Origin: a virus
DNA length: 44,375 bases
IMG/VR virus record: IMGVR_UViG_3300050821_004247
Location: 1-44,375 of that record
Direction: 5' to 3' (one strand)
Under the pieces are notes generated by a model. That model saw only the letters and a list, made by a program, of their open reading frames with translations, was not told the origin of the DNA and did not search any database. Positions 1 through 44,375 of this stretch are shown here, in pieces. Numbering within the stretch: position 1 is the first letter of the stretch; each line of letters begins with the position of its first letter. The position numbers and the translations under genes were made by a program.

Positions 1-22
1 CCGCGTCCGTGTAGGCGCTCAT
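1..22 (-). CDS. 5' end of small cysteine-rich protein that continues at 44375 if circular
   Basis: An ATG at 22-20 overlaps the stop of the gene at 19..357 by the ATGA arrangement used throughout this operon. It reads seven codons (MSAYTDA) plus one base off the window edge. Joined to base 44375 it continues in frame without a stop into the cysteine-rich gene at 44080..44375, giving a protein of about 105 residues. This is the main evidence that the window is a circular unit. The continuation is inferred, not observed. Confidence 0.6.
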
Positions 23-357
23 TCGCCGTCCTCCCGGTCGTAGCCGTCCGCCGTGCAACCCATCTGCCCGCACGAACCGCAGTAAGCCTCCCGTGCGAGT
101 GGCGCGACGTCCTCCGGATCGAACGTGAACCGAGAATCATCGCCGACCATGACGCAGACCACTCGGCCCGTGCGGACTTCTTCCGGTTCCTCGTCGTATA
201 CCCACTCGCCTGCGTCGTCGTCGTACCACTCGCAGGGTCCCGGTTCGGTTTCCCATCCCATCACGTACCAAGCGACCCCCCCGTGCCCGCGTACTGTGTA
301 CGCGTCCGCCGGGAATGTCTCGTCGTCCGTCTCGTAGGCCGGTCGTTTCGTTCGCAT
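19..357 (-). CDS. conserved phage protein, WYVMGWE / CGSCGQMGC type, unknown function
   Basis: A 112-residue acidic protein. The start at 357 is chosen over an upstream in-frame ATG because it follows the strong ribosome site GAGAGGACGAACC shared with other genes here. The N-terminal half carries GGVAWYVMGWE and an acidic tyrosine/tryptophan-rich stretch; the middle has GRVVCVMVGDD; the C-terminus has CGSCGQMGC, a possible zinc or metal knuckle. I recognise the general pattern from uncharacterised phage proteins but know no function. It lies in the minus-strand early-type cassette, with its leader carrying the repeated structured element at 358..483, and its stop overlaps the next gene start. 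Confidence 0.75.
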   Translation of the reverse strand: MRTKRPAYETDDETFPADAYTVRGHGGVAWYVMGWETEPGPCEWYDDDAGEWVYDEEPEEVRTGRVVCVMVGDDSRFTFDPEDVAPLAREAYCGSCGQMGCTADGYDREDGE

Positions 358-483
358 CTCGGTTCGTCCTCTCGATCGTTCCGGGCGGGCACCATTGCTC
401 GCCGGGCCGGGGCGGATCGCCGTCCGCCCTAGTCGCCTCACTAGTGCCCACCATCGCACGGCGGGCACCGATCAGACGGCTAG
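358..483 (-). promoter_or_regulatory. repeated structured leader/hairpin element, copy A
   Basis: Read on the minus strand it begins at the stop codon of the upstream gene (CTAGCCGTCT). It forms a 9-bp hairpin with the 7-nt loop GTGCGAT (444..468), then carries TGAGGCGACTA, a second 7-bp hairpin with loop CGGCGA (410..429), then CAATGGTGCCCGCC and the ribosome site GAGAGGACGAACC. Copies with compensatory stem changes occur at 43962..44083, partly at 43490..43551, and in degenerate form at 1065..1179. It may be a terminator/leader, an RNA processing site or an attenuator. Confidence 0.65.
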
Positions 484-1064
484 GACGCGGCGCGGACGCG
501 TTCCCGTTCCGCGTGCGTCCACAGCATGCGCTCGCCGTGCGCGAGTCCGTCCCGGATGCGCTCGCCGTTGTAGACGACGACGCGGTCCGCCGTGGCGTGA
601 CACTCGGACATCGCCGAGTCCGGACGGCGGACGTAGAGGCGGTCAATCTTGAGTGCGACGCAGACCCGCAGAGCGAAGTCCGCCCACGACGCGCACTCGC
701 CAGCACTCGCACGCGCCTTGTCCAGCGCACGGCGGACGGTCCGGAATGTCTCGGACATCGCCTTGACGTCCGATTCCCGCACGCGATGCTTTGCGAACTC
801 GAACTCCCACCCGTAGAGATCGCCCGGTTTCTCGATCTCGCCTTGTGCGGTTACGCGGAAGTCCTCTAGATCGAGTCCGTAGGGCTTCCGCATGCGGTAC
901 GCGTCGAAGCCACCCGCGTAGCTGAATGATACGCCGTCCTCGTCGCGTTCGTAGTCCGCCGCGTTCCCAAACGCCAAAACCGGGTGGCAGAATCCGTGCT
1001 CCCGGTCGATCCGTAGCCATGCGGCGCGGATGCGCGTTTTCGTCTCTGTCGTCTCGTCGGTCAT
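480..1064 (-). CDS. hypothetical protein, early-type cassette
   Basis: A 194-residue protein starting MTDETTETKTRI. The start at 1064 is set by the GAGAGGACGAACC ribosome site just upstream; a longer in-frame start at 1187 would translate the leader element and is rejected. The N-terminal half is rich in aromatic and charged residues (HGFCHP, FSYAGGFDAYRM, LYGWEFEFAKH), and the C-terminal half is helical and basic. No family is recognised. It is separated from both neighbours by copies of the repeated leader/hairpin element, unlike the tightly overlapping genes further upstream. Confidence 0.75.
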   Translation of the reverse strand: MTDETTETKTRIRAAWLRIDREHGFCHPVLAFGNAADYERDEDGVSFSYAGGFDAYRMRKPYGLDLEDFRVTAQGEIEKPGDLYGWEFEFAKHRVRESDVKAMSETFRTVRRALDKARASAGECASWADFALRVCVALKIDRLYVRRPDSAMSECHATADRVVVYNGERIRDGLAHGERMLWTHAERERVRAAS

Positions 1065-1179
1065 GTCGGTTCGTCCTCTCAGTTTCGGGCGGGCACCATT
1101 GCCCACGCGATCGCCAGCACTCGCCGAGTGTAGCGACCCGTACCCACCCGGCGACCCCGGGCGGGCACGGATAGCGCAC
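1065..1179 (-). promoter_or_regulatory. repeated structured leader/hairpin element, degenerate copy D
   Basis: On the minus strand, directly after the stop of the gene at 1180, there is a 12-bp hairpin with two G-U pairs (1140..1168, arms GTGCCCGCCCGG and CCGGGTGGGTAC). It is followed by a diverged CTAC...GGCGATC stretch, GGGCAATGGTGCCC and the same GAGAGGACGAACC ribosome site. The order of parts matches copies A and C, but the central sequence is diverged. Confidence 0.5.
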
Positions 1180-1566
1180 TCACTCACGGATCAAGGTTTC
1201 GGGGATCGCCTGCTTACCCGTTCCGACCGTCCGAAACGTGGCATGCGTCGCCGTCTCGATCGTCCGCCCGGTCCCGGACTGATAGAACCGGTCGGCTTTC
1301 CACGGGTTGAATGAGACACGGACCGGGGTCGCCGTCCCGGGGTCGCTACAGGGACATCGCGCGCAGTCGCAGACCGTCCCCTCTGCCCACGCGACGACCT
1401 TCCGCCGTCCCAGGCGACGCATGCGCGCTAGGGACGCGTCCGAGACGACGAACCGGACATCCGTGAGGCAGACACTCGCCGGGGTCGCGACGACGCGTCC
1501 CTTGACGGTTACGCTGTATCCGCCTCGGTGTAGGTTCCAGTGGACGCGGACGCGCGCCTCAGACAT
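1180..1566 (-). CDS. VRVHWNL-family phage protein, paralogue 1
   Basis: A 128-residue protein starting MSEARVRVHWNL. It is a clear paralogue of the protein at 1741..2097. Both share the N-terminal VRVHWNL, then A.VCL.D.RF.VSDA, a basic patch and aWvEGT.C.C, and N-P after a beta-type stretch near the C-terminus. Widespread phage proteins of unknown function have this architecture. Its start overlaps by 8 bases the end of the 61-residue gene at 1559..1744, so it is translated from one polycistronic message. Its stop is followed by the structured element copy D. Confidence 0.75.
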   Translation of the reverse strand: MSEARVRVHWNLHRGGYSVTVKGRVVATPASVCLTDVRFVVSDASLARMRRLGRRKVVAWAEGTVCDCARCPCSDPGTATPVRVSFNPWKADRFYQSGTGRTIETATHATFRTVGTGKQAIPETLIRE

Positions 1567-1744
1567 CGGACTGCTCGTAGGTTTGCGTGATGCGTGTCGC
1601 GCGGGTTTCGGCAATGGCTGCCGTGCGACCGTAGACCGTCGCGACAAGATCGCCCGTCCGCGTATCGTGGAGTTCGACGAAGAACGCGTCGTCACGGTCC
1701 TTGCTGAATTGACGGTATGTCTTGCCGATCCGGAGGCGGTTCAT
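1559..1744 (-). CDS. small hypothetical protein between two paralogues
   Basis: 61 residues (MNRLRIGKTYRQF...). The start overlaps the stop of the upstream gene by four bases (ATGA) and the stop overlaps the downstream start by eight, which supports a real gene in a translationally coupled operon. The sequence is mixed alpha/beta, with VELHDTRTGDLVATVYGRT in the middle resembling a short beta hairpin. No family is recognised. Confidence 0.65.
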   Translation of the reverse strand: MNRLRIGKTYRQFSKDRDDAFFVELHDTRTGDLVATVYGRTAAIAETRATRITQTYEQSDV

Positions 1745-2097
1745 CGAACCACCCGCGTGACGGGCTTGCGGTCCCGGTCAATCGAGAAATGGACGTGCAT
1801 CGCCTCGCGCACGTCCTCGCCGTCCGCCGTCCGGAACTGCTCATCTCGGAACGGGTTGTAGGTGACGAACGTGCCCGCATGCCCGCCGTCACAGCCGCAC
1901 GGCGTACCCTCTACCCAGGCATGCACCCACCGTCCGCGCTTCTTCCGACACATCTCGCGACCCGCGTCCGAGACAATGAAGCGCGCATCTCGCAGACAGA
2001 CGGCGGACGCGTACCGATACGCTCCCGGACGCGTGGGAAGGGTCCGGACAACAAAGTCCTTGCGGGTCAGGTTCCAGTGGACGCGGACGCGGCTCAT
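1741..2097 (-). CDS. VRVHWNL-family phage protein, paralogue 2
   Basis: 118 residues starting MSRVRVHWNLTRK. It aligns along its length with the product of 1180..1566 (VRVHWNL, VCLRDARFIVSDAG, HAWVEGTPCGC, TYNPFRDEQF), so the pair arose by duplication, with a small gene in front of each. Four-base ATGA overlaps link it to both neighbours. The function is unknown; the cysteines near the middle (CGCDGGH) could bind metal. Confidence 0.75.
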   Translation of the reverse strand: MSRVRVHWNLTRKDFVVRTLPTRPGAYRYASAVCLRDARFIVSDAGREMCRKKRGRWVHAWVEGTPCGCDGGHAGTFVTYNPFRDEQFRTADGEDVREAMHVHFSIDRDRKPVTRVVR

Positions 2098-2288
2098 GCC
2101 CACGCGTCCCACGTCACGGCGTACCCGCAACGCTCTGCCTCTAGCCCGTGACGGTCGCAGCAACGCGCTACGATCGTTCCCTTGGTTGCGGTCGCTGTCG
2201 CGTCCTGTCGGCAGAACTGTCCGGCGCGGTCCGCCTCGCAACGCTCTGTCGCCTCACAGAGCGCGGGTTCCTTGGTGTCGGTTGTCAT
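2094..2288 (-). CDS. small cysteine-rich hypothetical protein, first gene of operon
   Basis: 64 residues (MTTDTKEPALCEATERCEADRAGQ...). It has cysteines at C-x5-C, then FC and CC-x2-H, possibly metal-binding. The start has the GAGAGGACGAACC ribosome site ending four bases before ATG. It is the promoter-proximal gene of the overlapping set 2288 to 1180 and is preceded by a leader with a 7-bp hairpin (CGATCCG/CGGATCG). Confidence 0.7.
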   Translation of the reverse strand: MTTDTKEPALCEATERCEADRAGQFCRQDATATATKGTIVARCCDRHGLEAERCGYAVTWDAWA

Positions 2289-2367
2289 GTCGGTTCGTCC
2301 TCTCGGTGCCGATCCGCGTGAGTGCGGACGGATCGCGGACCCTTCGCCGGGGTCGCGATGGCTGTCT

Positions 2368-2396
2368 GACTACCTGATTTTTAGAATCGGTGTCAA
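2368..2396 (-). promoter_or_regulatory. putative promoter for the 2288 operon
   Basis: The minus strand has TTGACA (2391..2396), then 17 bases, then GTAGTC (TAGTCA with an 18-base spacer), about 80 bases before the first ATG of the operon. The -35 is a perfect sigma-70 consensus and the -10 only weakly fits TAnnnT. The other candidate promoters here (12756, 34404, 37005) also pair a good -35 with a poor -10. Confidence 0.5.
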
Positions 2397-3396
2397 TGGA
2401 GTAGCGGAATGGCGCGAGATTGCTCAGGGCAAGAGAATCGAACGAACGCTCGATCACGTCCAGATCGTTGTAGTTTATACAATTGCCGGCGGTCTGTCTG
2501 GTCCGTCTCTACGCGCACGCGAACCGGGGACCCCTGCCACCCGGGTAGCGACCGCGCGACCCCTGACAGACACAAGAACCGGGTCCCTTGCCACCCACCC
2601 CACGGACATCGCAGGGAAGACGGTCTGAGTGTCGATCAGACGGCGGGGGATGGGCGGGGCTGCCCCCCGTCAGAGCGACCATGGACAAGACCGGCGGACC
2701 CCGATCGCCCATGGCTCGCCCCTCGCCCCGGAATGTACCTGAGACGGACTTTTCATCGAGCTACCGACCGTCCTGCCGCAGGTCCAAGGCGGCGAGGCGC
2801 TGCCGCGAGCACCAACCCGCCGTCAGGGTGCCGAATCAGCCGTCTAGCAGCGTGCGGCGCGACGATCTGCCCGAATCCGCGCCGAATCGACCGATTTCGC
2901 AGCGAATCCGCGACTTTCGAGGCAAAACCGCGCGATTTCGATGCGAAAGAGGCGGAAACGCACGAAAATCGCGTGTTTTCGTCGTTTTTCGGGTCCCCCA
3001 CTCACGATCCTGGGTGAAAGGGGGAGTTGTGAGGGGGAAAGAGGGGTTTTCCCCCTCACGTTGTCTCGGATTCGAGGCGGTTCGGCTAGCGTTCGGTCTG
3101 GCGGACGGAGCACGGAGGCCAAGCTCGCGTGGGTCCCTCCCCGCGCTCGGGGTCCCTATCCTGGTCCCCCCCTACCCCCCCTGTCCTTCCCCTGGTGAGA
3201 ATGGTTCCTGGGAAGTGGGTGAGTCGGTCGTAACGTGTCGCGGCCCGTCCGCAGCCGGTGAGGGGGACACGGGGACGGGGCAGCGCGGTCCCGATCGCCC
3301 ACGCGCGTCATCTGCCTCGCTGCCTCAACGGATCGCAGCGGACTGTACGCGCGACGCCGTCCGGTGTCGGACACCGGCACCCTCAGAGGGGTGCTC
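2397..3396. other. about 1 kb non-coding region with direct repeats and iteron-like sequence
   Basis: Open frames exist but have no ribosome sites and read as low-complexity Arg/Pro/Ser peptides, so none is called. Visible structure: an AT-rich patch around 2470..2485; an imperfect direct repeat of about 21 bases (2521..2542 and 2576..2596, GAACCGGG-x-CCC-TGCCACCC); a stretch at 2870..2990 dense in CGAATC, CGATTTCG and related words and locally AT-richer than its flanks; and the hairpin at 3029..3059. The region could hold an origin, a packaging signal or operator sites. I cannot decide which. Confidence 0.5.
3029..3059. terminator. perfect 12-bp inverted repeat, hairpin terminator candidate
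   Basis: The arms GTGAGGGGGAAA and TTTCCCCCTCAC are separated by a 7-base loop. The stem is fully paired. The A/T ends of the stem give a short U tract only within the hairpin. It lies in the non-coding region between two minus-strand operons and could work in either direction. Confidence 0.5.
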
Positions 3397-3606
3397 CTAC
3401 ACCCGGGGGGATGGGCGCTTCAAGGGGGGTGGAACCCGTGTGCCGTGCTCGGCGAGCGCTAGGGCGAGGATGCGCCGGAGGAGATTCGGCAGCGTCCGCC
3501 CCTCGGTGTGTGCCTGCGCCTGGAGATGCGTGCCCTGCGCCCGGGTGAGCAGCACGTTCACGCGGTGGGTGAAGCGCTCGGGGGCGGGCGGCCGGCGTCG
3601 GCTCAT
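3397..3606 (-). CDS. ribbon-helix-helix-like small protein
   Basis: 69 residues. After a basic N-terminus, residues about 14-45 read RVNVLLTRAQGTHLQAQAHTE then GRTLPNLLRRIL, the beta-strand, helix, helix pattern of MetJ/Arc-type DNA-binding proteins. The C-terminus is Pro/Arg-rich. The start overlaps the upstream stop by ATGA, making it the last gene of a three-gene minus-strand unit (3976 to 3397). A role as repressor or antitoxin-like regulator is possible but not shown. Confidence 0.6.
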   Translation of the reverse strand: MSRRRPPAPERFTHRVNVLLTRAQGTHLQAQAHTEGRTLPNLLRRILALALAEHGTRVPPPLKRPSPRV

Positions 3607-3821
3607 CAGCGCGCCTCGTCGAGCGTCTTGAAGGCGGCGATCCAGCCGCCGACGAAGCCCATCGCGATCCCGGCGTCCGTGGTGCTGTAGAGCGGGTCGC
3701 CCGTGACCGGCCCCACGAAGAAGTAGACCGTGTCGTCCTCGGCCATCGCGCGGAGCAGGAAGGGCGCGATGGGGACACGCGCCACGGCGGCGAGAATCGC
3801 GCGTTGGTCCTCGGTCGTCAT
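3606..3821 (-). CDS. small hypothetical protein
   Basis: 71 residues (MTTEDQRAILAAVARVP...FKTLDEAR). It is hydrophobic and helical in its N-terminal half, with AMGFVGGWIAAFKTL near the end. ATGA overlaps on both sides put it inside a three-gene unit with a small membrane protein upstream and a ribbon-helix-helix protein downstream. Its last five residues, LDEAR, are the same as those of the upstream protein; both genes end in closely similar DNA, which may be a small duplication. No family recognised. Confidence 0.6.
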   Translation of the reverse strand: MTTEDQRAILAAVARVPIAPFLLRAMAEDDTVYFFVGPVTGDPLYSTTDAGIAMGFVGGWIAAFKTLDEAR

Positions 3822-3976
3822 CGCGCCTCGTCGAGCACGCGGCGCATTTCGCGGAAGATGGCGGCTTCGCCGGGGGTGAAGGTGTTGCGCGCCTTGTAGT
3901 CGATGAAGATCAAGTAGCCGAGGCCGACGATTTCGACGAGGCCGAAGACCAGGAGGGCGGCGAGGATGATGGTCAT
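3818..3976 (-). CDS. small single-TM protein
   Basis: 52 residues: MTIILAALLVFGLVEIVGLGYLIFIDYKAR, then a hydrophilic helix ending RRVLDEAR. One transmembrane segment (about residues 2-26) is followed by a basic anchor, giving N-out C-in topology. The start is the first ATG after an unusual run of eight C, with no obvious ribosome site, so translation may be weak or leaderless. The stop overlaps the next start (ATGA). It could be a holin-like or membrane-anchoring protein; the evidence is only the membrane segment. Confidence 0.55.
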   Translation of the reverse strand: MTIILAALLVFGLVEIVGLGYLIFIDYKARNTFTPGEAAIFREMRRVLDEAR

Positions 3977-4050
3977 GGGGGGGGTATACACGGGCATGCG
4001 GGGTGCGCGCTAGACGTCGTCCCCCTGCCCTGCGTACAGTCCGCCTCGAC

Positions 4051-4287
4051 ATGGCGACCTGGACCGGAGTCGTGATTGGGTGGATTGTCGTGTGCTCGAC
4101 GGCGGTGTTTCCGGACCCGCGCTGGGGGAATCCGCCGATCACGCTCTTTCCGACGCAGGCGGCGTGCATCGCGGCGAATCAGTGGGCGACGGCGTGGATT
4201 GCGGACCTGGCGCGGCGCGACCCACGGCCGCAAGACAAGAACGAGCACTTGACGTGCTGGTGCGACCACGTCACGCCGGCCAAGTGA
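4051..4287 (+). CDS. small membrane-associated or secreted protein
   Basis: 78 residues starting MATWTGVVIGWIVVCSTAVF, a hydrophobic N-terminal segment acting as signal or anchor. It is followed by PDPRWGNPPITLF, ACIAANQWATAWIADLARRDP and a terminal TCWCDHVTPAK. An in-frame ATG at 4003 lies in the divergent promoter region and is not favoured. Two cysteines close to the C-terminus suggest disulphide or metal binding outside the membrane. It is followed 28 bases later by another secreted-type gene. Confidence 0.55.
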   Translation: MATWTGVVIGWIVVCSTAVFPDPRWGNPPITLFPTQAACIAANQWATAWIADLARRDPRPQDKNEHLTCWCDHVTPAK

Positions 4288-4315
4288 GTGCGCGGCAGAA
4301 AGAAAAGGGGGAGAC

Positions 4316-4567
4316 ATGAAGAATCGACTGATGCTTGCGGCGGGCTGCGCCGTCCTCTGGGCCGTCCCGGCGGGGGCGTGGGTGCAGCACCGCGCCTACA
4401 CGACGCACAGCGGGACCTACGTCGCCCCGCACATGCAGACCGCGCCGAACGGGACGCGGCTGGACAACTGGAGCACGCGGGGGAACGCGAACCCGTTGAC
4501 GGGGCGACGGGGGACGGAACCGGCGTATCCGATGCCCCACTTGCGTTCGGACGGGACTTACCGGTAG
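4316..4567 (+). CDS. secreted small protein with PHM.TAPNG...NWST.GN.NPLTG motif
   Basis: 83 residues. An N-terminal signal peptide (MKNRLMLAAGCAVLWAVPAGA) ends near residue 21. The mature part contains GTYVAPHMQTAPNG, then DNWSTRGNANPLTGRRGTEP. This matches a motif common in small bacterial secreted proteins of unknown function, in which PHxRTxPDG is followed by NxxxxGNVNPYTG and GT. The ribosome site GGGGGAG precedes the ATG. Such a host-type exported protein on a phage may be a moron acting on the envelope of the lysogen. Confidence 0.7.
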   Translation: MKNRLMLAAGCAVLWAVPAGAWVQHRAYTTHSGTYVAPHMQTAPNGTRLDNWSTRGNANPLTGRRGTEPAYPMPHLRSDGTYR

Positions 4568-4614
4568 AGTCCGGGCTGTCGGTTCGGTCCTGCCTTTGAT
4601 CGGTCAGGAACACG

Positions 4615-4651
4615 CGCCCCGGGGGTCGCCGCCCTCGGGGCGTTTGTGTGT
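4615..4651 (+). terminator. intrinsic terminator after the secreted protein gene
   Basis: The arms CGCCCCG and CGGGGCG (4615..4642) are followed by TTTGTGTGT. The placement 48 bases after the plus-strand stop and just before a convergent minus-strand gene end fits transcription termination. Confidence 0.65.
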
Positions 4652-4658
4652 CTAGGGT

Positions 4659-4838
4659 TCAGCCTGTCTCCCGCACGGTGATCCGCACGGTGGACCCCGT
4701 GACCGTGATGAAAAGCCCCGTGACCCCACGCTGCTCGTCCACTTCCGTTTCGATCTGCACGGTGCCGCCCATGTGGTCGGGCCACGGCGCGAGCGCCATG
4801 ACGAGCGCCCCGTAGACGAACTGTTCGATCGCACTCAT
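4659..4838 (-). CDS. small hypothetical protein
   Basis: 59 residues (MSAIEQFVYGALVMALAPWP...VRITVRETG). A hydrophobic N-terminal segment of about 15 residues is followed by alternating beta-type sequence (TVQIETEVDE, GLFITVTG, VRITVRE). The start overlaps the upstream stop by ATGA. It is the last gene of the 5547 to 4659 unit. No family recognised. Confidence 0.55.
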   Translation of the reverse strand: MSAIEQFVYGALVMALAPWPDHMGGTVQIETEVDEQRGVTGLFITVTGSTVRITVRETG

Positions 4839-5077
4839 TCTGAGCGTCCCTTCAATCGCCGCTTCTCGACGGCGATCTCGCGTTCCAGGCGGTCGATCTC
4901 CCGCTGGAGGATCGGCCCGGCGCGGGCGACGTCGGCCTCGGCGGCGCGGATGGCGTCCTGGATGGCGCGGCGGGTGCGCCGGGTGGCGCGGGACCGCCAC
5001 CAGCCGGCGAGCCAGCCGAGGATCGCGCCGAGAACGACGCTGCCGCCGAGGAACCGCCAGTCCCAGTTGTTCCACAT
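4835..5077 (-). CDS. single-TM coiled-coil protein, possible inner-membrane spanin-like
   Basis: 80 residues. One membrane segment (about residues 9-27, FLGGSVVLGAILGWLAGWW) is followed by a basic anchor and then a long helical coiled coil (AIQDAIRAAEADVARAG, then LQREIDRLEREIAVEKRRLK). N-terminal anchor plus coiled coil is the plan of i-spanins and of some holin accessory proteins. There is no overlapping outer lipoprotein, and the endolysin lies 25 kb away, so spanin is only one possibility. Confidence 0.5.
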   Translation of the reverse strand: MWNNWDWRFLGGSVVLGAILGWLAGWWRSRATRRTRRAIQDAIRAAEADVARAGPILQREIDRLEREIAVEKRRLKGRSE

Positions 5078-5081
5078 CGGG

Positions 5082-5363
5082 TCAGTCCTCCGTGTCGTCG
5101 GGCACCGTGACGAACTCCATCGTAAACGTGGTGAGCGGGCGGTTTGGCTTCCCGTCCGCGCGCAGTGGGCGCGCGCGCGGCACGGTGCCGTAGCACTGGT
5201 ACGCCGCCGCGACGGTCGGGAAGTGGAACGCGTCGGCGAGATGCGCCGTGAAGGTCGCCTCGCCGCCGCCGTCGTGGGCCTCGGGATCGAAGGCTGCTAG
5301 GTACTGCCCGACCGGCCCGTCACCCGTCGCCGCGAGTCCGAGGCACTTGAGCACGCACGCCAT
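5082..5363 (-). CDS. hypothetical protein
   Basis: 93 residues starting MACVLKCLGLAATGDG. The ATG at 5363 is preferred over the one six bases upstream because the GGAGG ribosome site lies at correct distance from it. It ends four bases before the next gene. Its first 44 bases overlap the end of the gene at 5320..5547. The central part (TFTAHLADAFHFPTVAAAYQCYG) is mixed, and the end (TFTMEFVTVPDDTED) is beta-like and acidic. No family recognised. Confidence 0.55.
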   Translation of the reverse strand: MACVLKCLGLAATGDGPVGQYLAAFDPEAHDGGGEATFTAHLADAFHFPTVAAAYQCYGTVPRARPLRADGKPNRPLTTFTMEFVTVPDDTED

Positions 5364-5547
5364 GGTCATCCTCCGTCAGTCGATCGAGCGTCCAGTGGCG
5401 GGTGGCGCAGTACGCCGTGAGCCACGCGAGCGAGTGGTCACGCCGGACGAGGACCCACTTGAGCACGGGGCAGGTATCGACGACGAGGCCGTCCGCCACC
5501 TTCACCGCGCAGACGAACGTCGGCGCAACGACCCGGAACCACGCCAC
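5320..5547 (-). CDS. small hypothetical protein, GTG start
   Basis: 75 residues from a GTG at 5547 preceded by GGCGGGGG. It contains VVAPTFVCAVKVADGLVVDTCPVLKW (beta-type, two cysteines), then WLTAYCATRHWTLDRLTEDD. Its end overlaps the next gene by 44 bases, which is more than usual here, so either this end or the downstream start may be misplaced. No family recognised. Confidence 0.45.
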   Translation of the reverse strand: MAWFRVVAPTFVCAVKVADGLVVDTCPVLKWVLVRRDHSLAWLTAYCATRHWTLDRLTEDDHGVRAQVPRTRGDG

Positions 5548-5567
5548 CCCCGCCGGGGTAGCACAGA

Positions 5568-5593
5568 CCCCCTAGGCAGCGCGAGGGGGTTTT
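5568..5593 (+). terminator. hairpin with T run in the divergent gap
   Basis: CCCCCT (5568..5573) pairs with AGGGGG (5584..5589) and TTTT follows at once. The polarity is plus. It lies between a minus-strand operon start (5547) and a plus-strand gene start (5608), so it would stop plus-strand or antisense transcription before the 5608 gene. Confidence 0.5.
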
Positions 5594-5607
5594 GCTAGAT
5601 CGCGCGC

Positions 5608-5814
5608 ATGGGCGATCCGTGGCGGCACGCGCTCTGCACCGGGTGCTACGCCGAGGCGCAGCCGGGCCGGCGACCGCATCTTGTCGTCGGCGCACCCGCC
5701 GAGACGTGTTGCGGCTGCGGCGGCGACGCCGACCCGCCGGTCTACTACCGCGCGCCGCCGGGGGACTTCGCGTGCAACGGGACGCACGTCCCCGAGATGG
5801 ACGACGCGTCGTGA
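5608..5814 (+). CDS. small cysteine-rich (zinc-ribbon-like) protein
   Basis: 68 residues. CTGC near residue 10 and CCGCGG near residue 34 form two cysteine knuckles about 24 residues apart, the spacing of a small zinc ribbon; the end reads PPVYYRAPPGDFACNGTHVPEMD. Function unknown. It is followed 13 bases later by the gene at 5828. Confidence 0.6.
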   Translation: MGDPWRHALCTGCYAEAQPGRRPHLVVGAPAETCCGCGGDADPPVYYRAPPGDFACNGTHVPEMDDAS

Positions 5815-5827
5815 GAGGAGAAGGCTA

Positions 5828-6085
5828 GTGCCTAGTGTCAGCGATAAGCAGAGGCGCTTTTTCGGCGCAGAACTCGGGCGCAAGCGCGCCGGGCAGGCCA
5901 CCGATACGAACATGTCGGAGTCGCAGTTGGAGGACTTCGCGAAAGCGGTGACGACGCCGAACGCGCCGAAGGCGCGTCCGCTCCCGATGCGGAAGGGACC
6001 GCCGCCGAAGAAGAATGCGCCGCTCTCCAGCCGGAACCCGACCCCGATGCCCGATCGCGGCACGAAGGAACCCTGGGAACACTGA
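5828..6085 (+). CDS. small basic phage protein, SDKQRRFFGAELGRKRAG type
   Basis: 85 residues from GTG 5828, chosen because AGGAG ends seven bases upstream. The start VPSVSDKQRRFFGAELGRKRAG matches the opening of many short phage proteins (S-K-x-Q-R-R-F/M-x-x-A) that are otherwise uncharacterised. The rest is Lys/Pro-rich and probably disordered (GPPPKKNAPLSSRNPTP). The gene converges on the membrane-protein gene at 6117. Confidence 0.6.
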   Translation: MPSVSDKQRRFFGAELGRKRAGQATDTNMSESQLEDFAKAVTTPNAPKARPLPMRKGPPPKKNAPLSSRNPTPMPDRGTKEPWEH

Positions 6086-6116
6086 GGCGCGCGACCCGGA
6101 CCGACAATGGCGGCGA

Positions 6117-6461
6117 CTACCGCGGCGCGAGCGGGCGACCGCCGTGATAGCGTTCGGCGAGTTCGCGGTTCACGGCGATGTTCTGCTGGATCGCCAACTC
6201 GAACCGGCTCGCTTGCTTGTCGAGTCCGGCGATGAAGTTGTTTCCCATCTGCTCGACGACCGTCGTGCGTGCCTCTTCCTGCGTTTCGATCACACTGAGC
6301 GCCTTGTCGAGCCGCGTGAGCACGAACCAGAGTAACACCAAGGCAAAGACAGTCGGGATGCCGACTTGTGTCGTGAGTTGCACGACCGGCGCGAGCCAGC
6401 CTGGGAGAGGGGCGCTCGGTCCCCCGAATTGCGGCGGCGACGGTCCCGGGGCCATCGACAT
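6117..6461 (-). CDS. single-TM protein with C-terminal helix, holin-like candidate
   Basis: 114 residues from MSMAPGPSPPQ (an alternative start MAPG lies six bases downstream). A Pro/Gly-rich N-terminus is followed by a hydrophobic segment (about residues 33-50, VGIPTVFALVLLWFVLTRL) and a long charged helix (DKALSVIETQEEARTTVVEQMG...). This plan fits small phage membrane proteins such as class III-type holins or anchors, but no signature residue settles it. It is divergently oriented to the HTH gene at 6513, with only 51 bases between. Confidence 0.5.
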   Translation of the reverse strand: MSMAPGPSPPQFGGPSAPLPGWLAPVVQLTTQVGIPTVFALVLLWFVLTRLDKALSVIETQEEARTTVVEQMGNNFIAGLDKQASRFELAIQQNIAVNRELAERYHGGRPLAPR

Positions 6462-6512
6462 CGGGCGCGAGGCTATCACGCCCCCCCCGCTCCCTGCTAT
6501 CGTGCCGCCGCC

Positions 6513-6800
6513 GTGGACGATCTCGGCGACATGCTTGGTGTCCTGCGACGGCGGCGACGGTGGTCGATTCGCACGCTCGCGCGGCGCAGCGGGGTCCCGG
6601 CTGTTTCTATCGCGCGCTGGGAAGCCGGGGACGGCGCATTCGATGCCGACAGCGGCGGACGGCTCATCCGGACGCTCGCCCGGCAGGACCCCGCCCTCTA
6701 CGCGATGGCGCTGCTCTGCTGCGCGACCTTCCATGCCGAGATCGACGAACGGGAATCGCTCTGCCGGCTCGCGCATGCCGACGTCGCCGGGTGTGCGTGA
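6513..6800 (+). CDS. Cro/C1-type (XRE) helix-turn-helix protein
   Basis: About 95 residues from GTG 6513 (an ATG at 6531 is the alternative). LGVLRRRRRWSIRTLARRSG followed by VPAVSIARWEAGDGAFD is a good match to an XRE helix-turn-helix: helix 1, RTLARRSGV turn, recognition helix VSIARWEAG. The remainder (LIRTLARQDPALYAMALLCC...) is helical. It is the only XRE-type regulator recognised and a candidate lysogeny or late regulator, although it sits far from integrase. Few natural starts make the N-terminus uncertain. Confidence 0.55.
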   Translation: MDDLGDMLGVLRRRRRWSIRTLARRSGVPAVSIARWEAGDGAFDADSGGRLIRTLARQDPALYAMALLCCATFHAEIDERESLCRLAHADVAGCA

Positions 6801-7074
6801 TCCGCATCTGATCCGCATGGAGGCGCTGCGGCGCGAGCGCCGTCCGTGCGAGGTGTGCCTCGCCGAGAACCCGGCGACTGCGCCGCACGGCTACCACTGG
6901 AAGCACGCGGGGGTGGAGCGTCGCCCGCGCGACTGGCGGACGCGCGGGCGGGCGTATCACCATCCGAATCCGCTGCGGACCGCGTTCATTCTGTGGCGGT
7001 GCGACAAGCACGCCACGGTCAGTCAGGTGCCGGTGAATCCGAAAGAGGGGCTGGGTGGTGGTATCTATCGCTGA
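6793..7074 (+). CDS. small protein with CxxC ... CDKH, zinc-binding candidate
   Basis: About 93 residues from GTG 6793, which overlaps the HTH gene stop; ATG 6775 and ATG 6817 are also possible. CEVCLAENPATAPHGYHWKHAG near the N-terminus and LWRCDKHA near residue 80 give CxxC plus C-x2-H ligands, with RAYHHPNPLRTAF between them. This arrangement resembles HNH-like or zinc-finger proteins, but the HNH active-site pattern is incomplete, so nuclease activity is not claimed. Confidence 0.5.
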   Translation: MRDPHLIRMEALRRERRPCEVCLAENPATAPHGYHWKHAGVERRPRDWRTRGRAYHHPNPLRTAFILWRCDKHATVSQVPVNPKEGLGGGIYR

Positions 7075-7630
7075 CGAGGCGCGGCCCGTCTGGTTCGCGT
7101 TCACGGAACTGTTCGCGTTCTGCGATCTCCACACGACGCGCTGGCGGCAGCGGCAAGAGACGTGGATGAGCACGCGTACCCTCGATGTGTGGGTGATGCC
7201 GCAGTTCTACGACCGCCAAGGCTTCCCGATCCCGGCGGAAGCGGACGAGACGAGCACGGAACCCGGCTGGATGATGCCGACGCTCCAGTGGGCGAAGCTC
7301 AAAGAGGACCAGGAGTACAGCCGCGTGGCGTGGGACGATCTCCCCGATGGCTCGTACCTCTCGACGGTGTGGCTGGGACTCGATCACAATCACGGATGCG
7401 GACCGCCGCTCATTTTCGAGACGATGCGGTTTCATGGCGACGTGTCGGAATCGCAGTGGACGATGGGGGGGCGCGTGTCCACGTTCGCGTACCACAAAAG
7501 CCTGGACTTCCCCGACATCTTCGACCCGGACGGCGAGACGACGGACCAACTCCGCTACATGACCGAGGAAGAAGCCCTGGCGGCGCACCATGAGATCGTG
7601 CGGCGCATCGTGCTGCGGGAGGGACACTAA
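7055..7630 (+). CDS. conserved phage protein, STVWLGLDHNHG..PLIFETM type
   Basis: 191 residues from GTG 7055, supported by AGAGGGG just upstream; ATG 7166 would remove 37 residues and begin near the conserved part. The centre reads LSTVWLGLDHNHGCGPPLIF then ETMRF, a block I recognise from many uncharacterised phage proteins, preceded by YDRQGFPI and EYSRVAWDDLP. Function unknown. The gene leads the 72-residue protein at 7632. Confidence 0.65.
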   Translation: MVVSIADEARPVWFAFTELFAFCDLHTTRWRQRQETWMSTRTLDVWVMPQFYDRQGFPIPAEADETSTEPGWMMPTLQWAKLKEDQEYSRVAWDDLPDGSYLSTVWLGLDHNHGCGPPLIFETMRFHGDVSESQWTMGGRVSTFAYHKSLDFPDIFDPDGETTDQLRYMTEEEALAAHHEIVRRIVLREGH

Positions 7631-7631
7631 G

Positions 7632-7850
7632 ATGCCGAACGGCGACGACGAGTGGGCGCGGCGTTACCCGTTGCCCCGTGAGCGCATGGTGCCCATCGCG
7701 GCGCTCCAGGAGCTACGGGACGCGGCGGCGGCGTTTCTCGCGGCGGCGGACATCGAGTACGATCTTGACGATCCGACGTCGCCGCTGCACGCGACCGCCG
7801 ATCGGTTAGAGGACGTCTTGCTGCGTGTGCGCCGCGAGATCGGTGACTAG
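7632..7850 (+). CDS. small helical hypothetical protein
   Basis: 72 residues (MPNGDDEWARRYPLPRERMVPIAALQELRDAAAAFLAAADIEYDLDDP...). One alanine-rich helix and a C-terminal helix (RLEDVLLRVRREIGD). It starts one base after the upstream stop. Its end converges with the minus-strand packaging operon with four bases of overlap. Confidence 0.55.
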   Translation: MPNGDDEWARRYPLPRERMVPIAALQELRDAAAAFLAAADIEYDLDDPTSPLHATADRLEDVLLRVRREIGD

Positions 7851-8152
7851 AACCGCTCGTCGTCGAACTGCGTCCGCTCGACCTCGCCGACGCTCGCCTC
7901 CAACGCGCGGCGGACGCGTTCGGGATCGAGCAGGGCCGCGACTTGATTGAGGCCGCGCAGCCAGCCTTGCCGATACGCGAACGCGGCGAGATCGGACGGC
8001 TCGCCGACTGGATACGTCGCGAGCTTCTTCAAGAGTTCGTCCTCGACGAGCTTTGCCGCGCCGCGTACCAGCGTGACGACGACGTCGAGATCGCCGGACT
8101 GCGCCATCCGGCGCAGCGTCTGTTCGATGTAGCTCGTCGAGGCGGACGCCAT
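7847..8152 (-). CDS. small hypothetical protein, end of packaging operon
   Basis: 101 residues (MASASTSYIEQTLRRMAQSGDLDVVVTLVRG...). Mostly helical, with EDELLKKLATYPVGEPSDLAAFAYRQGWLRGLNQVAALLD in the middle. The arrangement resembles small phage head-associated proteins that follow portal genes, but I recognise no family. The start overlaps the upstream stop by one base (TGATG). Confidence 0.55.
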   Translation of the reverse strand: MASASTSYIEQTLRRMAQSGDLDVVVTLVRGAAKLVEDELLKKLATYPVGEPSDLAAFAYRQGWLRGLNQVAALLDPERVRRALEASVGEVERTQFDDERF

Positions 8153-8685
8153 CAGCGCAGCCCGAACGCGACGCGGAACGCCTGCGGATCGACCATGTTC
8201 TTCGCCTCGCCGATCTCGTCCCCGATGCTGCGCCCCAAGTCCTGGGTCCCGATCGTGGGATCGTCTTTCGTCGGCTGCGCCGCTTCCCGCGCTTCGTGTT
8301 CGTGGATGATCGCGAGATGCGGCGACAAGCTCGGTCCCTCGTCCCCGTAGAGATCACCCTTCTCATCGACGTGGGCGTTCCCGGCGGCGATCGCTTGGTC
8401 GATCTCGTCGTTCGCCATCTTGGCGTGCTGCGCCAGTTCGTCGTCGGGGACGGAGGCGAGCGCGTCCGTCTCGCCCTCGCGGCCCGGGGCGGTCCGGATA
8501 CGGTCGAGCAGATCGGAATACCTGCCCCGCATGTCGTCGGCTCGCGCGTCAGACGCGGCGGTCCGGTCCGCCGTGACGCGTCCGCGCCCGAGGGTTTTGA
8601 GACTCTGCTGTTCGGCGAGCCGATCGAGTTCGAGCGCGATCGGATTCGTGCCGGGTTCCCGCCGCGTGAACGCGCGCTCTGGCAT
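8152..8685 (-). CDS. hypothetical protein after portal; C-terminus DPQAFRVAFGLR
   Basis: 177 hydrophilic, probably largely disordered or helical residues from MPERAFTRREPGTNP. There is no recognised domain. Its last residues (DPQAFRVAFGLR) resemble the terminal peptide of the proteins at 8685..8912, 22007..22744 and 22749..22988 (A-aromatic-x-x-A/S-F-G/N-hydrophobic). Position downstream of portal suggests a virion or assembly role. Confidence 0.6.
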   Translation of the reverse strand: MPERAFTRREPGTNPIALELDRLAEQQSLKTLGRGRVTADRTAASDARADDMRGRYSDLLDRIRTAPGREGETDALASVPDDELAQHAKMANDEIDQAIAAGNAHVDEKGDLYGDEGPSLSPHLAIIHEHEAREAAQPTKDDPTIGTQDLGRSIGDEIGEAKNMVDPQAFRVAFGLR

Positions 8686-8912
8686 CACCGTCCCCCCAGG
8701 TTGAACGACCGGAGAAAGGCGAGGTAGTCCGGATTGACCGCCGCTTCGGTCGTCGGCGGTCCAGGGAACATCCACGGCGGGACGTCCGAACCGACCGCAT
8801 TCGGATCAGCCCCGTATCCTTGCTGGAGTTGTCCGAGAAGCTGCTCCGGATTGATGTACTCGAACCGGCGGTCCTCGATGTTCTTGCTGATCGGGCCAGG
8901 GGACCAGCGCAT
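8685..8912 (-). CDS. small virion-associated candidate with terminal NPDYLAFLRSFNLGG
   Basis: 75 residues from MRWSPGPISKNIED, directly downstream of portal with a one-base stop/start overlap. It is Gln/Pro/Gly-rich and ends NPDYLAFLRSFNLGGR. That ending matches DVDRLAWLRAFNVQG (22007 gene) and DTDRVAWLQAFGIGGQ (22749 gene), which are otherwise unrelated in sequence. Function unknown; a shared binding partner is an inference. Confidence 0.6.
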   Translation of the reverse strand: MRWSPGPISKNIEDRRFEYINPEQLLGQLQQGYGADPNAVGSDVPPWMFPGPPTTEAAVNPDYLAFLRSFNLGGR

Positions 8913-10939
8913 CACATCCCCGTCGAGGACCCGTTCCCGCTGTAGGGGTTCGGCTGCATCGGGAACCCGTCCGACGTCTGCGTCGGCTCGATGTTGCCGG
9001 CGGGAATGAGGTTCCCCTGCTGCGCCTGGTTTGAGACTTGATCGTCCGACTGCACCGACATCTGCGGCATCCCCGCGCCGGGCTGCATGTAGTCCTGGAG
9101 ATTCCGAATCCCCATCGTCTGGAGGAAGCGCGCGAAGACAGCGATCCAGTTGACGCCCTGGAGGGCCGGCGTGGTGAGGCCGGTTTGCGTGCCGGTCTGG
9201 AACAGTTCGCGCCAAATCTGCTGCTCGGCTTGCTTGTCGGTCGGGATACCCGTCTCCAGGATCGGATACGTGAACGAGCCTTGGAGCAGATGCGGGTCGA
9301 TCTGCGCCGACTGCTGTCCGAGGATCGACGCGAGCGCCTGCTGCACGCGAATGTTGATCGAGGACGTCATGAAGACTTGCGTGTTCCGCGACATCTGATG
9401 CGCCCACGGACGCAGTCCCTGGCAGACGATCAGTTCCGCGAGCATCTTCATCCGTCCGGACGACAACTGGAGTTGCCCCTGGACTTCCGTCGCCGCGCGC
9501 CGGCCCGTGTTCGACAACCCCATGAGCAGACGCGACGCGCCCGTCACTTCCTCGCCGATGTCGCGGACGACTTGGCTGTCCTGGTGATGCGACGCCGTCA
9601 CGTCCACGACGGGCAGCGGAAAGACGGCTTTGTCGATTGATTGCGAATTTTGGGCTGCGCGCGTGAGACGGAGGAGCTTCCCGGGGCGCGGATCGAGCAG
9701 ATCGCTTTCCTCGATCATGGAGGGATCGACGACGAGTTCGTTGTTGAGCGTCTTTCGCACCGCCTGCATGCGCGCGTTGAATAGCCAGGAGAGATGGTAC
9801 TGGAGGCCGCGCGTGGTTTCTATTATTCCGACATTGCTCGGTGAATAGACGTCGTAGTTCGGTTCGATGATCTCGAAAGGAAATCTGCGGCCCGGGAGAT
9901 TCGCCGGCTCGGCGCGGATGCACCGCGACCGGTTCGCGAGCGTGAAGACCCACAGACGCGGGGCCTGCGACATCGTCTGCGGGGCAAACGGCAGGAGTTG
10001 GAGCTTCTGCATCTGCTCGGGGGCGAGCCACACCCAGCCCTCGTCGATCCGCACGTAGGCCTTTCTCTCCTCGCTGCGTCGCCGGTCATCCGAGTACGGT
10101 GTCTCCATGCCGACCAAGCGGGGAATCTCCGAGTTCGCCTCGAACCCGCCCGTGTAGCGCCCGCCGTCGCCGACGCGATCGCCGCCCGCGCCGAGGCCAC
10201 GCGGGATGTTCTTCACGCCGACATAGACGCCTTCCTGTTCCCGCACCAGCATCTCCGTCCACGAACGCCGCGTCTGGTGGAACACGAACTCGCCGCGCTG
10301 GAACTCGGACATCGGACGTCCGGGATCGGGGAACCAGTCGAACGGCGAGCAGTTCATCGCCTCGTTGCCTTCGTAGGCGGTGACGTCCTCTTCCTGGAGG
10401 TGGTCGATCTGCTGCCCGGTCATCGGGTCGGTCGAGAACGTGCGGATCAAGTCCACCCATTCGCGCACCGTGTAGAGGTTCTTGATGATGCCGACCCCGT
10501 AGCGCCACGCATCCAGCAACCACTGGTACATGATGAGCGTGCCCGGCGGATTCATTTGCTCCATTTGATAATGGAGGACCGACTCCATGTAGCCGGCGGG
10601 CGTCACGTCCATCGGCCCGTCCCCGCGCACGGGAATGATCGGGGTCCGCTCGCAGAGAATCGACATGAAGAACGCGAGGATCGACTGCATCGTCGCGTAG
10701 GAGTACGGGATGACGATCTTCTCGACGCCCTCGGTCAGCCCGTCCTTCCGCGTCTTTTCGTCCTGCTCGTCTGGCACCCGGTACGCGCGGTAGAGCTTTT
10801 CCGCTTCCCGCCAGCGTCCGTGCCGCTTCCCCCAGTGATCTTCTGCCGCGTCGATGCGACGGCGCAGAAACGGGACGACGGCTTGCTGGAGCGGACTCTG
10901 ATCGTCCAGCAAGGCTTGCCGCATCGGCTGGAGCATCAT
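8912..10939 (-). CDS. portal protein (head-tail connector)
   Basis: 675 residues from MMLQPMRQALL; GGGAGGG lies eight bases before the first ATG. The portal ring sits at one capsid vertex and passes DNA in and out. Evidence: the position directly after large terminase, the length typical of podovirus portals, an N-terminal DDQSPLQQAV...W..A..LYRAYR segment, many aromatic mid-region strands (DWFPDPGR, FEIIEPNYDVYSPSNVGIIE), and the helical RGLQYHLSWLFNARMQAVRK followed by DIGEEVTGASRLLMG, typical of the portal core helices. The C-terminus is Gln-rich and likely disordered. Confidence 0.8.
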   Translation of the reverse strand: MMLQPMRQALLDDQSPLQQAVVPFLRRRIDAAEDHWGKRHGRWREAEKLYRAYRVPDEQDEKTRKDGLTEGVEKIVIPYSYATMQSILAFFMSILCERTPIIPVRGDGPMDVTPAGYMESVLHYQMEQMNPPGTLIMYQWLLDAWRYGVGIIKNLYTVREWVDLIRTFSTDPMTGQQIDHLQEEDVTAYEGNEAMNCSPFDWFPDPGRPMSEFQRGEFVFHQTRRSWTEMLVREQEGVYVGVKNIPRGLGAGGDRVGDGGRYTGGFEANSEIPRLVGMETPYSDDRRRSEERKAYVRIDEGWVWLAPEQMQKLQLLPFAPQTMSQAPRLWVFTLANRSRCIRAEPANLPGRRFPFEIIEPNYDVYSPSNVGIIETTRGLQYHLSWLFNARMQAVRKTLNNELVVDPSMIEESDLLDPRPGKLLRLTRAAQNSQSIDKAVFPLPVVDVTASHHQDSQVVRDIGEEVTGASRLLMGLSNTGRRAATEVQGQLQLSSGRMKMLAELIVCQGLRPWAHQMSRNTQVFMTSSINIRVQQALASILGQQSAQIDPHLLQGSFTYPILETGIPTDKQAEQQIWRELFQTGTQTGLTTPALQGVNWIAVFARFLQTMGIRNLQDYMQPGAGMPQMSVQSDDQVSNQAQQGNLIPAGNIEPTQTSDGFPMQPNPYSGNGSSTGM

Positions 10940-10955
10940 CGCGCCGCCCTCCCCA

Positions 10956-12245
10956 CTAGATTGCGAACCGCCAGTCGGGGAGCTTCTTCCCGGCGAACTT
11001 CTGCGCTGCCGGGTCCGTGCCGAAGCCCATCGTGACGGCGGTGATTGGGTAGCGGCCCGCATCGACGACATTGTCGTAGAAGCCGTCTTTCGCGGGCTCG
11101 TCCTTCTTCTGATCCATGTGGTAGCCGCCGGCGAAGGCGCGGCGGGACAGACGGCAGGACTCGTCGATCTGGAGGAGCCGCTGCCCGTCCGCTTCCGTGC
11201 GGAGGAGCCCGCGCATGCGCTCGATCGTGAAGTGAACGCTGTACTTCCGCGCGTAGGTCTGAATCTGGAACTCGTTTCGGAGGATCGACGCGCTCGTCGG
11301 CGCGCGGTCGTTCTTGTACGTGCCCGCGATGTCGCAGTAGTCCTCCCACTCGGTCGTGTCGGGGAACCAGAGCTTGGAGAGTCGCAGCACCTCGGTCGCG
11401 AACGTCCGGAGATCGACGTTCGTCCCCAAGAGTTCGCGGAGCCAGAAGATGTGCCCGCCGGGGTGGTGCTGGAGCCAGATGCACGCGGGGTGGACGTAGC
11501 CGAAGTCCCAGCCCCGGATGACCTTCAACTCCGGTTCGATCGCGAGCGTGCCGACGTGAATCTCGGGGTGGAAGTCCTCGAACACCGGCTGGCCTTCCGA
11601 GAGGAAGCCCCAGCGTCCGTAGAGGAACTTTTCCTTCCACGCCGGGGGGTACTGTTCGAGTTCATGGAGGTAGTCGGGCGTCAGGTTGTCCGCGTTGTCG
11701 TAGGTGCTGGAGTGGAACACCCGCTTGTCGTCGCTCGGACGCTCGACGAACCAGCGATACAACCAGTGGTCCTCGTCCGGCGGGTTCGTCGCGAGGCAGA
11801 TGCGGCGCGGGCCGACCTTGCCGCGCATGCGCGCGATCAGCGCCATGAACTCGCGTTCCTCGATCTCGATCGCCTCGTCGATCTTCACGCGATCGAACGC
11901 CATCGAGCCGAGTTTCTTGTAGTCGTCCAGCACCCGGAAGATCGTTTTCGACCGGTTGATGAACTCGACTTCTTCCCGGCCCTCCGACTTGATCTCCCGG
12001 GCGATCAGTTCCGGGGGACACATCTCCAGGAACGTCTTTTTCGTCGTGTCGCGCAGCGACGGGTAGTAGCGCCGGAAGATGACGCCCTGGGACCCCGGGT
12101 AGTCCATCGCCTCCAGGATGTCCTCCATCACCAGCGCGACCGTCTTGCCGCTGCCGGCGGCACCGAGGAGCAGCTTGTAGCGGGCGGGCGACGCGTGGAA
12201 CGGTCGCTGGCTCCGGTTCGGCGAGTAGCGGAGCGCGACCTTCAT
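10956..12245 (-). CDS. terL: terminase large subunit (ATPase/nuclease)
   Basis: 429 residues. It drives ATP-dependent DNA packaging through the portal and cuts DNA. The Walker A is GAAGSGKT (residues 28-35), the Walker B region VKIDEA (120-125), and a coupling-type ATNPPDED lies at 152-159. The C-terminal RNase H-like nuclease is marked by RGWDFGY (D247), CDIAGTY (about 304-310) and DGFYDNVVDAGRY (387-399). The length fits the Terminase_3/Terminase_6 type. The start overlaps the upstream candidate small subunit by ATGA, and portal follows after 16 bases. Confidence 0.92.
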   Translation of the reverse strand: MKVALRYSPNRSQRPFHASPARYKLLLGAAGSGKTVALVMEDILEAMDYPGSQGVIFRRYYPSLRDTTKKTFLEMCPPELIAREIKSEGREEVEFINRSKTIFRVLDDYKKLGSMAFDRVKIDEAIEIEEREFMALIARMRGKVGPRRICLATNPPDEDHWLYRWFVERPSDDKRVFHSSTYDNADNLTPDYLHELEQYPPAWKEKFLYGRWGFLSEGQPVFEDFHPEIHVGTLAIEPELKVIRGWDFGYVHPACIWLQHHPGGHIFWLRELLGTNVDLRTFATEVLRLSKLWFPDTTEWEDYCDIAGTYKNDRAPTSASILRNEFQIQTYARKYSVHFTIERMRGLLRTEADGQRLLQIDESCRLSRRAFAGGYHMDQKKDEPAKDGFYDNVVDAGRYPITAVTMGFGTDPAAQKFAGKKLPDWRFAI

Positions 12246-12607
12246 TCGATCAGCTTCGGCGGCGGTGGCGGCGTCGGGGTGACGTCGATCGGCGGTGGAC
12301 GTGGGATGTCGTGCGCGAGCGTGACGGCCACGGCGGTCGTCAGCGTGTCCTCGGGCGGGACGACGGCGCGGAGGATCGCGTTCAGCATCGACCCGATCTC
12401 TTTCCCGTCGCGTGCGGAGGACAGGAGCTTCCGCATGTGGGCGATGACGTCGGGCTCGACGAGCAGGTCCAGGTAGACGGCGGTGAACTTCTGGCGCGCC
12501 TGGCGGATCGCGAGCACGCGGTCCGGGCCGGGCGGCGGGACGCTCCGGAGATGCTTCGTCCCCCCGTGAATGCCGATCGTACCCGGGTCCTTTGGGGGTC
12601 GATCCAT
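12242..12607 (-). CDS. putative terminase small subunit (by position)
   Basis: 121 residues from MDRPPKDPGTIGIHGG; GGAG eight bases upstream favours this ATG over one 74 codons earlier. The core is helical (RVLAIRQARQKFTAVYLDLL, IAHMRKLLSSARDGKEIGSMLNAILRAV) and the tail is Pro-rich. It overlaps terL by ATGA, the usual place of the DNA-recognition subunit. There is no diagnostic motif, so the name rests on position, size and the helical core. Confidence 0.55.
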   Translation of the reverse strand: MDRPPKDPGTIGIHGGTKHLRSVPPPGPDRVLAIRQARQKFTAVYLDLLVEPDVIAHMRKLLSSARDGKEIGSMLNAILRAVVPPEDTLTTAVAVTLAHDIPRPPPIDVTPTPPPPPKLIE

Positions 12608-12755
12608 GGGGTCACTCCAGGGAATCCGCCGGGTGGGTGCGGGGGGCGTGACCGGGTGTTTCTGAGCGCACCCACCCGGCAGCTCGGACGCCGACATGCT
12701 CCCGGGGCATCGGTCGCAGCGGTCGCCGTCTGAGGGGTGGTCGGAACATACGGTA

Positions 12756-12784
12756 TTGACGGCGCATTTACCGTTTGCTAGGTG
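12756..12784 (+). promoter_or_regulatory. putative promoter of the virion operon
   Basis: TTGACG (12756..12761), a 17-base spacer, then TAGGTG (12779..12784). It lies 61 bases before the scaffold-like gene and directly upstream of the DnaA boxes, which therefore fall in the transcribed leader. Confidence 0.45.
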
Positions 12785-12786
12785 CG

Positions 12787-12830
12787 CTGTCCACAGGTTA
12801 TCCACAGGGGTCAAGTGGAAGTTATCCACA
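12787..12830 (+). promoter_or_regulatory. DnaA box cluster
   Basis: Two perfect TTATCCACA boxes (12798..12806 and 12822..12830) and a weaker CTGTCCACA (12787..12795), all in the same orientation. The first two are 11 bases apart and the last two 24, close to whole helical turns. TTATCCACA is the high-affinity site of bacterial DnaA. The cluster sits in the divergent region between terminase and virion operons and overlaps the virion-operon leader, immediately before the GGGGGAGG ribosome site. It could be a control site or part of an origin. Confidence 0.7.
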
Positions 12831-12844
12831 GGGGGAGGCGCTAG

Positions 12845-13801
12845 ATGGCGCGTCGAGGTGGCGCGGATAACGCCGCGCAGTCGCTCCGGGACGAGATTCG
12901 CGACATCGGCCCGCCGCCCGAGGACACCCCGAGTTCCAGCACGTTTGCCGATCCACTGCGTGCGGACACCGCACCGGATGAGGGTCCGTCGTCTGCCCCC
13001 TCACGGTCTGCGCCGACGCCGCCCAGTCCTGCGCCGACCGTTCCCACGCCCGAGGGGGCAGGCGAGGAATCCTTCGATGCGCGCGGCGAAGTCACGCGGC
13101 TGCGTGACGAACTACGCCAGCGCGATCAGCGGGACGCGTTGTTCCAGCGCGAGATGGCGCTGCGCCTCGCGGGCGCGGTGCCGCAGCAAGCCCCGAGTGG
13201 ACAGGCGCAGATCGACCCGACGCTCCAGGAAGGCTTGGACATCCTGCAAGTCACCGAGGACGATCTCGCGCAAGTGTTCCAGGGCGGACCGCAGGCGGCG
13301 CAAGTCGTCAGCCGCGCGCTCCAAGCCGTCTATCTGCTCGCCGTCAACGCGACCGAGAAGCGGCTCATCACGTACTACTCGCAAGATCAGGGCGCACGCT
13401 CGCAGCAGCAGTACATCGCGAGCCGCGCGCAGCAGATGCAGTCGGCCTTTTGGGAGGCGTACCCCGATCTCCAGTCCCATCAGGTGATCGTCCAGCACTT
13501 CGCCGCCGAGGTGGCGAACGAGCAGGCGCAGTCCCCTCGGTTCGATTGGGAGTCCGCGCAGCGCGAAGTCGCGCGCCGGACCATGCTGCACTTGCGGCAG
13601 CAGTACAACGTGGACTTCGCGTCGCAGGGTGGCGTGTCGGGCGCGTCGTCCGGTCCACTCCCCCCCGCCGGCCCGCGTCCGACACTCCAGTCCCGGATTC
13701 GCCCCGTCGTGGGCGAGATGGGCGGGGGGTCCTCGCGGCAGAACGGGGCGACGCAACGCTCGCAGATGACCTCGGAGATTTTGGACCTCGGCAGACGGTG
13801 A
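12845..13801 (+). CDS. putative capsid scaffolding protein
   Basis: 318 residues. The N-terminal third is Pro/Ser/Ala-rich and disordered. Then follows a charged helix (EVTRLRDELRQRDQRDALFQREMALRLAG) and a long helical, Gln-rich region (QEGLDILQVTEDDLAQVFQG...QQQYIASRAQQMQSAFWEAY). The C-terminus again has a Gly/Pro-rich linker and a short basic end. This composition, a place just before the major capsid gene, and the size fit scaffolding proteins, which rarely conserve sequence. First gene of the virion operon, with GGGGGAGG before the ATG. Confidence 0.6.
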   Translation: MARRGGADNAAQSLRDEIRDIGPPPEDTPSSSTFADPLRADTAPDEGPSSAPSRSAPTPPSPAPTVPTPEGAGEESFDARGEVTRLRDELRQRDQRDALFQREMALRLAGAVPQQAPSGQAQIDPTLQEGLDILQVTEDDLAQVFQGGPQAAQVVSRALQAVYLLAVNATEKRLITYYSQDQGARSQQQYIASRAQQMQSAFWEAYPDLQSHQVIVQHFAAEVANEQAQSPRFDWESAQREVARRTMLHLRQQYNVDFASQGGVSGASSGPLPPAGPRPTLQSRIRPVVGEMGGGSSRQNGATQRSQMTSEILDLGRR

Positions 13802-13867
13802 GTAGACGGGGGCGCGAAGCCGCCCCACGTCGCGCGGGCATGCGTGACGCCATGACGGAGGGAACAC

Positions 13868-15226
13868 ATGGCGATCCTAGGCATGCGCGGCACCGGGAGC
13901 TTCGGTCCCGTCGAGGAACCGGAAAATTGGCGTCAAGGTATATTGTTATACTTCCCGAACGGGGACGCGCCACTCACGGCGTTCCTGTCGAAGATGCGGG
14001 AACAGCCGACCGATGACCCGACGTTCCACTGGTTCGAGAAGGGACTCCCGGTGCAACGCGGCACCGTGCGGGGTGCGGCGACGACCACCACCCCGGCGGA
14101 CGGCGCTGCCGTTGCCGCCGCGTCCCCGGACGCGACGAACGTCTACATGACCATCCAGCCGAACGGGTCGCCCGCGAAGGACGTCTCGATCTTCAAGGTG
14201 GGCTACGTCGTCCAGAACCAGATGACGGAGGAAAACCTGCTGGTGCTCGCCGTGGACCCGGTGAACTTGCAGATTCTGGTGCGCCGCGACGTCGGGGCGA
14301 AGTTCGCGACGAACCCCGCGATCACGGGCGGTCCCCCCGGCGCGGGCGATGAAGTGGTCGTCGTCGGCGAGAGCAACCCCGAGGGCGCGATGATCGGGAG
14401 TGCCGTCTCCTACGCACCCGTCCGGCAGTTCAACTACACGCAGATTTTCCGCACACCCCTGGCACTCACCCGCACGGCGCGGAAGTCGCGGCTCCGCTGG
14501 GATGATGAAGGCCCGTACCGCGAGGCCAAGCGGGAAGCCCTGCAAATCCATTCGATCTCGATGGAGAAGGCGTTTTTGTTCAGCGAGCGCGAGGAGATCA
14601 TCGCCGCGACCGGCGCGACCAGCCCGCTCGATCTGACCAGCACCGGACAGCCGGCCCGCACCACACGCGGGTTCGTCAACTGGTTGCCGCCCGTCACGAC
14701 CGCGTCTCTCTCGGTGAACACCGATCTCAACTCGCTGAACACCGGGGCGCTCACCGAGACGACCTGGGACGCGTTCCTCGAACTCGCGTTTCGCTACGGC
14801 TCGCGTGAGAAGCTGGCCTTCTGCGGGTCCGGCGCACTCATGGTCTTGAACGCGATGGCGAAGAACAAGGCGCGCATCGAACTCGCGCCGACCGACGACA
14901 CCTACGGGTTCCACCTCATCAGATATATTACTCCCTTCGGAACCCTCATGCTCTACAACCACCCGCTGATGACCGACAATCCGATCTGGCGCTACGACTT
15001 GCTCGTCATCGACCCCGACAAGCTCGTCTACCGCTACATCGACGACACCGTGTTCCTCCGGAACCGCCAGTCCCCCGGTGAGGATGCCAGCCGTGACGAG
15101 TTCCTGACCGAGTGCGGGCTGGAAGTGCATTGCACGGGCGTCACGCCCGACGTGAACTCCCCCTCGACGATCCCGCTCCAGTCCGCGCACGCGCGGATGA
15201 AGGGGATCAGAACCTATGGTGGATGA
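13868..15226 (+). CDS. major capsid protein (DUF5309/SU10-like)
   Basis: 452 residues, the most likely shell subunit. I recognise the block VRQFNYTQIFRTPLALTRTA, then RKSRLRWDDEGPYREAKREA and the helix HSISMEKAFLFSEREE from the DUF5309/SU10-type capsid family of HK97 fold. The C-terminal part holds FGTLMLYNHPLM and DLLVIDPDKLVYRY, usual for the P/A-domain strands. A strong GGAGGGAACAC ribosome site precedes the ATG. Scaffold lies upstream, and small decoration-type genes follow with a stop/start overlap. Confidence 0.8.
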   Translation: MAILGMRGTGSFGPVEEPENWRQGILLYFPNGDAPLTAFLSKMREQPTDDPTFHWFEKGLPVQRGTVRGAATTTTPADGAAVAAASPDATNVYMTIQPNGSPAKDVSIFKVGYVVQNQMTEENLLVLAVDPVNLQILVRRDVGAKFATNPAITGGPPGAGDEVVVVGESNPEGAMIGSAVSYAPVRQFNYTQIFRTPLALTRTARKSRLRWDDEGPYREAKREALQIHSISMEKAFLFSEREEIIAATGATSPLDLTSTGQPARTTRGFVNWLPPVTTASLSVNTDLNSLNTGALTETTWDAFLELAFRYGSREKLAFCGSGALMVLNAMAKNKARIELAPTDDTYGFHLIRYITPFGTLMLYNHPLMTDNPIWRYDLLVIDPDKLVYRYIDDTVFLRNRQSPGEDASRDEFLTECGLEVHCTGVTPDVNSPSTIPLQSAHARMKGIRTYGG

Positions 15227-15450
15227 TGCCAGTCGTTCCGCGCGATCCTGGGGATGATACGAACTACCGCACCGCGCCCGGGGAAAAGAGTCACGTCGGG
15301 AACGCGCTCAACTCCGGGATCGACGCGACGGACATCCCGACGAAAGACGGGTTCGACTTCATCCAGAACGCGAAGCCGAACACGAACGCCCCGCCGAAAC
15401 CGTCCGATCTGGAGCGCAGTCGGGGCTACGTGAAGTCCCGAGGGGGCTGA
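15223..15450 (+). CDS. small hydrophilic virion-operon protein
   Basis: 75 residues (MMPVVPRDPGDDTNYRTAPG...), starting inside the capsid stop (ATGA). It has DGFDFIQNAKPNTNAPPKP, similar in style to GLDHFQDAKPENPGAPYD of the small gene at 15795, so the two may be distant copies. No function known; a minor head protein is plausible from position. Confidence 0.6.
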   Translation: MMPVVPRDPGDDTNYRTAPGEKSHVGNALNSGIDATDIPTKDGFDFIQNAKPNTNAPPKPSDLERSRGYVKSRGG

Positions 15451-15451
15451 C

Positions 15452-15781
15452 ATGGCGATCACCGTCTCGTCCCAAATCAATCAGGCGAACCGGACCTTCC
15501 GCGTCGATTCGGGCCTCACGTTCAAGCAGTGCGACATCACCACGTCCACGGGATCGGGGGGCGCGGACTACAGCACCGGCTTCAATCTGAGTGGGATGGC
15601 GCAGCAACTCGGCTTCAACGTGATCTTCACCGTGTTCGATGCGATCGTGCTGGGTAAGCCGCAGCTACGCGGGTCGTGGGACGGGGTCACAAAGCTCCGG
15701 TTCTACGCCCCCGCCGGCACCGAAGTGACGAACGACATCGCCGCCAACGACGTGATCCGGTGCTTCATCGCCGGCATCTGA
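15452..15781 (+). CDS. putative head decoration or minor capsid protein
   Basis: 109 residues, beta-rich and neutral (MAITVSSQINQANRTFRVDSGLTFKQCDITTSTGSGG...TKLRFYAPAGTEV). Length, composition and location right after the capsid gene fit a decoration or stabilising protein. AGGGGGCTGAC precedes the ATG. No specific family recognised. Confidence 0.55.
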   Translation: MAITVSSQINQANRTFRVDSGLTFKQCDITTSTGSGGADYSTGFNLSGMAQQLGFNVIFTVFDAIVLGKPQLRGSWDGVTKLRFYAPAGTEVTNDIAANDVIRCFIAGI

Positions 15782-15794
15782 GAAGGAGCACTGC

Positions 15795-15977
15795 ATGCCA
15801 TACAAGAACATCGGGGACGGGACCGGGACGGACTCGACCCCCGAGGGACAGGGACTCGATCACTTCCAGGATGCGAAGCCCGAGAACCCCGGGGCACCCT
15901 ACGATTCCAATCGGGGCGGACGCGGCCCGGAACTCCCATCGAAAACGTCCAGCGGTTCGACCTCGACCAAGGACTGA
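15795..15977 (+). CDS. small disordered virion-operon protein
   Basis: 60 residues, Gly/Ser/Thr/Pro-rich (MPYKNIGDGTGTDSTPEGQG...). A clear AAGGAG ribosome site supports it. It shares FQDAKPENPGAPYDSN with FIQNAKPNTNAPPKPSD of the 15223 gene. Function unknown. Confidence 0.55.
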   Translation: MPYKNIGDGTGTDSTPEGQGLDHFQDAKPENPGAPYDSNRGGRGPELPSKTSSGSTSTKD

Positions 15978-16025
15978 CGCGCGCTCCGCGCCGTCACGAC
16001 TGCGGCGGCGCGTGGCCCGCCCGGC

Positions 16026-16715
16026 ATGGCGACGCTAGCACAACTGCGGAGTGATCTCCGGACGTGGACGAGTACCCACGCCAATGTGAACGTCCTCCCC
16101 GACGCGATCTGCGACGAGTGCATCAACGCCGCGATCGCGCTCATGCAGGAGGCGCATCTGTGGCGCGGGCAGGAAACTACCTCGATCACGATCACCTATC
16201 CCGCCGGGGCAGAGTCGATCGCGCTGCCGGGCGACTTCGTCTCGCAGAAGGCGGTCTACCTCCAGAACACGTCGCAGACGCTGCCGCTCGCGTACATCGA
16301 ACGCACGCGGCGTGACGACTTCATCCGGGCGGACTCGCCAGTCGGCGGCGTCCGCGATCCGTACTACCCCCAGGTGTCGCCACCCAGCATGGCGACGTCC
16401 TCGACCGGGGCGAACTACGCGATCTGGATGGAGCAACTGTACCTCTACCCACCCCCGCAGTCTGCCGACCTCACGCTGATCCTGGACTACTGGATGCGGT
16501 TGCCGCCGCTCGTAGACCCGGACACGGACAACTTCTTCACCACCCGCTATCCGCACGTCGTCCGCTACGGGGCGCTCGCTGACGCGTACAGCTACCTCCA
16601 TGAGGAGGAGCGGGGTGCCACCTACCGGCAGATGTTCGAGTCCATGCTCGCCCGCGTGATCCTTGATGACAAGACGCTCATGCTGGCCGGCGGCTCGATG
16701 TCCCGTGGCGCGTGA
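16026..16715 (+). CDS. head-to-tail adaptor protein
   Basis: 229 residues. The N-terminal helices (MATLAQLRSDLRTWTS, CDECINAAIALMQEAHLWRGQE) are followed by beta strands (TSITITYPAGAESIALPGDF, then VSQKAVYL) and a C-terminal helix bundle (RYPHVVRYGALADAYSYLHEEERGATYRQMFE). This is the pattern of gp4/gp11-like podovirus adaptors that bind under the portal and connect it to the tail. The position between capsid genes and the tail protein agrees. Confidence 0.7.
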   Translation: MATLAQLRSDLRTWTSTHANVNVLPDAICDECINAAIALMQEAHLWRGQETTSITITYPAGAESIALPGDFVSQKAVYLQNTSQTLPLAYIERTRRDDFIRADSPVGGVRDPYYPQVSPPSMATSSTGANYAIWMEQLYLYPPPQSADLTLILDYWMRLPPLVDPDTDNFFTTRYPHVVRYGALADAYSYLHEEERGATYRQMFESMLARVILDDKTLMLAGGSMSRGA

Positions 16716-18427
16716 TGGCGAGCGAATGGGTCACGGTTGCCACGTTCGGTGGTGGACTCAATTTCAGTGCCCAGCCCCAGTCGATCCAGGACAACGAGTG
16801 GTCGTGGTGTAACGGATTCATTCCGGACGAGCAGGGCGCGATTCCCCTGCCCCTCTACTCGCTCCGGATCGCGGCCTCCTACTTCGCCGGAAAGACGCCG
16901 CCGCAGACCGTGTTCGGTCTGCTGATGAATCCCTTTTCGACGGCGAGTCCGTTGCTGATCCTCACGTACGAGACGACCGGGACGGACCCGGTCCCGGTGC
17001 ATTTCTACACCTCGACGGGCGATCCGGCGGGAACAACCGAGATCACCTGGGACGGGGTCGGCACCAGGCCGACGCGCTACACGACGCATCGCACGGCACC
17101 GTCAGCGGCGTTCCTGAACGGGTGGCTCGTCATCACCGCTGGCAGTGGTGATGTGGGCTATAGCTTGTTCCAGTGGAACGGGGGGACAACCTTTTCGACC
17201 ATCATCGTCGGGGCGAGCTTCCGCTGCGCCTATCTCGAATCCTTCGGGGGGCACCTGATCGGCGCAGCGTGGGGGACGAGCCAGGCGGACATGCGTCGCA
17301 TCAAGATCAGTGACGCCAATTCGACGACCGTCTGGATACCGGGCATCGACAATTCGGCAGACGACGGCGTGCTGGATGATTCGCTGTCGGGCATCCTCGG
17401 CCTCGTGCTGCTGAACAACAACATGCTGGGCATCTTCACCCGCACCGGGCTGTACGCGCTCTCGCCCACGGGGAACATTCCGCCCTACACGCGCGCCTAC
17501 GTGGGCACGTTCCCGCTCGCGGATGGCGGCGCACCCATCGGCGCGGGGACCAGTTTCTACGTGCAGACGACGCCGCTGGTTGGGGAGACGCCGTCTGGCG
17601 TGGCCCATGTCGGCTACTCGAATCTCTGGATCAGCCTTGCGACGCCCATCGGAACGAAAATCTGGCGGTATCTGAGCTACCAGTCGGACCCGCCTGATCC
17701 CGCGCAGCGGACGTCGCCGCGTATCCTCTGGCACCACCGGCTGCGGACGCTCATCGTCTCGACCATCGCACACACGCCCCCGGCAGACGGGTTCTTCTAC
17801 TACAATGCGCTGACCGAGGGATGGGGCTGGCAGAGTTCCGCGCTGATGGCACCGATCGGTGGGGATCAGGCGATGGTCTACCTTGGGACGGGCGTTGGCG
17901 TCCCGCAGTGGACGCATCTGTTCGTCGATGCCGGTGGAAACATCTACGGCGAAACAGGCGGCTCAACATCCCGGCCCGGCATCTACGTGGACACGAAAGA
18001 TTTTGCCATGCCGGCTGGGCGCTACGTGGATGCGATCAAGGTGGACTGGGAACCGCTGACGGCGAGCACGCAGCTTGAGGTGCGGTGCCTCACGCGGGAG
18101 GGGATGAGCGATCCGGGGGACGAGCAGTCCGCGATCCTCGGGACGCCAGGGTTTGAGCAGAACCTGACGAACCTCTTTGCGAACGTCCCGGACATGCAAT
18201 CCTGCGTCATTCCAGGCGGCGCGTCGGAGCAGGCGATTCGCGCACGCGGGAAGTTCGTGCGCTTCCGCTTCCAGATCGTCGCAGGCGTCGGACGCATCCG
18301 GGGGTTTGCCTTCCGCCATCAGATGGCGAGCGACCGCCTGACGGATGTGCGTCTGTACGTTTCACCCACGGATAAGGGTATCTGGAATCAGACGCACTGG
18401 AACACCAGCAAATGGAGCACGCAGTAG
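16715..18427 (+). CDS. tail hub/tube-type virion protein, beta-propeller-like
   Basis: 570 residues from ATG 16715 (the upstream stop overlaps it as TGATG; GTG 16712 would add one residue). The sequence is nearly all short beta strands with repeated Trp/Gly/Asp turns (GGGLNFSAQPQSIQDNEWSWCNG, FLNGWLVITAGSG, GIFTRTGLYALSPTG, SYQSDPPDPA), in the style of podovirus tail proteins that follow the adaptor, such as the P22 gp10 or T7 gp12 kind. It would form the nozzle or hub of a short tail. Assignment by position and fold style. Confidence 0.6.
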   Translation: MASEWVTVATFGGGLNFSAQPQSIQDNEWSWCNGFIPDEQGAIPLPLYSLRIAASYFAGKTPPQTVFGLLMNPFSTASPLLILTYETTGTDPVPVHFYTSTGDPAGTTEITWDGVGTRPTRYTTHRTAPSAAFLNGWLVITAGSGDVGYSLFQWNGGTTFSTIIVGASFRCAYLESFGGHLIGAAWGTSQADMRRIKISDANSTTVWIPGIDNSADDGVLDDSLSGILGLVLLNNNMLGIFTRTGLYALSPTGNIPPYTRAYVGTFPLADGGAPIGAGTSFYVQTTPLVGETPSGVAHVGYSNLWISLATPIGTKIWRYLSYQSDPPDPAQRTSPRILWHHRLRTLIVSTIAHTPPADGFFYYNALTEGWGWQSSALMAPIGGDQAMVYLGTGVGVPQWTHLFVDAGGNIYGETGGSTSRPGIYVDTKDFAMPAGRYVDAIKVDWEPLTASTQLEVRCLTREGMSDPGDEQSAILGTPGFEQNLTNLFANVPDMQSCVIPGGASEQAIRARGKFVRFRFQIVAGVGRIRGFAFRHQMASDRLTDVRLYVSPTDKGIWNQTHWNTSKWSTQ

Positions 18428-18440
18428 GAAAGGGACCGCG

Positions 18441-19829
18441 ATGGCGACGATTCAACGACCGGTGAAGACGTACGGCACCCGGAGCTACGTCGGGGAGGTC
18501 GGGGCTGCGCCGGGGAACCTCGATCCGATCCTCGGGAGCGAGGTCGATGCCGATCTCGACACGATCTACGCTGCCTGGAACGGCGGCGTGGATACCGTGA
18601 ACGTCAAGCCCGGATCAATCACGTACGCGTCCCTCGCGCCCGACGCGCAACTCTGGCGCGACACGGGCACGACGCTCACGCCGGGGACGAATTTCACGAG
18701 TCGGACCACCGCGCTGGCACCAGTCGCGAACGCGCTGCAATGGGGCACGACCACGGTCAAGCATCGCCTCACCGACTCGGGAGGAAACGCAGACTGGCGC
18801 ACGAATGTCAGCAACGGCACGGTGGCCATTGACGATCAGACCAAAGCGCAGTGGGCGATCACAATGGCGGCAGCGTCGGATGGCCTGTTCGTGTACCGCT
18901 CACCTCCGGGGGCGACACCAGCCTGGGCAAATCTCCTAAAGCTCGACGCGACCGGCCAACTGACGCTGCCGACCTTCCTCGTGCAGCACGTCAGCCCTGC
19001 ACTAGTCAAGACGCGAGTCCTTACACACAATAATTATAATACGTATTTCACCAACAACTACGACTCAGTCGCAGGAACGCAGGACGATGCGGCACGCCCG
19101 TCGTGGCTCATGGTCTTTGGCTCGACGGGGAACGACAACCTGCTTGTGCGCCGGGCTGCGCCTGGCGGCACTCCAGCAAACCTGCTGACGCTCGACAGCG
19201 CGGGCGGCTTGCACGTTAATGGTAATGCCTCCGGTGGAGGGGTCACGGTCGGCGAGAATAGCAATGCGCGTGGACAACTAGGTACCTGGCTCAGTAACGC
19301 GAATCCCATCCTCGACCTCACCGCCAACGTCGGTCAGTTCATGACGTTTCGCCCGGTGTGGATGCTCCGCATGAACACGGACACCGCCGATAGTGCCTCG
19401 TTCCAGCGACAGGCCGTCAACGGGGGAGCGTGGACGGCACCCTTTACCGTCATCTGGAATGGCGACATCACGACTATAGGTGCCAACGCCACAAAGAACG
19501 GCGGCAGCACCACATGGATCATCACGTCCGACCCGCGCCTGAAAGACGACATCGCTCCATACCATCGTGGCCTCGCAGACATCCTCCCGCTTGAACCGAT
19601 CCGCTATCGCCTCAAATCGCGCCCCGACTTGCAATGCTACGGCTTTGACGCCGCCGCCGTGCGCGACGTGTTCCCCGAATGCGTCTCGGAAACCCGGATG
19701 AAGCTCGATCCGGACGACGAGGAAGAGACGGACGGGGTGCTCGCGTTCGACATGCACCCGATCCTCGTCACGATGGTCACGGCGATCAAAGAACTCGCGG
19801 CCCGCGTGGCTGCGCTGGAGGCGGCATGA
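18441..19829 (+). CDS. tail fibre/spike with C-terminal S74 intramolecular chaperone
   Basis: 462 residues; AGGAAAGGGA precedes the ATG. The N-terminal region likely binds the virion. The middle is beta-rich with turn repeats (NLLKLDATGQLTL, NLLTLDSAGGLHV). The C-terminus is a Peptidase_S74 domain: TSDPRLKDDI (S363, K368, the self-cleavage pair), ILPLEPIRYRL, FPECV, and a final helix (MVTAIKELAARVAALEA). In this family the domain assists trimer folding and then cuts itself off at the conserved Ser. The middle part would bind the host surface. Confidence 0.85.
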   Translation: MATIQRPVKTYGTRSYVGEVGAAPGNLDPILGSEVDADLDTIYAAWNGGVDTVNVKPGSITYASLAPDAQLWRDTGTTLTPGTNFTSRTTALAPVANALQWGTTTVKHRLTDSGGNADWRTNVSNGTVAIDDQTKAQWAITMAAASDGLFVYRSPPGATPAWANLLKLDATGQLTLPTFLVQHVSPALVKTRVLTHNNYNTYFTNNYDSVAGTQDDAARPSWLMVFGSTGNDNLLVRRAAPGGTPANLLTLDSAGGLHVNGNASGGGVTVGENSNARGQLGTWLSNANPILDLTANVGQFMTFRPVWMLRMNTDTADSASFQRQAVNGGAWTAPFTVIWNGDITTIGANATKNGGSTTWIITSDPRLKDDIAPYHRGLADILPLEPIRYRLKSRPDLQCYGFDAAAVRDVFPECVSETRMKLDPDDEEETDGVLAFDMHPILVTMVTAIKELAARVAALEAA

Positions 19830-20005
19830 CACGGGCGGATGTGGAGACACGGCTCAAGGACATGGAGGAGCGACTCGCCGCGCAGAGCGGGGAGCGCGAC
19901 AAGACGCAGGCGCTACTCCAGCAGATGCACGTCGCCGTGTCCCAGCTGCAAGGGGCGGTGACCGTCCTGCGCGAACTCCTCAGTGAACCGGAGGACGCCG
20001 GGTGA
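19826..20005 (+). CDS. small coiled-coil protein
   Basis: 59 residues ([28 protein letters not shown]...), one continuous charged amphipathic helix with heptad spacing. ATGA overlap with the fibre gene and a GTGA overlap with the collagen-like gene point to tight coupling. It may bridge or trimerise the neighbouring fibre proteins. Confidence 0.6.
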
Positions 20006-20541
20006 ACACGATCAAGGTGACCGGCTCGGGCGACTTGCCCGACCGCGTGCGCGACCTCGAACAAGCCATCAACTACGGCGAGGTCGTGCTGCCGTTCACC
20101 GTGATCGGGGAAGTCGAGGGCGGGGGCGGGACGCAGGGACCGCCGGGACCACCGGGTGCCACGGGACCGACCGGCCCGACAGGACCGCAGGGCGCGCAGG
20201 GACCGGCGGGACCGCAGGGACCGAAGGGCGATCCGGGGGCGACGGGGAGCACGGGCGCGCAAGGGCCGAAGGGCGATCCAGGAGCGACCGGCGCGCAGGG
20301 GCCAGCAGGCACGACGGGACCGCAGGGACCAGCGGGTGCCGCCTCGACCGTGCCGGGACCGCCTGGTGCGACGGGACCGCAGGGACCACAAGGAGCGACC
20401 GGTGCGACGGGACCGGCAGGACCGACAGGATCGACGGGCGCAGGCGTGCCGGTGGGTGGGGCCACGAACACGGTGCTCACGAAGAACTCGGCCAGCGACT
20501 ACGACACGAAGTGGGCGCGTCCCGTGGCCTACTGGGGTTGA
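20002..20541 (+). CDS. collagen-like tail fibre protein
   Basis: 179 residues from GTG 20002. A short N-terminal domain (about 44 residues, helix [18 protein letters not shown]) is followed by about 34 Gly-x-y triplets rich in Pro, Thr, Gln and Ala, with one break (STVP) near two thirds, then a C-terminal [25 protein letters not shown]. Collagen-like triple helices occur as stalks in phage fibres. The triplets are coded by highly repetitive GC-rich DNA, which can expand or contract. Confidence 0.8.
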
Positions 20542-20544
20542 CCG

Positions 20545-20928
20545 ATGGCAACCGTCTCGACCACCACGCCAGCAGTTCTCGGGGGAGCGATGATCCCGTG
20601 GGCGACGCTGCGGATGCTGCTACCCGACGCGCGGTGGGCGATCTACGGGGCTGGCTGGGTGGACGCGCCAGGGCCGGCCGTCATCGCGAGCGTGGCGTAC
20701 GAGACGAACAGCGGGTCGCTGGTGCCCATCGGCACGAAGACGCTCGTCGCGGGCAAGAACGAGATCGGGCCGTTCCCCTTGCGCGGCCCGTTCGCGACGA
20801 CGGCGGGGGTGCCGAACACGGAGAACATCATCTCGGTCGTGCTGCGGGGCCAACTCGCCGCCGCCGGCACGGCAGGCTCGATGCGCCGCTGGACGCTCTG
20901 GCTCCGGATGAGTCCGCGCAGCACTTGA
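20545..20928 (+). CDS. virion protein of fibre cluster
   Basis: 127 residues (MATVSTTTPAVLGGAMIPWATLRMLLPDARWAIYGAGWV...), mixed alpha/beta with GTKTLVAGKNEIGPFPLRGPFATTAG in the middle. It begins four bases after the collagen-like gene. It could be an adhesin tip or minor fibre protein. No family recognised. Confidence 0.55.
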   Translation: MATVSTTTPAVLGGAMIPWATLRMLLPDARWAIYGAGWVDAPGPAVIASVAYETNSGSLVPIGTKTLVAGKNEIGPFPLRGPFATTAGVPNTENIISVVLRGQLAAAGTAGSMRRWTLWLRMSPRST

Positions 20929-20938
20929 GGGGTACCGC

Positions 20939-21727
20939 ATGATCCGCGTCTACGAACTGACCACGAAGGCGCAGTTGACGGTGATGGAACCGGAACTGCG
21001 CCTGACCCTTGCTGAGATGCAAGTCGAGTTCGACAAGACGGTCGATGAGACGTGGGACGATCTCCTGACCTACGAAATGCAGGGACCGTATGCGGGTATC
21101 TGGGTCGCGCTCGCCGACGCGCGCCTCGCGGCGTGGAGTGCCGCCAAGATTTACATCGACCTCCCGAAAACGATCACGGGCGCGGTGACGTGGGCCTGGG
21201 CAGCGGCGGGGGCGGGCGAGGCACCTGGCTTGCTCCACCACACGATGGACGAGTGGGCGCGCGGGCACGGGGCGACTGCGCTCTACGCCGCCCGGCGGAC
21301 CCGGCTCGACGCCTACGCCCGCTGGATTGCCCGATATGGATATTCGTTCGACCGCGTAGTATTCGTCCACCACCTTACAGACGACGCCGGGGCATCGGCG
21401 ACGCAAGCAGGAGCGCACCATGAGCTTCGGCGGTCGCCTGAGCAGCTACCAGTGGCAGAAGGGGTCGGAGGGGCGGGCAGCGCCGCGCCGGATGCAGCCC
21501 GCGATGGACGAAATGGTCCGGGGGCTGATCGGCCAGATGGCGAAGCCCCCCGAGACGGCGATCGCGACGCCGCTCCAGCAGGCGACGTCAAACCTCCAAA
21601 GCGGCGATCCCGGACGCGCGTTCGGCCTCGGAAACAGCATGGTCGATCGGATGGCGGGGCGCGAGGGCGCACCGGGGACTTCGACCGCCGGGGCTGGATT
21701 CGCGCCCGGGTCGCTCCTCCCGTCTGA
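20939..21727 (+). CDS. hypothetical protein, mixed alpha/beta; long overlap with next gene
   Basis: 262 residues from ATG after GAGGGG. Residues 1-150 look folded: MIRVYELTTKAQL, MEPELRLTLAEMQVEFD, YAGIWVALADARLAAWSAAK, LHHTMDEWARGHGATALYAA, ARYGYSFDRVVFVHHLTDDA; this resembles small transferase-like folds such as N-acetyltransferases but lacks a clear cofactor motif. Residues after about 160 are a low-complexity Arg/Gly/Asp tail encoded out of frame over the first 308 bases of the 21420 gene. Either the overlap is real or a frame change near 21400 shortens the true protein. Confidence 0.5.
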   Translation: MIRVYELTTKAQLTVMEPELRLTLAEMQVEFDKTVDETWDDLLTYEMQGPYAGIWVALADARLAAWSAAKIYIDLPKTITGAVTWAWAAAGAGEAPGLLHHTMDEWARGHGATALYAARRTRLDAYARWIARYGYSFDRVVFVHHLTDDAGASATQAGAHHELRRSPEQLPVAEGVGGAGSAAPDAARDGRNGPGADRPDGEAPRDGDRDAAPAGDVKPPKRRSRTRVRPRKQHGRSDGGARGRTGDFDRRGWIRARVAPPV

Positions 21728-22007
21728 CGTCGGTCCGCAGGGGCAGCAGTCGCGCGCCGATCTCGGGCTTCCCGACCGCTCGTCCTACTTCACGTTCATG
21801 CCGTCCGCCGACGACATCGCGAAGATCGGCCTCGCGCCGGTCCGCTCGTCGATCAAGAACAAGGATCAACTGACGAACCGGATCAACACGCTGACGCAGC
21901 GCCAAGCGGACCGCACCGCCGCCGGGAAGGATACGACGAAGGTCGATAAGCGGCTGACCAACGTCAAGAACAAGCTCGCCAACGCCACGGGCGATCTCTA
22001 CCGCTGA
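21420..22007 (+). CDS. small virion cargo-type protein
   Basis: 195 residues from ATG after AGGAGCGCACC. Hydrophilic and partly disordered (MSFGGRLSSYQWQKGSEGRAAPRR..., GLGNSMVDRMAGREGAPGTSTAG) with a charged helix at the C-terminus (NKDQLTNRINTLTQRQADRT, VDKRLTNVKNKLANATGDLYR). No recognised family. It begins the run of low-complexity proteins that precedes the large ejection-type protein. Confidence 0.6.
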   Translation: MSFGGRLSSYQWQKGSEGRAAPRRMQPAMDEMVRGLIGQMAKPPETAIATPLQQATSNLQSGDPGRAFGLGNSMVDRMAGREGAPGTSTAGAGFAPGSLLPSDVGPQGQQSRADLGLPDRSSYFTFMPSADDIAKIGLAPVRSSIKNKDQLTNRINTLTQRQADRTAAGKDTTKVDKRLTNVKNKLANATGDLYR

Positions 22008-22744
22008 TGCCGTTCCTCGCTGCCATCGTGCCCGCGCTCGCTGCCGCAGCGGGGACGGCGGGTGCGGGTGCCGCCGCCGCCGGCAGCACCATTGCGGGCC
22101 TCGCGGGCACGGCGGCGAGTGCGCTCGGGAGTGCGCTCGGGGCTGGCGCGACCGCCGCCGCGCCCGTTGCGACAGCGGGAGGGACCGGACTCGCCGCAGC
22201 GGCACCGGAAGCCGCAGCCGGTGGACTCGCCGCAGCGGCACCAGCGGCGGGTGCCGGGCTGGCCGCAGCAGCACCGGAGGCGGCGGGAGCGGGACTCGGC
22301 GCAGGCACAGCGGCTGCGGCGGCACCGCCGCTGGCCGCTGCCGCTGGTCCGCCGCTCGGCACGCTCCCACCCGCCGTCGCGGCGGGACTGTCGCCGACCG
22401 TGCCGCCGATGCTGCCGGCGACCGGCATGGGCGCGAGCGCGGCGAGCATGGAACCGAGTGCCGAAGCGATCATGGCAGGCAGCGCGACCGGGATGGATAC
22501 CGGCGGCGCGGCGGCGTCGCCATCGAGCTTTGGGTCCTCGCTCTGGAACTCACTCAAGACGGCGAAGGGTTATCTCGACGATCCGGACGCGCAGACGCTG
22601 CTCAAGACGGGGATGTCGAGCTTCGGTAAGAAGCAGGGGGCGACGCAGCCAATGAACATGCAGCCCGGGGCGCTTCCGGCGACGACCCCGCAGCCGGACG
22701 TGGATCGGCTCGCGTGGCTACGCGCCTTCAACGTGCAGGGGTAA
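22007..22744 (+). CDS. Ala/Gly/Pro-rich membrane-active or cargo protein
   Basis: 245 residues, about half of them alanine or glycine over residues 1-130 (MPFLAAIVPALAAAAGTAGAGAAAAGS...), with repeats of the type GLAAAAPEAAA. Such sequence can form membrane-spanning helices and is usual for small ejected phage proteins of the T7 gp14 kind. A short helix (SSLWNSLKTAKGYLDDPDAQTLL) and the terminal DVDRLAWLRAFNVQG follow. That ending recurs in three other small proteins. One-base stop/start overlap with the gene before. Confidence 0.6.
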   Translation: MPFLAAIVPALAAAAGTAGAGAAAAGSTIAGLAGTAASALGSALGAGATAAAPVATAGGTGLAAAAPEAAAGGLAAAAPAAGAGLAAAAPEAAGAGLGAGTAAAAAPPLAAAAGPPLGTLPPAVAAGLSPTVPPMLPATGMGASAASMEPSAEAIMAGSATGMDTGGAAASPSSFGSSLWNSLKTAKGYLDDPDAQTLLKTGMSSFGKKQGATQPMNMQPGALPATTPQPDVDRLAWLRAFNVQG

Positions 22745-22748
22745 CGAT

Positions 22749-22988
22749 ATGGCAGGCGGCAGCGGCGGATCAGGCGGACAGTCGATGCTCGGCGGGATCA
22801 TGTCGAACTTGAAAGCCGGCTCGCAAGGTCAGGTGGGTGGCATCCTCGATCCCCTCGGGATCATCTACCAGCAACCGGGCAAGACGCCGGGATTTCTGAC
22901 GGACCCGTCGTCGCCGGGGACGATGCCGACCCCGCAGGACACGGATCGCGTCGCGTGGCTCCAGGCATTCGGGATCGGAGGGCAGTGA
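22749..22988 (+). CDS. small Gly-rich protein with terminal DTDRVAWLQAFGIGG
   Basis: 79 residues (MAGGSGGSGGQSMLGGIMSNL...). Mostly flexible, ending QDTDRVAWLQAFGIGGQ, nearly the same as the end of the gene just before. This suggests that the peptide is copied between cargo-type proteins. Stop and next start overlap by one base. Confidence 0.6.
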   Translation: MAGGSGGSGGQSMLGGIMSNLKAGSQGQVGGILDPLGIIYQQPGKTPGFLTDPSSPGTMPTPQDTDRVAWLQAFGIGGQ

Positions 22989-23563
22989 TGGCGCAGAACC
23001 AGAACCCCGGACAGGGGACCCCGATGGGGCCGCAGCGCAACATGGGCGACATCGCGTCCATGCTCTCGTCGATGGGTGGACGTCCCGGCGGCGGGATGCC
23101 GCCCGGTGCCACTGCCCTCGGCGGTCCGCCCCAAGGCGCTCCCGGACAGGGACCGGGCGGTGCGAAGGGCGGGATGCAGAAGCAAATCGCCGGACTCCAG
23201 GGTGGACCGCCGCTGGGTGGTGCGGTGGGTGGCGCGACGCCGCCGATGCCGCCGGGGGGTGCGATGCAGCCACTCAGCGGACCGAATCCGGCGATGGCGG
23301 CGAATCTCGCGCAGTGGGCGGCGCAGCGCGGCCCGAAGAACCCGAACGCGCCGCAGCCGAACTTCTCGACCATGCCGGGCATGACGCAGGGACCGATGAG
23401 TCTCGGCATGGGTCGCCCGATGCCGCAGCAGGGGATGGCACCGGGGCAAGCTAGCGGCGCGTTGCAGCAAGGCCGGCGCATGATGGGTCAGGGCGCGCCG
23501 GGACAAGGCGCGGGCGGCAACAAGAACCAGCAGATGGCGACCCTCCCGGGAGGGCCGAGGTAG
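22988..23563 (+). CDS. Gly/Pro/Met/Gln-rich low-complexity protein
   Basis: 191 residues, low complexity (MAQNQNPGQGTPMGPQRNMG..., GGPPQGAPGQGPGGAKGG, GMGRPMPQQGMAPGQ). Only DIASMLSSMG and NPAMAANLAQWAAQRGPKNP look helical. It has a good ribosome site (GGAGGGCAG). Likely disordered in solution. Unknown role in the virion or in ejection, judged only from its neighbours. Confidence 0.5.
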   Translation: MAQNQNPGQGTPMGPQRNMGDIASMLSSMGGRPGGGMPPGATALGGPPQGAPGQGPGGAKGGMQKQIAGLQGGPPLGGAVGGATPPMPPGGAMQPLSGPNPAMAANLAQWAAQRGPKNPNAPQPNFSTMPGMTQGPMSLGMGRPMPQQGMAPGQASGALQQGRRMMGQGAPGQGAGGNKNQQMATLPGGPR

Positions 23564-23566
23564 GCG

Positions 23567-24649
23567 ATGGCGCAGGACCAAGCCTCCCCCGCACCTGGCA
23601 GCGCGCCGAAGGCGCTCAACCCCCAGCAGCAGCAGGGACTCAAGAAGGCGACCGCTGCGGGGAACCAGCAGCAGTACCTGACGAACCATCCCGGCGTCGC
23701 CGCGCATCAGCAGAAGGTCGCCGCTGCGCCTGGTGCCCCCGCTGCCGGCGCGGGTGGACAGAAAGCCGGCGGGTCCGCTGTCCCGCCGTCGAACAAGAAG
23801 CCAGCCGGCGGACAGCCCGCGCCCCCGCCCGGCGCGAACAACGCGACGGCGCAGAAGCCGGGACAAGCCCCGCGCCCGCTCTCGCCCGCGCAGAAGCAGC
23901 AGCTTGCCCGCGCGACGCAGCAGGGCACCCAGGCGCAGTACCTCCAGAACCATCCCGGCGTCGCCGCGCATCAGCAGAAGGTCGCCGCGCAGCAAGCGGG
24001 ACAGCCGGCATCGACCGGTGCCCCGGCGACGGGGGCGAGCGGGGGGAAGCCCAGCAGTCCCGCCGCGCAGCCGACGCCGGCACCGACGCCCGAGGCGACC
24101 CCAGCGGCGACGACAACGCCAGGGCAGACGGACACGGGTCCGACCACGTTCCAGCAAGCGTTCGAGAACCAAATCGGCGCGGGCTCGATGGACAAGTTCG
24201 GGCCGGCGGCGTGGACGGGTGCGGACCCGATCACGACTGCGCGGAACGTGGCGCAGCAGCAGATCGACACGGCGAATGCGGCGACGCGGGCACGCTACGC
24301 GGCGAGCGGTTTCGGGAACTCGGCGCGGGAAGGTATCGACGAGGCGACGTCGAACGCCAACTACGGGGCGCAACTCGCCGACACGCTCGCGGCACGCGGC
24401 ATCACCGAACAGTCCACCGGGCTTGACCGCCTCGCCAATATGTTCGGGACGGCGGGCGAGCAGCAGATACAGCAAGCCGGGGTCGCAGGCGGGTTGAATC
24501 AGCAACTCGGGACGACCGGCACGGGCCTCACCGCGATCGGCGCGAACGAGCAGCAGATTCCGGGCATCTCGGACGTCATCACGTTGCTCTCGAACTTCGG
24601 CATTATGAACTCGCTCTCGTCCGGCGCGCAGCGTCCGCCGAAGGGGTAA
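23567..24649 (+). CDS. low-complexity virion protein with internal repeat
   Basis: 360 residues. Two copies of a roughly 37-residue unit (L-x-P-x-Q-x-Q-x-L-x-x-A-T-x-x-G, then QYL.NHPGVAAHQQKVAA) lie near residues 16-53 and 104-141, separated by Pro/Ala/Gly-rich linkers. The C-terminal half is helical (TTFQQAFENQIGAGSMDKFG, ARNVAQQQIDTANAATRARY, NYGAQLADTLAARGITEQST), similar to the helical structural proteins that precede the largest ejection protein in many podoviruses. GAGG precedes the ATG. Confidence 0.6.
   Translation: MAQDQASPAPGSAPKALNPQQQQGLKKATAAGNQQQYLTNHPGVAAHQQKVAAAPGAPAAGAGGQKAGGSAVPPSNKKPAGGQPAPPPGANNATAQKPGQAPRPLSPAQKQQLARATQQGTQAQYLQNHPGVAAHQQKVAAQQAGQPASTGAPATGASGGKPSSPAAQPTPAPTPEATPAATTTPGQTDTGPTTFQQAFENQIGAGSMDKFGPAAWTGADPITTARNVAQQQIDTANAATRARYAASGFGNSAREGIDEATSNANYGAQLADTLAARGITEQSTGLDRLANMFGTAGEQQIQQAGVAGGLNQQLGTTGTGLTAIGANEQQIPGISDVITLLSNFGIMNSLSSGAQRPPKG
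23683..23988 (+). repeat. 42-bp perfect direct repeat inside the 23567 gene
   Basis: Bases 23683..23724 and 23947..23988 are identical (coding NHPGVAAHQQKVAA) and lie 264 bases apart, a multiple of three. They mark a recent internal duplication that could recombine without shifting frame. Confidence 0.85.
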
Positions 24650-24652
24650 CCG

Positions 24653-25960
24653 ATGCCGGTCCATCTCGACGACATCGTCACGGGCTTGCAGATGCTTGGC
24701 GGCGTGCTCTCGACGCCGCGTCGGGTAGAGGCGCAGCAGCAGCAGAGCGACATTGAACGGCAGCTCCTCCAGGGCAGCGGCATGTCGCAGGCAGACATCG
24801 AGGCGGCGACGCCGCAGCCGGCGATGCGCTGGCTGTCGCCGCAGCAGGGCGGCTTCACCGGGAAGGTACTCGGCGGGGTCGGCGACGTCGGCTCGCTCAT
24901 CTCGTCGATCGTCGGGAAACCGATCGCTGCGCCGCGTGCGTCGATGTCCGATCTCGCCGACGCGAACAAGATGCGGGTCGCGCATCAGAAAGACTTGGCC
25001 GAAGCCGATCTGCTCGACAAGATGACGCACGGCGGGACGCCGCAAGAGATCGCCGCCCTCGGCATCAAGTCCGGCCACGGCGACGCGGCGTTCCGCTACC
25101 TTGGGCGCGAGACGGGTCCGGCGCATCCGCCGGGATCGCCGTTCGCGGCCCGCGTGCAGTTGCAGGGACTCGATCCGAACAGCGACGAGTACAAGCGGAT
25201 GAAGGCCGCGCTCGACGCGGATCAAGCGGCACGGGATGCGTCGAGCGAAGCGGCAGCGACCCGCGCCGTGGACAAGTACCGACAAGAGCACCCGGATTAC
25301 GGCTCGCCGACGCAGCAGCAGCACGACAAGTTCGTCCAGACGCAGAAGGATCGCGCGGCGGTTGCCGATCAGCACCCAGAGTGGAACCCGGAACAGAAAG
25401 CCTACTACGTCGGCCACGGCTTTCCCATGCCGGCGGCGAAGCCCGCGCGTGGCATGTCGATGAAGGACATCGCCCTCAAGGTGGCGGGCGAGATGCACTC
25501 GGAGCGACCGTCGATCGAACCCGATCCGGACGAATTGCGCCGCCGCATCTACGGGCGCGCGAAAACGCTCACGGCGCAGGGGATCAAGATCGACGACTTC
25601 GATCCGAAGCTCGAACCGCCGCCCGAACCGCCCCCACCGGAGAAGCCGGCAGCGCCACCGGAGCAGTCGTGGGGGGATTGGTGGCATTCGCTGACGGGCG
25701 GCGGGACCCCGACCCCGACCACGCCGCCGACGTCCACCACCTCGACGACGATGCCCGCGCCCGGCCAGACCGCGCAGAGCATCACCGGCTTGGACCCCGA
25801 GGCCGAGGCGATCCTCGCGAAGGCTCCGCTCACATCGCGGGACCAAGTGGAGCAGGTACAGCTTCTCACGAAGCACGGTCCGCAGATGCCGTCGCAGGAG
25901 CAAATCAACTGGGCGCTCTCCATCGCGGGTGGCCCGCAGCAGCAAGCAGCGCCGCGCTAG
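24653..25960 (+). CDS. large helical virion protein, ejection-type
   Basis: 435 residues. The N-terminus is helical (MPVHLDDIVTGLQMLGGVLSTPRRVEAQQQ) with a glycine-rich hydrophobic segment (KVLGGVGDVGSLISSIVGK, about residues 71-89). The middle is charged helix (MSDLADANKMRVAHQKDLAEADLLDKM, DADQAARDASSEAAATRAVDKY). The tail is Pro/Thr-rich linker plus a final helix. No catalytic motif is visible. AAGGGG precedes the ATG. Confidence 0.6.
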   Translation: MPVHLDDIVTGLQMLGGVLSTPRRVEAQQQQSDIERQLLQGSGMSQADIEAATPQPAMRWLSPQQGGFTGKVLGGVGDVGSLISSIVGKPIAAPRASMSDLADANKMRVAHQKDLAEADLLDKMTHGGTPQEIAALGIKSGHGDAAFRYLGRETGPAHPPGSPFAARVQLQGLDPNSDEYKRMKAALDADQAARDASSEAAATRAVDKYRQEHPDYGSPTQQQHDKFVQTQKDRAAVADQHPEWNPEQKAYYVGHGFPMPAAKPARGMSMKDIALKVAGEMHSERPSIEPDPDELRRRIYGRAKTLTAQGIKIDDFDPKLEPPPEPPPPEKPAAPPEQSWGDWWHSLTGGGTPTPTTPPTSTTSTTMPAPGQTAQSITGLDPEAEAILAKAPLTSRDQVEQVQLLTKHGPQMPSQEQINWALSIAGGPQQQAAPR

Positions 25961-28900
25961 ATGCCGACCCTCTTGGACGTCGCCCGGCAGGCGAGCGCCC
26001 CGCCACCGGATCAGCCCGAGACACCACCAGCGAAGCCGTCCGGACCGACCCTGCTGGACGTCGCGCGGCAGGCGGCACCCGACACCCCGCCGCCCGATAC
26101 TGGGAAGGCGGCGGGCGACGTCGTCGGACAGGCGCTCAAGCCGCCCGAGGGCGAACCGCCGCTGCGCGAGCCGACGTGGGGCGAGACGATCGGCCTCGGC
26201 GCGGCGCGCGTCGTCCCGCCGATCGTGGCCGGCGCGGTGACGACTCCGTTCCTCAGTCCGGCGGGGGGCATCCCCGCCGCCGCGCTCGCGGGCACGCTGG
26301 GCGACGTGGTGGCGCAGCGCTACGAGCGTGCCCACGGGCTGCGGCGCGAGGTGCGTCCCTACCAGTCGATCGTCAGCGGTGCGGCGGCGGCGGTGCCGGG
26401 CACAGAACTCGCCCCCGAGGCGGGACTTGCCACGCGCGCCGCCGTCCGGGCAGCGGAGGGGGCCGGCATCAACACGGCGGCGACGGTCGCGGAAACCGGG
26501 CTGGAAGAACACCGCCTCCCGACCCTGTTGGACGTCGCCCGGTCGGCGGCGACGGGGGCGGCGTTCGGTGGCGTCGCCGGCACGGCAGAGCACGGCGTCC
26601 ACGCCTACCTCGGAGGACGGGGTGAGCGGGCCGCGCCGGATGTGACGGGCACCGAGGGGATCACGCCGCCCCCGGATGTCTCTACGCCGCCCCCAGACGT
26701 CACCGAGGGTGGCCCGCGCATGGTCACGCGACCCGGCGAGACGATTGGGGGCGGTCCCGAGGCGTTCGTCGGACCCCCTATTAGCGAGGCAGCACCTCCC
26801 GTCCACTACCGCGTCACGGCACCGGATGGTCGGTCCGTCACGGTCGCTGATCCGGACGTGGCGCTCCGCGTCCATGACTCCTACGGGGGCCATGAGGCGG
26901 GCGCGACGTTCGAGCCGGTCCCGCCCGAGGAACCGCCGCCACTCCAGACGGTCCCGATCCATCGCTACGACGACGTCGTCCAGATGTCCGCCGCCGACCT
27001 CGATACCGCTGCGACGAACGCGCGGGCCTACGAGAAGAACGCCGCCGTCGATGTGTTCGGTCCCGCAGAAGCCCAGCGGTACGAACGCCTCCAGCGAACC
27101 GCGAACAGCCTCACGGCGGATCACGACACGACCCGCGCCGCCAGTGACGAGATCGCGCGCATGGAAGCGCCGCTATCCCACGCGCAGCAGGCGCGGCTCT
27201 TTGGGTACGGGGAGGAAGGCTACAACGCCGAGGAACTGCGGCGGATTGCCGACGCGGCGCGGGACTACTCGCCCGAGAACGTCGCCGCCCTAGATGACCC
27301 CTATCTGCTGAACACCGTGGGGCGCGAACTGCTCACGGGCAAACTCAGCGACAACCCCGTCTCGACCATTCGGCTGCACGGCGCGCTCCGCGAACTCGCG
27401 AATCGCGGCTACGACAAGTCCGTGATGGAGGACGCGGTCGCGCGGCGGGCGGCACGCGAAGGCGTCTCGGCAGGGGACGCGAAGGAACTACTCGACTCGA
27501 CGTTGCGCGATCTCCAGACGATCCGGGAGCGCCCACCCCCACCCCCGCCGCAAGCGCGACTCGGGGGACCGACCCAGGAACCGCCCCCACCCCCACCGGG
27601 AGCACCGCCCCCGCGCCCCGTGGGCGAGGAACCCCCGGCACCCCCGGGTGGGACAGACGCGCTCGGACTCGAACCGGAGTCCCGCTTTCCGCCGCCGCTG
27701 TTCAAGCGTGCGCCGGGACTGCGCGAAGCGATGGGCGGCGAGCCGATCCCCCCTGCCGTCCCGCGTCCGGCGGAACGCCTCCAGGGCGAACATGACGCCG
27801 TCGAACGCTTCTTCGCGGACCGTCCCGAGGCAGAGCGGCAGAATCTGCACGACATCATCGACCGGAGCGCGGACGACATCGCGGAACGCGCCCGCCAGAC
27901 GCAGCCCGTCGAGCGCACGCGCGCCCTCGCCGACGAACTGATCCTCGATCCCGAACAGCTCTGGAAGCGTCCGAAGGGTGCGCCCATCCTGACGGCGGAA
28001 CAGAAGCTGAGTGTGCTCGGCACGGTCAAGCGGCAGATGGGGCAGATCGCCGACTTGCAAGCCGCCCGCGATGCGCTGCCGGCGGACGCGCCGCAGTCCG
28101 TCCACGACGAGACGGCGCTGCGGCTCAAGATCAAGCAGCAGGAACTCACGCGCACGATCACCGCGTTCCAGGGCGACAAGGCCGAGACGGCCCGCGCACT
28201 CGGCATCTTGCAGTACCAAATCCGCCAACTCGAAACCGGGGACCCGAAGTTCATCCGCGCCGCGCTGCGGGAAGGCGTGCCCGTGGACAAGATCGCGAGC
28301 ATCATCCACCAGATTCCCGAAGAGGACGTCGTCGGACGGTATCGGAACCTGCTCGCGCTGCGGAAGCCGGCGGGGTGGATCGAGAAGCGGCTCACCGGCA
28401 TGACGACGAACATCCTCTCCGGACCGACGACGCCGATCCGGAAAGCCATGTTCGACCTGGCAGCGATTGGGCACGATCTGCTGATGACGCCTGCGGCGGG
28501 CGCGTATGAGCGGGTCATGCCCGAACGGTGGGGCGGCAAGACCCCCGAGGAGCGCACGGTGCTCGCGGGTGAGGCATGGCACCGTGCGGTCGGGCTGTGG
28601 GGCGCACAGGGCGAGGCATTGAAACGGATGATGGCGGTCCTGCGGGAAGGCTACACGCCCGAACAAGCCGGGGCCTACGCGGTGCTGCGGCGCGAACGAT
28701 TCGAGAGTGCCGGTCCCGTGGTGCGCGGGATTGCCAACTACTCGGGTCGCGCGATGGCAGCGGCGGAAGCCTACACGCGCACGCTCGCGACGCACATGGA
28801 ACTGTTGGGATCGGCGCACGCAACCGCCTGGAAGGAAGCCCGCGCGCAGGGGCTGACGGGTGAGGCCGCGCAGCACTTCATGGCGGATCGGATGACCCAG

Positions 28901-30091
28901 TTGGTGAAGGACCCGCAGTTCAACGCGGACGCGGCACGCTACGCCGAACGCCGGGTGTTTCGCGAGAGGGGCGACTTCGATTCGTGGCTCCTCCAGGGCG
29001 CGGAAAAGTGGCCCATCATGCGGCTTGTCGTCCCGCTGATGCGTATCCCGATCGCGGCGTTCCGTCACGGCGTGCAGGCAAGTCCCGCCGGCTTCTTCAC
29101 CAAGCTCGGACGGTCCGAGGGACGGTTCGGCGCACAGCTACGCGGCGAAGCGGCGCTCGGGTCCATGGTCGCGGCGGCGCTGATGTACAAAGCGGTCAAG
29201 GGGGACCTCGATGGGTCCGGCCCGAGTAATCCGGCGGACTTCGACGCCTGGTACGCCGCCGGACACCGTCCGAACTCGATCCGCTTCGGGTCGCATCACA
29301 TCGGATTCCACGTCGCGCCGTGGGCACTGGAAGCTAGCATGATCGGCAACGCCCGCGACGCGTATGTGGACCTCGCGAAGAAGGGCGGCCTGTCGGCGGG
29401 ACAGTTCCTCTCGATGATCGGGCGACGGGAAGCGAAGTCGCTGCTCCAGCAGTCCACGCTGCGCGGCGTCGCCGAGATGATGCAGGGGATCACGGACACG
29501 GACGAGAACACGGCGAACAAGTTCGCCGGCTCGCTGGCGTCCGGGTTCGTGCCCTACTCGGGACTGCTCCGGAGTGTGAAGAAAGCCGTCGATCCGACGC
29601 TGCGGAAGGCGACGACGCCGCTGGAGTACGTCGAGGCAGGGATTCCCGGGTTGTCGTCCCGGTTGCAGCCGCGCGTCCGGGCGACCGGGGAGGAAATCCA
29701 CTTGGACACGCCGGGCGGCGCAGTCGGGCGCGCACTCATGCCGTTCGACGTGTCCACCGACACCACGAATCCGGTCCGCTCCGAACTGGATCGCCTCGGG
29801 GTCCGCCTGACGATCCCGTCCGCCGCGAAGGTCGGACCGAAGAAGCTCGCCCCCGAGGAACAGACCGCGCTTGTCGAGGCGAAGGGCCGCGCCACCGTGA
29901 CCGCGCTCCAGCGGCTGTTCCAGAACCCCAGCTATCAGCGCATCCCGGATACGCCCGCCGGGAAGGACCAGCAGGCCCGCGCGGCGCATCGAGAGATCGG
30001 GCGGACGCGGACGCAGATGACGCGCATCGCGGCGGGACTGGTGGCACGGGGGAAACCCGTCACGCTCGACGCGCTGATGCCGTCTCGGTGA
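25961..30091 (+). CDS. giant internal/ejection virion protein
   Basis: 1376 residues, the largest gene. The N-terminus carries two PTLLDVARQA peptides (residues 2-11 and 29-38) and PTLLDVARSA recurs near residue 187. Pro-rich linkers and a hydrophobic stretch (ARVVPPIVAGAVTTPFLSPAGG) follow. After residue about 800 it turns helical with LTGMTTNILSGPTTPIRKAM, like the LSGP.T...N segment of very large phage internal proteins, then GANYSGRAMAAAEAYTRTLA-type helices. The plan fits a protein that enters the cell with the DNA. I see no lytic transglycosylase Glu motif and no polymerase motif. Confidence 0.65.
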   Translation: MPTLLDVARQASAPPPDQPETPPAKPSGPTLLDVARQAAPDTPPPDTGKAAGDVVGQALKPPEGEPPLREPTWGETIGLGAARVVPPIVAGAVTTPFLSPAGGIPAAALAGTLGDVVAQRYERAHGLRREVRPYQSIVSGAAAAVPGTELAPEAGLATRAAVRAAEGAGINTAATVAETGLEEHRLPTLLDVARSAATGAAFGGVAGTAEHGVHAYLGGRGERAAPDVTGTEGITPPPDVSTPPPDVTEGGPRMVTRPGETIGGGPEAFVGPPISEAAPPVHYRVTAPDGRSVTVADPDVALRVHDSYGGHEAGATFEPVPPEEPPPLQTVPIHRYDDVVQMSAADLDTAATNARAYEKNAAVDVFGPAEAQRYERLQRTANSLTADHDTTRAASDEIARMEAPLSHAQQARLFGYGEEGYNAEELRRIADAARDYSPENVAALDDPYLLNTVGRELLTGKLSDNPVSTIRLHGALRELANRGYDKSVMEDAVARRAAREGVSAGDAKELLDSTLRDLQTIRERPPPPPPQARLGGPTQEPPPPPPGAPPPRPVGEEPPAPPGGTDALGLEPESRFPPPLFKRAPGLREAMGGEPIPPAVPRPAERLQGEHDAVERFFADRPEAERQNLHDIIDRSADDIAERARQTQPVERTRALADELILDPEQLWKRPKGAPILTAEQKLSVLGTVKRQMGQIADLQAARDALPADAPQSVHDETALRLKIKQQELTRTITAFQGDKAETARALGILQYQIRQLETGDPKFIRAALREGVPVDKIASIIHQIPEEDVVGRYRNLLALRKPAGWIEKRLTGMTTNILSGPTTPIRKAMFDLAAIGHDLLMTPAAGAYERVMPERWGGKTPEERTVLAGEAWHRAVGLWGAQGEALKRMMAVLREGYTPEQAGAYAVLRRERFESAGPVVRGIANYSGRAMAAAEAYTRTLATHMELLGSAHATAWKEARAQGLTGEAAQHFMADRMTQLVKDPQFNADAARYAERRVFRERGDFDSWLLQGAEKWPIMRLVVPLMRIPIAAFRHGVQASPAGFFTKLGRSEGRFGAQLRGEAALGSMVAAALMYKAVKGDLDGSGPSNPADFDAWYAAGHRPNSIRFGSHHIGFHVAPWALEASMIGNARDAYVDLAKKGGLSAGQFLSMIGRREAKSLLQQSTLRGVAEMMQGITDTDENTANKFAGSLASGFVPYSGLLRSVKKAVDPTLRKATTPLEYVEAGIPGLSSRLQPRVRATGEEIHLDTPGGAVGRALMPFDVSTDTTNPVRSELDRLGVRLTIPSAAKVGPKKLAPEEQTALVEAKGRATVTALQRLFQNPSYQRIPDTPAGKDQQARAAHREIGRTRTQMTRIAAGLVARGKPVTLDALMPSR

Positions 30092-30094
30092 ACG

Positions 30095-30355
30095 ATGCCG
30101 AGTTCCAAAAGCCGTGGGCACTTTCGCAAGAAGCCGAAGCACATTGTGATCGTGCCCCCGCAGAGGGAGGAAACGCCGATGGACAGGAAACATGAGGACC
30201 CGTTCGGACCGCCCAAGCCACACGACGAGCCGCCCCCGCCGCCACCCCACGACCCGTCCGCACCACCCGTCGTGAAGGAAGCGGACCCGCTGCCGCCCGG
30301 ACCCGGGCCGCACGAACACCGGCACGAACCTCCGGAGGACGAGCCGAAGGAATGA
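30095..30355 (+). CDS. small Pro/His-rich protein before endolysin
   Basis: 86 residues. A basic N-terminus (MPSSKSRGHFRKKPKHIVIV) is followed by an acidic proline- and histidine-rich tail (PHDEPPPPPPHDPSAPP, GPHEHRHEPPEDEPKE) that may bind metal. It ends in a four-base overlap with the endolysin. An internal ATG at 30180 after AGGGAGGAAACGCCG has a better ribosome site and would give 57 residues, mainly the acidic part. Confidence 0.5.
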   Translation: MPSSKSRGHFRKKPKHIVIVPPQREETPMDRKHEDPFGPPKPHDEPPPPPPHDPSAPPVVKEADPLPPGPGPHEHRHEPPEDEPKE

Positions 30356-30801
30356 GTTGGCGGATGGCACAGTCCCTCGGTCCGACCGGGACCGAGGGAT
30401 TGCTCGGCGAGATCAACGCTCGCGCCCCGGATCGCAGCAAGGCGAGCGATGGGGGCATCGGCGACACCCGACACGCCACCCGTGCCTCCGATCACAATCC
30501 ATGCGGGTGCTGCGACGTCGTCTGCGCGCGGGATTTCACCCACGACCCGCCGCGCTTTGACAGCTACGCGTTCGCCGAGTGGCTGCGACAGCGCGTGCTC
30601 GCGGGCAAGGAACCCCGGGTGCGGTACGTCATCAGCGCCGGGCGCATCTTCTCGGGCGTGGGACAGCAGCACACCGCTGGCGAGTGGCGTCCCTACCAGG
30701 GGTCGAACCGCCACGATCATCACGTCCACGTCTCGGTCCGCCACGGGGCGGACCTGTTCGACGACACCGCGCCGTGGGGATGGGCAGAGGACAAGGGGTG
30801 A
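30352..30801 (+). CDS. endolysin, peptidase M15 (D-Ala-D-Ala type)
   Basis: 149 residues (a start at 30364 is possible). It would cleave cell-wall peptide cross-links at lysis. Metal ligands fit M15: SDHNP (H48) with the paired ARDFTHDP (D61), and RHDHHVHVSV (H near 124-126). The opening SLGPTGTEGLLGEINARAPD and SDGGIGDTRHATR are common to phage enzymes of this type. There is no signal peptide, so a holin is needed; candidates are the small membrane proteins at 3818, 4835, 6117 or 32141. Last gene of the virion operon. Confidence 0.85.
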   Translation: MSWRMAQSLGPTGTEGLLGEINARAPDRSKASDGGIGDTRHATRASDHNPCGCCDVVCARDFTHDPPRFDSYAFAEWLRQRVLAGKEPRVRYVISAGRIFSGVGQQHTAGEWRPYQGSNRHDHHVHVSVRHGADLFDDTAPWGWAEDKG

Positions 30802-30820
30802 GGGCGTCACCCCTCACCCC
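30795..30820 (+). terminator. 10-bp hairpin ending the virion operon
   Basis: GGGGTGAGGG and CCCTCACCCC flank a 6-base loop, and the endolysin stop codon is inside the left arm. No T run follows, only a small second hairpin (CCGCT/AGCGG). It lies between convergent operons and is probably a two-way terminator. Confidence 0.6.
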
Positions 30821-30844
30821 CCGCTAGACCAGCGGACTGCCGGA

Positions 30845-31114
30845 CTAGCGTGCCTGCGCCGTGACGGGCGCAACCAAGTCGCGGAACGGGACGCTCACGA
30901 AGCGTTCCCCGCGCCGCCGCTTCTTGTCACGGGCGCGGAGATCGGTGAGGCGCAGGCTGCACCCGCGCCGGGCGATCAAGCGGAGCGCGATGGTTCCCGT
31001 CCGGGTCCGCACCAGCAGTTCCGCCTGATCCCCTTCCCCCGCCATGTCGCGGAGGCTGAGAGCTTCGATGTGCGTCAGGATCATGTCTACGTGAATCGTG
31101 CGCCGTTTTGCCAT
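30845..31114 (-). CDS. small basic protein, possible nucleic-acid binding
   Basis: 89 residues from MAKRRTIHVDMILTHIEALS; AGGAAGGACC precedes the ATG, close to the leader of the 0-2.3 kb genes. Beta-type core (AELLVRTRTGTIALRLIARRG) and a basic tail (RARDKKRRRGERFVSVPFRDL). It converges on the endolysin. No family recognised. Confidence 0.6.
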   Translation of the reverse strand: MAKRRTIHVDMILTHIEALSLRDMAGEGDQAELLVRTRTGTIALRLIARRGCSLRLTDLRARDKKRRRGERFVSVPFRDLVAPVTAQAR

Positions 31115-31128
31115 GTCGGTCCTTCCTT

Positions 31129-31166
31129 TCGTGCCAACCATTGTAGCATAGGCACGGAAGAAAAAC
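31129..31166 (-). promoter_or_regulatory. putative extended -10 promoter for the 31114 gene
   Basis: The minus strand carries TATGCTACAAT in an AT-rich stretch unlike its surroundings, a good extended -10 (TGCTACAAT), with T-rich sequence (TTTTTCTTCC) around the -35 position. The following AATGGTTGGCACGAAAGG resembles the AATGGTGCCCGCC leader word of the early cassette. Confidence 0.55.
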
Positions 31167-31197
31167 CACATGCTGTATTTGCTAGGCTTTTTCTTAC

Positions 31198-32055
31198 CTA
31201 CTCGCAGAGGTTGTAGATCGACAGGCACGTCGGCGTGTCGAGCAGCGGCAACTGATCTTCGTCCACCGACAAGAGGTAGCGCGCGACGTCATCGACACTC
31301 GGCGCACGGAGGAACTGCCCGGACTTCGTCTTGATCGGGATCGAGCAGTACCGCTGCGGGATGTAGTCGGCGCGGAACATCGTGCGCGGGCTGTCGGGAT
31401 TCCCGCCAGACTCGGTCGCAGCTTTTTCTACCGCGCGCAGGCGCTCGATCATCTCGGGCGTGTCCTTCAAGAGCACGCGCAGCTCGCGGTGGTTCACGAA
31501 GATGCAGGGCCAGCACCCGACCCGCCCCGCGCCGATCTTGTAGAGCGGGTTCGGCTCGATGCCGTGGCGGTCGTGGATGGCGAACACCTCCCGGGCGCTC
31601 CAGGTAAAGAGCGGGCGCTCGATCGTGTACGCGGGTCGGTAGTGCCCGGCCTCGCTGCCCTCGGGGACTTGATCGCGCGCACCGGCCCGGGTGCGCGGCA
31701 GGGATTCCTCGGCGCGGATGCCCTGGTAGAGCGTCACGTCGTCGTCGATCGACGCGATGTAGTCCCACAGCGGGAAGATTTTGAGTTCCTGCGTGCAGAA
31801 CCGGGTCGTCTTCCCGGGGATCATCTTCCGCCGCACGACCAAGTCCATGAACCCCTCGTACTTGGACGAGCGGAGGATCGTCAGATCGTGCGCGGCGAGG
31901 AACGTCTCGGCGGCACCCCAGATGTAGCCGTAGGTGAGCGGGTGCTCCCAGCCGGTGTCGGCGAACACGGCGGTGAAGTCGATGCCGCGCTCCTGGAGCA
32001 GCAGCGCAGCGGCGGTCGAATCCTTCCCTCCGGAGTAGGCGAGGACGTGCTTCAT
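31198..32055 (-). CDS. PAPS-reductase-like PP-loop enzyme
   Basis: 285 residues from MKHVLAYSGGKDSTAAALLL. The PP-loop SGGKDS (residues 8-13) binds ATP or adenylyl groups in the PAPS reductase / DndC-type family. ADTGWEHPLTYGYIWGA follows, as in that family, and GCWPC in the C-terminal half may contribute to an Fe-S or zinc site. The phage members are thought to act in sulfur transfer or nucleic-acid modification rather than sulfate assimilation. No other dnd-type gene is seen nearby, so the substrate is open. Confidence 0.8.
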   Translation of the reverse strand: MKHVLAYSGGKDSTAAALLLQERGIDFTAVFADTGWEHPLTYGYIWGAAETFLAAHDLTILRSSKYEGFMDLVVRRKMIPGKTTRFCTQELKIFPLWDYIASIDDDVTLYQGIRAEESLPRTRAGARDQVPEGSEAGHYRPAYTIERPLFTWSAREVFAIHDRHGIEPNPLYKIGAGRVGCWPCIFVNHRELRVLLKDTPEMIERLRAVEKAATESGGNPDSPRTMFRADYIPQRYCSIPIKTKSGQFLRAPSVDDVARYLLSVDEDQLPLLDTPTCLSIYNLCE

Positions 32056-32140
32056 GGATCGAGCCGACCGATGGAACGGGACACCCCCCCACTCCCCCCT
32101 GCTCCGCATACCCCGTCCACCGGTCGGATCGTCGAGTGCC

Positions 32141-32341
32141 TTACGGGGCGGGCAGACGGAGCGAGTGTGGCGACAGCCCCGCAACGGCAAGCAACCAGAA
32201 CAGCAACCAGAGCACGACCGCGATGATGACGACCGCGTTCACGATCTGCTTCATGCGCGCGTCCATCGGCAAGTACGTATTCACCAGCCAGAGCAGGACC
32301 CCGATGACGATCAGGACGACGACCAACTGGATCAAGTCCAT
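32141..32341 (-). CDS. two-TM small membrane protein (Thivi_2564-like)
   Basis: 66 residues. Two membrane helices (about residues 4-24 and 34-53) with a short central loop YLPMDARMKQIVN. The opening MDLIQLVVVLIVIGVLLWLV closely resembles the small Thivi_2564-type membrane proteins frequent in phages and bacteria. GGGGAGGACTGC is a strong ribosome site. A holin role is possible because two-TM topology suits class II holins, but the family function is unknown. Confidence 0.75.
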   Translation of the reverse strand: MDLIQLVVVLIVIGVLLWLVNTYLPMDARMKQIVNAVVIIAVVLWLLFWLLAVAGLSPHSLRLPAP

Positions 32342-32353
32342 GCAGTCCTCCCC

Positions 32354-33010
32354 TCATGCCGCGAGCTTCTTCATCTCGCGTTGGAGATCGTAGAGTTCGC
32401 GGAGCGCGACGAACGCGCGCCACGCGGGCCGCAGCGCCTCGCTCGGCCACCAGTGGTGCCCGAATCCCCCCGTCGTCTTGTCGAACCGGCAGACGTGGAT
32501 GCCGCCCGTGATCTGCTCGTCGCGGTTCGCGTTCCACAGATGCTCGTAGGCGGCGAGTTGGATCAGGTAGTCGCTGTAGATCGCCTTCGACGTTTTCCAG
32601 TCGAGTAGCGCCAACTGCCCCTTCAACCTGCCGACCGCGTCCGGGGTGCCGCCGAACCGCAGCGTCGGCGACACCAGATGCATCTCGGTTTCGACGAGAT
32701 CGAGGCGTGACCCCTCGAACCATTCCTGGAACGCGGCGAAGGACAGTTCCGCGAGGCGGATACTGTCCGGAGACGCGCCCATCGGGACGGCGACCGCCTC
32801 GCCTTTGATGCGAGCCTCAACCATCGCGTGCGCGAGCGTGCCGGCGTCCGCCGCCGCCTCGCGCGTCTCGCGGTAGTGCCGGCCCGCGCGCCCTTCCTCC
32901 CATGCCCAGTGCATGAGCGCGCCTTTGTTCCACCCGAGGCTCGCGCTGATGATCGTGGTGGTGCCCGGGACGCGCGTGCCATCCGCCAGTCGATAGTCGG
33001 CGGTCGGCAT
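32354..33010 (-). CDS. PD-(D/E)XK exonuclease, RecB/Cas4-like
   Basis: 218 residues. Nuclease core: H61 (TLAHAMVE), D124 (GGTPDAVG), D137-W-K139 (LLDWKTSK) and Q151-x2-Y154 (LIQLAAYE), the RecB-family signature. It would resect DNA ends to give single strands for the annealing protein coded just upstream. GAGGGGGACGCG precedes the ATG. The upstream stop is directly adjacent, so the nuclease, the 50-residue protein and the ERF protein form one recombination operon. Confidence 0.85.
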   Translation of the reverse strand: MPTADYRLADGTRVPGTTTIISASLGWNKGALMHWAWEEGRAGRHYRETREAAADAGTLAHAMVEARIKGEAVAVPMGASPDSIRLAELSFAAFQEWFEGSRLDLVETEMHLVSPTLRFGGTPDAVGRLKGQLALLDWKTSKAIYSDYLIQLAAYEHLWNANRDEQITGGIHVCRFDKTTGGFGHHWWPSEALRPAWRAFVALRELYDLQREMKKLAA

Positions 33011-33163
33011 CTACGCGTCCCCCTCGGGCGGGGACTCGCGGACCTGTTCCAACTGCGCGATCCGCTGCCGCGCCATCTCCAGCTCGACCTCGATCCACAC
33101 GCGGGCGGGGCGCGCGGGTCGCGGGGTGCCGGGCTTCGGCCACTTCTCGACCGGTTCGCGCAT
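33011..33163 (-). CDS. small helical protein in recombination operon
   Basis: 50 residues (MREPVEKWPKPGTPRPARPA..., WIEVELEMARQRIAQLEQVRE). Pro-rich start, coiled-coil-like end. One-base-type overlap (TGATG) with the ERF gene and direct abutment with the nuclease gene suggest that it is part of the same unit. Function unknown. Confidence 0.5.
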   Translation of the reverse strand: MREPVEKWPKPGTPRPARPARVWIEVELEMARQRIAQLEQVRESPPEGDA

Positions 33164-34032
33164 CACGGCGCTCCGAGGGCTTCGACGAAGGCGCAGATGT
33201 CCTCGTAGGCGCGGCCCTTCCACGGGATGTCAGAGAGGTGGTCGAGCTTGTATCGCTCCGCGACGTGACGCTTTACGTACTCGCGCAGCTTCTCGAACTC
33301 CCATTCGTAGTCCCTGGCTTTGCTCTGCATAATCGCGTGCAGCCGTTTGAGCTTGCCCTGACTGATGCAGTCGTCCGGGTCCGGACGGTTTGGATCGCGC
33401 GCGGGGGCCGACGTGCGCGGCGCGCGATCCGGCAGTGGATTGTGGTCCGGCGGACCCGGGCTGGATTCCTCATCGGGCCACGGGGTATCTTCCCAGGGTG
33501 GCGACGAGGGTGACGGCGACTCCCTCTGGGGTGCTGGCGCGGTGCGATGACCGTTCGTGGGTGCAGTCCGGGTGTGCGGATCGTCGTCCGCCTCCGGGTC
33601 GTCGCCGGTTGGCAGACACAGCGACTTCAACGCGGCGTACTTGGTGGCGGCGGTGATCGCCTTGAGGACTCCCTTGTCGCCGCCGTCCTGCCCGCTCCCC
33701 GCCATCTTGAACTTGAGCATCTGCCCCGTCTCGCCGTCGATGAACGCGAACTCCATCGTCACCAGCGTGACGATCTCTTTCTGGTTCTTCCGGGTCAGAA
33801 CTTCGCGCTCGCGCACATCCTCAATCGAGGGAATGAGCAACACGCCCTCGGTGATGAGCGCCTTCCGGACGGCATCGGCGACGTCCGCGTCCGTGGCGTA
33901 GTCGTAGTTGAAGAAGTCGTTTCTACCGCGCTTCGGGATATGGCCGATCGCGGCCATGACCTTGACCAGCTTGCCGGCGAGCTTGCCGAGGCTCGGCGCT
34001 TCGGGGAGCGTGTCGGTTCGGTCGCCGGTCAT
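33163..34032 (-). CDS. ERF-type single-strand annealing protein
   Basis: 289 residues from MTGDRTDTLPEAPS. The N-terminal 130 residues match the ERF family: helix KLAGKLVKVMAAIGHIPKRG, then NDFFNYDYATDADVADAVRK, VLLIPS, and later GGDKGVLKAITAATKYAALKSL. The centre is a Pro/Ser/Asp-rich linker, and the C-terminal part (KLKRLHAIMQSKARDYEWEF, KLREYVKRHV) is a helical domain seen in several phage ERF proteins. It pairs complementary strands after resection by the PD-(D/E)XK exonuclease coded downstream. Confidence 0.88.
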   Translation of the reverse strand: MTGDRTDTLPEAPSLGKLAGKLVKVMAAIGHIPKRGRNDFFNYDYATDADVADAVRKALITEGVLLIPSIEDVREREVLTRKNQKEIVTLVTMEFAFIDGETGQMLKFKMAGSGQDGGDKGVLKAITAATKYAALKSLCLPTGDDPEADDDPHTRTAPTNGHRTAPAPQRESPSPSSPPWEDTPWPDEESSPGPPDHNPLPDRAPRTSAPARDPNRPDPDDCISQGKLKRLHAIMQSKARDYEWEFEKLREYVKRHVAERYKLDHLSDIPWKGRAYEDICAFVEALGAP

Positions 34033-34316
34033 CGCCCGAGACTTTCGATGTACGCATCCAGTCCGGCGCGCTCGTAGACGATCTTCCGCCCGAGACGCTT
34101 CGCGAAGGGCAGCGCGCCCCGTCTGGCCCGTCGCGCGACCCACGATTCCGGCACGCACAGTCGCCGTGCCACGTCCGCCCGAGAGATCAGGACGTGTGCG
34201 CTCGGCAGATCATCCCGGGCGCGGACCGCCAGTGAGAGTTGTTCCACCCCGCGTCGGATCGTGGCGAGCGCATCGTCGATCCGCGCGTCCCCGTTGCCAT
34301 CCGTGTGCCCACGCAT
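34029..34316 (-). CDS. excisionase-like MerR/HTH_17 DNA-binding protein
   Basis: 95 residues. The C-terminal half reads LISRADVARRLCVPESWVAR then RARRGALPFAKRLGRKIVYE, the winged helix of small excisionase/MerR-type proteins. The stop overlaps the ERF start (ATGA), so it is the first gene of the recombination operon, next to the int control region. It could be Xis, an operon regulator, or both. The palindrome GGGACTAGTCCC lies seven bases before its ATG. Confidence 0.7.
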   Translation of the reverse strand: MRGHTDGNGDARIDDALATIRRGVEQLSLAVRARDDLPSAHVLISRADVARRLCVPESWVARRARRGALPFAKRLGRKIVYERAGLDAYIESLGR

Positions 34317-34482
34317 GCACCGGGGACTAGTCCCGTGGGGTGGTAGCGGTCAACCCCAGGTGTCAGGGAGGGTGTTGCTACCCCCGTGCTACCCGGGATA
34401 GGGTTGACAAGGTTTGACACAGGGGCGTAGACGTCAATCCATGACGGCGACGCCACAAGATCAGCAGATGGAGAGTGCCACG
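34317..34482. promoter_or_regulatory. divergent control region, operators and promoter candidates
   Basis: Features seen: GGGACTAGTCCC palindrome (34323..34334); GGTAGCGGTCAACC (34342..34355), whose parts recur inverted as two TGCTACCC words (near 34376 and 34387) and GGGTTGACAAGG (34401..34412); and a second TTGACA at 34414 (GGTTTGACAC). TTGACA at 34404 with a 17-18 base spacer and GTAGAC makes a plus-strand promoter. The mix of repeats on both strands fits binding of a regulator such as the HTH protein on the left or the ribbon-helix-helix protein on the right. Confidence 0.5.
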
Positions 34483-34662
34483 ATGCCGAAGAAGGCGAAG
34501 CGGTCAGGAGCATCGCGCAAGCCGCCCGAGTTCACCGTGCCGATCAAGCTATGGGTGACTCCGGAGATGTACGCGGTCTTGCAGAAGCTCGCGGCAGAGG
34601 ACGAACGGACCATTCCCCAGGTGATCCGTCGTGCGGTGCGGACCGCGTTGAAGCTGGGCTAG
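34483..34662 (+). CDS. ribbon-helix-helix (CopG/Arc-like) regulator
   Basis: 59 residues from MPKKAKRSG, the start with GGAGAG seven bases upstream; in-frame ATGs at 34441 and 34468 lack a site. After a basic arm the chain reads EFTVPIKLWVTPEMYAVLQK then LAAEDERTIPQVIRRAVRTA, the strand-helix-helix of the fold. It probably binds the operators in the adjoining control region and is the best-placed regulator near integrase. Confidence 0.7.
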   Translation: MPKKAKRSGASRKPPEFTVPIKLWVTPEMYAVLQKLAAEDERTIPQVIRRAVRTALKLG

Positions 34663-34745
34663 GATAGGCGGGGGCACGCAACCTTAGGCTGACGGTTTCG
34701 TGGAGGGGACGGTCAGCCGCTACACGTTCGGGGGAGGAACGCACG

Positions 34746-34997
34746 ATGCATGAGGACGAGCGGAGTGGTGCTGCTGTGAGTCGGCGCGCGGTGCAGGCTG
34801 ACTTCTCGCCGGCCCTCGTCAGGCAAGTCGCGGGGATGGCCCGGAAGATTCTCCGGGAGCACCCGCCTGGGAAGGACGGCCCGCCATTCTCCCCGGCGCT
34901 CACGCGTCACGTCGTCAAGACGTTCGCGGCGATCGTCATCCATTCTGTCACCGTGGGCCTCGCCCACTCAGCCTCGCGTCGGCGACGCGAGCCGTAA
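34746..34997 (+). CDS. small hypothetical protein before integrase
   Basis: 83 residues (MHEDERSGAAVSRRAVQADFSP...). A strong GGGGGAGGAAC site lies before the ATG. Helical with SPALVRQVAGMARKILREHP repeated in style by FSPALTRHVVKTFAAIVIHS, suggesting an internal duplication of SPALxRxV. A hairpin GGCTGAC/GTCAGCC lies in the 83-base gap upstream. No family recognised. Confidence 0.55.
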   Translation: MHEDERSGAAVSRRAVQADFSPALVRQVAGMARKILREHPPGKDGPPFSPALTRHVVKTFAAIVIHSVTVGLAHSASRRRREP

Positions 34998-35016
34998 CGA
35001 AGGGATCGAACCGACA

Positions 35017-36042
35017 ATGGCATACGGCACGGGCCGCGTGTTTCTGCGCGGCACAACCTACTGGATTCAGTTCTCCGTGGGCGGGCGGACCGTCCGCGAA
35101 TCCGCCGACACCCCGGACCGGAAGGCGGCGCTGCAAGTCCTCGCCCGTCGCCGCATCGAGGAAGGCGATCACCCCGAGGCGCGAGCGGTGCAGGCGCAGA
35201 CCGTCACCGAACTCGTCGCGCTGGTGCTCTGCCGCTACAGCCGGAAGAAGCAGGCGAGCCTGCCGACCGCCGAGGGGCATGGCAAGGCGTGGCTCGCGGT
35301 GCTCGGCGGCGAGACGAAGCTCGGCACCCTCACCATGGCGACGCTGTCCGACGTCCGGGACGGCTGGGAGGACGACGAGTACGCCCCGGCGACGATCAAC
35401 CGCCGCCTCGCGTTCTTGAAGGTCGGGCTACGGCTCGCGGGCTTGAAGACGCTGATCGACTTCGCGGAACTCCGACTCCCGGAGGACAACGTGCGCGACG
35501 CGTACCTGTCACCCGGGGACTTCGCCCGTCTGTACGCTGTGATCCAGGCGTACGACGCCGATCTGGCGGACTACGTTGCATGGCTCTACGTGACGGGGAT
35601 GCGCCGGGGCGAAGCGGCGCACCTCGACTTCTCGATGCTCGACCGGCAGCGGTGGGTACTGCTCATCCCGGGCCGCATCCAGAAGCACCGCAAGCACCGG
35701 GGCATCGTGCTGGACGGGGTGATGCGCGACATCCTCGTCCGTCGCGTCGATGCCCGGGTGCGGGGGTGTGAGTACCTGTTTCATCGCGCGGGCGAGCGCA
35801 TCGGGGACTTCGCGAAGTCGTGGAAAACTTTGTGCTCGCGCGCCGGGCTGACGGCGATCCGCCCGCATGATCTGCGCCGGTCTGCCGTGACGAACTTCCT
35901 GGAGATGGGCTTCACGCCCAAGGAAGCGATGGAGATCACGGGGCACCGCACCTTGAGCGTGTTCACCCGCTATCAGCAAGTCATCGAGGAGTCGTTCCGG
36001 AAGAAGCTAGCGGCGATGGCGTTGCCGACGCTTGCCGCGTAG
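35017..36042 (+). CDS. int: tyrosine-type site-specific integrase
   Basis: 341 residues. It recombines attP with a host attB. Catalytic residues are visible: R196 (TGMRRGE), H284 and R287 (HDLRRSA), H310 (GHRTLSV) and Y319 (TRYQQ), in a C-terminal catalytic domain of about 180 residues, with an N-terminal arm-binding part (GTTYWIQFSVGGRTVRESAD) and an SAM-like core. The order and length are normal for phage integrases. The attP site with tRNA identity lies 1.35 kb downstream, and the 3' end overlaps the convergent gene at 36007. Confidence 0.93.
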   Translation: MAYGTGRVFLRGTTYWIQFSVGGRTVRESADTPDRKAALQVLARRRIEEGDHPEARAVQAQTVTELVALVLCRYSRKKQASLPTAEGHGKAWLAVLGGETKLGTLTMATLSDVRDGWEDDEYAPATINRRLAFLKVGLRLAGLKTLIDFAELRLPEDNVRDAYLSPGDFARLYAVIQAYDADLADYVAWLYVTGMRRGEAAHLDFSMLDRQRWVLLIPGRIQKHRKHRGIVLDGVMRDILVRRVDARVRGCEYLFHRAGERIGDFAKSWKTLCSRAGLTAIRPHDLRRSAVTNFLEMGFTPKEAMEITGHRTLSVFTRYQQVIEESFRKKLAAMALPTLAA

Positions 36043-36582
36043 CCGCCGGGCCGCACGCTTCTCTGCTGGGGCACTCGTCGCTGCGGCGGCGGGTGCCTTT
36101 TCTTTTGAGCGTCGTGCTCCTAGCGACCGCTTGCCGTTCGTCGTGATCGTGTAGCGCGCCGCGCTTTTCGTGCCCGTCATTAAGACGAGTCCCTGCTCCC
36201 GCAGCGCATGCATCGCGAGCTTGTTTTGCCGCTCGCCCGCGTTCATCACGGCGTAGATGCCCGGTCCCTTCATCGGCTTGGTCGCCTCGGCGAGCAGCTT
36301 CAAGGCGCGGAGCTTGACGTCCTCGCGGGCCTCGTCGGAGATGCGGGCACGTTTCGCATGGAGTGTGGTGCCGGCCTTCACGCCCGGCTGCTTCGGCGTC
36401 TTGCCGTTGACGCGCGTGCCGACGAGGAGCGCCCGGTAGAAGCGGCGCGCGTGCTTGTCGCAGGCGTCGAGCGCGGCAGTCTTAACCTTTGCTCCGCGCA
36501 GCGTGATCTCTGCGTGGGTGCTGGCGAACTCGGCCTTTCCTTTTGCCCGGCACCAGTTGCAGAGCAGTACGGTTGCTTCCAT
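36007..36582 (-). CDS. putative DNA-binding protein, zinc knuckle plus basic tail
   Basis: 191 residues from ATG 36582 after AGAAGGGAGC. N-terminal CNWC and CDKH (about residues 8-11 and 41-44) could form a zinc site. The middle resembles a winged helix (ALKLLAEATKPMKGPGIYAV...ALREQGLVLMTGTKSAARYT). The tail is highly basic (RRSKEKAPAAAATS, RRLRGKRRQRHRR). It overlaps the integrase 3' end by 36 bases. It may be a nucleoid-type or regulatory protein. Confidence 0.55.
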   Translation of the reverse strand: MEATVLLCNWCRAKGKAEFASTHAEITLRGAKVKTAALDACDKHARRFYRALLVGTRVNGKTPKQPGVKAGTTLHAKRARISDEAREDVKLRALKLLAEATKPMKGPGIYAVMNAGERQNKLAMHALREQGLVLMTGTKSAARYTITTNGKRSLGARRSKEKAPAAAATSAPAEKRAARRLRGKRRQRHRR

Positions 36583-36934
36583 CTGATGCTCCCTTCTGCA
36601 CGTCGGCAGAGATCGGTCGCGGTTTGCCCTTCGCGATCAAGGCGACGCGCACGTCGGCCCGCGTCTCGGTCAGCAGTTCTTGATACGTCGTGCTCGGATC
36701 GTAACTGCGTCCGTCGATCGCGCCGGTTTTTGGATGCCAGCGGTCGTGACGGGATGAGCCGCAGCGATCACAGAGTAGGCGGACGCGAATGCTCCCGCCT
36801 TTGACGATCACCATCGGGGGCACGATCCTCCATGCGTGCGTCCCGAGTCCTCGGCACCAACTCGGTGGCATGCCGGGGATGGTAGGGGGGATGGGGTCGG
36901 CTGGCGCGGGTTTGACGCGCGGTTCGGTTCCCAT
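36482..36934 (-). CDS. small zinc-type phage protein, LLCDRCGSSRHDRWHP
   Basis: 150 residues from MGTEPRVKPAP. GLGTHAWR, then RVRLLCDRCGSSRHDRWHPK, TGAIDGRSYDPSTTYQ form a block that I know from uncharacterised phage proteins; CDRCGS...H could bind zinc. The last 33 codons lie out of frame over the start of the 36007 gene (101-base overlap). The function is unknown. Its leader region is shared with the plus-strand promoter at 37005. Confidence 0.6.
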   Translation of the reverse strand: MGTEPRVKPAPADPIPPTIPGMPPSWCRGLGTHAWRIVPPMVIVKGGSIRVRLLCDRCGSSRHDRWHPKTGAIDGRSYDPSTTYQELLTETRADVRVALIAKGKPRPISADVQKGASDGSNRTALQLVPGKRKGRVRQHPRRDHAARSKG

Positions 36935-37004
36935 GTCGCCGCTTGTAGTGCATCGACGGGGACATCCGCAAGGCGGGTCCGCGCCAGCACCCGCCAGGGC
37001 AGGG

Positions 37005-37033
37005 TTGACATCCCGCAAGGACGCGTCTACCCT
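37005..37033 (+). promoter_or_regulatory. consensus-like promoter upstream of attP
   Basis: TTGACA (37005..37010), 17-base spacer, TACCCT (37028..37033). It reads rightward toward attP and the replication operon. GGAGG at about 37053 and an ATG at 37069 follow. Confidence 0.55.
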
Positions 37034-37068
37034 CCCCGGGTCGCGTGGTGGTACGGAGGAACCTTCGA

Positions 37069-37674
37069 ATGATGTGTGGGGGAGGCACGGCGCATCGGAC
37101 CCTCCGAGGCCACTGTGCCTGTTCGGTGTGCCTGTCTGCGGACTCCAGCCTGCGGACCTTCCCCCCCACCCCCCACCCCCCGTCCGGGCCGGTCTGGCAT
37201 GACGTCGGTCCGGACGGGGGACCGTCTGAATTGCGGTCAGACCGTCGTGCAGTGCGTGACCGGAGGGCAGTGGGTGGTCACGTCCTGAGTGGGGGTGTCG
37301 GCTCCCTCGCCGCGCCCCTGTTCGGGACAACTGGCACAAACCAGCACAGCCCCCATGCCGCCACCCCACCTAAGTCCCTGATTTTCCATGCGCCCAGGGT
37401 GATTCGAACACCCGACCTTCTGATTCGTAGTCGCCCGGTCGGAGAGGACGTTCGAGACTTCTCGCGCACTTACGCGCCGCGATGCTCAGGCAGAGCGCAC
37501 GAAAAGTCCCGAATTTCCCCCCCAAAAGACACAGAAAAGACACAGCCAGACTTCCCTAGAAAGTTTTGCCTCGCGCGCACCGTCTCCTGCGCGTGGGATG
37601 GCGCGTCTGGCGACGCGTCCCGGCCCGGTCCGTCCCCACCTCCCCGGATGGGGACGGACCTCCGGGTGGAGTGA
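37069..37674 (+). CDS. doubtful 201-codon frame crossing attP
   Basis: The frame starts MMCGGGTAHRT after a CGGAGGAACC site and a good promoter, and stops three bases before the next start. It contains CACSVC near the start and then the peptide APRVIRTPDLLIRS, which is the classical artefact of translating a tRNA on its opposite strand. It may be only the leader of the replication operon, with at most a short N-terminal peptide expressed. If real, integration would replace its C-terminal half. Confidence 0.2.
   Translation: MMCGGGTAHRTLRGHCACSVCLSADSSLRTFPPTPHPPSGPVWHDVGPDGGPSELRSDRRAVRDRRAVGGHVLSGGVGSLAAPLFGTTGTNQHSPHAATPPKSLIFHAPRVIRTPDLLIRSRPVGEDVRDFSRTYAPRCSGRAHEKSRISPPKDTEKTQPDFPRKFCLARTVSCAWDGASGDASRPGPSPPPRMGTDLRVE
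37389..37431 (-). other. attP: attP core: 3' half of tRNA-Arg(ACG)
   Basis: Read on the minus strand: anticodon loop CTACGAA (anticodon ACG), 3' anticodon stem TCAGA, variable AGGTC, T-arm GGGTG-TTCGAAT-CACCC with perfect pairing, acceptor TGGGCGC and discriminator A. The 5' half is absent: upstream bases do not pair with the anticodon stem and there is no D-arm or acceptor partner. A 3' tRNA half near a tyrosine integrase is the standard core for integration into a tRNA gene, which it restores. The host target would carry an acceptor 5' end GCGCCCA. Confidence 0.85.
37524..37545 (+). repeat. tandem 11-bp repeat, possible integrase arm sites
   Basis: AAAAGACACAG occurs twice head to tail, about 95 bases right of the attP core in an AT-rich patch. 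Short direct repeats at such a distance are usual for integrase arm-type or excisionase sites. Related words (GGCACAAACC, AGCACAGCC) lie left of the core at about 37330..37352. Confidence 0.5.
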
Positions 37675-37677
37675 ACG

Positions 37678-38121
37678 ATGCCGAAACTTGCCCCTCGGGG
37701 ACGACGGAAGTCATCCCCTGTCGTGAATGGAGTCAGACCGTCCCCGGCGATTGCGACCGCGCCCGTGCATCTCCAGTCGTTCGCCGAGTCCGTCTCGGAC
37801 GAGATCGCGCGGCTGCGCGGGCAGATCGACACGTACAAGGCACTGATCGGGGAACTCGAATCGGTGCAACGCTCGATCGAGCGGGCGCATCTGACGGCGG
37901 TGCCTCGGACGCAGGCAGCGACCGCCGCCGCCGTGCTGGGGGCCTACGGGCGACCGATGCGGCTGCGGGACCTGATCCAGGCGATCGAGGCGCGGGGCGT
38001 GCGCCTCACCGGGACGACGCCGCGCAACCGGCGCTCGAACCTGCTGATCGCCATGAAGCGGTCGGGGCAGTTCAAGCGACTCGGCGAAGGCGTCTACACG
38101 CTGGCACCTCGGGCGGCGTGA
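37678..38121 (+). CDS. winged-helix protein, first gene of replication operon
   Basis: 147 residues; GGTGGAGTG precedes the ATG. A central coiled coil (SVSDEIARLRGQIDTYKALI) is followed by a winged-helix C-terminus (TAAAVLGAYGRPMRLRDLIQ, ARGVRLTGTTPRNRRSNLLI, GQFKRLGEGVYTL). The plan fits a DNA-binding regulator or a replication accessory protein. It begins 13 bases before the initiator-like gene in the operon that starts right of attP. Confidence 0.65.
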   Translation: MPKLAPRGRRKSSPVVNGVRPSPAIATAPVHLQSFAESVSDEIARLRGQIDTYKALIGELESVQRSIERAHLTAVPRTQAATAAAVLGAYGRPMRLRDLIQAIEARGVRLTGTTPRNRRSNLLIAMKRSGQFKRLGEGVYTLAPRAA

Positions 38122-38134
38122 TGGGGAGGTGGGG

Positions 38135-38779
38135 ATGTTCGGGGTCTACGACACGGTCCGCTTGCTCGACTATGCGGCATCGAGCGCCCGGGTGGTGTGG
38201 CTTGTCCTCGCGACCATCCGGGACGAGACGAACACGGCGCACGCGTCGGTCGCGAGCCTCCAGGAACTGACCGGCTTGTCACCGGGCCGCGTGCAGTCCG
38301 CGCTCCAGGGGCTTGCCCGCCTCGGGCTGATCGAGGGGGCGGTCCCGGAGTTCCGCCTGCTGACGGTGTTCACCGTCGCGCCGGGCGAGCCTGATGCGGG
38401 GTCGCTGTTCGCGGTCCCCCCGCTGCCGCGCGCAGAGCCGTGTCCCACCCCGCAGGCACTGATGAACGCGTGGAACCTGGGTGCGCCGCATCTGCTCCCG
38501 TGCCAGAAGCTGACGCCGCTGCGGAAAGAGAAAGCGTGGGCGCGGCTGCGCCAGTACCCGGACGCGAACTGGCCCTTCATCATCGGCCGGCTGGACGCGT
38601 CGAGCTTCTGTCGGGGCGAGAACACGAACGGCTGGAAAGCCAGCTTCGACTTCCTACTCCGGGACTCGACCGTCACGAAAACCATGGAAGGCGTCTACGA
38701 CGACCGCGCGCCGTCCCCGGTGAGCGAAGGGAACGCGCGGGCGGCAGCGTCGTGGCTGACGCATCGGAGGAAGGCATGA
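38135..38779 (+). CDS. replication initiation (replisome organiser) protein
   Basis: 214 residues from ATG 38135 with GGGAGG upstream. The N-terminus is a winged HTH (SVASLQELTGLSPGRVQSAL, QGLARLGLIEG). The C-terminus WKASFDFLLRDSTVTKTMEG with VYDD is the conserved ending of phage O/DnaD-type initiators that recruit the helicase loader. Such proteins bind the phage origin, often inside their own gene; no iterons were noticed in it. The next gene overlaps by ATGA. Confidence 0.75.
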   Translation: MFGVYDTVRLLDYAASSARVVWLVLATIRDETNTAHASVASLQELTGLSPGRVQSALQGLARLGLIEGAVPEFRLLTVFTVAPGEPDAGSLFAVPPLPRAEPCPTPQALMNAWNLGAPHLLPCQKLTPLRKEKAWARLRQYPDANWPFIIGRLDASSFCRGENTNGWKASFDFLLRDSTVTKTMEGVYDDRAPSPVSEGNARAAASWLTHRRKA

Positions 38780-38928
38780 CGAACGACGAGTTCGAGAACG
38801 AGATGGATGCGCTCGACGTGCGCGCCGCGAACGCCGGCAAGGACACGGAGGTGATCGTGCGGGCGGTGCTGTTGCTGGCGCGAGTGCTCCACGACTTCCA
38901 CGGCGACTACGTCAGGCTGATGCCATGA
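38776..38928 (+). CDS. small helical protein in replication operon
   Basis: 50 residues (MTNDEFENEMDALDVRAANA..., VLLLARVLHDFHGDYVRLMP). ATGA overlaps on both sides with the initiator and loader-like genes support translation. Function unknown. Confidence 0.6.
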   Translation: MTNDEFENEMDALDVRAANAGKDTEVIVRAVLLLARVLHDFHGDYVRLMP

Positions 38929-39392
38929 CGCCCGCCGACGACGAATCGTTCGCCGCTCTGCTCGCGACCCTGTTCGACCTGTTCGACAAGCCGCTCCGTC
39001 CCGCCGTGCTCGCGATGTACTACGACGCGCTCGCCGAGTATCCGCTCGACGTCGTGGCGGACGCCGTGCGCGGGGTCTGCCGGGACGCACAGTTCTTCCA
39101 CACCGTCCCCCGGCCCGGCGATCTCCGTATCCGCTGCGGTGCGCCGACCGTCGAGACGCTGTGGGAACAGCTCGACCGCGCGCTCGCAGACGGCTACTTC
39201 GCGCCGCCCGATGCAACCGCGCCGATCATCCGCGCGCTCATCCGCCGCCTCGGAGGGTGGAAGCACATCACGGAACACATGGATTCCGAGACGCTGCGCC
39301 GCCGCGTGCAGCAGATCGGTCCCTCGCTGCTCGCCTCGATGGGGACCCCGGCGCGTCCGATCCCGCTCCCGACGTTGAAGGCGATCGCATGA
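38925..39392 (+). CDS. helicase-loader-like protein (G39P type)
   Basis: 155 residues. The N-terminal domain (FAALLATLFDLFDKPLRPAV, MYYDALAEYPLDVVADAVRG, CRDAQFFHTVPRPGDLR) has the helical pattern of G39P-like helicase loaders or inhibitors: 'x-Y-x-x-L-x-x-Y-P-x-D-x-V-x-x-A-V' and the PxPGDLR turn. The C-terminal half is a helical region. It would bring the host DnaB helicase to the initiator, as no phage helicase is seen. Confidence 0.65.
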   Translation: MTPADDESFAALLATLFDLFDKPLRPAVLAMYYDALAEYPLDVVADAVRGVCRDAQFFHTVPRPGDLRIRCGAPTVETLWEQLDRALADGYFAPPDATAPIIRALIRRLGGWKHITEHMDSETLRRRVQQIGPSLLASMGTPARPIPLPTLKAIA

Positions 39393-40027
39393 GTGACGCC
39401 GCAGTCAAGACGGCGGAAGTCGAAGTGCTCACCGCAGAAGTGCGGGTGCTCATGGTCGGGTCGCGACAGATCACGCTGTCGGTCGCGCGGCAATTGGATC
39501 GCGTCCATCTGCTCGACGTCGAGCCGTTCGGGCGCGTCCGTCTCAATCAGGGCACAGACTATTACTCCCCAAACGTGATCGGGAAAGACCGCGAGACGGG
39601 CGTGCTCGTCGTCGCCTCGTATGAGACGAATCCGTCCGTGCGTCCGGGTCTCATCCCTGCATCTCCCCTCACCGTGTGTGAACATTGGGACCATCCTCCG
39701 GTCTACCACTTGGAATTGAGCGGTCGTCCCTTTGCTGTCGCGCGAGACTTCACGATCCGCTGTAGCATCCATGCGAGTGCGAACGCCCCGCGCCTCCCCA
39801 CGTATCCCGTGGACGGTTCTCCCGAGGAACATGCCGCGTATCACAGACGGACGCAGGAATGGCACGAACAGCGCAAGGTGTGGGAAGCGACGCAGTGTGA
39901 ACACTGGAACGCGAAAGCCTCCACGAAAGCGGACCTACGCGATCAACTCGACCGGCACGATCGCTACCGCGCGTCCTGCGCCGCTGCGCTGCTGCTCCCG
40001 CTGATCGTGCTCGCGGGACTCCGATGA
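39389..40027 (+). CDS. conserved phage protein, VGSRQITLSVARQLD type
   Basis: 212 residues. It has VEVLTAEVRVLMVGSRQITL then SVARQLDRVHLLDVEPFGRV, a block that I know from many uncharacterised phage proteins. CEHWDHP and CEHWNAK repeat a C-x-H-W element. The C-terminal 25 residues include ASCAAALLLPLIVLAGL, a possible membrane segment. ATGA overlaps at both ends. Confidence 0.65.
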   Translation: MSDAAVKTAEVEVLTAEVRVLMVGSRQITLSVARQLDRVHLLDVEPFGRVRLNQGTDYYSPNVIGKDRETGVLVVASYETNPSVRPGLIPASPLTVCEHWDHPPVYHLELSGRPFAVARDFTIRCSIHASANAPRLPTYPVDGSPEEHAAYHRRTQEWHEQRKVWEATQCEHWNAKASTKADLRDQLDRHDRYRASCAAALLLPLIVLAGLR

Positions 40028-40335
40028 GTCGCCAGGGACAGCGCGATCTGTTCGGCGCGATGACCCCCTACGACGATCCCAATCTCGCCGCCGATGCGGC
40101 GCTCCGGGCGGTCCGCGCCGTCGCCCGACGCTGCGCCGAGTTCACCACCGATGAAGTCGCCGCCGAACTGACGGACTGGACGATCGAGGAACCGCGCTTG
40201 CTCGGGCCGGCGATGCTCCGCGCACAGCGCGCCGGCTGGATCGCGGCGACGGATCGCATGCGAAAGACGACCAACCCGGCGGCGCACTGCCGCCCGAAAG
40301 CGGTCTGGACGAGCCGCATCTACGAAGGGGCATGA
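40024..40335 (+). CDS. conserved small phage protein, winged-helix-like
   Basis: 103 residues. RDLFGAMTPYDDPNLAADAA is followed by FTTDEVAAELTDWTIEEPRL then LGPAMLRAQRAGWIAATDRM and a terminal HCRPKAVWTSRIY. This order (FTTDxV, EPRxLG, RPxxVWxS) is common to small phage proteins found in replication operons and looks like a winged helix. Function unknown. Confidence 0.7.
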   Translation: MSRQGQRDLFGAMTPYDDPNLAADAALRAVRAVARRCAEFTTDEVAAELTDWTIEEPRLLGPAMLRAQRAGWIAATDRMRKTTNPAAHCRPKAVWTSRIYEGA

Positions 40336-40772
40336 TGATGCCCGCCGCGTGGATCATGTTCGACGATCTCCCCGGACCGTTCGCCCTCGCCGCGTTCGGT
40401 CTGCCGCTCGCGACCGAGGCGTACTACCTGATCGTGCCGGACGGCGCGCTGTTCGCCTGCACGGTCAAGAACGAGCACGGCTGGACGCTCACCGTCACGC
40501 ACACCGAGACGACGGACTTGGCGATGATCGCCCCCGGTCGCCTCCCGACGCTCGACGAATTGCGTGCGGCGCGCGAGACGTGCGTCCCCGCCGGCATCAT
40601 CATGGCGGCGCTGCTCGACCGGATGACGGCGGCGCACCTCGGACGGATGACCCGCACCGGGGACGCGACCACCGGACCGACCGCAGCGGGCCTCTCGACG
40701 ACGGTCCGCTGCGTCCAGGTGTTCGTCGAAGGACTCACAGATGATGTCGTCTACGGCATCGAAGAGGAGTGA
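40332..40772 (+). CDS. hypothetical protein in replication operon
   Basis: 146 residues starting MMMPAAWIMFDDLPGPFALA. Beta-type region (YYLIVPDGALFACTVKNEHG, WTLTVTHTETTDLAMI), then a helix (TLDELRAARETCVPAGIIMA), and an acidic end. Start overlaps the previous stop. No family recognised. Confidence 0.6.
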   Translation: MMMPAAWIMFDDLPGPFALAAFGLPLATEAYYLIVPDGALFACTVKNEHGWTLTVTHTETTDLAMIAPGRLPTLDELRAARETCVPAGIIMAALLDRMTAAHLGRMTRTGDATTGPTAAGLSTTVRCVQVFVEGLTDDVVYGIEEE

Positions 40773-40775
40773 CAG

Positions 40776-41351
40776 ATGAAGATGACGCTGCTGCTATTCG
40801 CCCTCGCCCTCTGGACTGCCCCGCTCGCCGCGCAGACGTGCCCGTGTCCGCAAGCCGATCTCTTCTCCGCGCTCGAACCGGACACGCACGACGCGCCCGG
40901 CGCGCTCTTTCGCGGTCTGATGCCTGACAACCAAGTCGGCGCGCAGTGCGCCGTCGATTCCTCGATCACGAACTTGCTCCAGAACATCCCGCAGCCGAAT
41001 GCCCAGTTCGAGACGGTCGATGCCCCCGGCCTCGGCGGACTCATCTTCGCGATCAAGTTGAAGCTCCAGTTCGGGGAGATTACCGGCGTCGATGCGGGCA
41101 CCGATCTCAAAGACGCCTGCTTCAAACTCGACGTGCAGAACTTCACACACCCGCCCTCGCCGATCATGTTCACGGACGGCTGCGGCACGCACACCTTCAC
41201 GATCGGCCAGCCGAAGTATGCCTGCGTCCTCGGACCGCCCATCAGTAAGACGATCGTGTGTTTCGCGGCGAAGGGTGTCGGACCGAAGGCACCGCTGCCA
41301 CCAGGCTTCGATCGCCTGGAAGACGTCTGCACGCTGGTGGACATCCTGTAG
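40776..41351 (+). CDS. secreted cysteine-rich protein (moron candidate)
   Basis: 191 residues; GAGGAG precedes the ATG. A signal peptide MKMTLLLFALALWTAPLAAQ, cleaved near residue 20, is followed by a mature domain with eight cysteines (TCPCPQ, QCAV, DACF, DGCG, YACV, IVCF, DVCT), enough for four disulphides outside the cytoplasm. Beta-rich, with GGLIFAIKLKLQFGEITG. No family recognised. It is unusual in a replication operon and may change the cell surface or act on competitors, but there is no direct evidence. Confidence 0.65.
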   Translation: MKMTLLLFALALWTAPLAAQTCPCPQADLFSALEPDTHDAPGALFRGLMPDNQVGAQCAVDSSITNLLQNIPQPNAQFETVDAPGLGGLIFAIKLKLQFGEITGVDAGTDLKDACFKLDVQNFTHPPSPIMFTDGCGTHTFTIGQPKYACVLGPPISKTIVCFAAKGVGPKAPLPPGFDRLEDVCTLVDIL

Positions 41352-41353
41352 CC

Positions 41354-41491
41354 ATGACGACGCCGACGCTCTGCTCCGCGTGCCTGCATCCGCAGCACAA
41401 TCTGCCCTGCACGGTGCTGCTGCCGTGGTGGCGTCGCTGGCTTGCCGGACGCGACGAGTGCGGCTGTAGCCACTGGGACGAGCCATCATGA
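41354..41491 (+). CDS. tiny cysteine-rich protein
   Basis: 45 residues with CSAC near the N-terminus, then a Trp/Leu stretch (LPWWRRWLAG) and CGCSHW. A four-cysteine zinc knuckle is likely. It overlaps the next start by ATGA, which supports translation. Confidence 0.5.
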   Translation: MTTPTLCSACLHPQHNLPCTVLLPWWRRWLAGRDECGCSHWDEPS

Positions 41492-41640
41492 TCGCGCGGC
41501 CCGGGGTCCCCTGCCGTGGGTGCGGGCGTCCATTCAACCCTGCCCTTGATCTGACCCCCCTCGGCTTCTGTCAGCGGTGCGCGCTCGCCATCGTCCGCCT
41601 CATCATGGGCGCGGACGCTGATCTCCCGGTCGGCCCATGA
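41488..41640 (+). CDS. tiny zinc-ribbon protein
   Basis: 50 residues. CRGCGRPFNP at residues 9-18 and CQRC at residues 28-31 make a CxxC-x16-CxxC ribbon, followed by a hydrophobic helix (ALAIVRLIMGA). ATGA overlaps at both ends. Confidence 0.6.
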   Translation: MIARPGVPCRGCGRPFNPALDLTPLGFCQRCALAIVRLIMGADADLPVGP

Positions 41641-42197
41641 TCCGCGTTCTCGGCATTGACCCCGGCCTCGACGGCGCGCTCGCCGTCCTCGATCTGGACC
41701 AGCGCGGCACGGTGCTCCATCTCCTCCAGGTCATCCCGACGCCGACCCTCACCGTCACCGTCAACAAGAAGAAGCGGCGCGACTACGACGTCCCCGGCAT
41801 GTGGCGGCTCATCGAGGACGCCGCCTACCCCGCCGATGTCTCCGTCGCGATGGTCGGGCTCGAACACCAAGGGCCGCGTCCGAAGGAAGGCGTCGTGTCC
41901 AGCTACCGCACCGGGCACGGCTACGGACTCTGGCGCGCACTCATCGTCGCCGCGCAACTGCCGCTCGCGATCGTGCAGCCGCAGGCGTGGCGGCGCGAGT
42001 TCGGACTGCTCAGAGCCGGGAAGCAGGCATCCGTGCGGGCAGTGATGGAGGGCTTTCCGGACTATCCGTCGTCGCTGAGTCGCCATGACGGTGCGGCAGA
42101 AGCGACGCTGATCGCCGCCTTCGTCGCGCGTCGGCGCGTCGTGCCCGATGCTCTGCCCGTGCCGCCGCCGCCCGCTCCAGAATCCCCGCAAGCGTAG
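41637..42197 (+). CDS. RuvC-like Holliday junction resolvase
   Basis: 186 residues. The RNase H fold is marked by IDPGLDGALAVLD (D8), GLEHQGPRP (Glu near residue 80), and HDGAAEATLIA with Asp near residue 150. This is the acidic set of RuvC/phage resolvases that resolve branched DNA before packaging or after recombination. It ends the replication operon. Its last 62 codons, including the HDGAAEA motif, lie opposite the end of the gene at 42010. Confidence 0.85.
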   Translation: MIRVLGIDPGLDGALAVLDLDQRGTVLHLLQVIPTPTLTVTVNKKKRRDYDVPGMWRLIEDAAYPADVSVAMVGLEHQGPRPKEGVVSSYRTGHGYGLWRALIVAAQLPLAIVQPQAWRREFGLLRAGKQASVRAVMEGFPDYPSSLSRHDGAAEATLIAAFVARRRVVPDALPVPPPPAPESPQA

Positions 42198-43014
42198 TGT
42201 CCACCCACGGGCGGGGACCGTGCCCCGCCCGCCACTTGACCAGTGCCGGGATGAGGGCACGCGCGTTCGCGGCCTCGGCGCGGGCCAGGCGGACGAGGAG
42301 ATAGGCGATCGCCTCGTCACCAACGCCGAAGTCCCGCCCGCTCTGGTAGCGTTTGGCGAGGCGCGGGCGACGGAGCAACGTGATCCGCGCGAACTGGGAC
42401 GACGGCAACCACCAGTGCAGCCGGATCAGCGCGTCGTTCCCCGGGGTCCGGCCGCGCGTGTCGGTCGGGTTCCGAAAGCACGCCAGCACCACCCAGGCGT
42501 GGTTCGCCTCGTAGGCAATCACCCGGAGCGCGACGGCCCGGGGTCTGACCGGGCACCCATCCCCGATCTTCTCGACGCACGCCGGGCTACAGACGGGCAC
42601 GCCCCAGAGATCGAACTGCGCGGATTTCCCGCACCCGTGGCGGGCACAGCGCAGCCCAAAGGGCTGATTGTATCGCCACGGTGCGCCGGGCAGACACCGC
42701 TTGCACCAGATGCGCCGACTCGGTCCGCGCGTGACCCGCATCACGCAGTGATGGACGCGGCACCAGAGACGCGGATCGACCCCGGGCGGGCACTGCGGTT
42801 CCACGTAGCCGTGCGCCTCGGCGGACGGGTGGATGGGGGCGGGCACCAGAGCACGGGCGGGCACCGCAGACCGGGGACCCGGCGGGCGTCCGCGCCGCCG
42901 TCGCGGTCCTTCGAGGTGGGACCAGTCCGGCGCGGGTGGGGTGCCCGCCGCCTCGTCACGCAGGACGCTTACGATGAACTGCGGCGGGCCGGCGGGCTTC
43001 CCGGGGTCCGACAT
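42010..43014 (-). CDS. zinc-finger-type hypothetical protein
   Basis: 334 residues from MSDPGKPAGPP. A disordered Pro/Arg N-terminus is followed by a cysteine-histidine region (LWCRVHHCVMRV, IWCKRCLPGAP, LRCARHGCGKSA, VCSPACVEKI), enough for two zinc knuckles. Then comes a helical part (HAWVVLACFRNP, RIHWWLPSSQFARITLLRR) and a basic, low-complexity end. The end overlaps ruvC by 188 bases in convergent orientation. The cysteine set suggests nucleic-acid binding; no family recognised. Confidence 0.6.
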   Translation of the reverse strand: MSDPGKPAGPPQFIVSVLRDEAAGTPPAPDWSHLEGPRRRRGRPPGPRSAVPARALVPAPIHPSAEAHGYVEPQCPPGVDPRLWCRVHHCVMRVTRGPSRRIWCKRCLPGAPWRYNQPFGLRCARHGCGKSAQFDLWGVPVCSPACVEKIGDGCPVRPRAVALRVIAYEANHAWVVLACFRNPTDTRGRTPGNDALIRLHWWLPSSQFARITLLRRPRLAKRYQSGRDFGVGDEAIAYLLVRLARAEAANARALIPALVKWRAGHGPRPWVDTTLAGILERAAAARAEHRARRADARRRRRSASLLPHRHGDSATTDSPESPPSLPARMPASRL

Positions 43015-43255
43015 GCGCGGGTGACGTCTGGACCCTTAGCATACCCGCGCCGGGGTCGCGAGGGGCAAAACGACCCTCGGCGGGCACCAGACACCCCCGG
43101 CGGACGCATTACAGCCCCGTACAGCCCCGCGCCGGCACCGGGGAAGGGAATCGCCTTCACCAGAACACGGGCGTTTCTCAGGCTCGGTAACGCCTATATG
43201 CGCGCACGCGGACAGATAGGCGTTACACCGCTGCGCGCTGTCGGCATAGCCGTTG
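43015..43255. promoter_or_regulatory. intergenic region with inverted repeat and tandem repeat
   Basis: 241 bases between two minus-strand genes. It contains a perfect 11-bp inverted repeat GTAACGCCTAT/ATAGGCGTTAC (43187..43226, 18-base spacer), a third half-site GGGCGTTTC just left of it, a tandem TACAGCCCCG x2 (43110..43129), and TATGCTAAGG on the minus strand near 43040 as a possible -10 for the 43014 gene. The spaced palindrome looks like an operator more than a terminator, since no T run follows. Confidence 0.5.
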
Positions 43256-43504
43256 CTAGAGCGCCTTCGTTTTCGGGTTCGCTTTGAGGGGTCGCAGCCG
43301 GACGAACATGTCGGGACCCGGGCCGGACCCGTGCCACTGGGACCCGTCCGCCATGGTGACGCGGACGTACAGGCGGGCACCGCCGAAACCCACGCGGCGG
43401 GCACGGGTCGCCGTCACGTCGCCGAGGTATGCGCCCGCCAAGCTCACGATGGTTCGTGCGTCGGCGGACAGGTATGCCCGCAGGGGTTCCACTAGTCGCC
43501 TCAT
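43256..43504 (-). CDS. small hypothetical protein
   Basis: 82 residues from MRRLVEPLRAYLSADART. GTG 43492 is an alternative start, as TGAGG would then be its ribosome site. Central beta strands (GARLYVRVTMADGSQWHGSG, PDMFVRLRPLK). It directly follows hairpin copy B of the repeated element, whose TGAGGCGACTA gives its first codons. Function unknown. Confidence 0.6.
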   Translation of the reverse strand: MRRLVEPLRAYLSADARTIVSLAGAYLGDVTATRARRVGFGGARLYVRVTMADGSQWHGSGPGPDMFVRLRPLKANPKTKAL

Positions 43505-43551
43505 GCGTGCCCCCGGATCGCACCCGGGGGCACAGTGAGACGGCTAGCTAC
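43490..43551 (-). promoter_or_regulatory. repeated structured element, copy B
   Basis: Minus strand: CTAGCCGTCTCACT follows the stop of the 43548 gene, then a perfect 10-bp hairpin with 7-nt loop GTGCGAT (43507..43533), then GCATGAGGCGACTAG. CTAGCCGTCTCA and TGAGGCGACTAG also pair with each other in 11 of 12 positions, so one extended stem encloses the inner hairpin. Same loop sequence as copy A with different stem bases. Confidence 0.7.
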
Positions 43552-43961
43552 TCGCCGTCCGTCTCGTCCTCGTCCTCGATACCGAGATCGTCCGCGTTGA
43601 CATCGAGTCCGAGTGCTTCCAACTGCTCGAAAACGTCCCGCTCGAACGCGCAAAACGCCAGCGCGGACCAGTTGACCGCGCCGTCCGCGCACACGCCGTC
43701 CGTCCCGAAGTCGTCCACGTAAGCGGACTCGTTGTCCGAAAAGAGTAGCGTCTCGATCGCGAGTCCCGTGTAGATGACGCGCGAGTGTCCGTCGCACGTC
43801 TCGTGGACGTGTTCGAGTAGCCATTCGCGGAGATGCGGCTCGTCCTCGGCCCGCGCCGTTTTCGCCTGCTCGTAGAGATCGGTCGCGCATCCCCGGACGT
43901 CGTCGTAGTAGTCCACCCGGAGGACGTTCAACGCCCCCTGTCGTTCGCTGTCGGTTGCCAT
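43548..43961 (-). CDS. acidic hypothetical protein, early-type cassette
   Basis: 137 residues from MATDSERQGALNVLRV; GGGAGCGAATCGAC precedes this ATG, and an upstream in-frame ATG would translate leader copy C. Strongly acidic (ending DDLGIEDEDETDGE), helical (DDVRGCATDLYEQAKTARAE, LREWLLEHVHETC), with SRVIYTGLAIETLLFSDN and ALAFCAFERDVFEQLEALG. The length and acidity would suit a DNA mimic or regulator, but the acidic tail is the only evidence. Confidence 0.7.
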   Translation of the reverse strand: MATDSERQGALNVLRVDYYDDVRGCATDLYEQAKTARAEDEPHLREWLLEHVHETCDGHSRVIYTGLAIETLLFSDNESAYVDDFGTDGVCADGAVNWSALAFCAFERDVFEQLEALGLDVNADDLGIEDEDETDGE

Positions 43962-44083
43962 TGTCGATTCGCTCCCTATCGGTTCAGGCGGGCACCATGC
44001 CCGCGTGCATCGCCGGATCGCCGTCCGGCGTAGTCGCCTCATGCGTCCGCCCGCGCGGGCCGGGCGGACAGTGAAACGGCTAG
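43962..44083 (-). promoter_or_regulatory. repeated structured leader/hairpin element, copy C
   Basis: Minus strand: CTAGCCGTTTCACT at the stop of the upstream gene, then a 9-bp hairpin with 7-nt loop (44045..44069), TGAGGCGACTA, a 7-bp hairpin with loop CGGCGA (44011..44030), a 5-bp mini hairpin GGGCA-TGG-TGCCC (43990..44002), and then the ribosome site. Pairs 1 and 3 of the second stem are C-G here and G-C in copy A, a compensatory change. Confidence 0.7.
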
Positions 44084-44375
44084 GAGTCCTCCGGTTCGTC
44101 GCCGTTTGCCAGGTAGACGACGCAATCGACGCACGCGTCGTCGAAATGGACGATCCGTCCGTCTAGGATCGCGTGCCAGTGGTAGCGGTCGCCTCCGAGA
44201 TGCGACCCGCAGATACCGCACGCGTGCCAGCTAAACGACCCTTCGTCGCACGCCGTGCCCGCCTCGTGTGCCGCGTCGTACTCGGCGACGCTAGCGTAGC
44301 CGTGCGCGTCCGCGCAGTCCGCGCACCCCGGACACAGTCCCGTGGATACCGCGTCGAGTCCGGTCAGACCGGACT
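44080..44375 (-). CDS. small cysteine-rich protein, cut by the window end
   Basis: The frame is open from the window edge to a TAG at 44082..44080: 97 full codons ending HFDDACVDCVVYLANGDEPEDS. Cysteine pairs CPGCADC, CGIC and CVDC plus the HWH histidines suggest one or two zinc sites. The N-terminal codons fit the start at 1..22 if the genome is circular. The last 19 bases of the window (44357..44375) are a palindrome inside the coding frame. Confidence 0.65.
   Translation of the reverse strand, partial: SGLTGLDAVSTGLCPGCADCADAHGYASVAEYDAAHEAGTACDEGSFSWHACGICGSHLGGDRYHWHAILDGRIVHFDDACVDCVVYLANGDEPEDS

Follow-up and report, generated by a model that had tools for sequence, protein, structure and literature searches.

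A structured-RNA family at gene ends and a companion leader at gene starts in the leftward gene cluster of a tailed phage

What are the hairpin-rich stretches that separate the small leftward genes of this phage, and do they act as DNA or as RNA? A preliminary description had named four minus-strand intergenic regions (358..483, here element A; 43490..43551, element B; 43962..44083, element C; and 1065..1179) and ascribed to all of them one design, selected as nucleic acid and possibly a regulatory RNA, a processing site or a terminator that lets genes be inserted as cassettes. The window analysed here is the entire IMG/VR virus record IMGVR_UViG_3300050821_004247, 44375 bases with a GC content of 67%. 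The regions are made up of two modules, a hairpin at gene ends (HpI) and a leader at gene starts; the former constitutes a real, narrowly distributed structured-RNA family that is new to the collections searched and has the leader as its companion.

Two modules in one leftward cluster

An open reading frame that starts at position 22 on the minus strand exits the left end of the record and resumes in frame from the right end, running to the TAG at element C. The two ends therefore join, and the elements near both of them belong to a single leftward gene cluster in which A and C are neighbours. Read around the circle on the minus strand, the order is leader D (2362..2286), four small genes with overlapping ends (2288..1180), hairpin X with a leader, gene 1, element A, genes 2 and 3, element C, gene 4 and element B (Table 1). 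No element lies between the overlapping genes; the elements mark the start of a new non-overlapping gene unit or the end of the cluster. The cluster genes might be called early, judging by position and size only. Within the cluster, the stretch 1741-2097 (minus strand) matches Pfam Phage_L5_gp82, and the gene ending at 1180 is a paralogue at 40% identity.

Elsewhere the record carries genes of a tailed phage (terminase, head–tail adaptor, major head protein, an Erf-like annealing protein and an exonuclease) together with a replication initiator, a RuvC-like resolvase and a phage-type integrase, and with this gene set, integrase included, the phage is presumably temperate. The parts of the window tested, among them the early region, had no DNA match in annotated phages, and two proteins of the early region had no similar ones there. 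A phosphoadenosine phosphosulfate reductase-like gene of auxiliary type (phrog_424; 31198-32190, minus strand) adjoins the recombination genes.

Table 1. Genes, hairpins and ribosome-site words of the leftward cluster, with the leader type before the integrase gene. Bit scores are from covariance model R1; z is the folding z-score.
Feature	Position	Strand	Remarks
Gene 1, 194 aa	480..1064	-	no PHROGs or Pfam match
Gene 2, 112 aa	19..357	-	no Pfam match
Gene 3, 105 aa	start 1..22, continuing in frame 44375..44080 across record ends	-	
Gene 4, 137 aa	43548..43961	-	no PHROGs or Pfam match
HpI copy A	core 431..481; base through CTAG to 429..483	-	TAG stop of gene 1; 61.4 bits; z -6.3
HpI copy B	43494..43545	-	just after gene 4 TAG; 58.7 bits; z -6.6
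HpI copy C	44032..44081	-	TAG stop of gene 3; 45.2 bits; z -4.4
Hairpin X	1126..1182	-	TGA stop of preceding gene; strongest of 55 stop-adjacent folds, -44 kcal/mol
HpII, cluster's first gene (D)	2338..2354	-	GACCC-CGGCGAA-GGGTC
HpII, gene 1	1118..1130	-	CACT-CGGCG-AGTG
HpII, gene 2	410..429	-	GGGCGGA-CGGCGA-TCCGCCC
HpII, gene 4	44011..44030	-	CGCCGGA-CGGCGA-TCCGGCG
HpIII, first gene (D)	2312..2329	-	GTCCGC-ACTCAC-GCGGAT
HpIII, gene 1	1089..1106	-	GTGGGCA-ATGG-TGCCCGC
HpIII, gene 2	384..403	-	GGCGAGCA-ATGG-TGCCCGCC, one A.C mismatch
HpIII, gene 4	43988..44004	-	GCGGGCA-TGG-TGCCCGC
Ribosome-site word, first gene (D)	2286..2304	-	GAGAGGACGAACCGACATG
Ribosome-site word, gene 1 start	1062..1080	-	GAGAGGACGAACCGACATG
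Ribosome-site word, gene 2 start	355..373	-	GAGAGGACGAACCGAGATG
Ribosome-site word, gene 4 start	43959..43976	-	GGGAGCGAATCGACAATG
Leader type before integrase gene	34973..35019	+	CTCGCGT-CGGCG-ACGCGAG hairpin, then GGGATCGAACCGACAATG

The whole layout, namely CTAGCCGTYT at the stop codon, a hairpin, TGAGGCGACTA, a hairpin with a CGGCGA loop, GGTGCCCGCC and a ribosome site, is found at A and C. Region B has the first hairpin only, and 1065..1179 has a different hairpin with the leader part. A further leader, D (2286..2362), was missed previously; it is the fourth in the window and heads the gene cluster. The same separation is found in a distant relative, IMGVR_UViG_3300010358_000007 (loci L042 and L043; hereafter G1), the sole relative found with this region and the carrier of three HpI copies, h1 to h3. 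HpI and the leader hairpin HpII are adjacent at A, C and h1; D and the first gene of the G1 cluster have a leader with no HpI upstream, and B, h2 and h3 are HpI alone, so what appeared to be one design is two modules that meet where an internal unit follows another. With one mismatch allowed, the window contains TGAGGCGACTA exactly three times, and GGTGCCCGCC is found nine times against 0.37 expected. The latter was considered as an independent stoperator-like DNA site and dropped, for although enriched it falls within HpIII, HpI of A, hairpin X and coding sequence.

HpI keeps a close register with the stop codon: its first bases are the AG of TAG in A, C and h2, h1 starts one nucleotide past a TGA, B two nucleotides past a TAG, and h3 lies directly behind h2. 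It is found without a leader only at a cluster end (B, the final HpI of the leftward cluster, with no leader behind it; h2 and h3 in G1).

The leader precedes six genes across the two phages, the first gene of each cluster included, and comprises HpII, which lies 61–65 nt upstream of the ATG, then a variable third hairpin (HpIII) and a fixed ribosome site. From the first loop base of HpII to the ATG there are 61 nt at D, 62 at X, 65 at A, 62 at C, 61 at the first G1 gene and 62 at the gene behind h1. All six cluster genes with a GAGAGGACGAACCGACATG-type ribosome word have HpII, with a loop of CGGCG, CGGCGA or CGGCGAA, and the exchange of C-G for G-C at two positions of the second stem between A and C had been read correctly. 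The word GAGAGGACGAACCGACATG has four occurrences within three mismatches against 0.01 expected, the site at C being a variant (GGGAGCGAATC). A padded leader alignment, itself fitted to the stems, is 97% paired with a score of 0.80; folded singly, the leaders have unremarkable energies (z -0.6 to -1.7). A fairer test is the background count: with both strands of the two phages taken together, CGGCGA occurs 338 times, and the 24 sites flanked by at least four consecutive pairs include all six leaders. A seventh site among those 24 lies upstream of the integrase gene, also with GGGATCGAACCGACAATG. The candidate leader peptide ATGGTGCCC was dropped, the ATG being missing at some sites.

Between the integrase and replication genes, the other strand of GCGCCCAGGGTGATTCGAACACCCGACCTTCTGATTCGTAG (37390-37430, plus strand) resembles the 3' half of a tRNA (anticodon loop CTACGAA, Arg-ACG-like); it is a likely attP core that could name the host.

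Pairing and covariation in the stop-codon hairpin

From its base, HpI consists of a lower stem of ~8 bp, an internal loop, an inner stem of 9–12 bp and a loop of 6–7 nt, which reads GTGCGAT in four of the six copies. At the base AGCCG pairs with CGACT except for a third-position C.A mismatch that is invariant across all six copies; the boundary words are therefore two arms of one longer stem, and the first hairpin is ~50 nt long with this mismatch near its base. The inner-stem sequence is different in every copy.

In a hand-made alignment of the six copies (A5), fitted to the stems and omitting two lower-stem positions, 3 (the C.A) and 9 (G.G in four copies), all 108 scored cells pair and both sides change in 9 of 20 pairs. 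Covariation scores 0.447, where shuffled alignments give 0.138 and none of 500 reaches the observed value, and sliding the alignment drops the paired fraction to 33–44%. Since the alignment was fitted to the stems, independent support is taken from the held-out search described below and from folding, in which the first hairpins have z-scores of -4.0 to -6.6. X, B, C and A are within the six strongest of 55 folds at predicted stop codons. A covariance test had been proposed as the point at which the idea of conserved pairing could fail; when run, it favoured pairing, and three held-out copies were recovered from the second phage.

The kinds of pair bear on the level of action. The inner stems contain 54 Watson–Crick and 6 G.U pairs and no A.C, and the lower stem adds 4 G.U and no variable A.C; all ten variable non-Watson–Crick pairs are G.U on the coding strand and would be A.C on the opposite one, which favours coding-strand RNA over a DNA dyad. 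Selection on nucleic-acid structure, as claimed earlier, is upheld by this pattern and by the covariation, and an RNA-level function of the elements is well supported.

It is accordingly very unlikely that the elements act as DNA, either as protein-binding dyads of the ESAS type or as folded single-strand recombination sites that move cassettes, even though the intervening genes are mostly unrelated between the two phages and the conserved outer arms around a variable inner stem, placed between gene units, superficially recall integron attC sites. The attC cores GTTRRRY/RYYYAAC are absent from all six HpI copies, the integrase here is of phage type, and the G.U pairing favours RNA; inner stems that differ per copy and pair fully, with G.U but no A.C, are nothing that a DNA-binding dyad requires, and the asymmetric C.A is identical in 6/6 copies. 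The nearest published pattern found is that of SAS and ESAS in cluster K mycobacteriophages such as TM4 and Adephagia, where some of the non-structural genes carry a fixed word at their start codon and about half of these sites have an upstream inverted repeat, departures from which give little support for base-pairing (PMC3203893). The likeness is one of a start word with an upstream inverted repeat. In ESAS, however, the sequence of the repeat is constant, as it also is in the Adephagia copies that we folded, and putative -35/-10 promoters lie within it (PMC11373665); against this 17-bp constant repeat with its sigma-70-like promoter, the inner stems described here differ yet pair, and no promoter hexamers were called. 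The 13-bp SAS GGGATAGGAGCCC has 14 matches in the window at up to three mismatches where 16.3 are expected, none of them at the leaders described.

A GC-rich hairpin directly past a stop codon also invites comparison with an intrinsic terminator or attenuator, the third function proposed at the outset. That identity is highly improbable for HpI: the 8 nt after the hairpin hold 0–3 T and no T-tract, whereas the same phage has an ordinary T-tailed hairpin 3' of its integrase (36069..36106). A scan for terminators and promoters called no HpI as a terminator and no sigma-70-type promoter near the copies, the genes following A and C included. A regulatory RNA and a processing site, the other two functions proposed, both fit the structure.

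Reach of the family

G1 is colinear with the window, at ~69–77% DNA identity over the larger matches. Its hairpins, in syntenic place at L042:5059-5110 (h1), 4408-4462 (h2) and 4342-4393 (h3), were first found by sequence reading, and a covariance model for which A, B and C were the sole input returned exactly these three as its top hits (E 5e-12, 1e-9 and 1e-9), followed by the opposite strands of the same hairpins and by unrelated places at E 0.003 or worse.

What lies between the elements differs largely from one phage to the other: the genes there are mostly unrelated, with a 33-residue patch (gene 3 against G1 4987-4592, 55% identity) as the sole shared part, and a flanking open reading frame (42010-43014) is shared at 41% identity. 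On this comparison the modules outlast the genes between them, a pattern compatible with the exchange of gene units between modules. The earlier suggestion of cassette insertion finds only indirect backing in this; no insertion event, recombination signal or gene exchange was seen between window and G1.

The HpI family rests on two phage genomes. Scanned for the exact pattern of the full outer arms, viral contigs gave no match, and the exact pattern of arms plus loop matched only G1 in IMG/VR; such exact searches would miss diverged copies. The same arms-plus-loop pattern matched once among GTDB representative genomes (L049), at a place that does not fold as the HpI hairpin and was set aside as chance. 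A model search found no element in 76 viral and genome loci collected through other patterns, including contigs with the ribosome-site word GAGAGGACGAACCGA or CGACT..GGACGGCGATCC, or in three further contigs, structural-side fragments with portals 93–94% identical. Distant resolvase relatives (L090-L092) had none, no prophage relative was found in GTDB genomes via the portal, and Rfam had no match in the window at the gathering cut-off.

Proposed processing of a polycistronic mRNA and its alternatives

By analogy with T7, the elements most likely belong, as a variant, to the mRNA processing signals already known from phages. The segmentation of an operon by processing hairpins is textbook knowledge for T7 and, to our knowledge, little recognised in uncultured or temperate phages. 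The intercistronic RNase III sites of T7 are named R0.3, R0.5, R1, R1.1 and R1.3. Cleavage by RNase III at five sites turns the early precursor of ~7,000 nt into mono- and dicistronic mRNAs (PMC4858673). The early intercistronic regions of T7 were folded with the same program as HpI, and the architectures are close: above a mismatch (C.A in R0.3), R0.3 and R1 both have 5 bp, an internal loop and 9 bp, and below it they have 3 bp and 4 bp, respectively; the corresponding series in HpI is 2–5 bp, a C.A mismatch, 5–7 bp, an internal loop and 9–12 bp or slightly more. The irregular hairpin of T7 type, with a lower stem, an internal loop and an upper stem of about one turn, is found in A, B, C, h1, h2 and h3. 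Upper stems in T7 run to ~9–13 bp, R0.3 and R1 have the 1x1 lower-stem mismatch, and R0.5 and R1 start at the stop codon as HpI does; in both phages the hairpins are on a single strand, and HpI too sits between same-strand genes. The likeness is architectural only: covariance model R1 had no match in the T7 early region and common descent with the T7 sites was not found; the C.A mismatch common to T7 R0.3 and HpI may be coincidence. HpI also differs from the T7 sites in its GC-rich stems, its conserved outer arms and the repeated structured leader that accompanies it, a feature that we do not know to have been described for T7.

On this analogy we hold with moderate confidence that the HpI copies are R-site-like processing hairpins of RNase III type that divide a polycistronic mRNA and leave caps at the new ends. 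The elements would be parts of the mRNA of the leftward operon, presumably a single transcript, and a cellular double-strand RNase, probably of RNase III type, would cut HpI in or near the internal loop, splitting the long transcript into mRNAs of one to a few genes. The upper half of HpI would probably stay on the upstream mRNA as a 3' cap, and the downstream mRNA would begin a few nucleotides before HpII, giving it a leader of HpII, HpIII and fixed ribosome site that resembles the leader of the first gene. Each gene unit would thereby be self-sufficient for stability and translation and, in such a model, could be exchanged without disturbing its neighbours. The structure, the covariation, the strand, the position at stop codons, the constant leader geometry and the differing genes in between are observed features, and a leader at cluster-first genes that have no HpI upstream is as expected if processing recreates the primary leader.

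RNase III needs no conserved sequence, and the conserved sequence of HpI therefore counts against the processing model. That AGCCG and CGACT are kept, and often the GTGCGAT loop as well, could mean that a specific protein binds there or that the copies descend from a recent common ancestor. Since outer arms and loops are conserved beyond the needs of RNase III, a serious if rather unlikely rival is that HpI and the leader are binding sites of a phage- or host-coded RNA-binding protein, either a translation regulator or an antitermination factor, which controls the whole operon with no cleavage. Such a protein would account for AGCCG/CGACT, the invariant C.A and the frequent GTGCGAT being kept while the stem between them varies, and also for the invariant CGGCG loop at a near-constant distance from the ATG. 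No candidate protein was identified, and the place of HpI at the stop codon and its absence before cluster-first genes are a better fit to 3'-end handling than to translation control. The put antiterminator RNA of HK022 has two adjacent stem-loops in the nascent phage transcript, and HpI plus HpII at A and C are arranged in this way. It lies downstream of early promoters, one per early transcript (PMC9378689); HpI, in contrast, lies at internal and terminal stop codons with no promoter called nearby, and HpI and HpII also occur apart.

A more speculative and unlikely arrangement is a post-transcriptional regulon dedicated to this group of phages, in which an RNA-binding protein or nuclease reads HpI (AGCCG/CGACT, the C.A mismatch and the loop GUGCGAU) at stops and the CGGCG leader hairpin at starts; the units, perhaps that of the integrase too, would be processed and switched together, and new genes would join by landing between modules.

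The very stable folds at stop codons, and the presence of HpI where no leader-bearing gene follows (B, h2 and h3), would be expected of an uncut 3' stabiliser or insulator, a stable hairpin past each stop that blocks exonucleases or shields the gene. We regard this as quite unlikely, as a simple stem suffices for blocking, which calls neither for an irregular stem in two parts nor for a conserved mismatch and an internal loop.

In these two phages gene ends are marked by a new structured-RNA family whose covariation can be measured, and gene starts by a second one, around genes that are mostly unrelated. If confirmed, the pair would show how phages keep newly acquired small genes uniformly expressed, and its models would be of use in locating the borders of gene units in related genomes.

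The region 1065..1179 is a case apart. Hairpin X starts at the TGA of the upstream gene and is like HpI in place and size but different in sequence; the region lacks both boundary words and has the leader part. With the HpI family model X reaches 16 bits (E 0.28), and with so low a score it was taken as an analogue or a very diverged member and left out of the family count. The 5' arm of HpII of gene 1 overlaps the 3' base of X, so the two hairpins compete, and it is possible that their exclusion constitutes a switch. Within 1118-1182 (minus strand), CACTC can pair with the GAGTG at the stop codon or with the GAGTG in the leader hairpin, the two pairings being mutually exclusive.

Two other repeats were observed in the window. 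Copies of the word GTGCCCGCC in one orientation are strongly clustered from 42639 to 1168 across the record ends (minus strand), in hairpins and coding sequence alike. In the structural region, 20141-20432 (plus strand) holds an array of GGACCG-type copies, spaced mostly by multiples of 9 bases and collagen-like (Gly-X-Y) in appearance.
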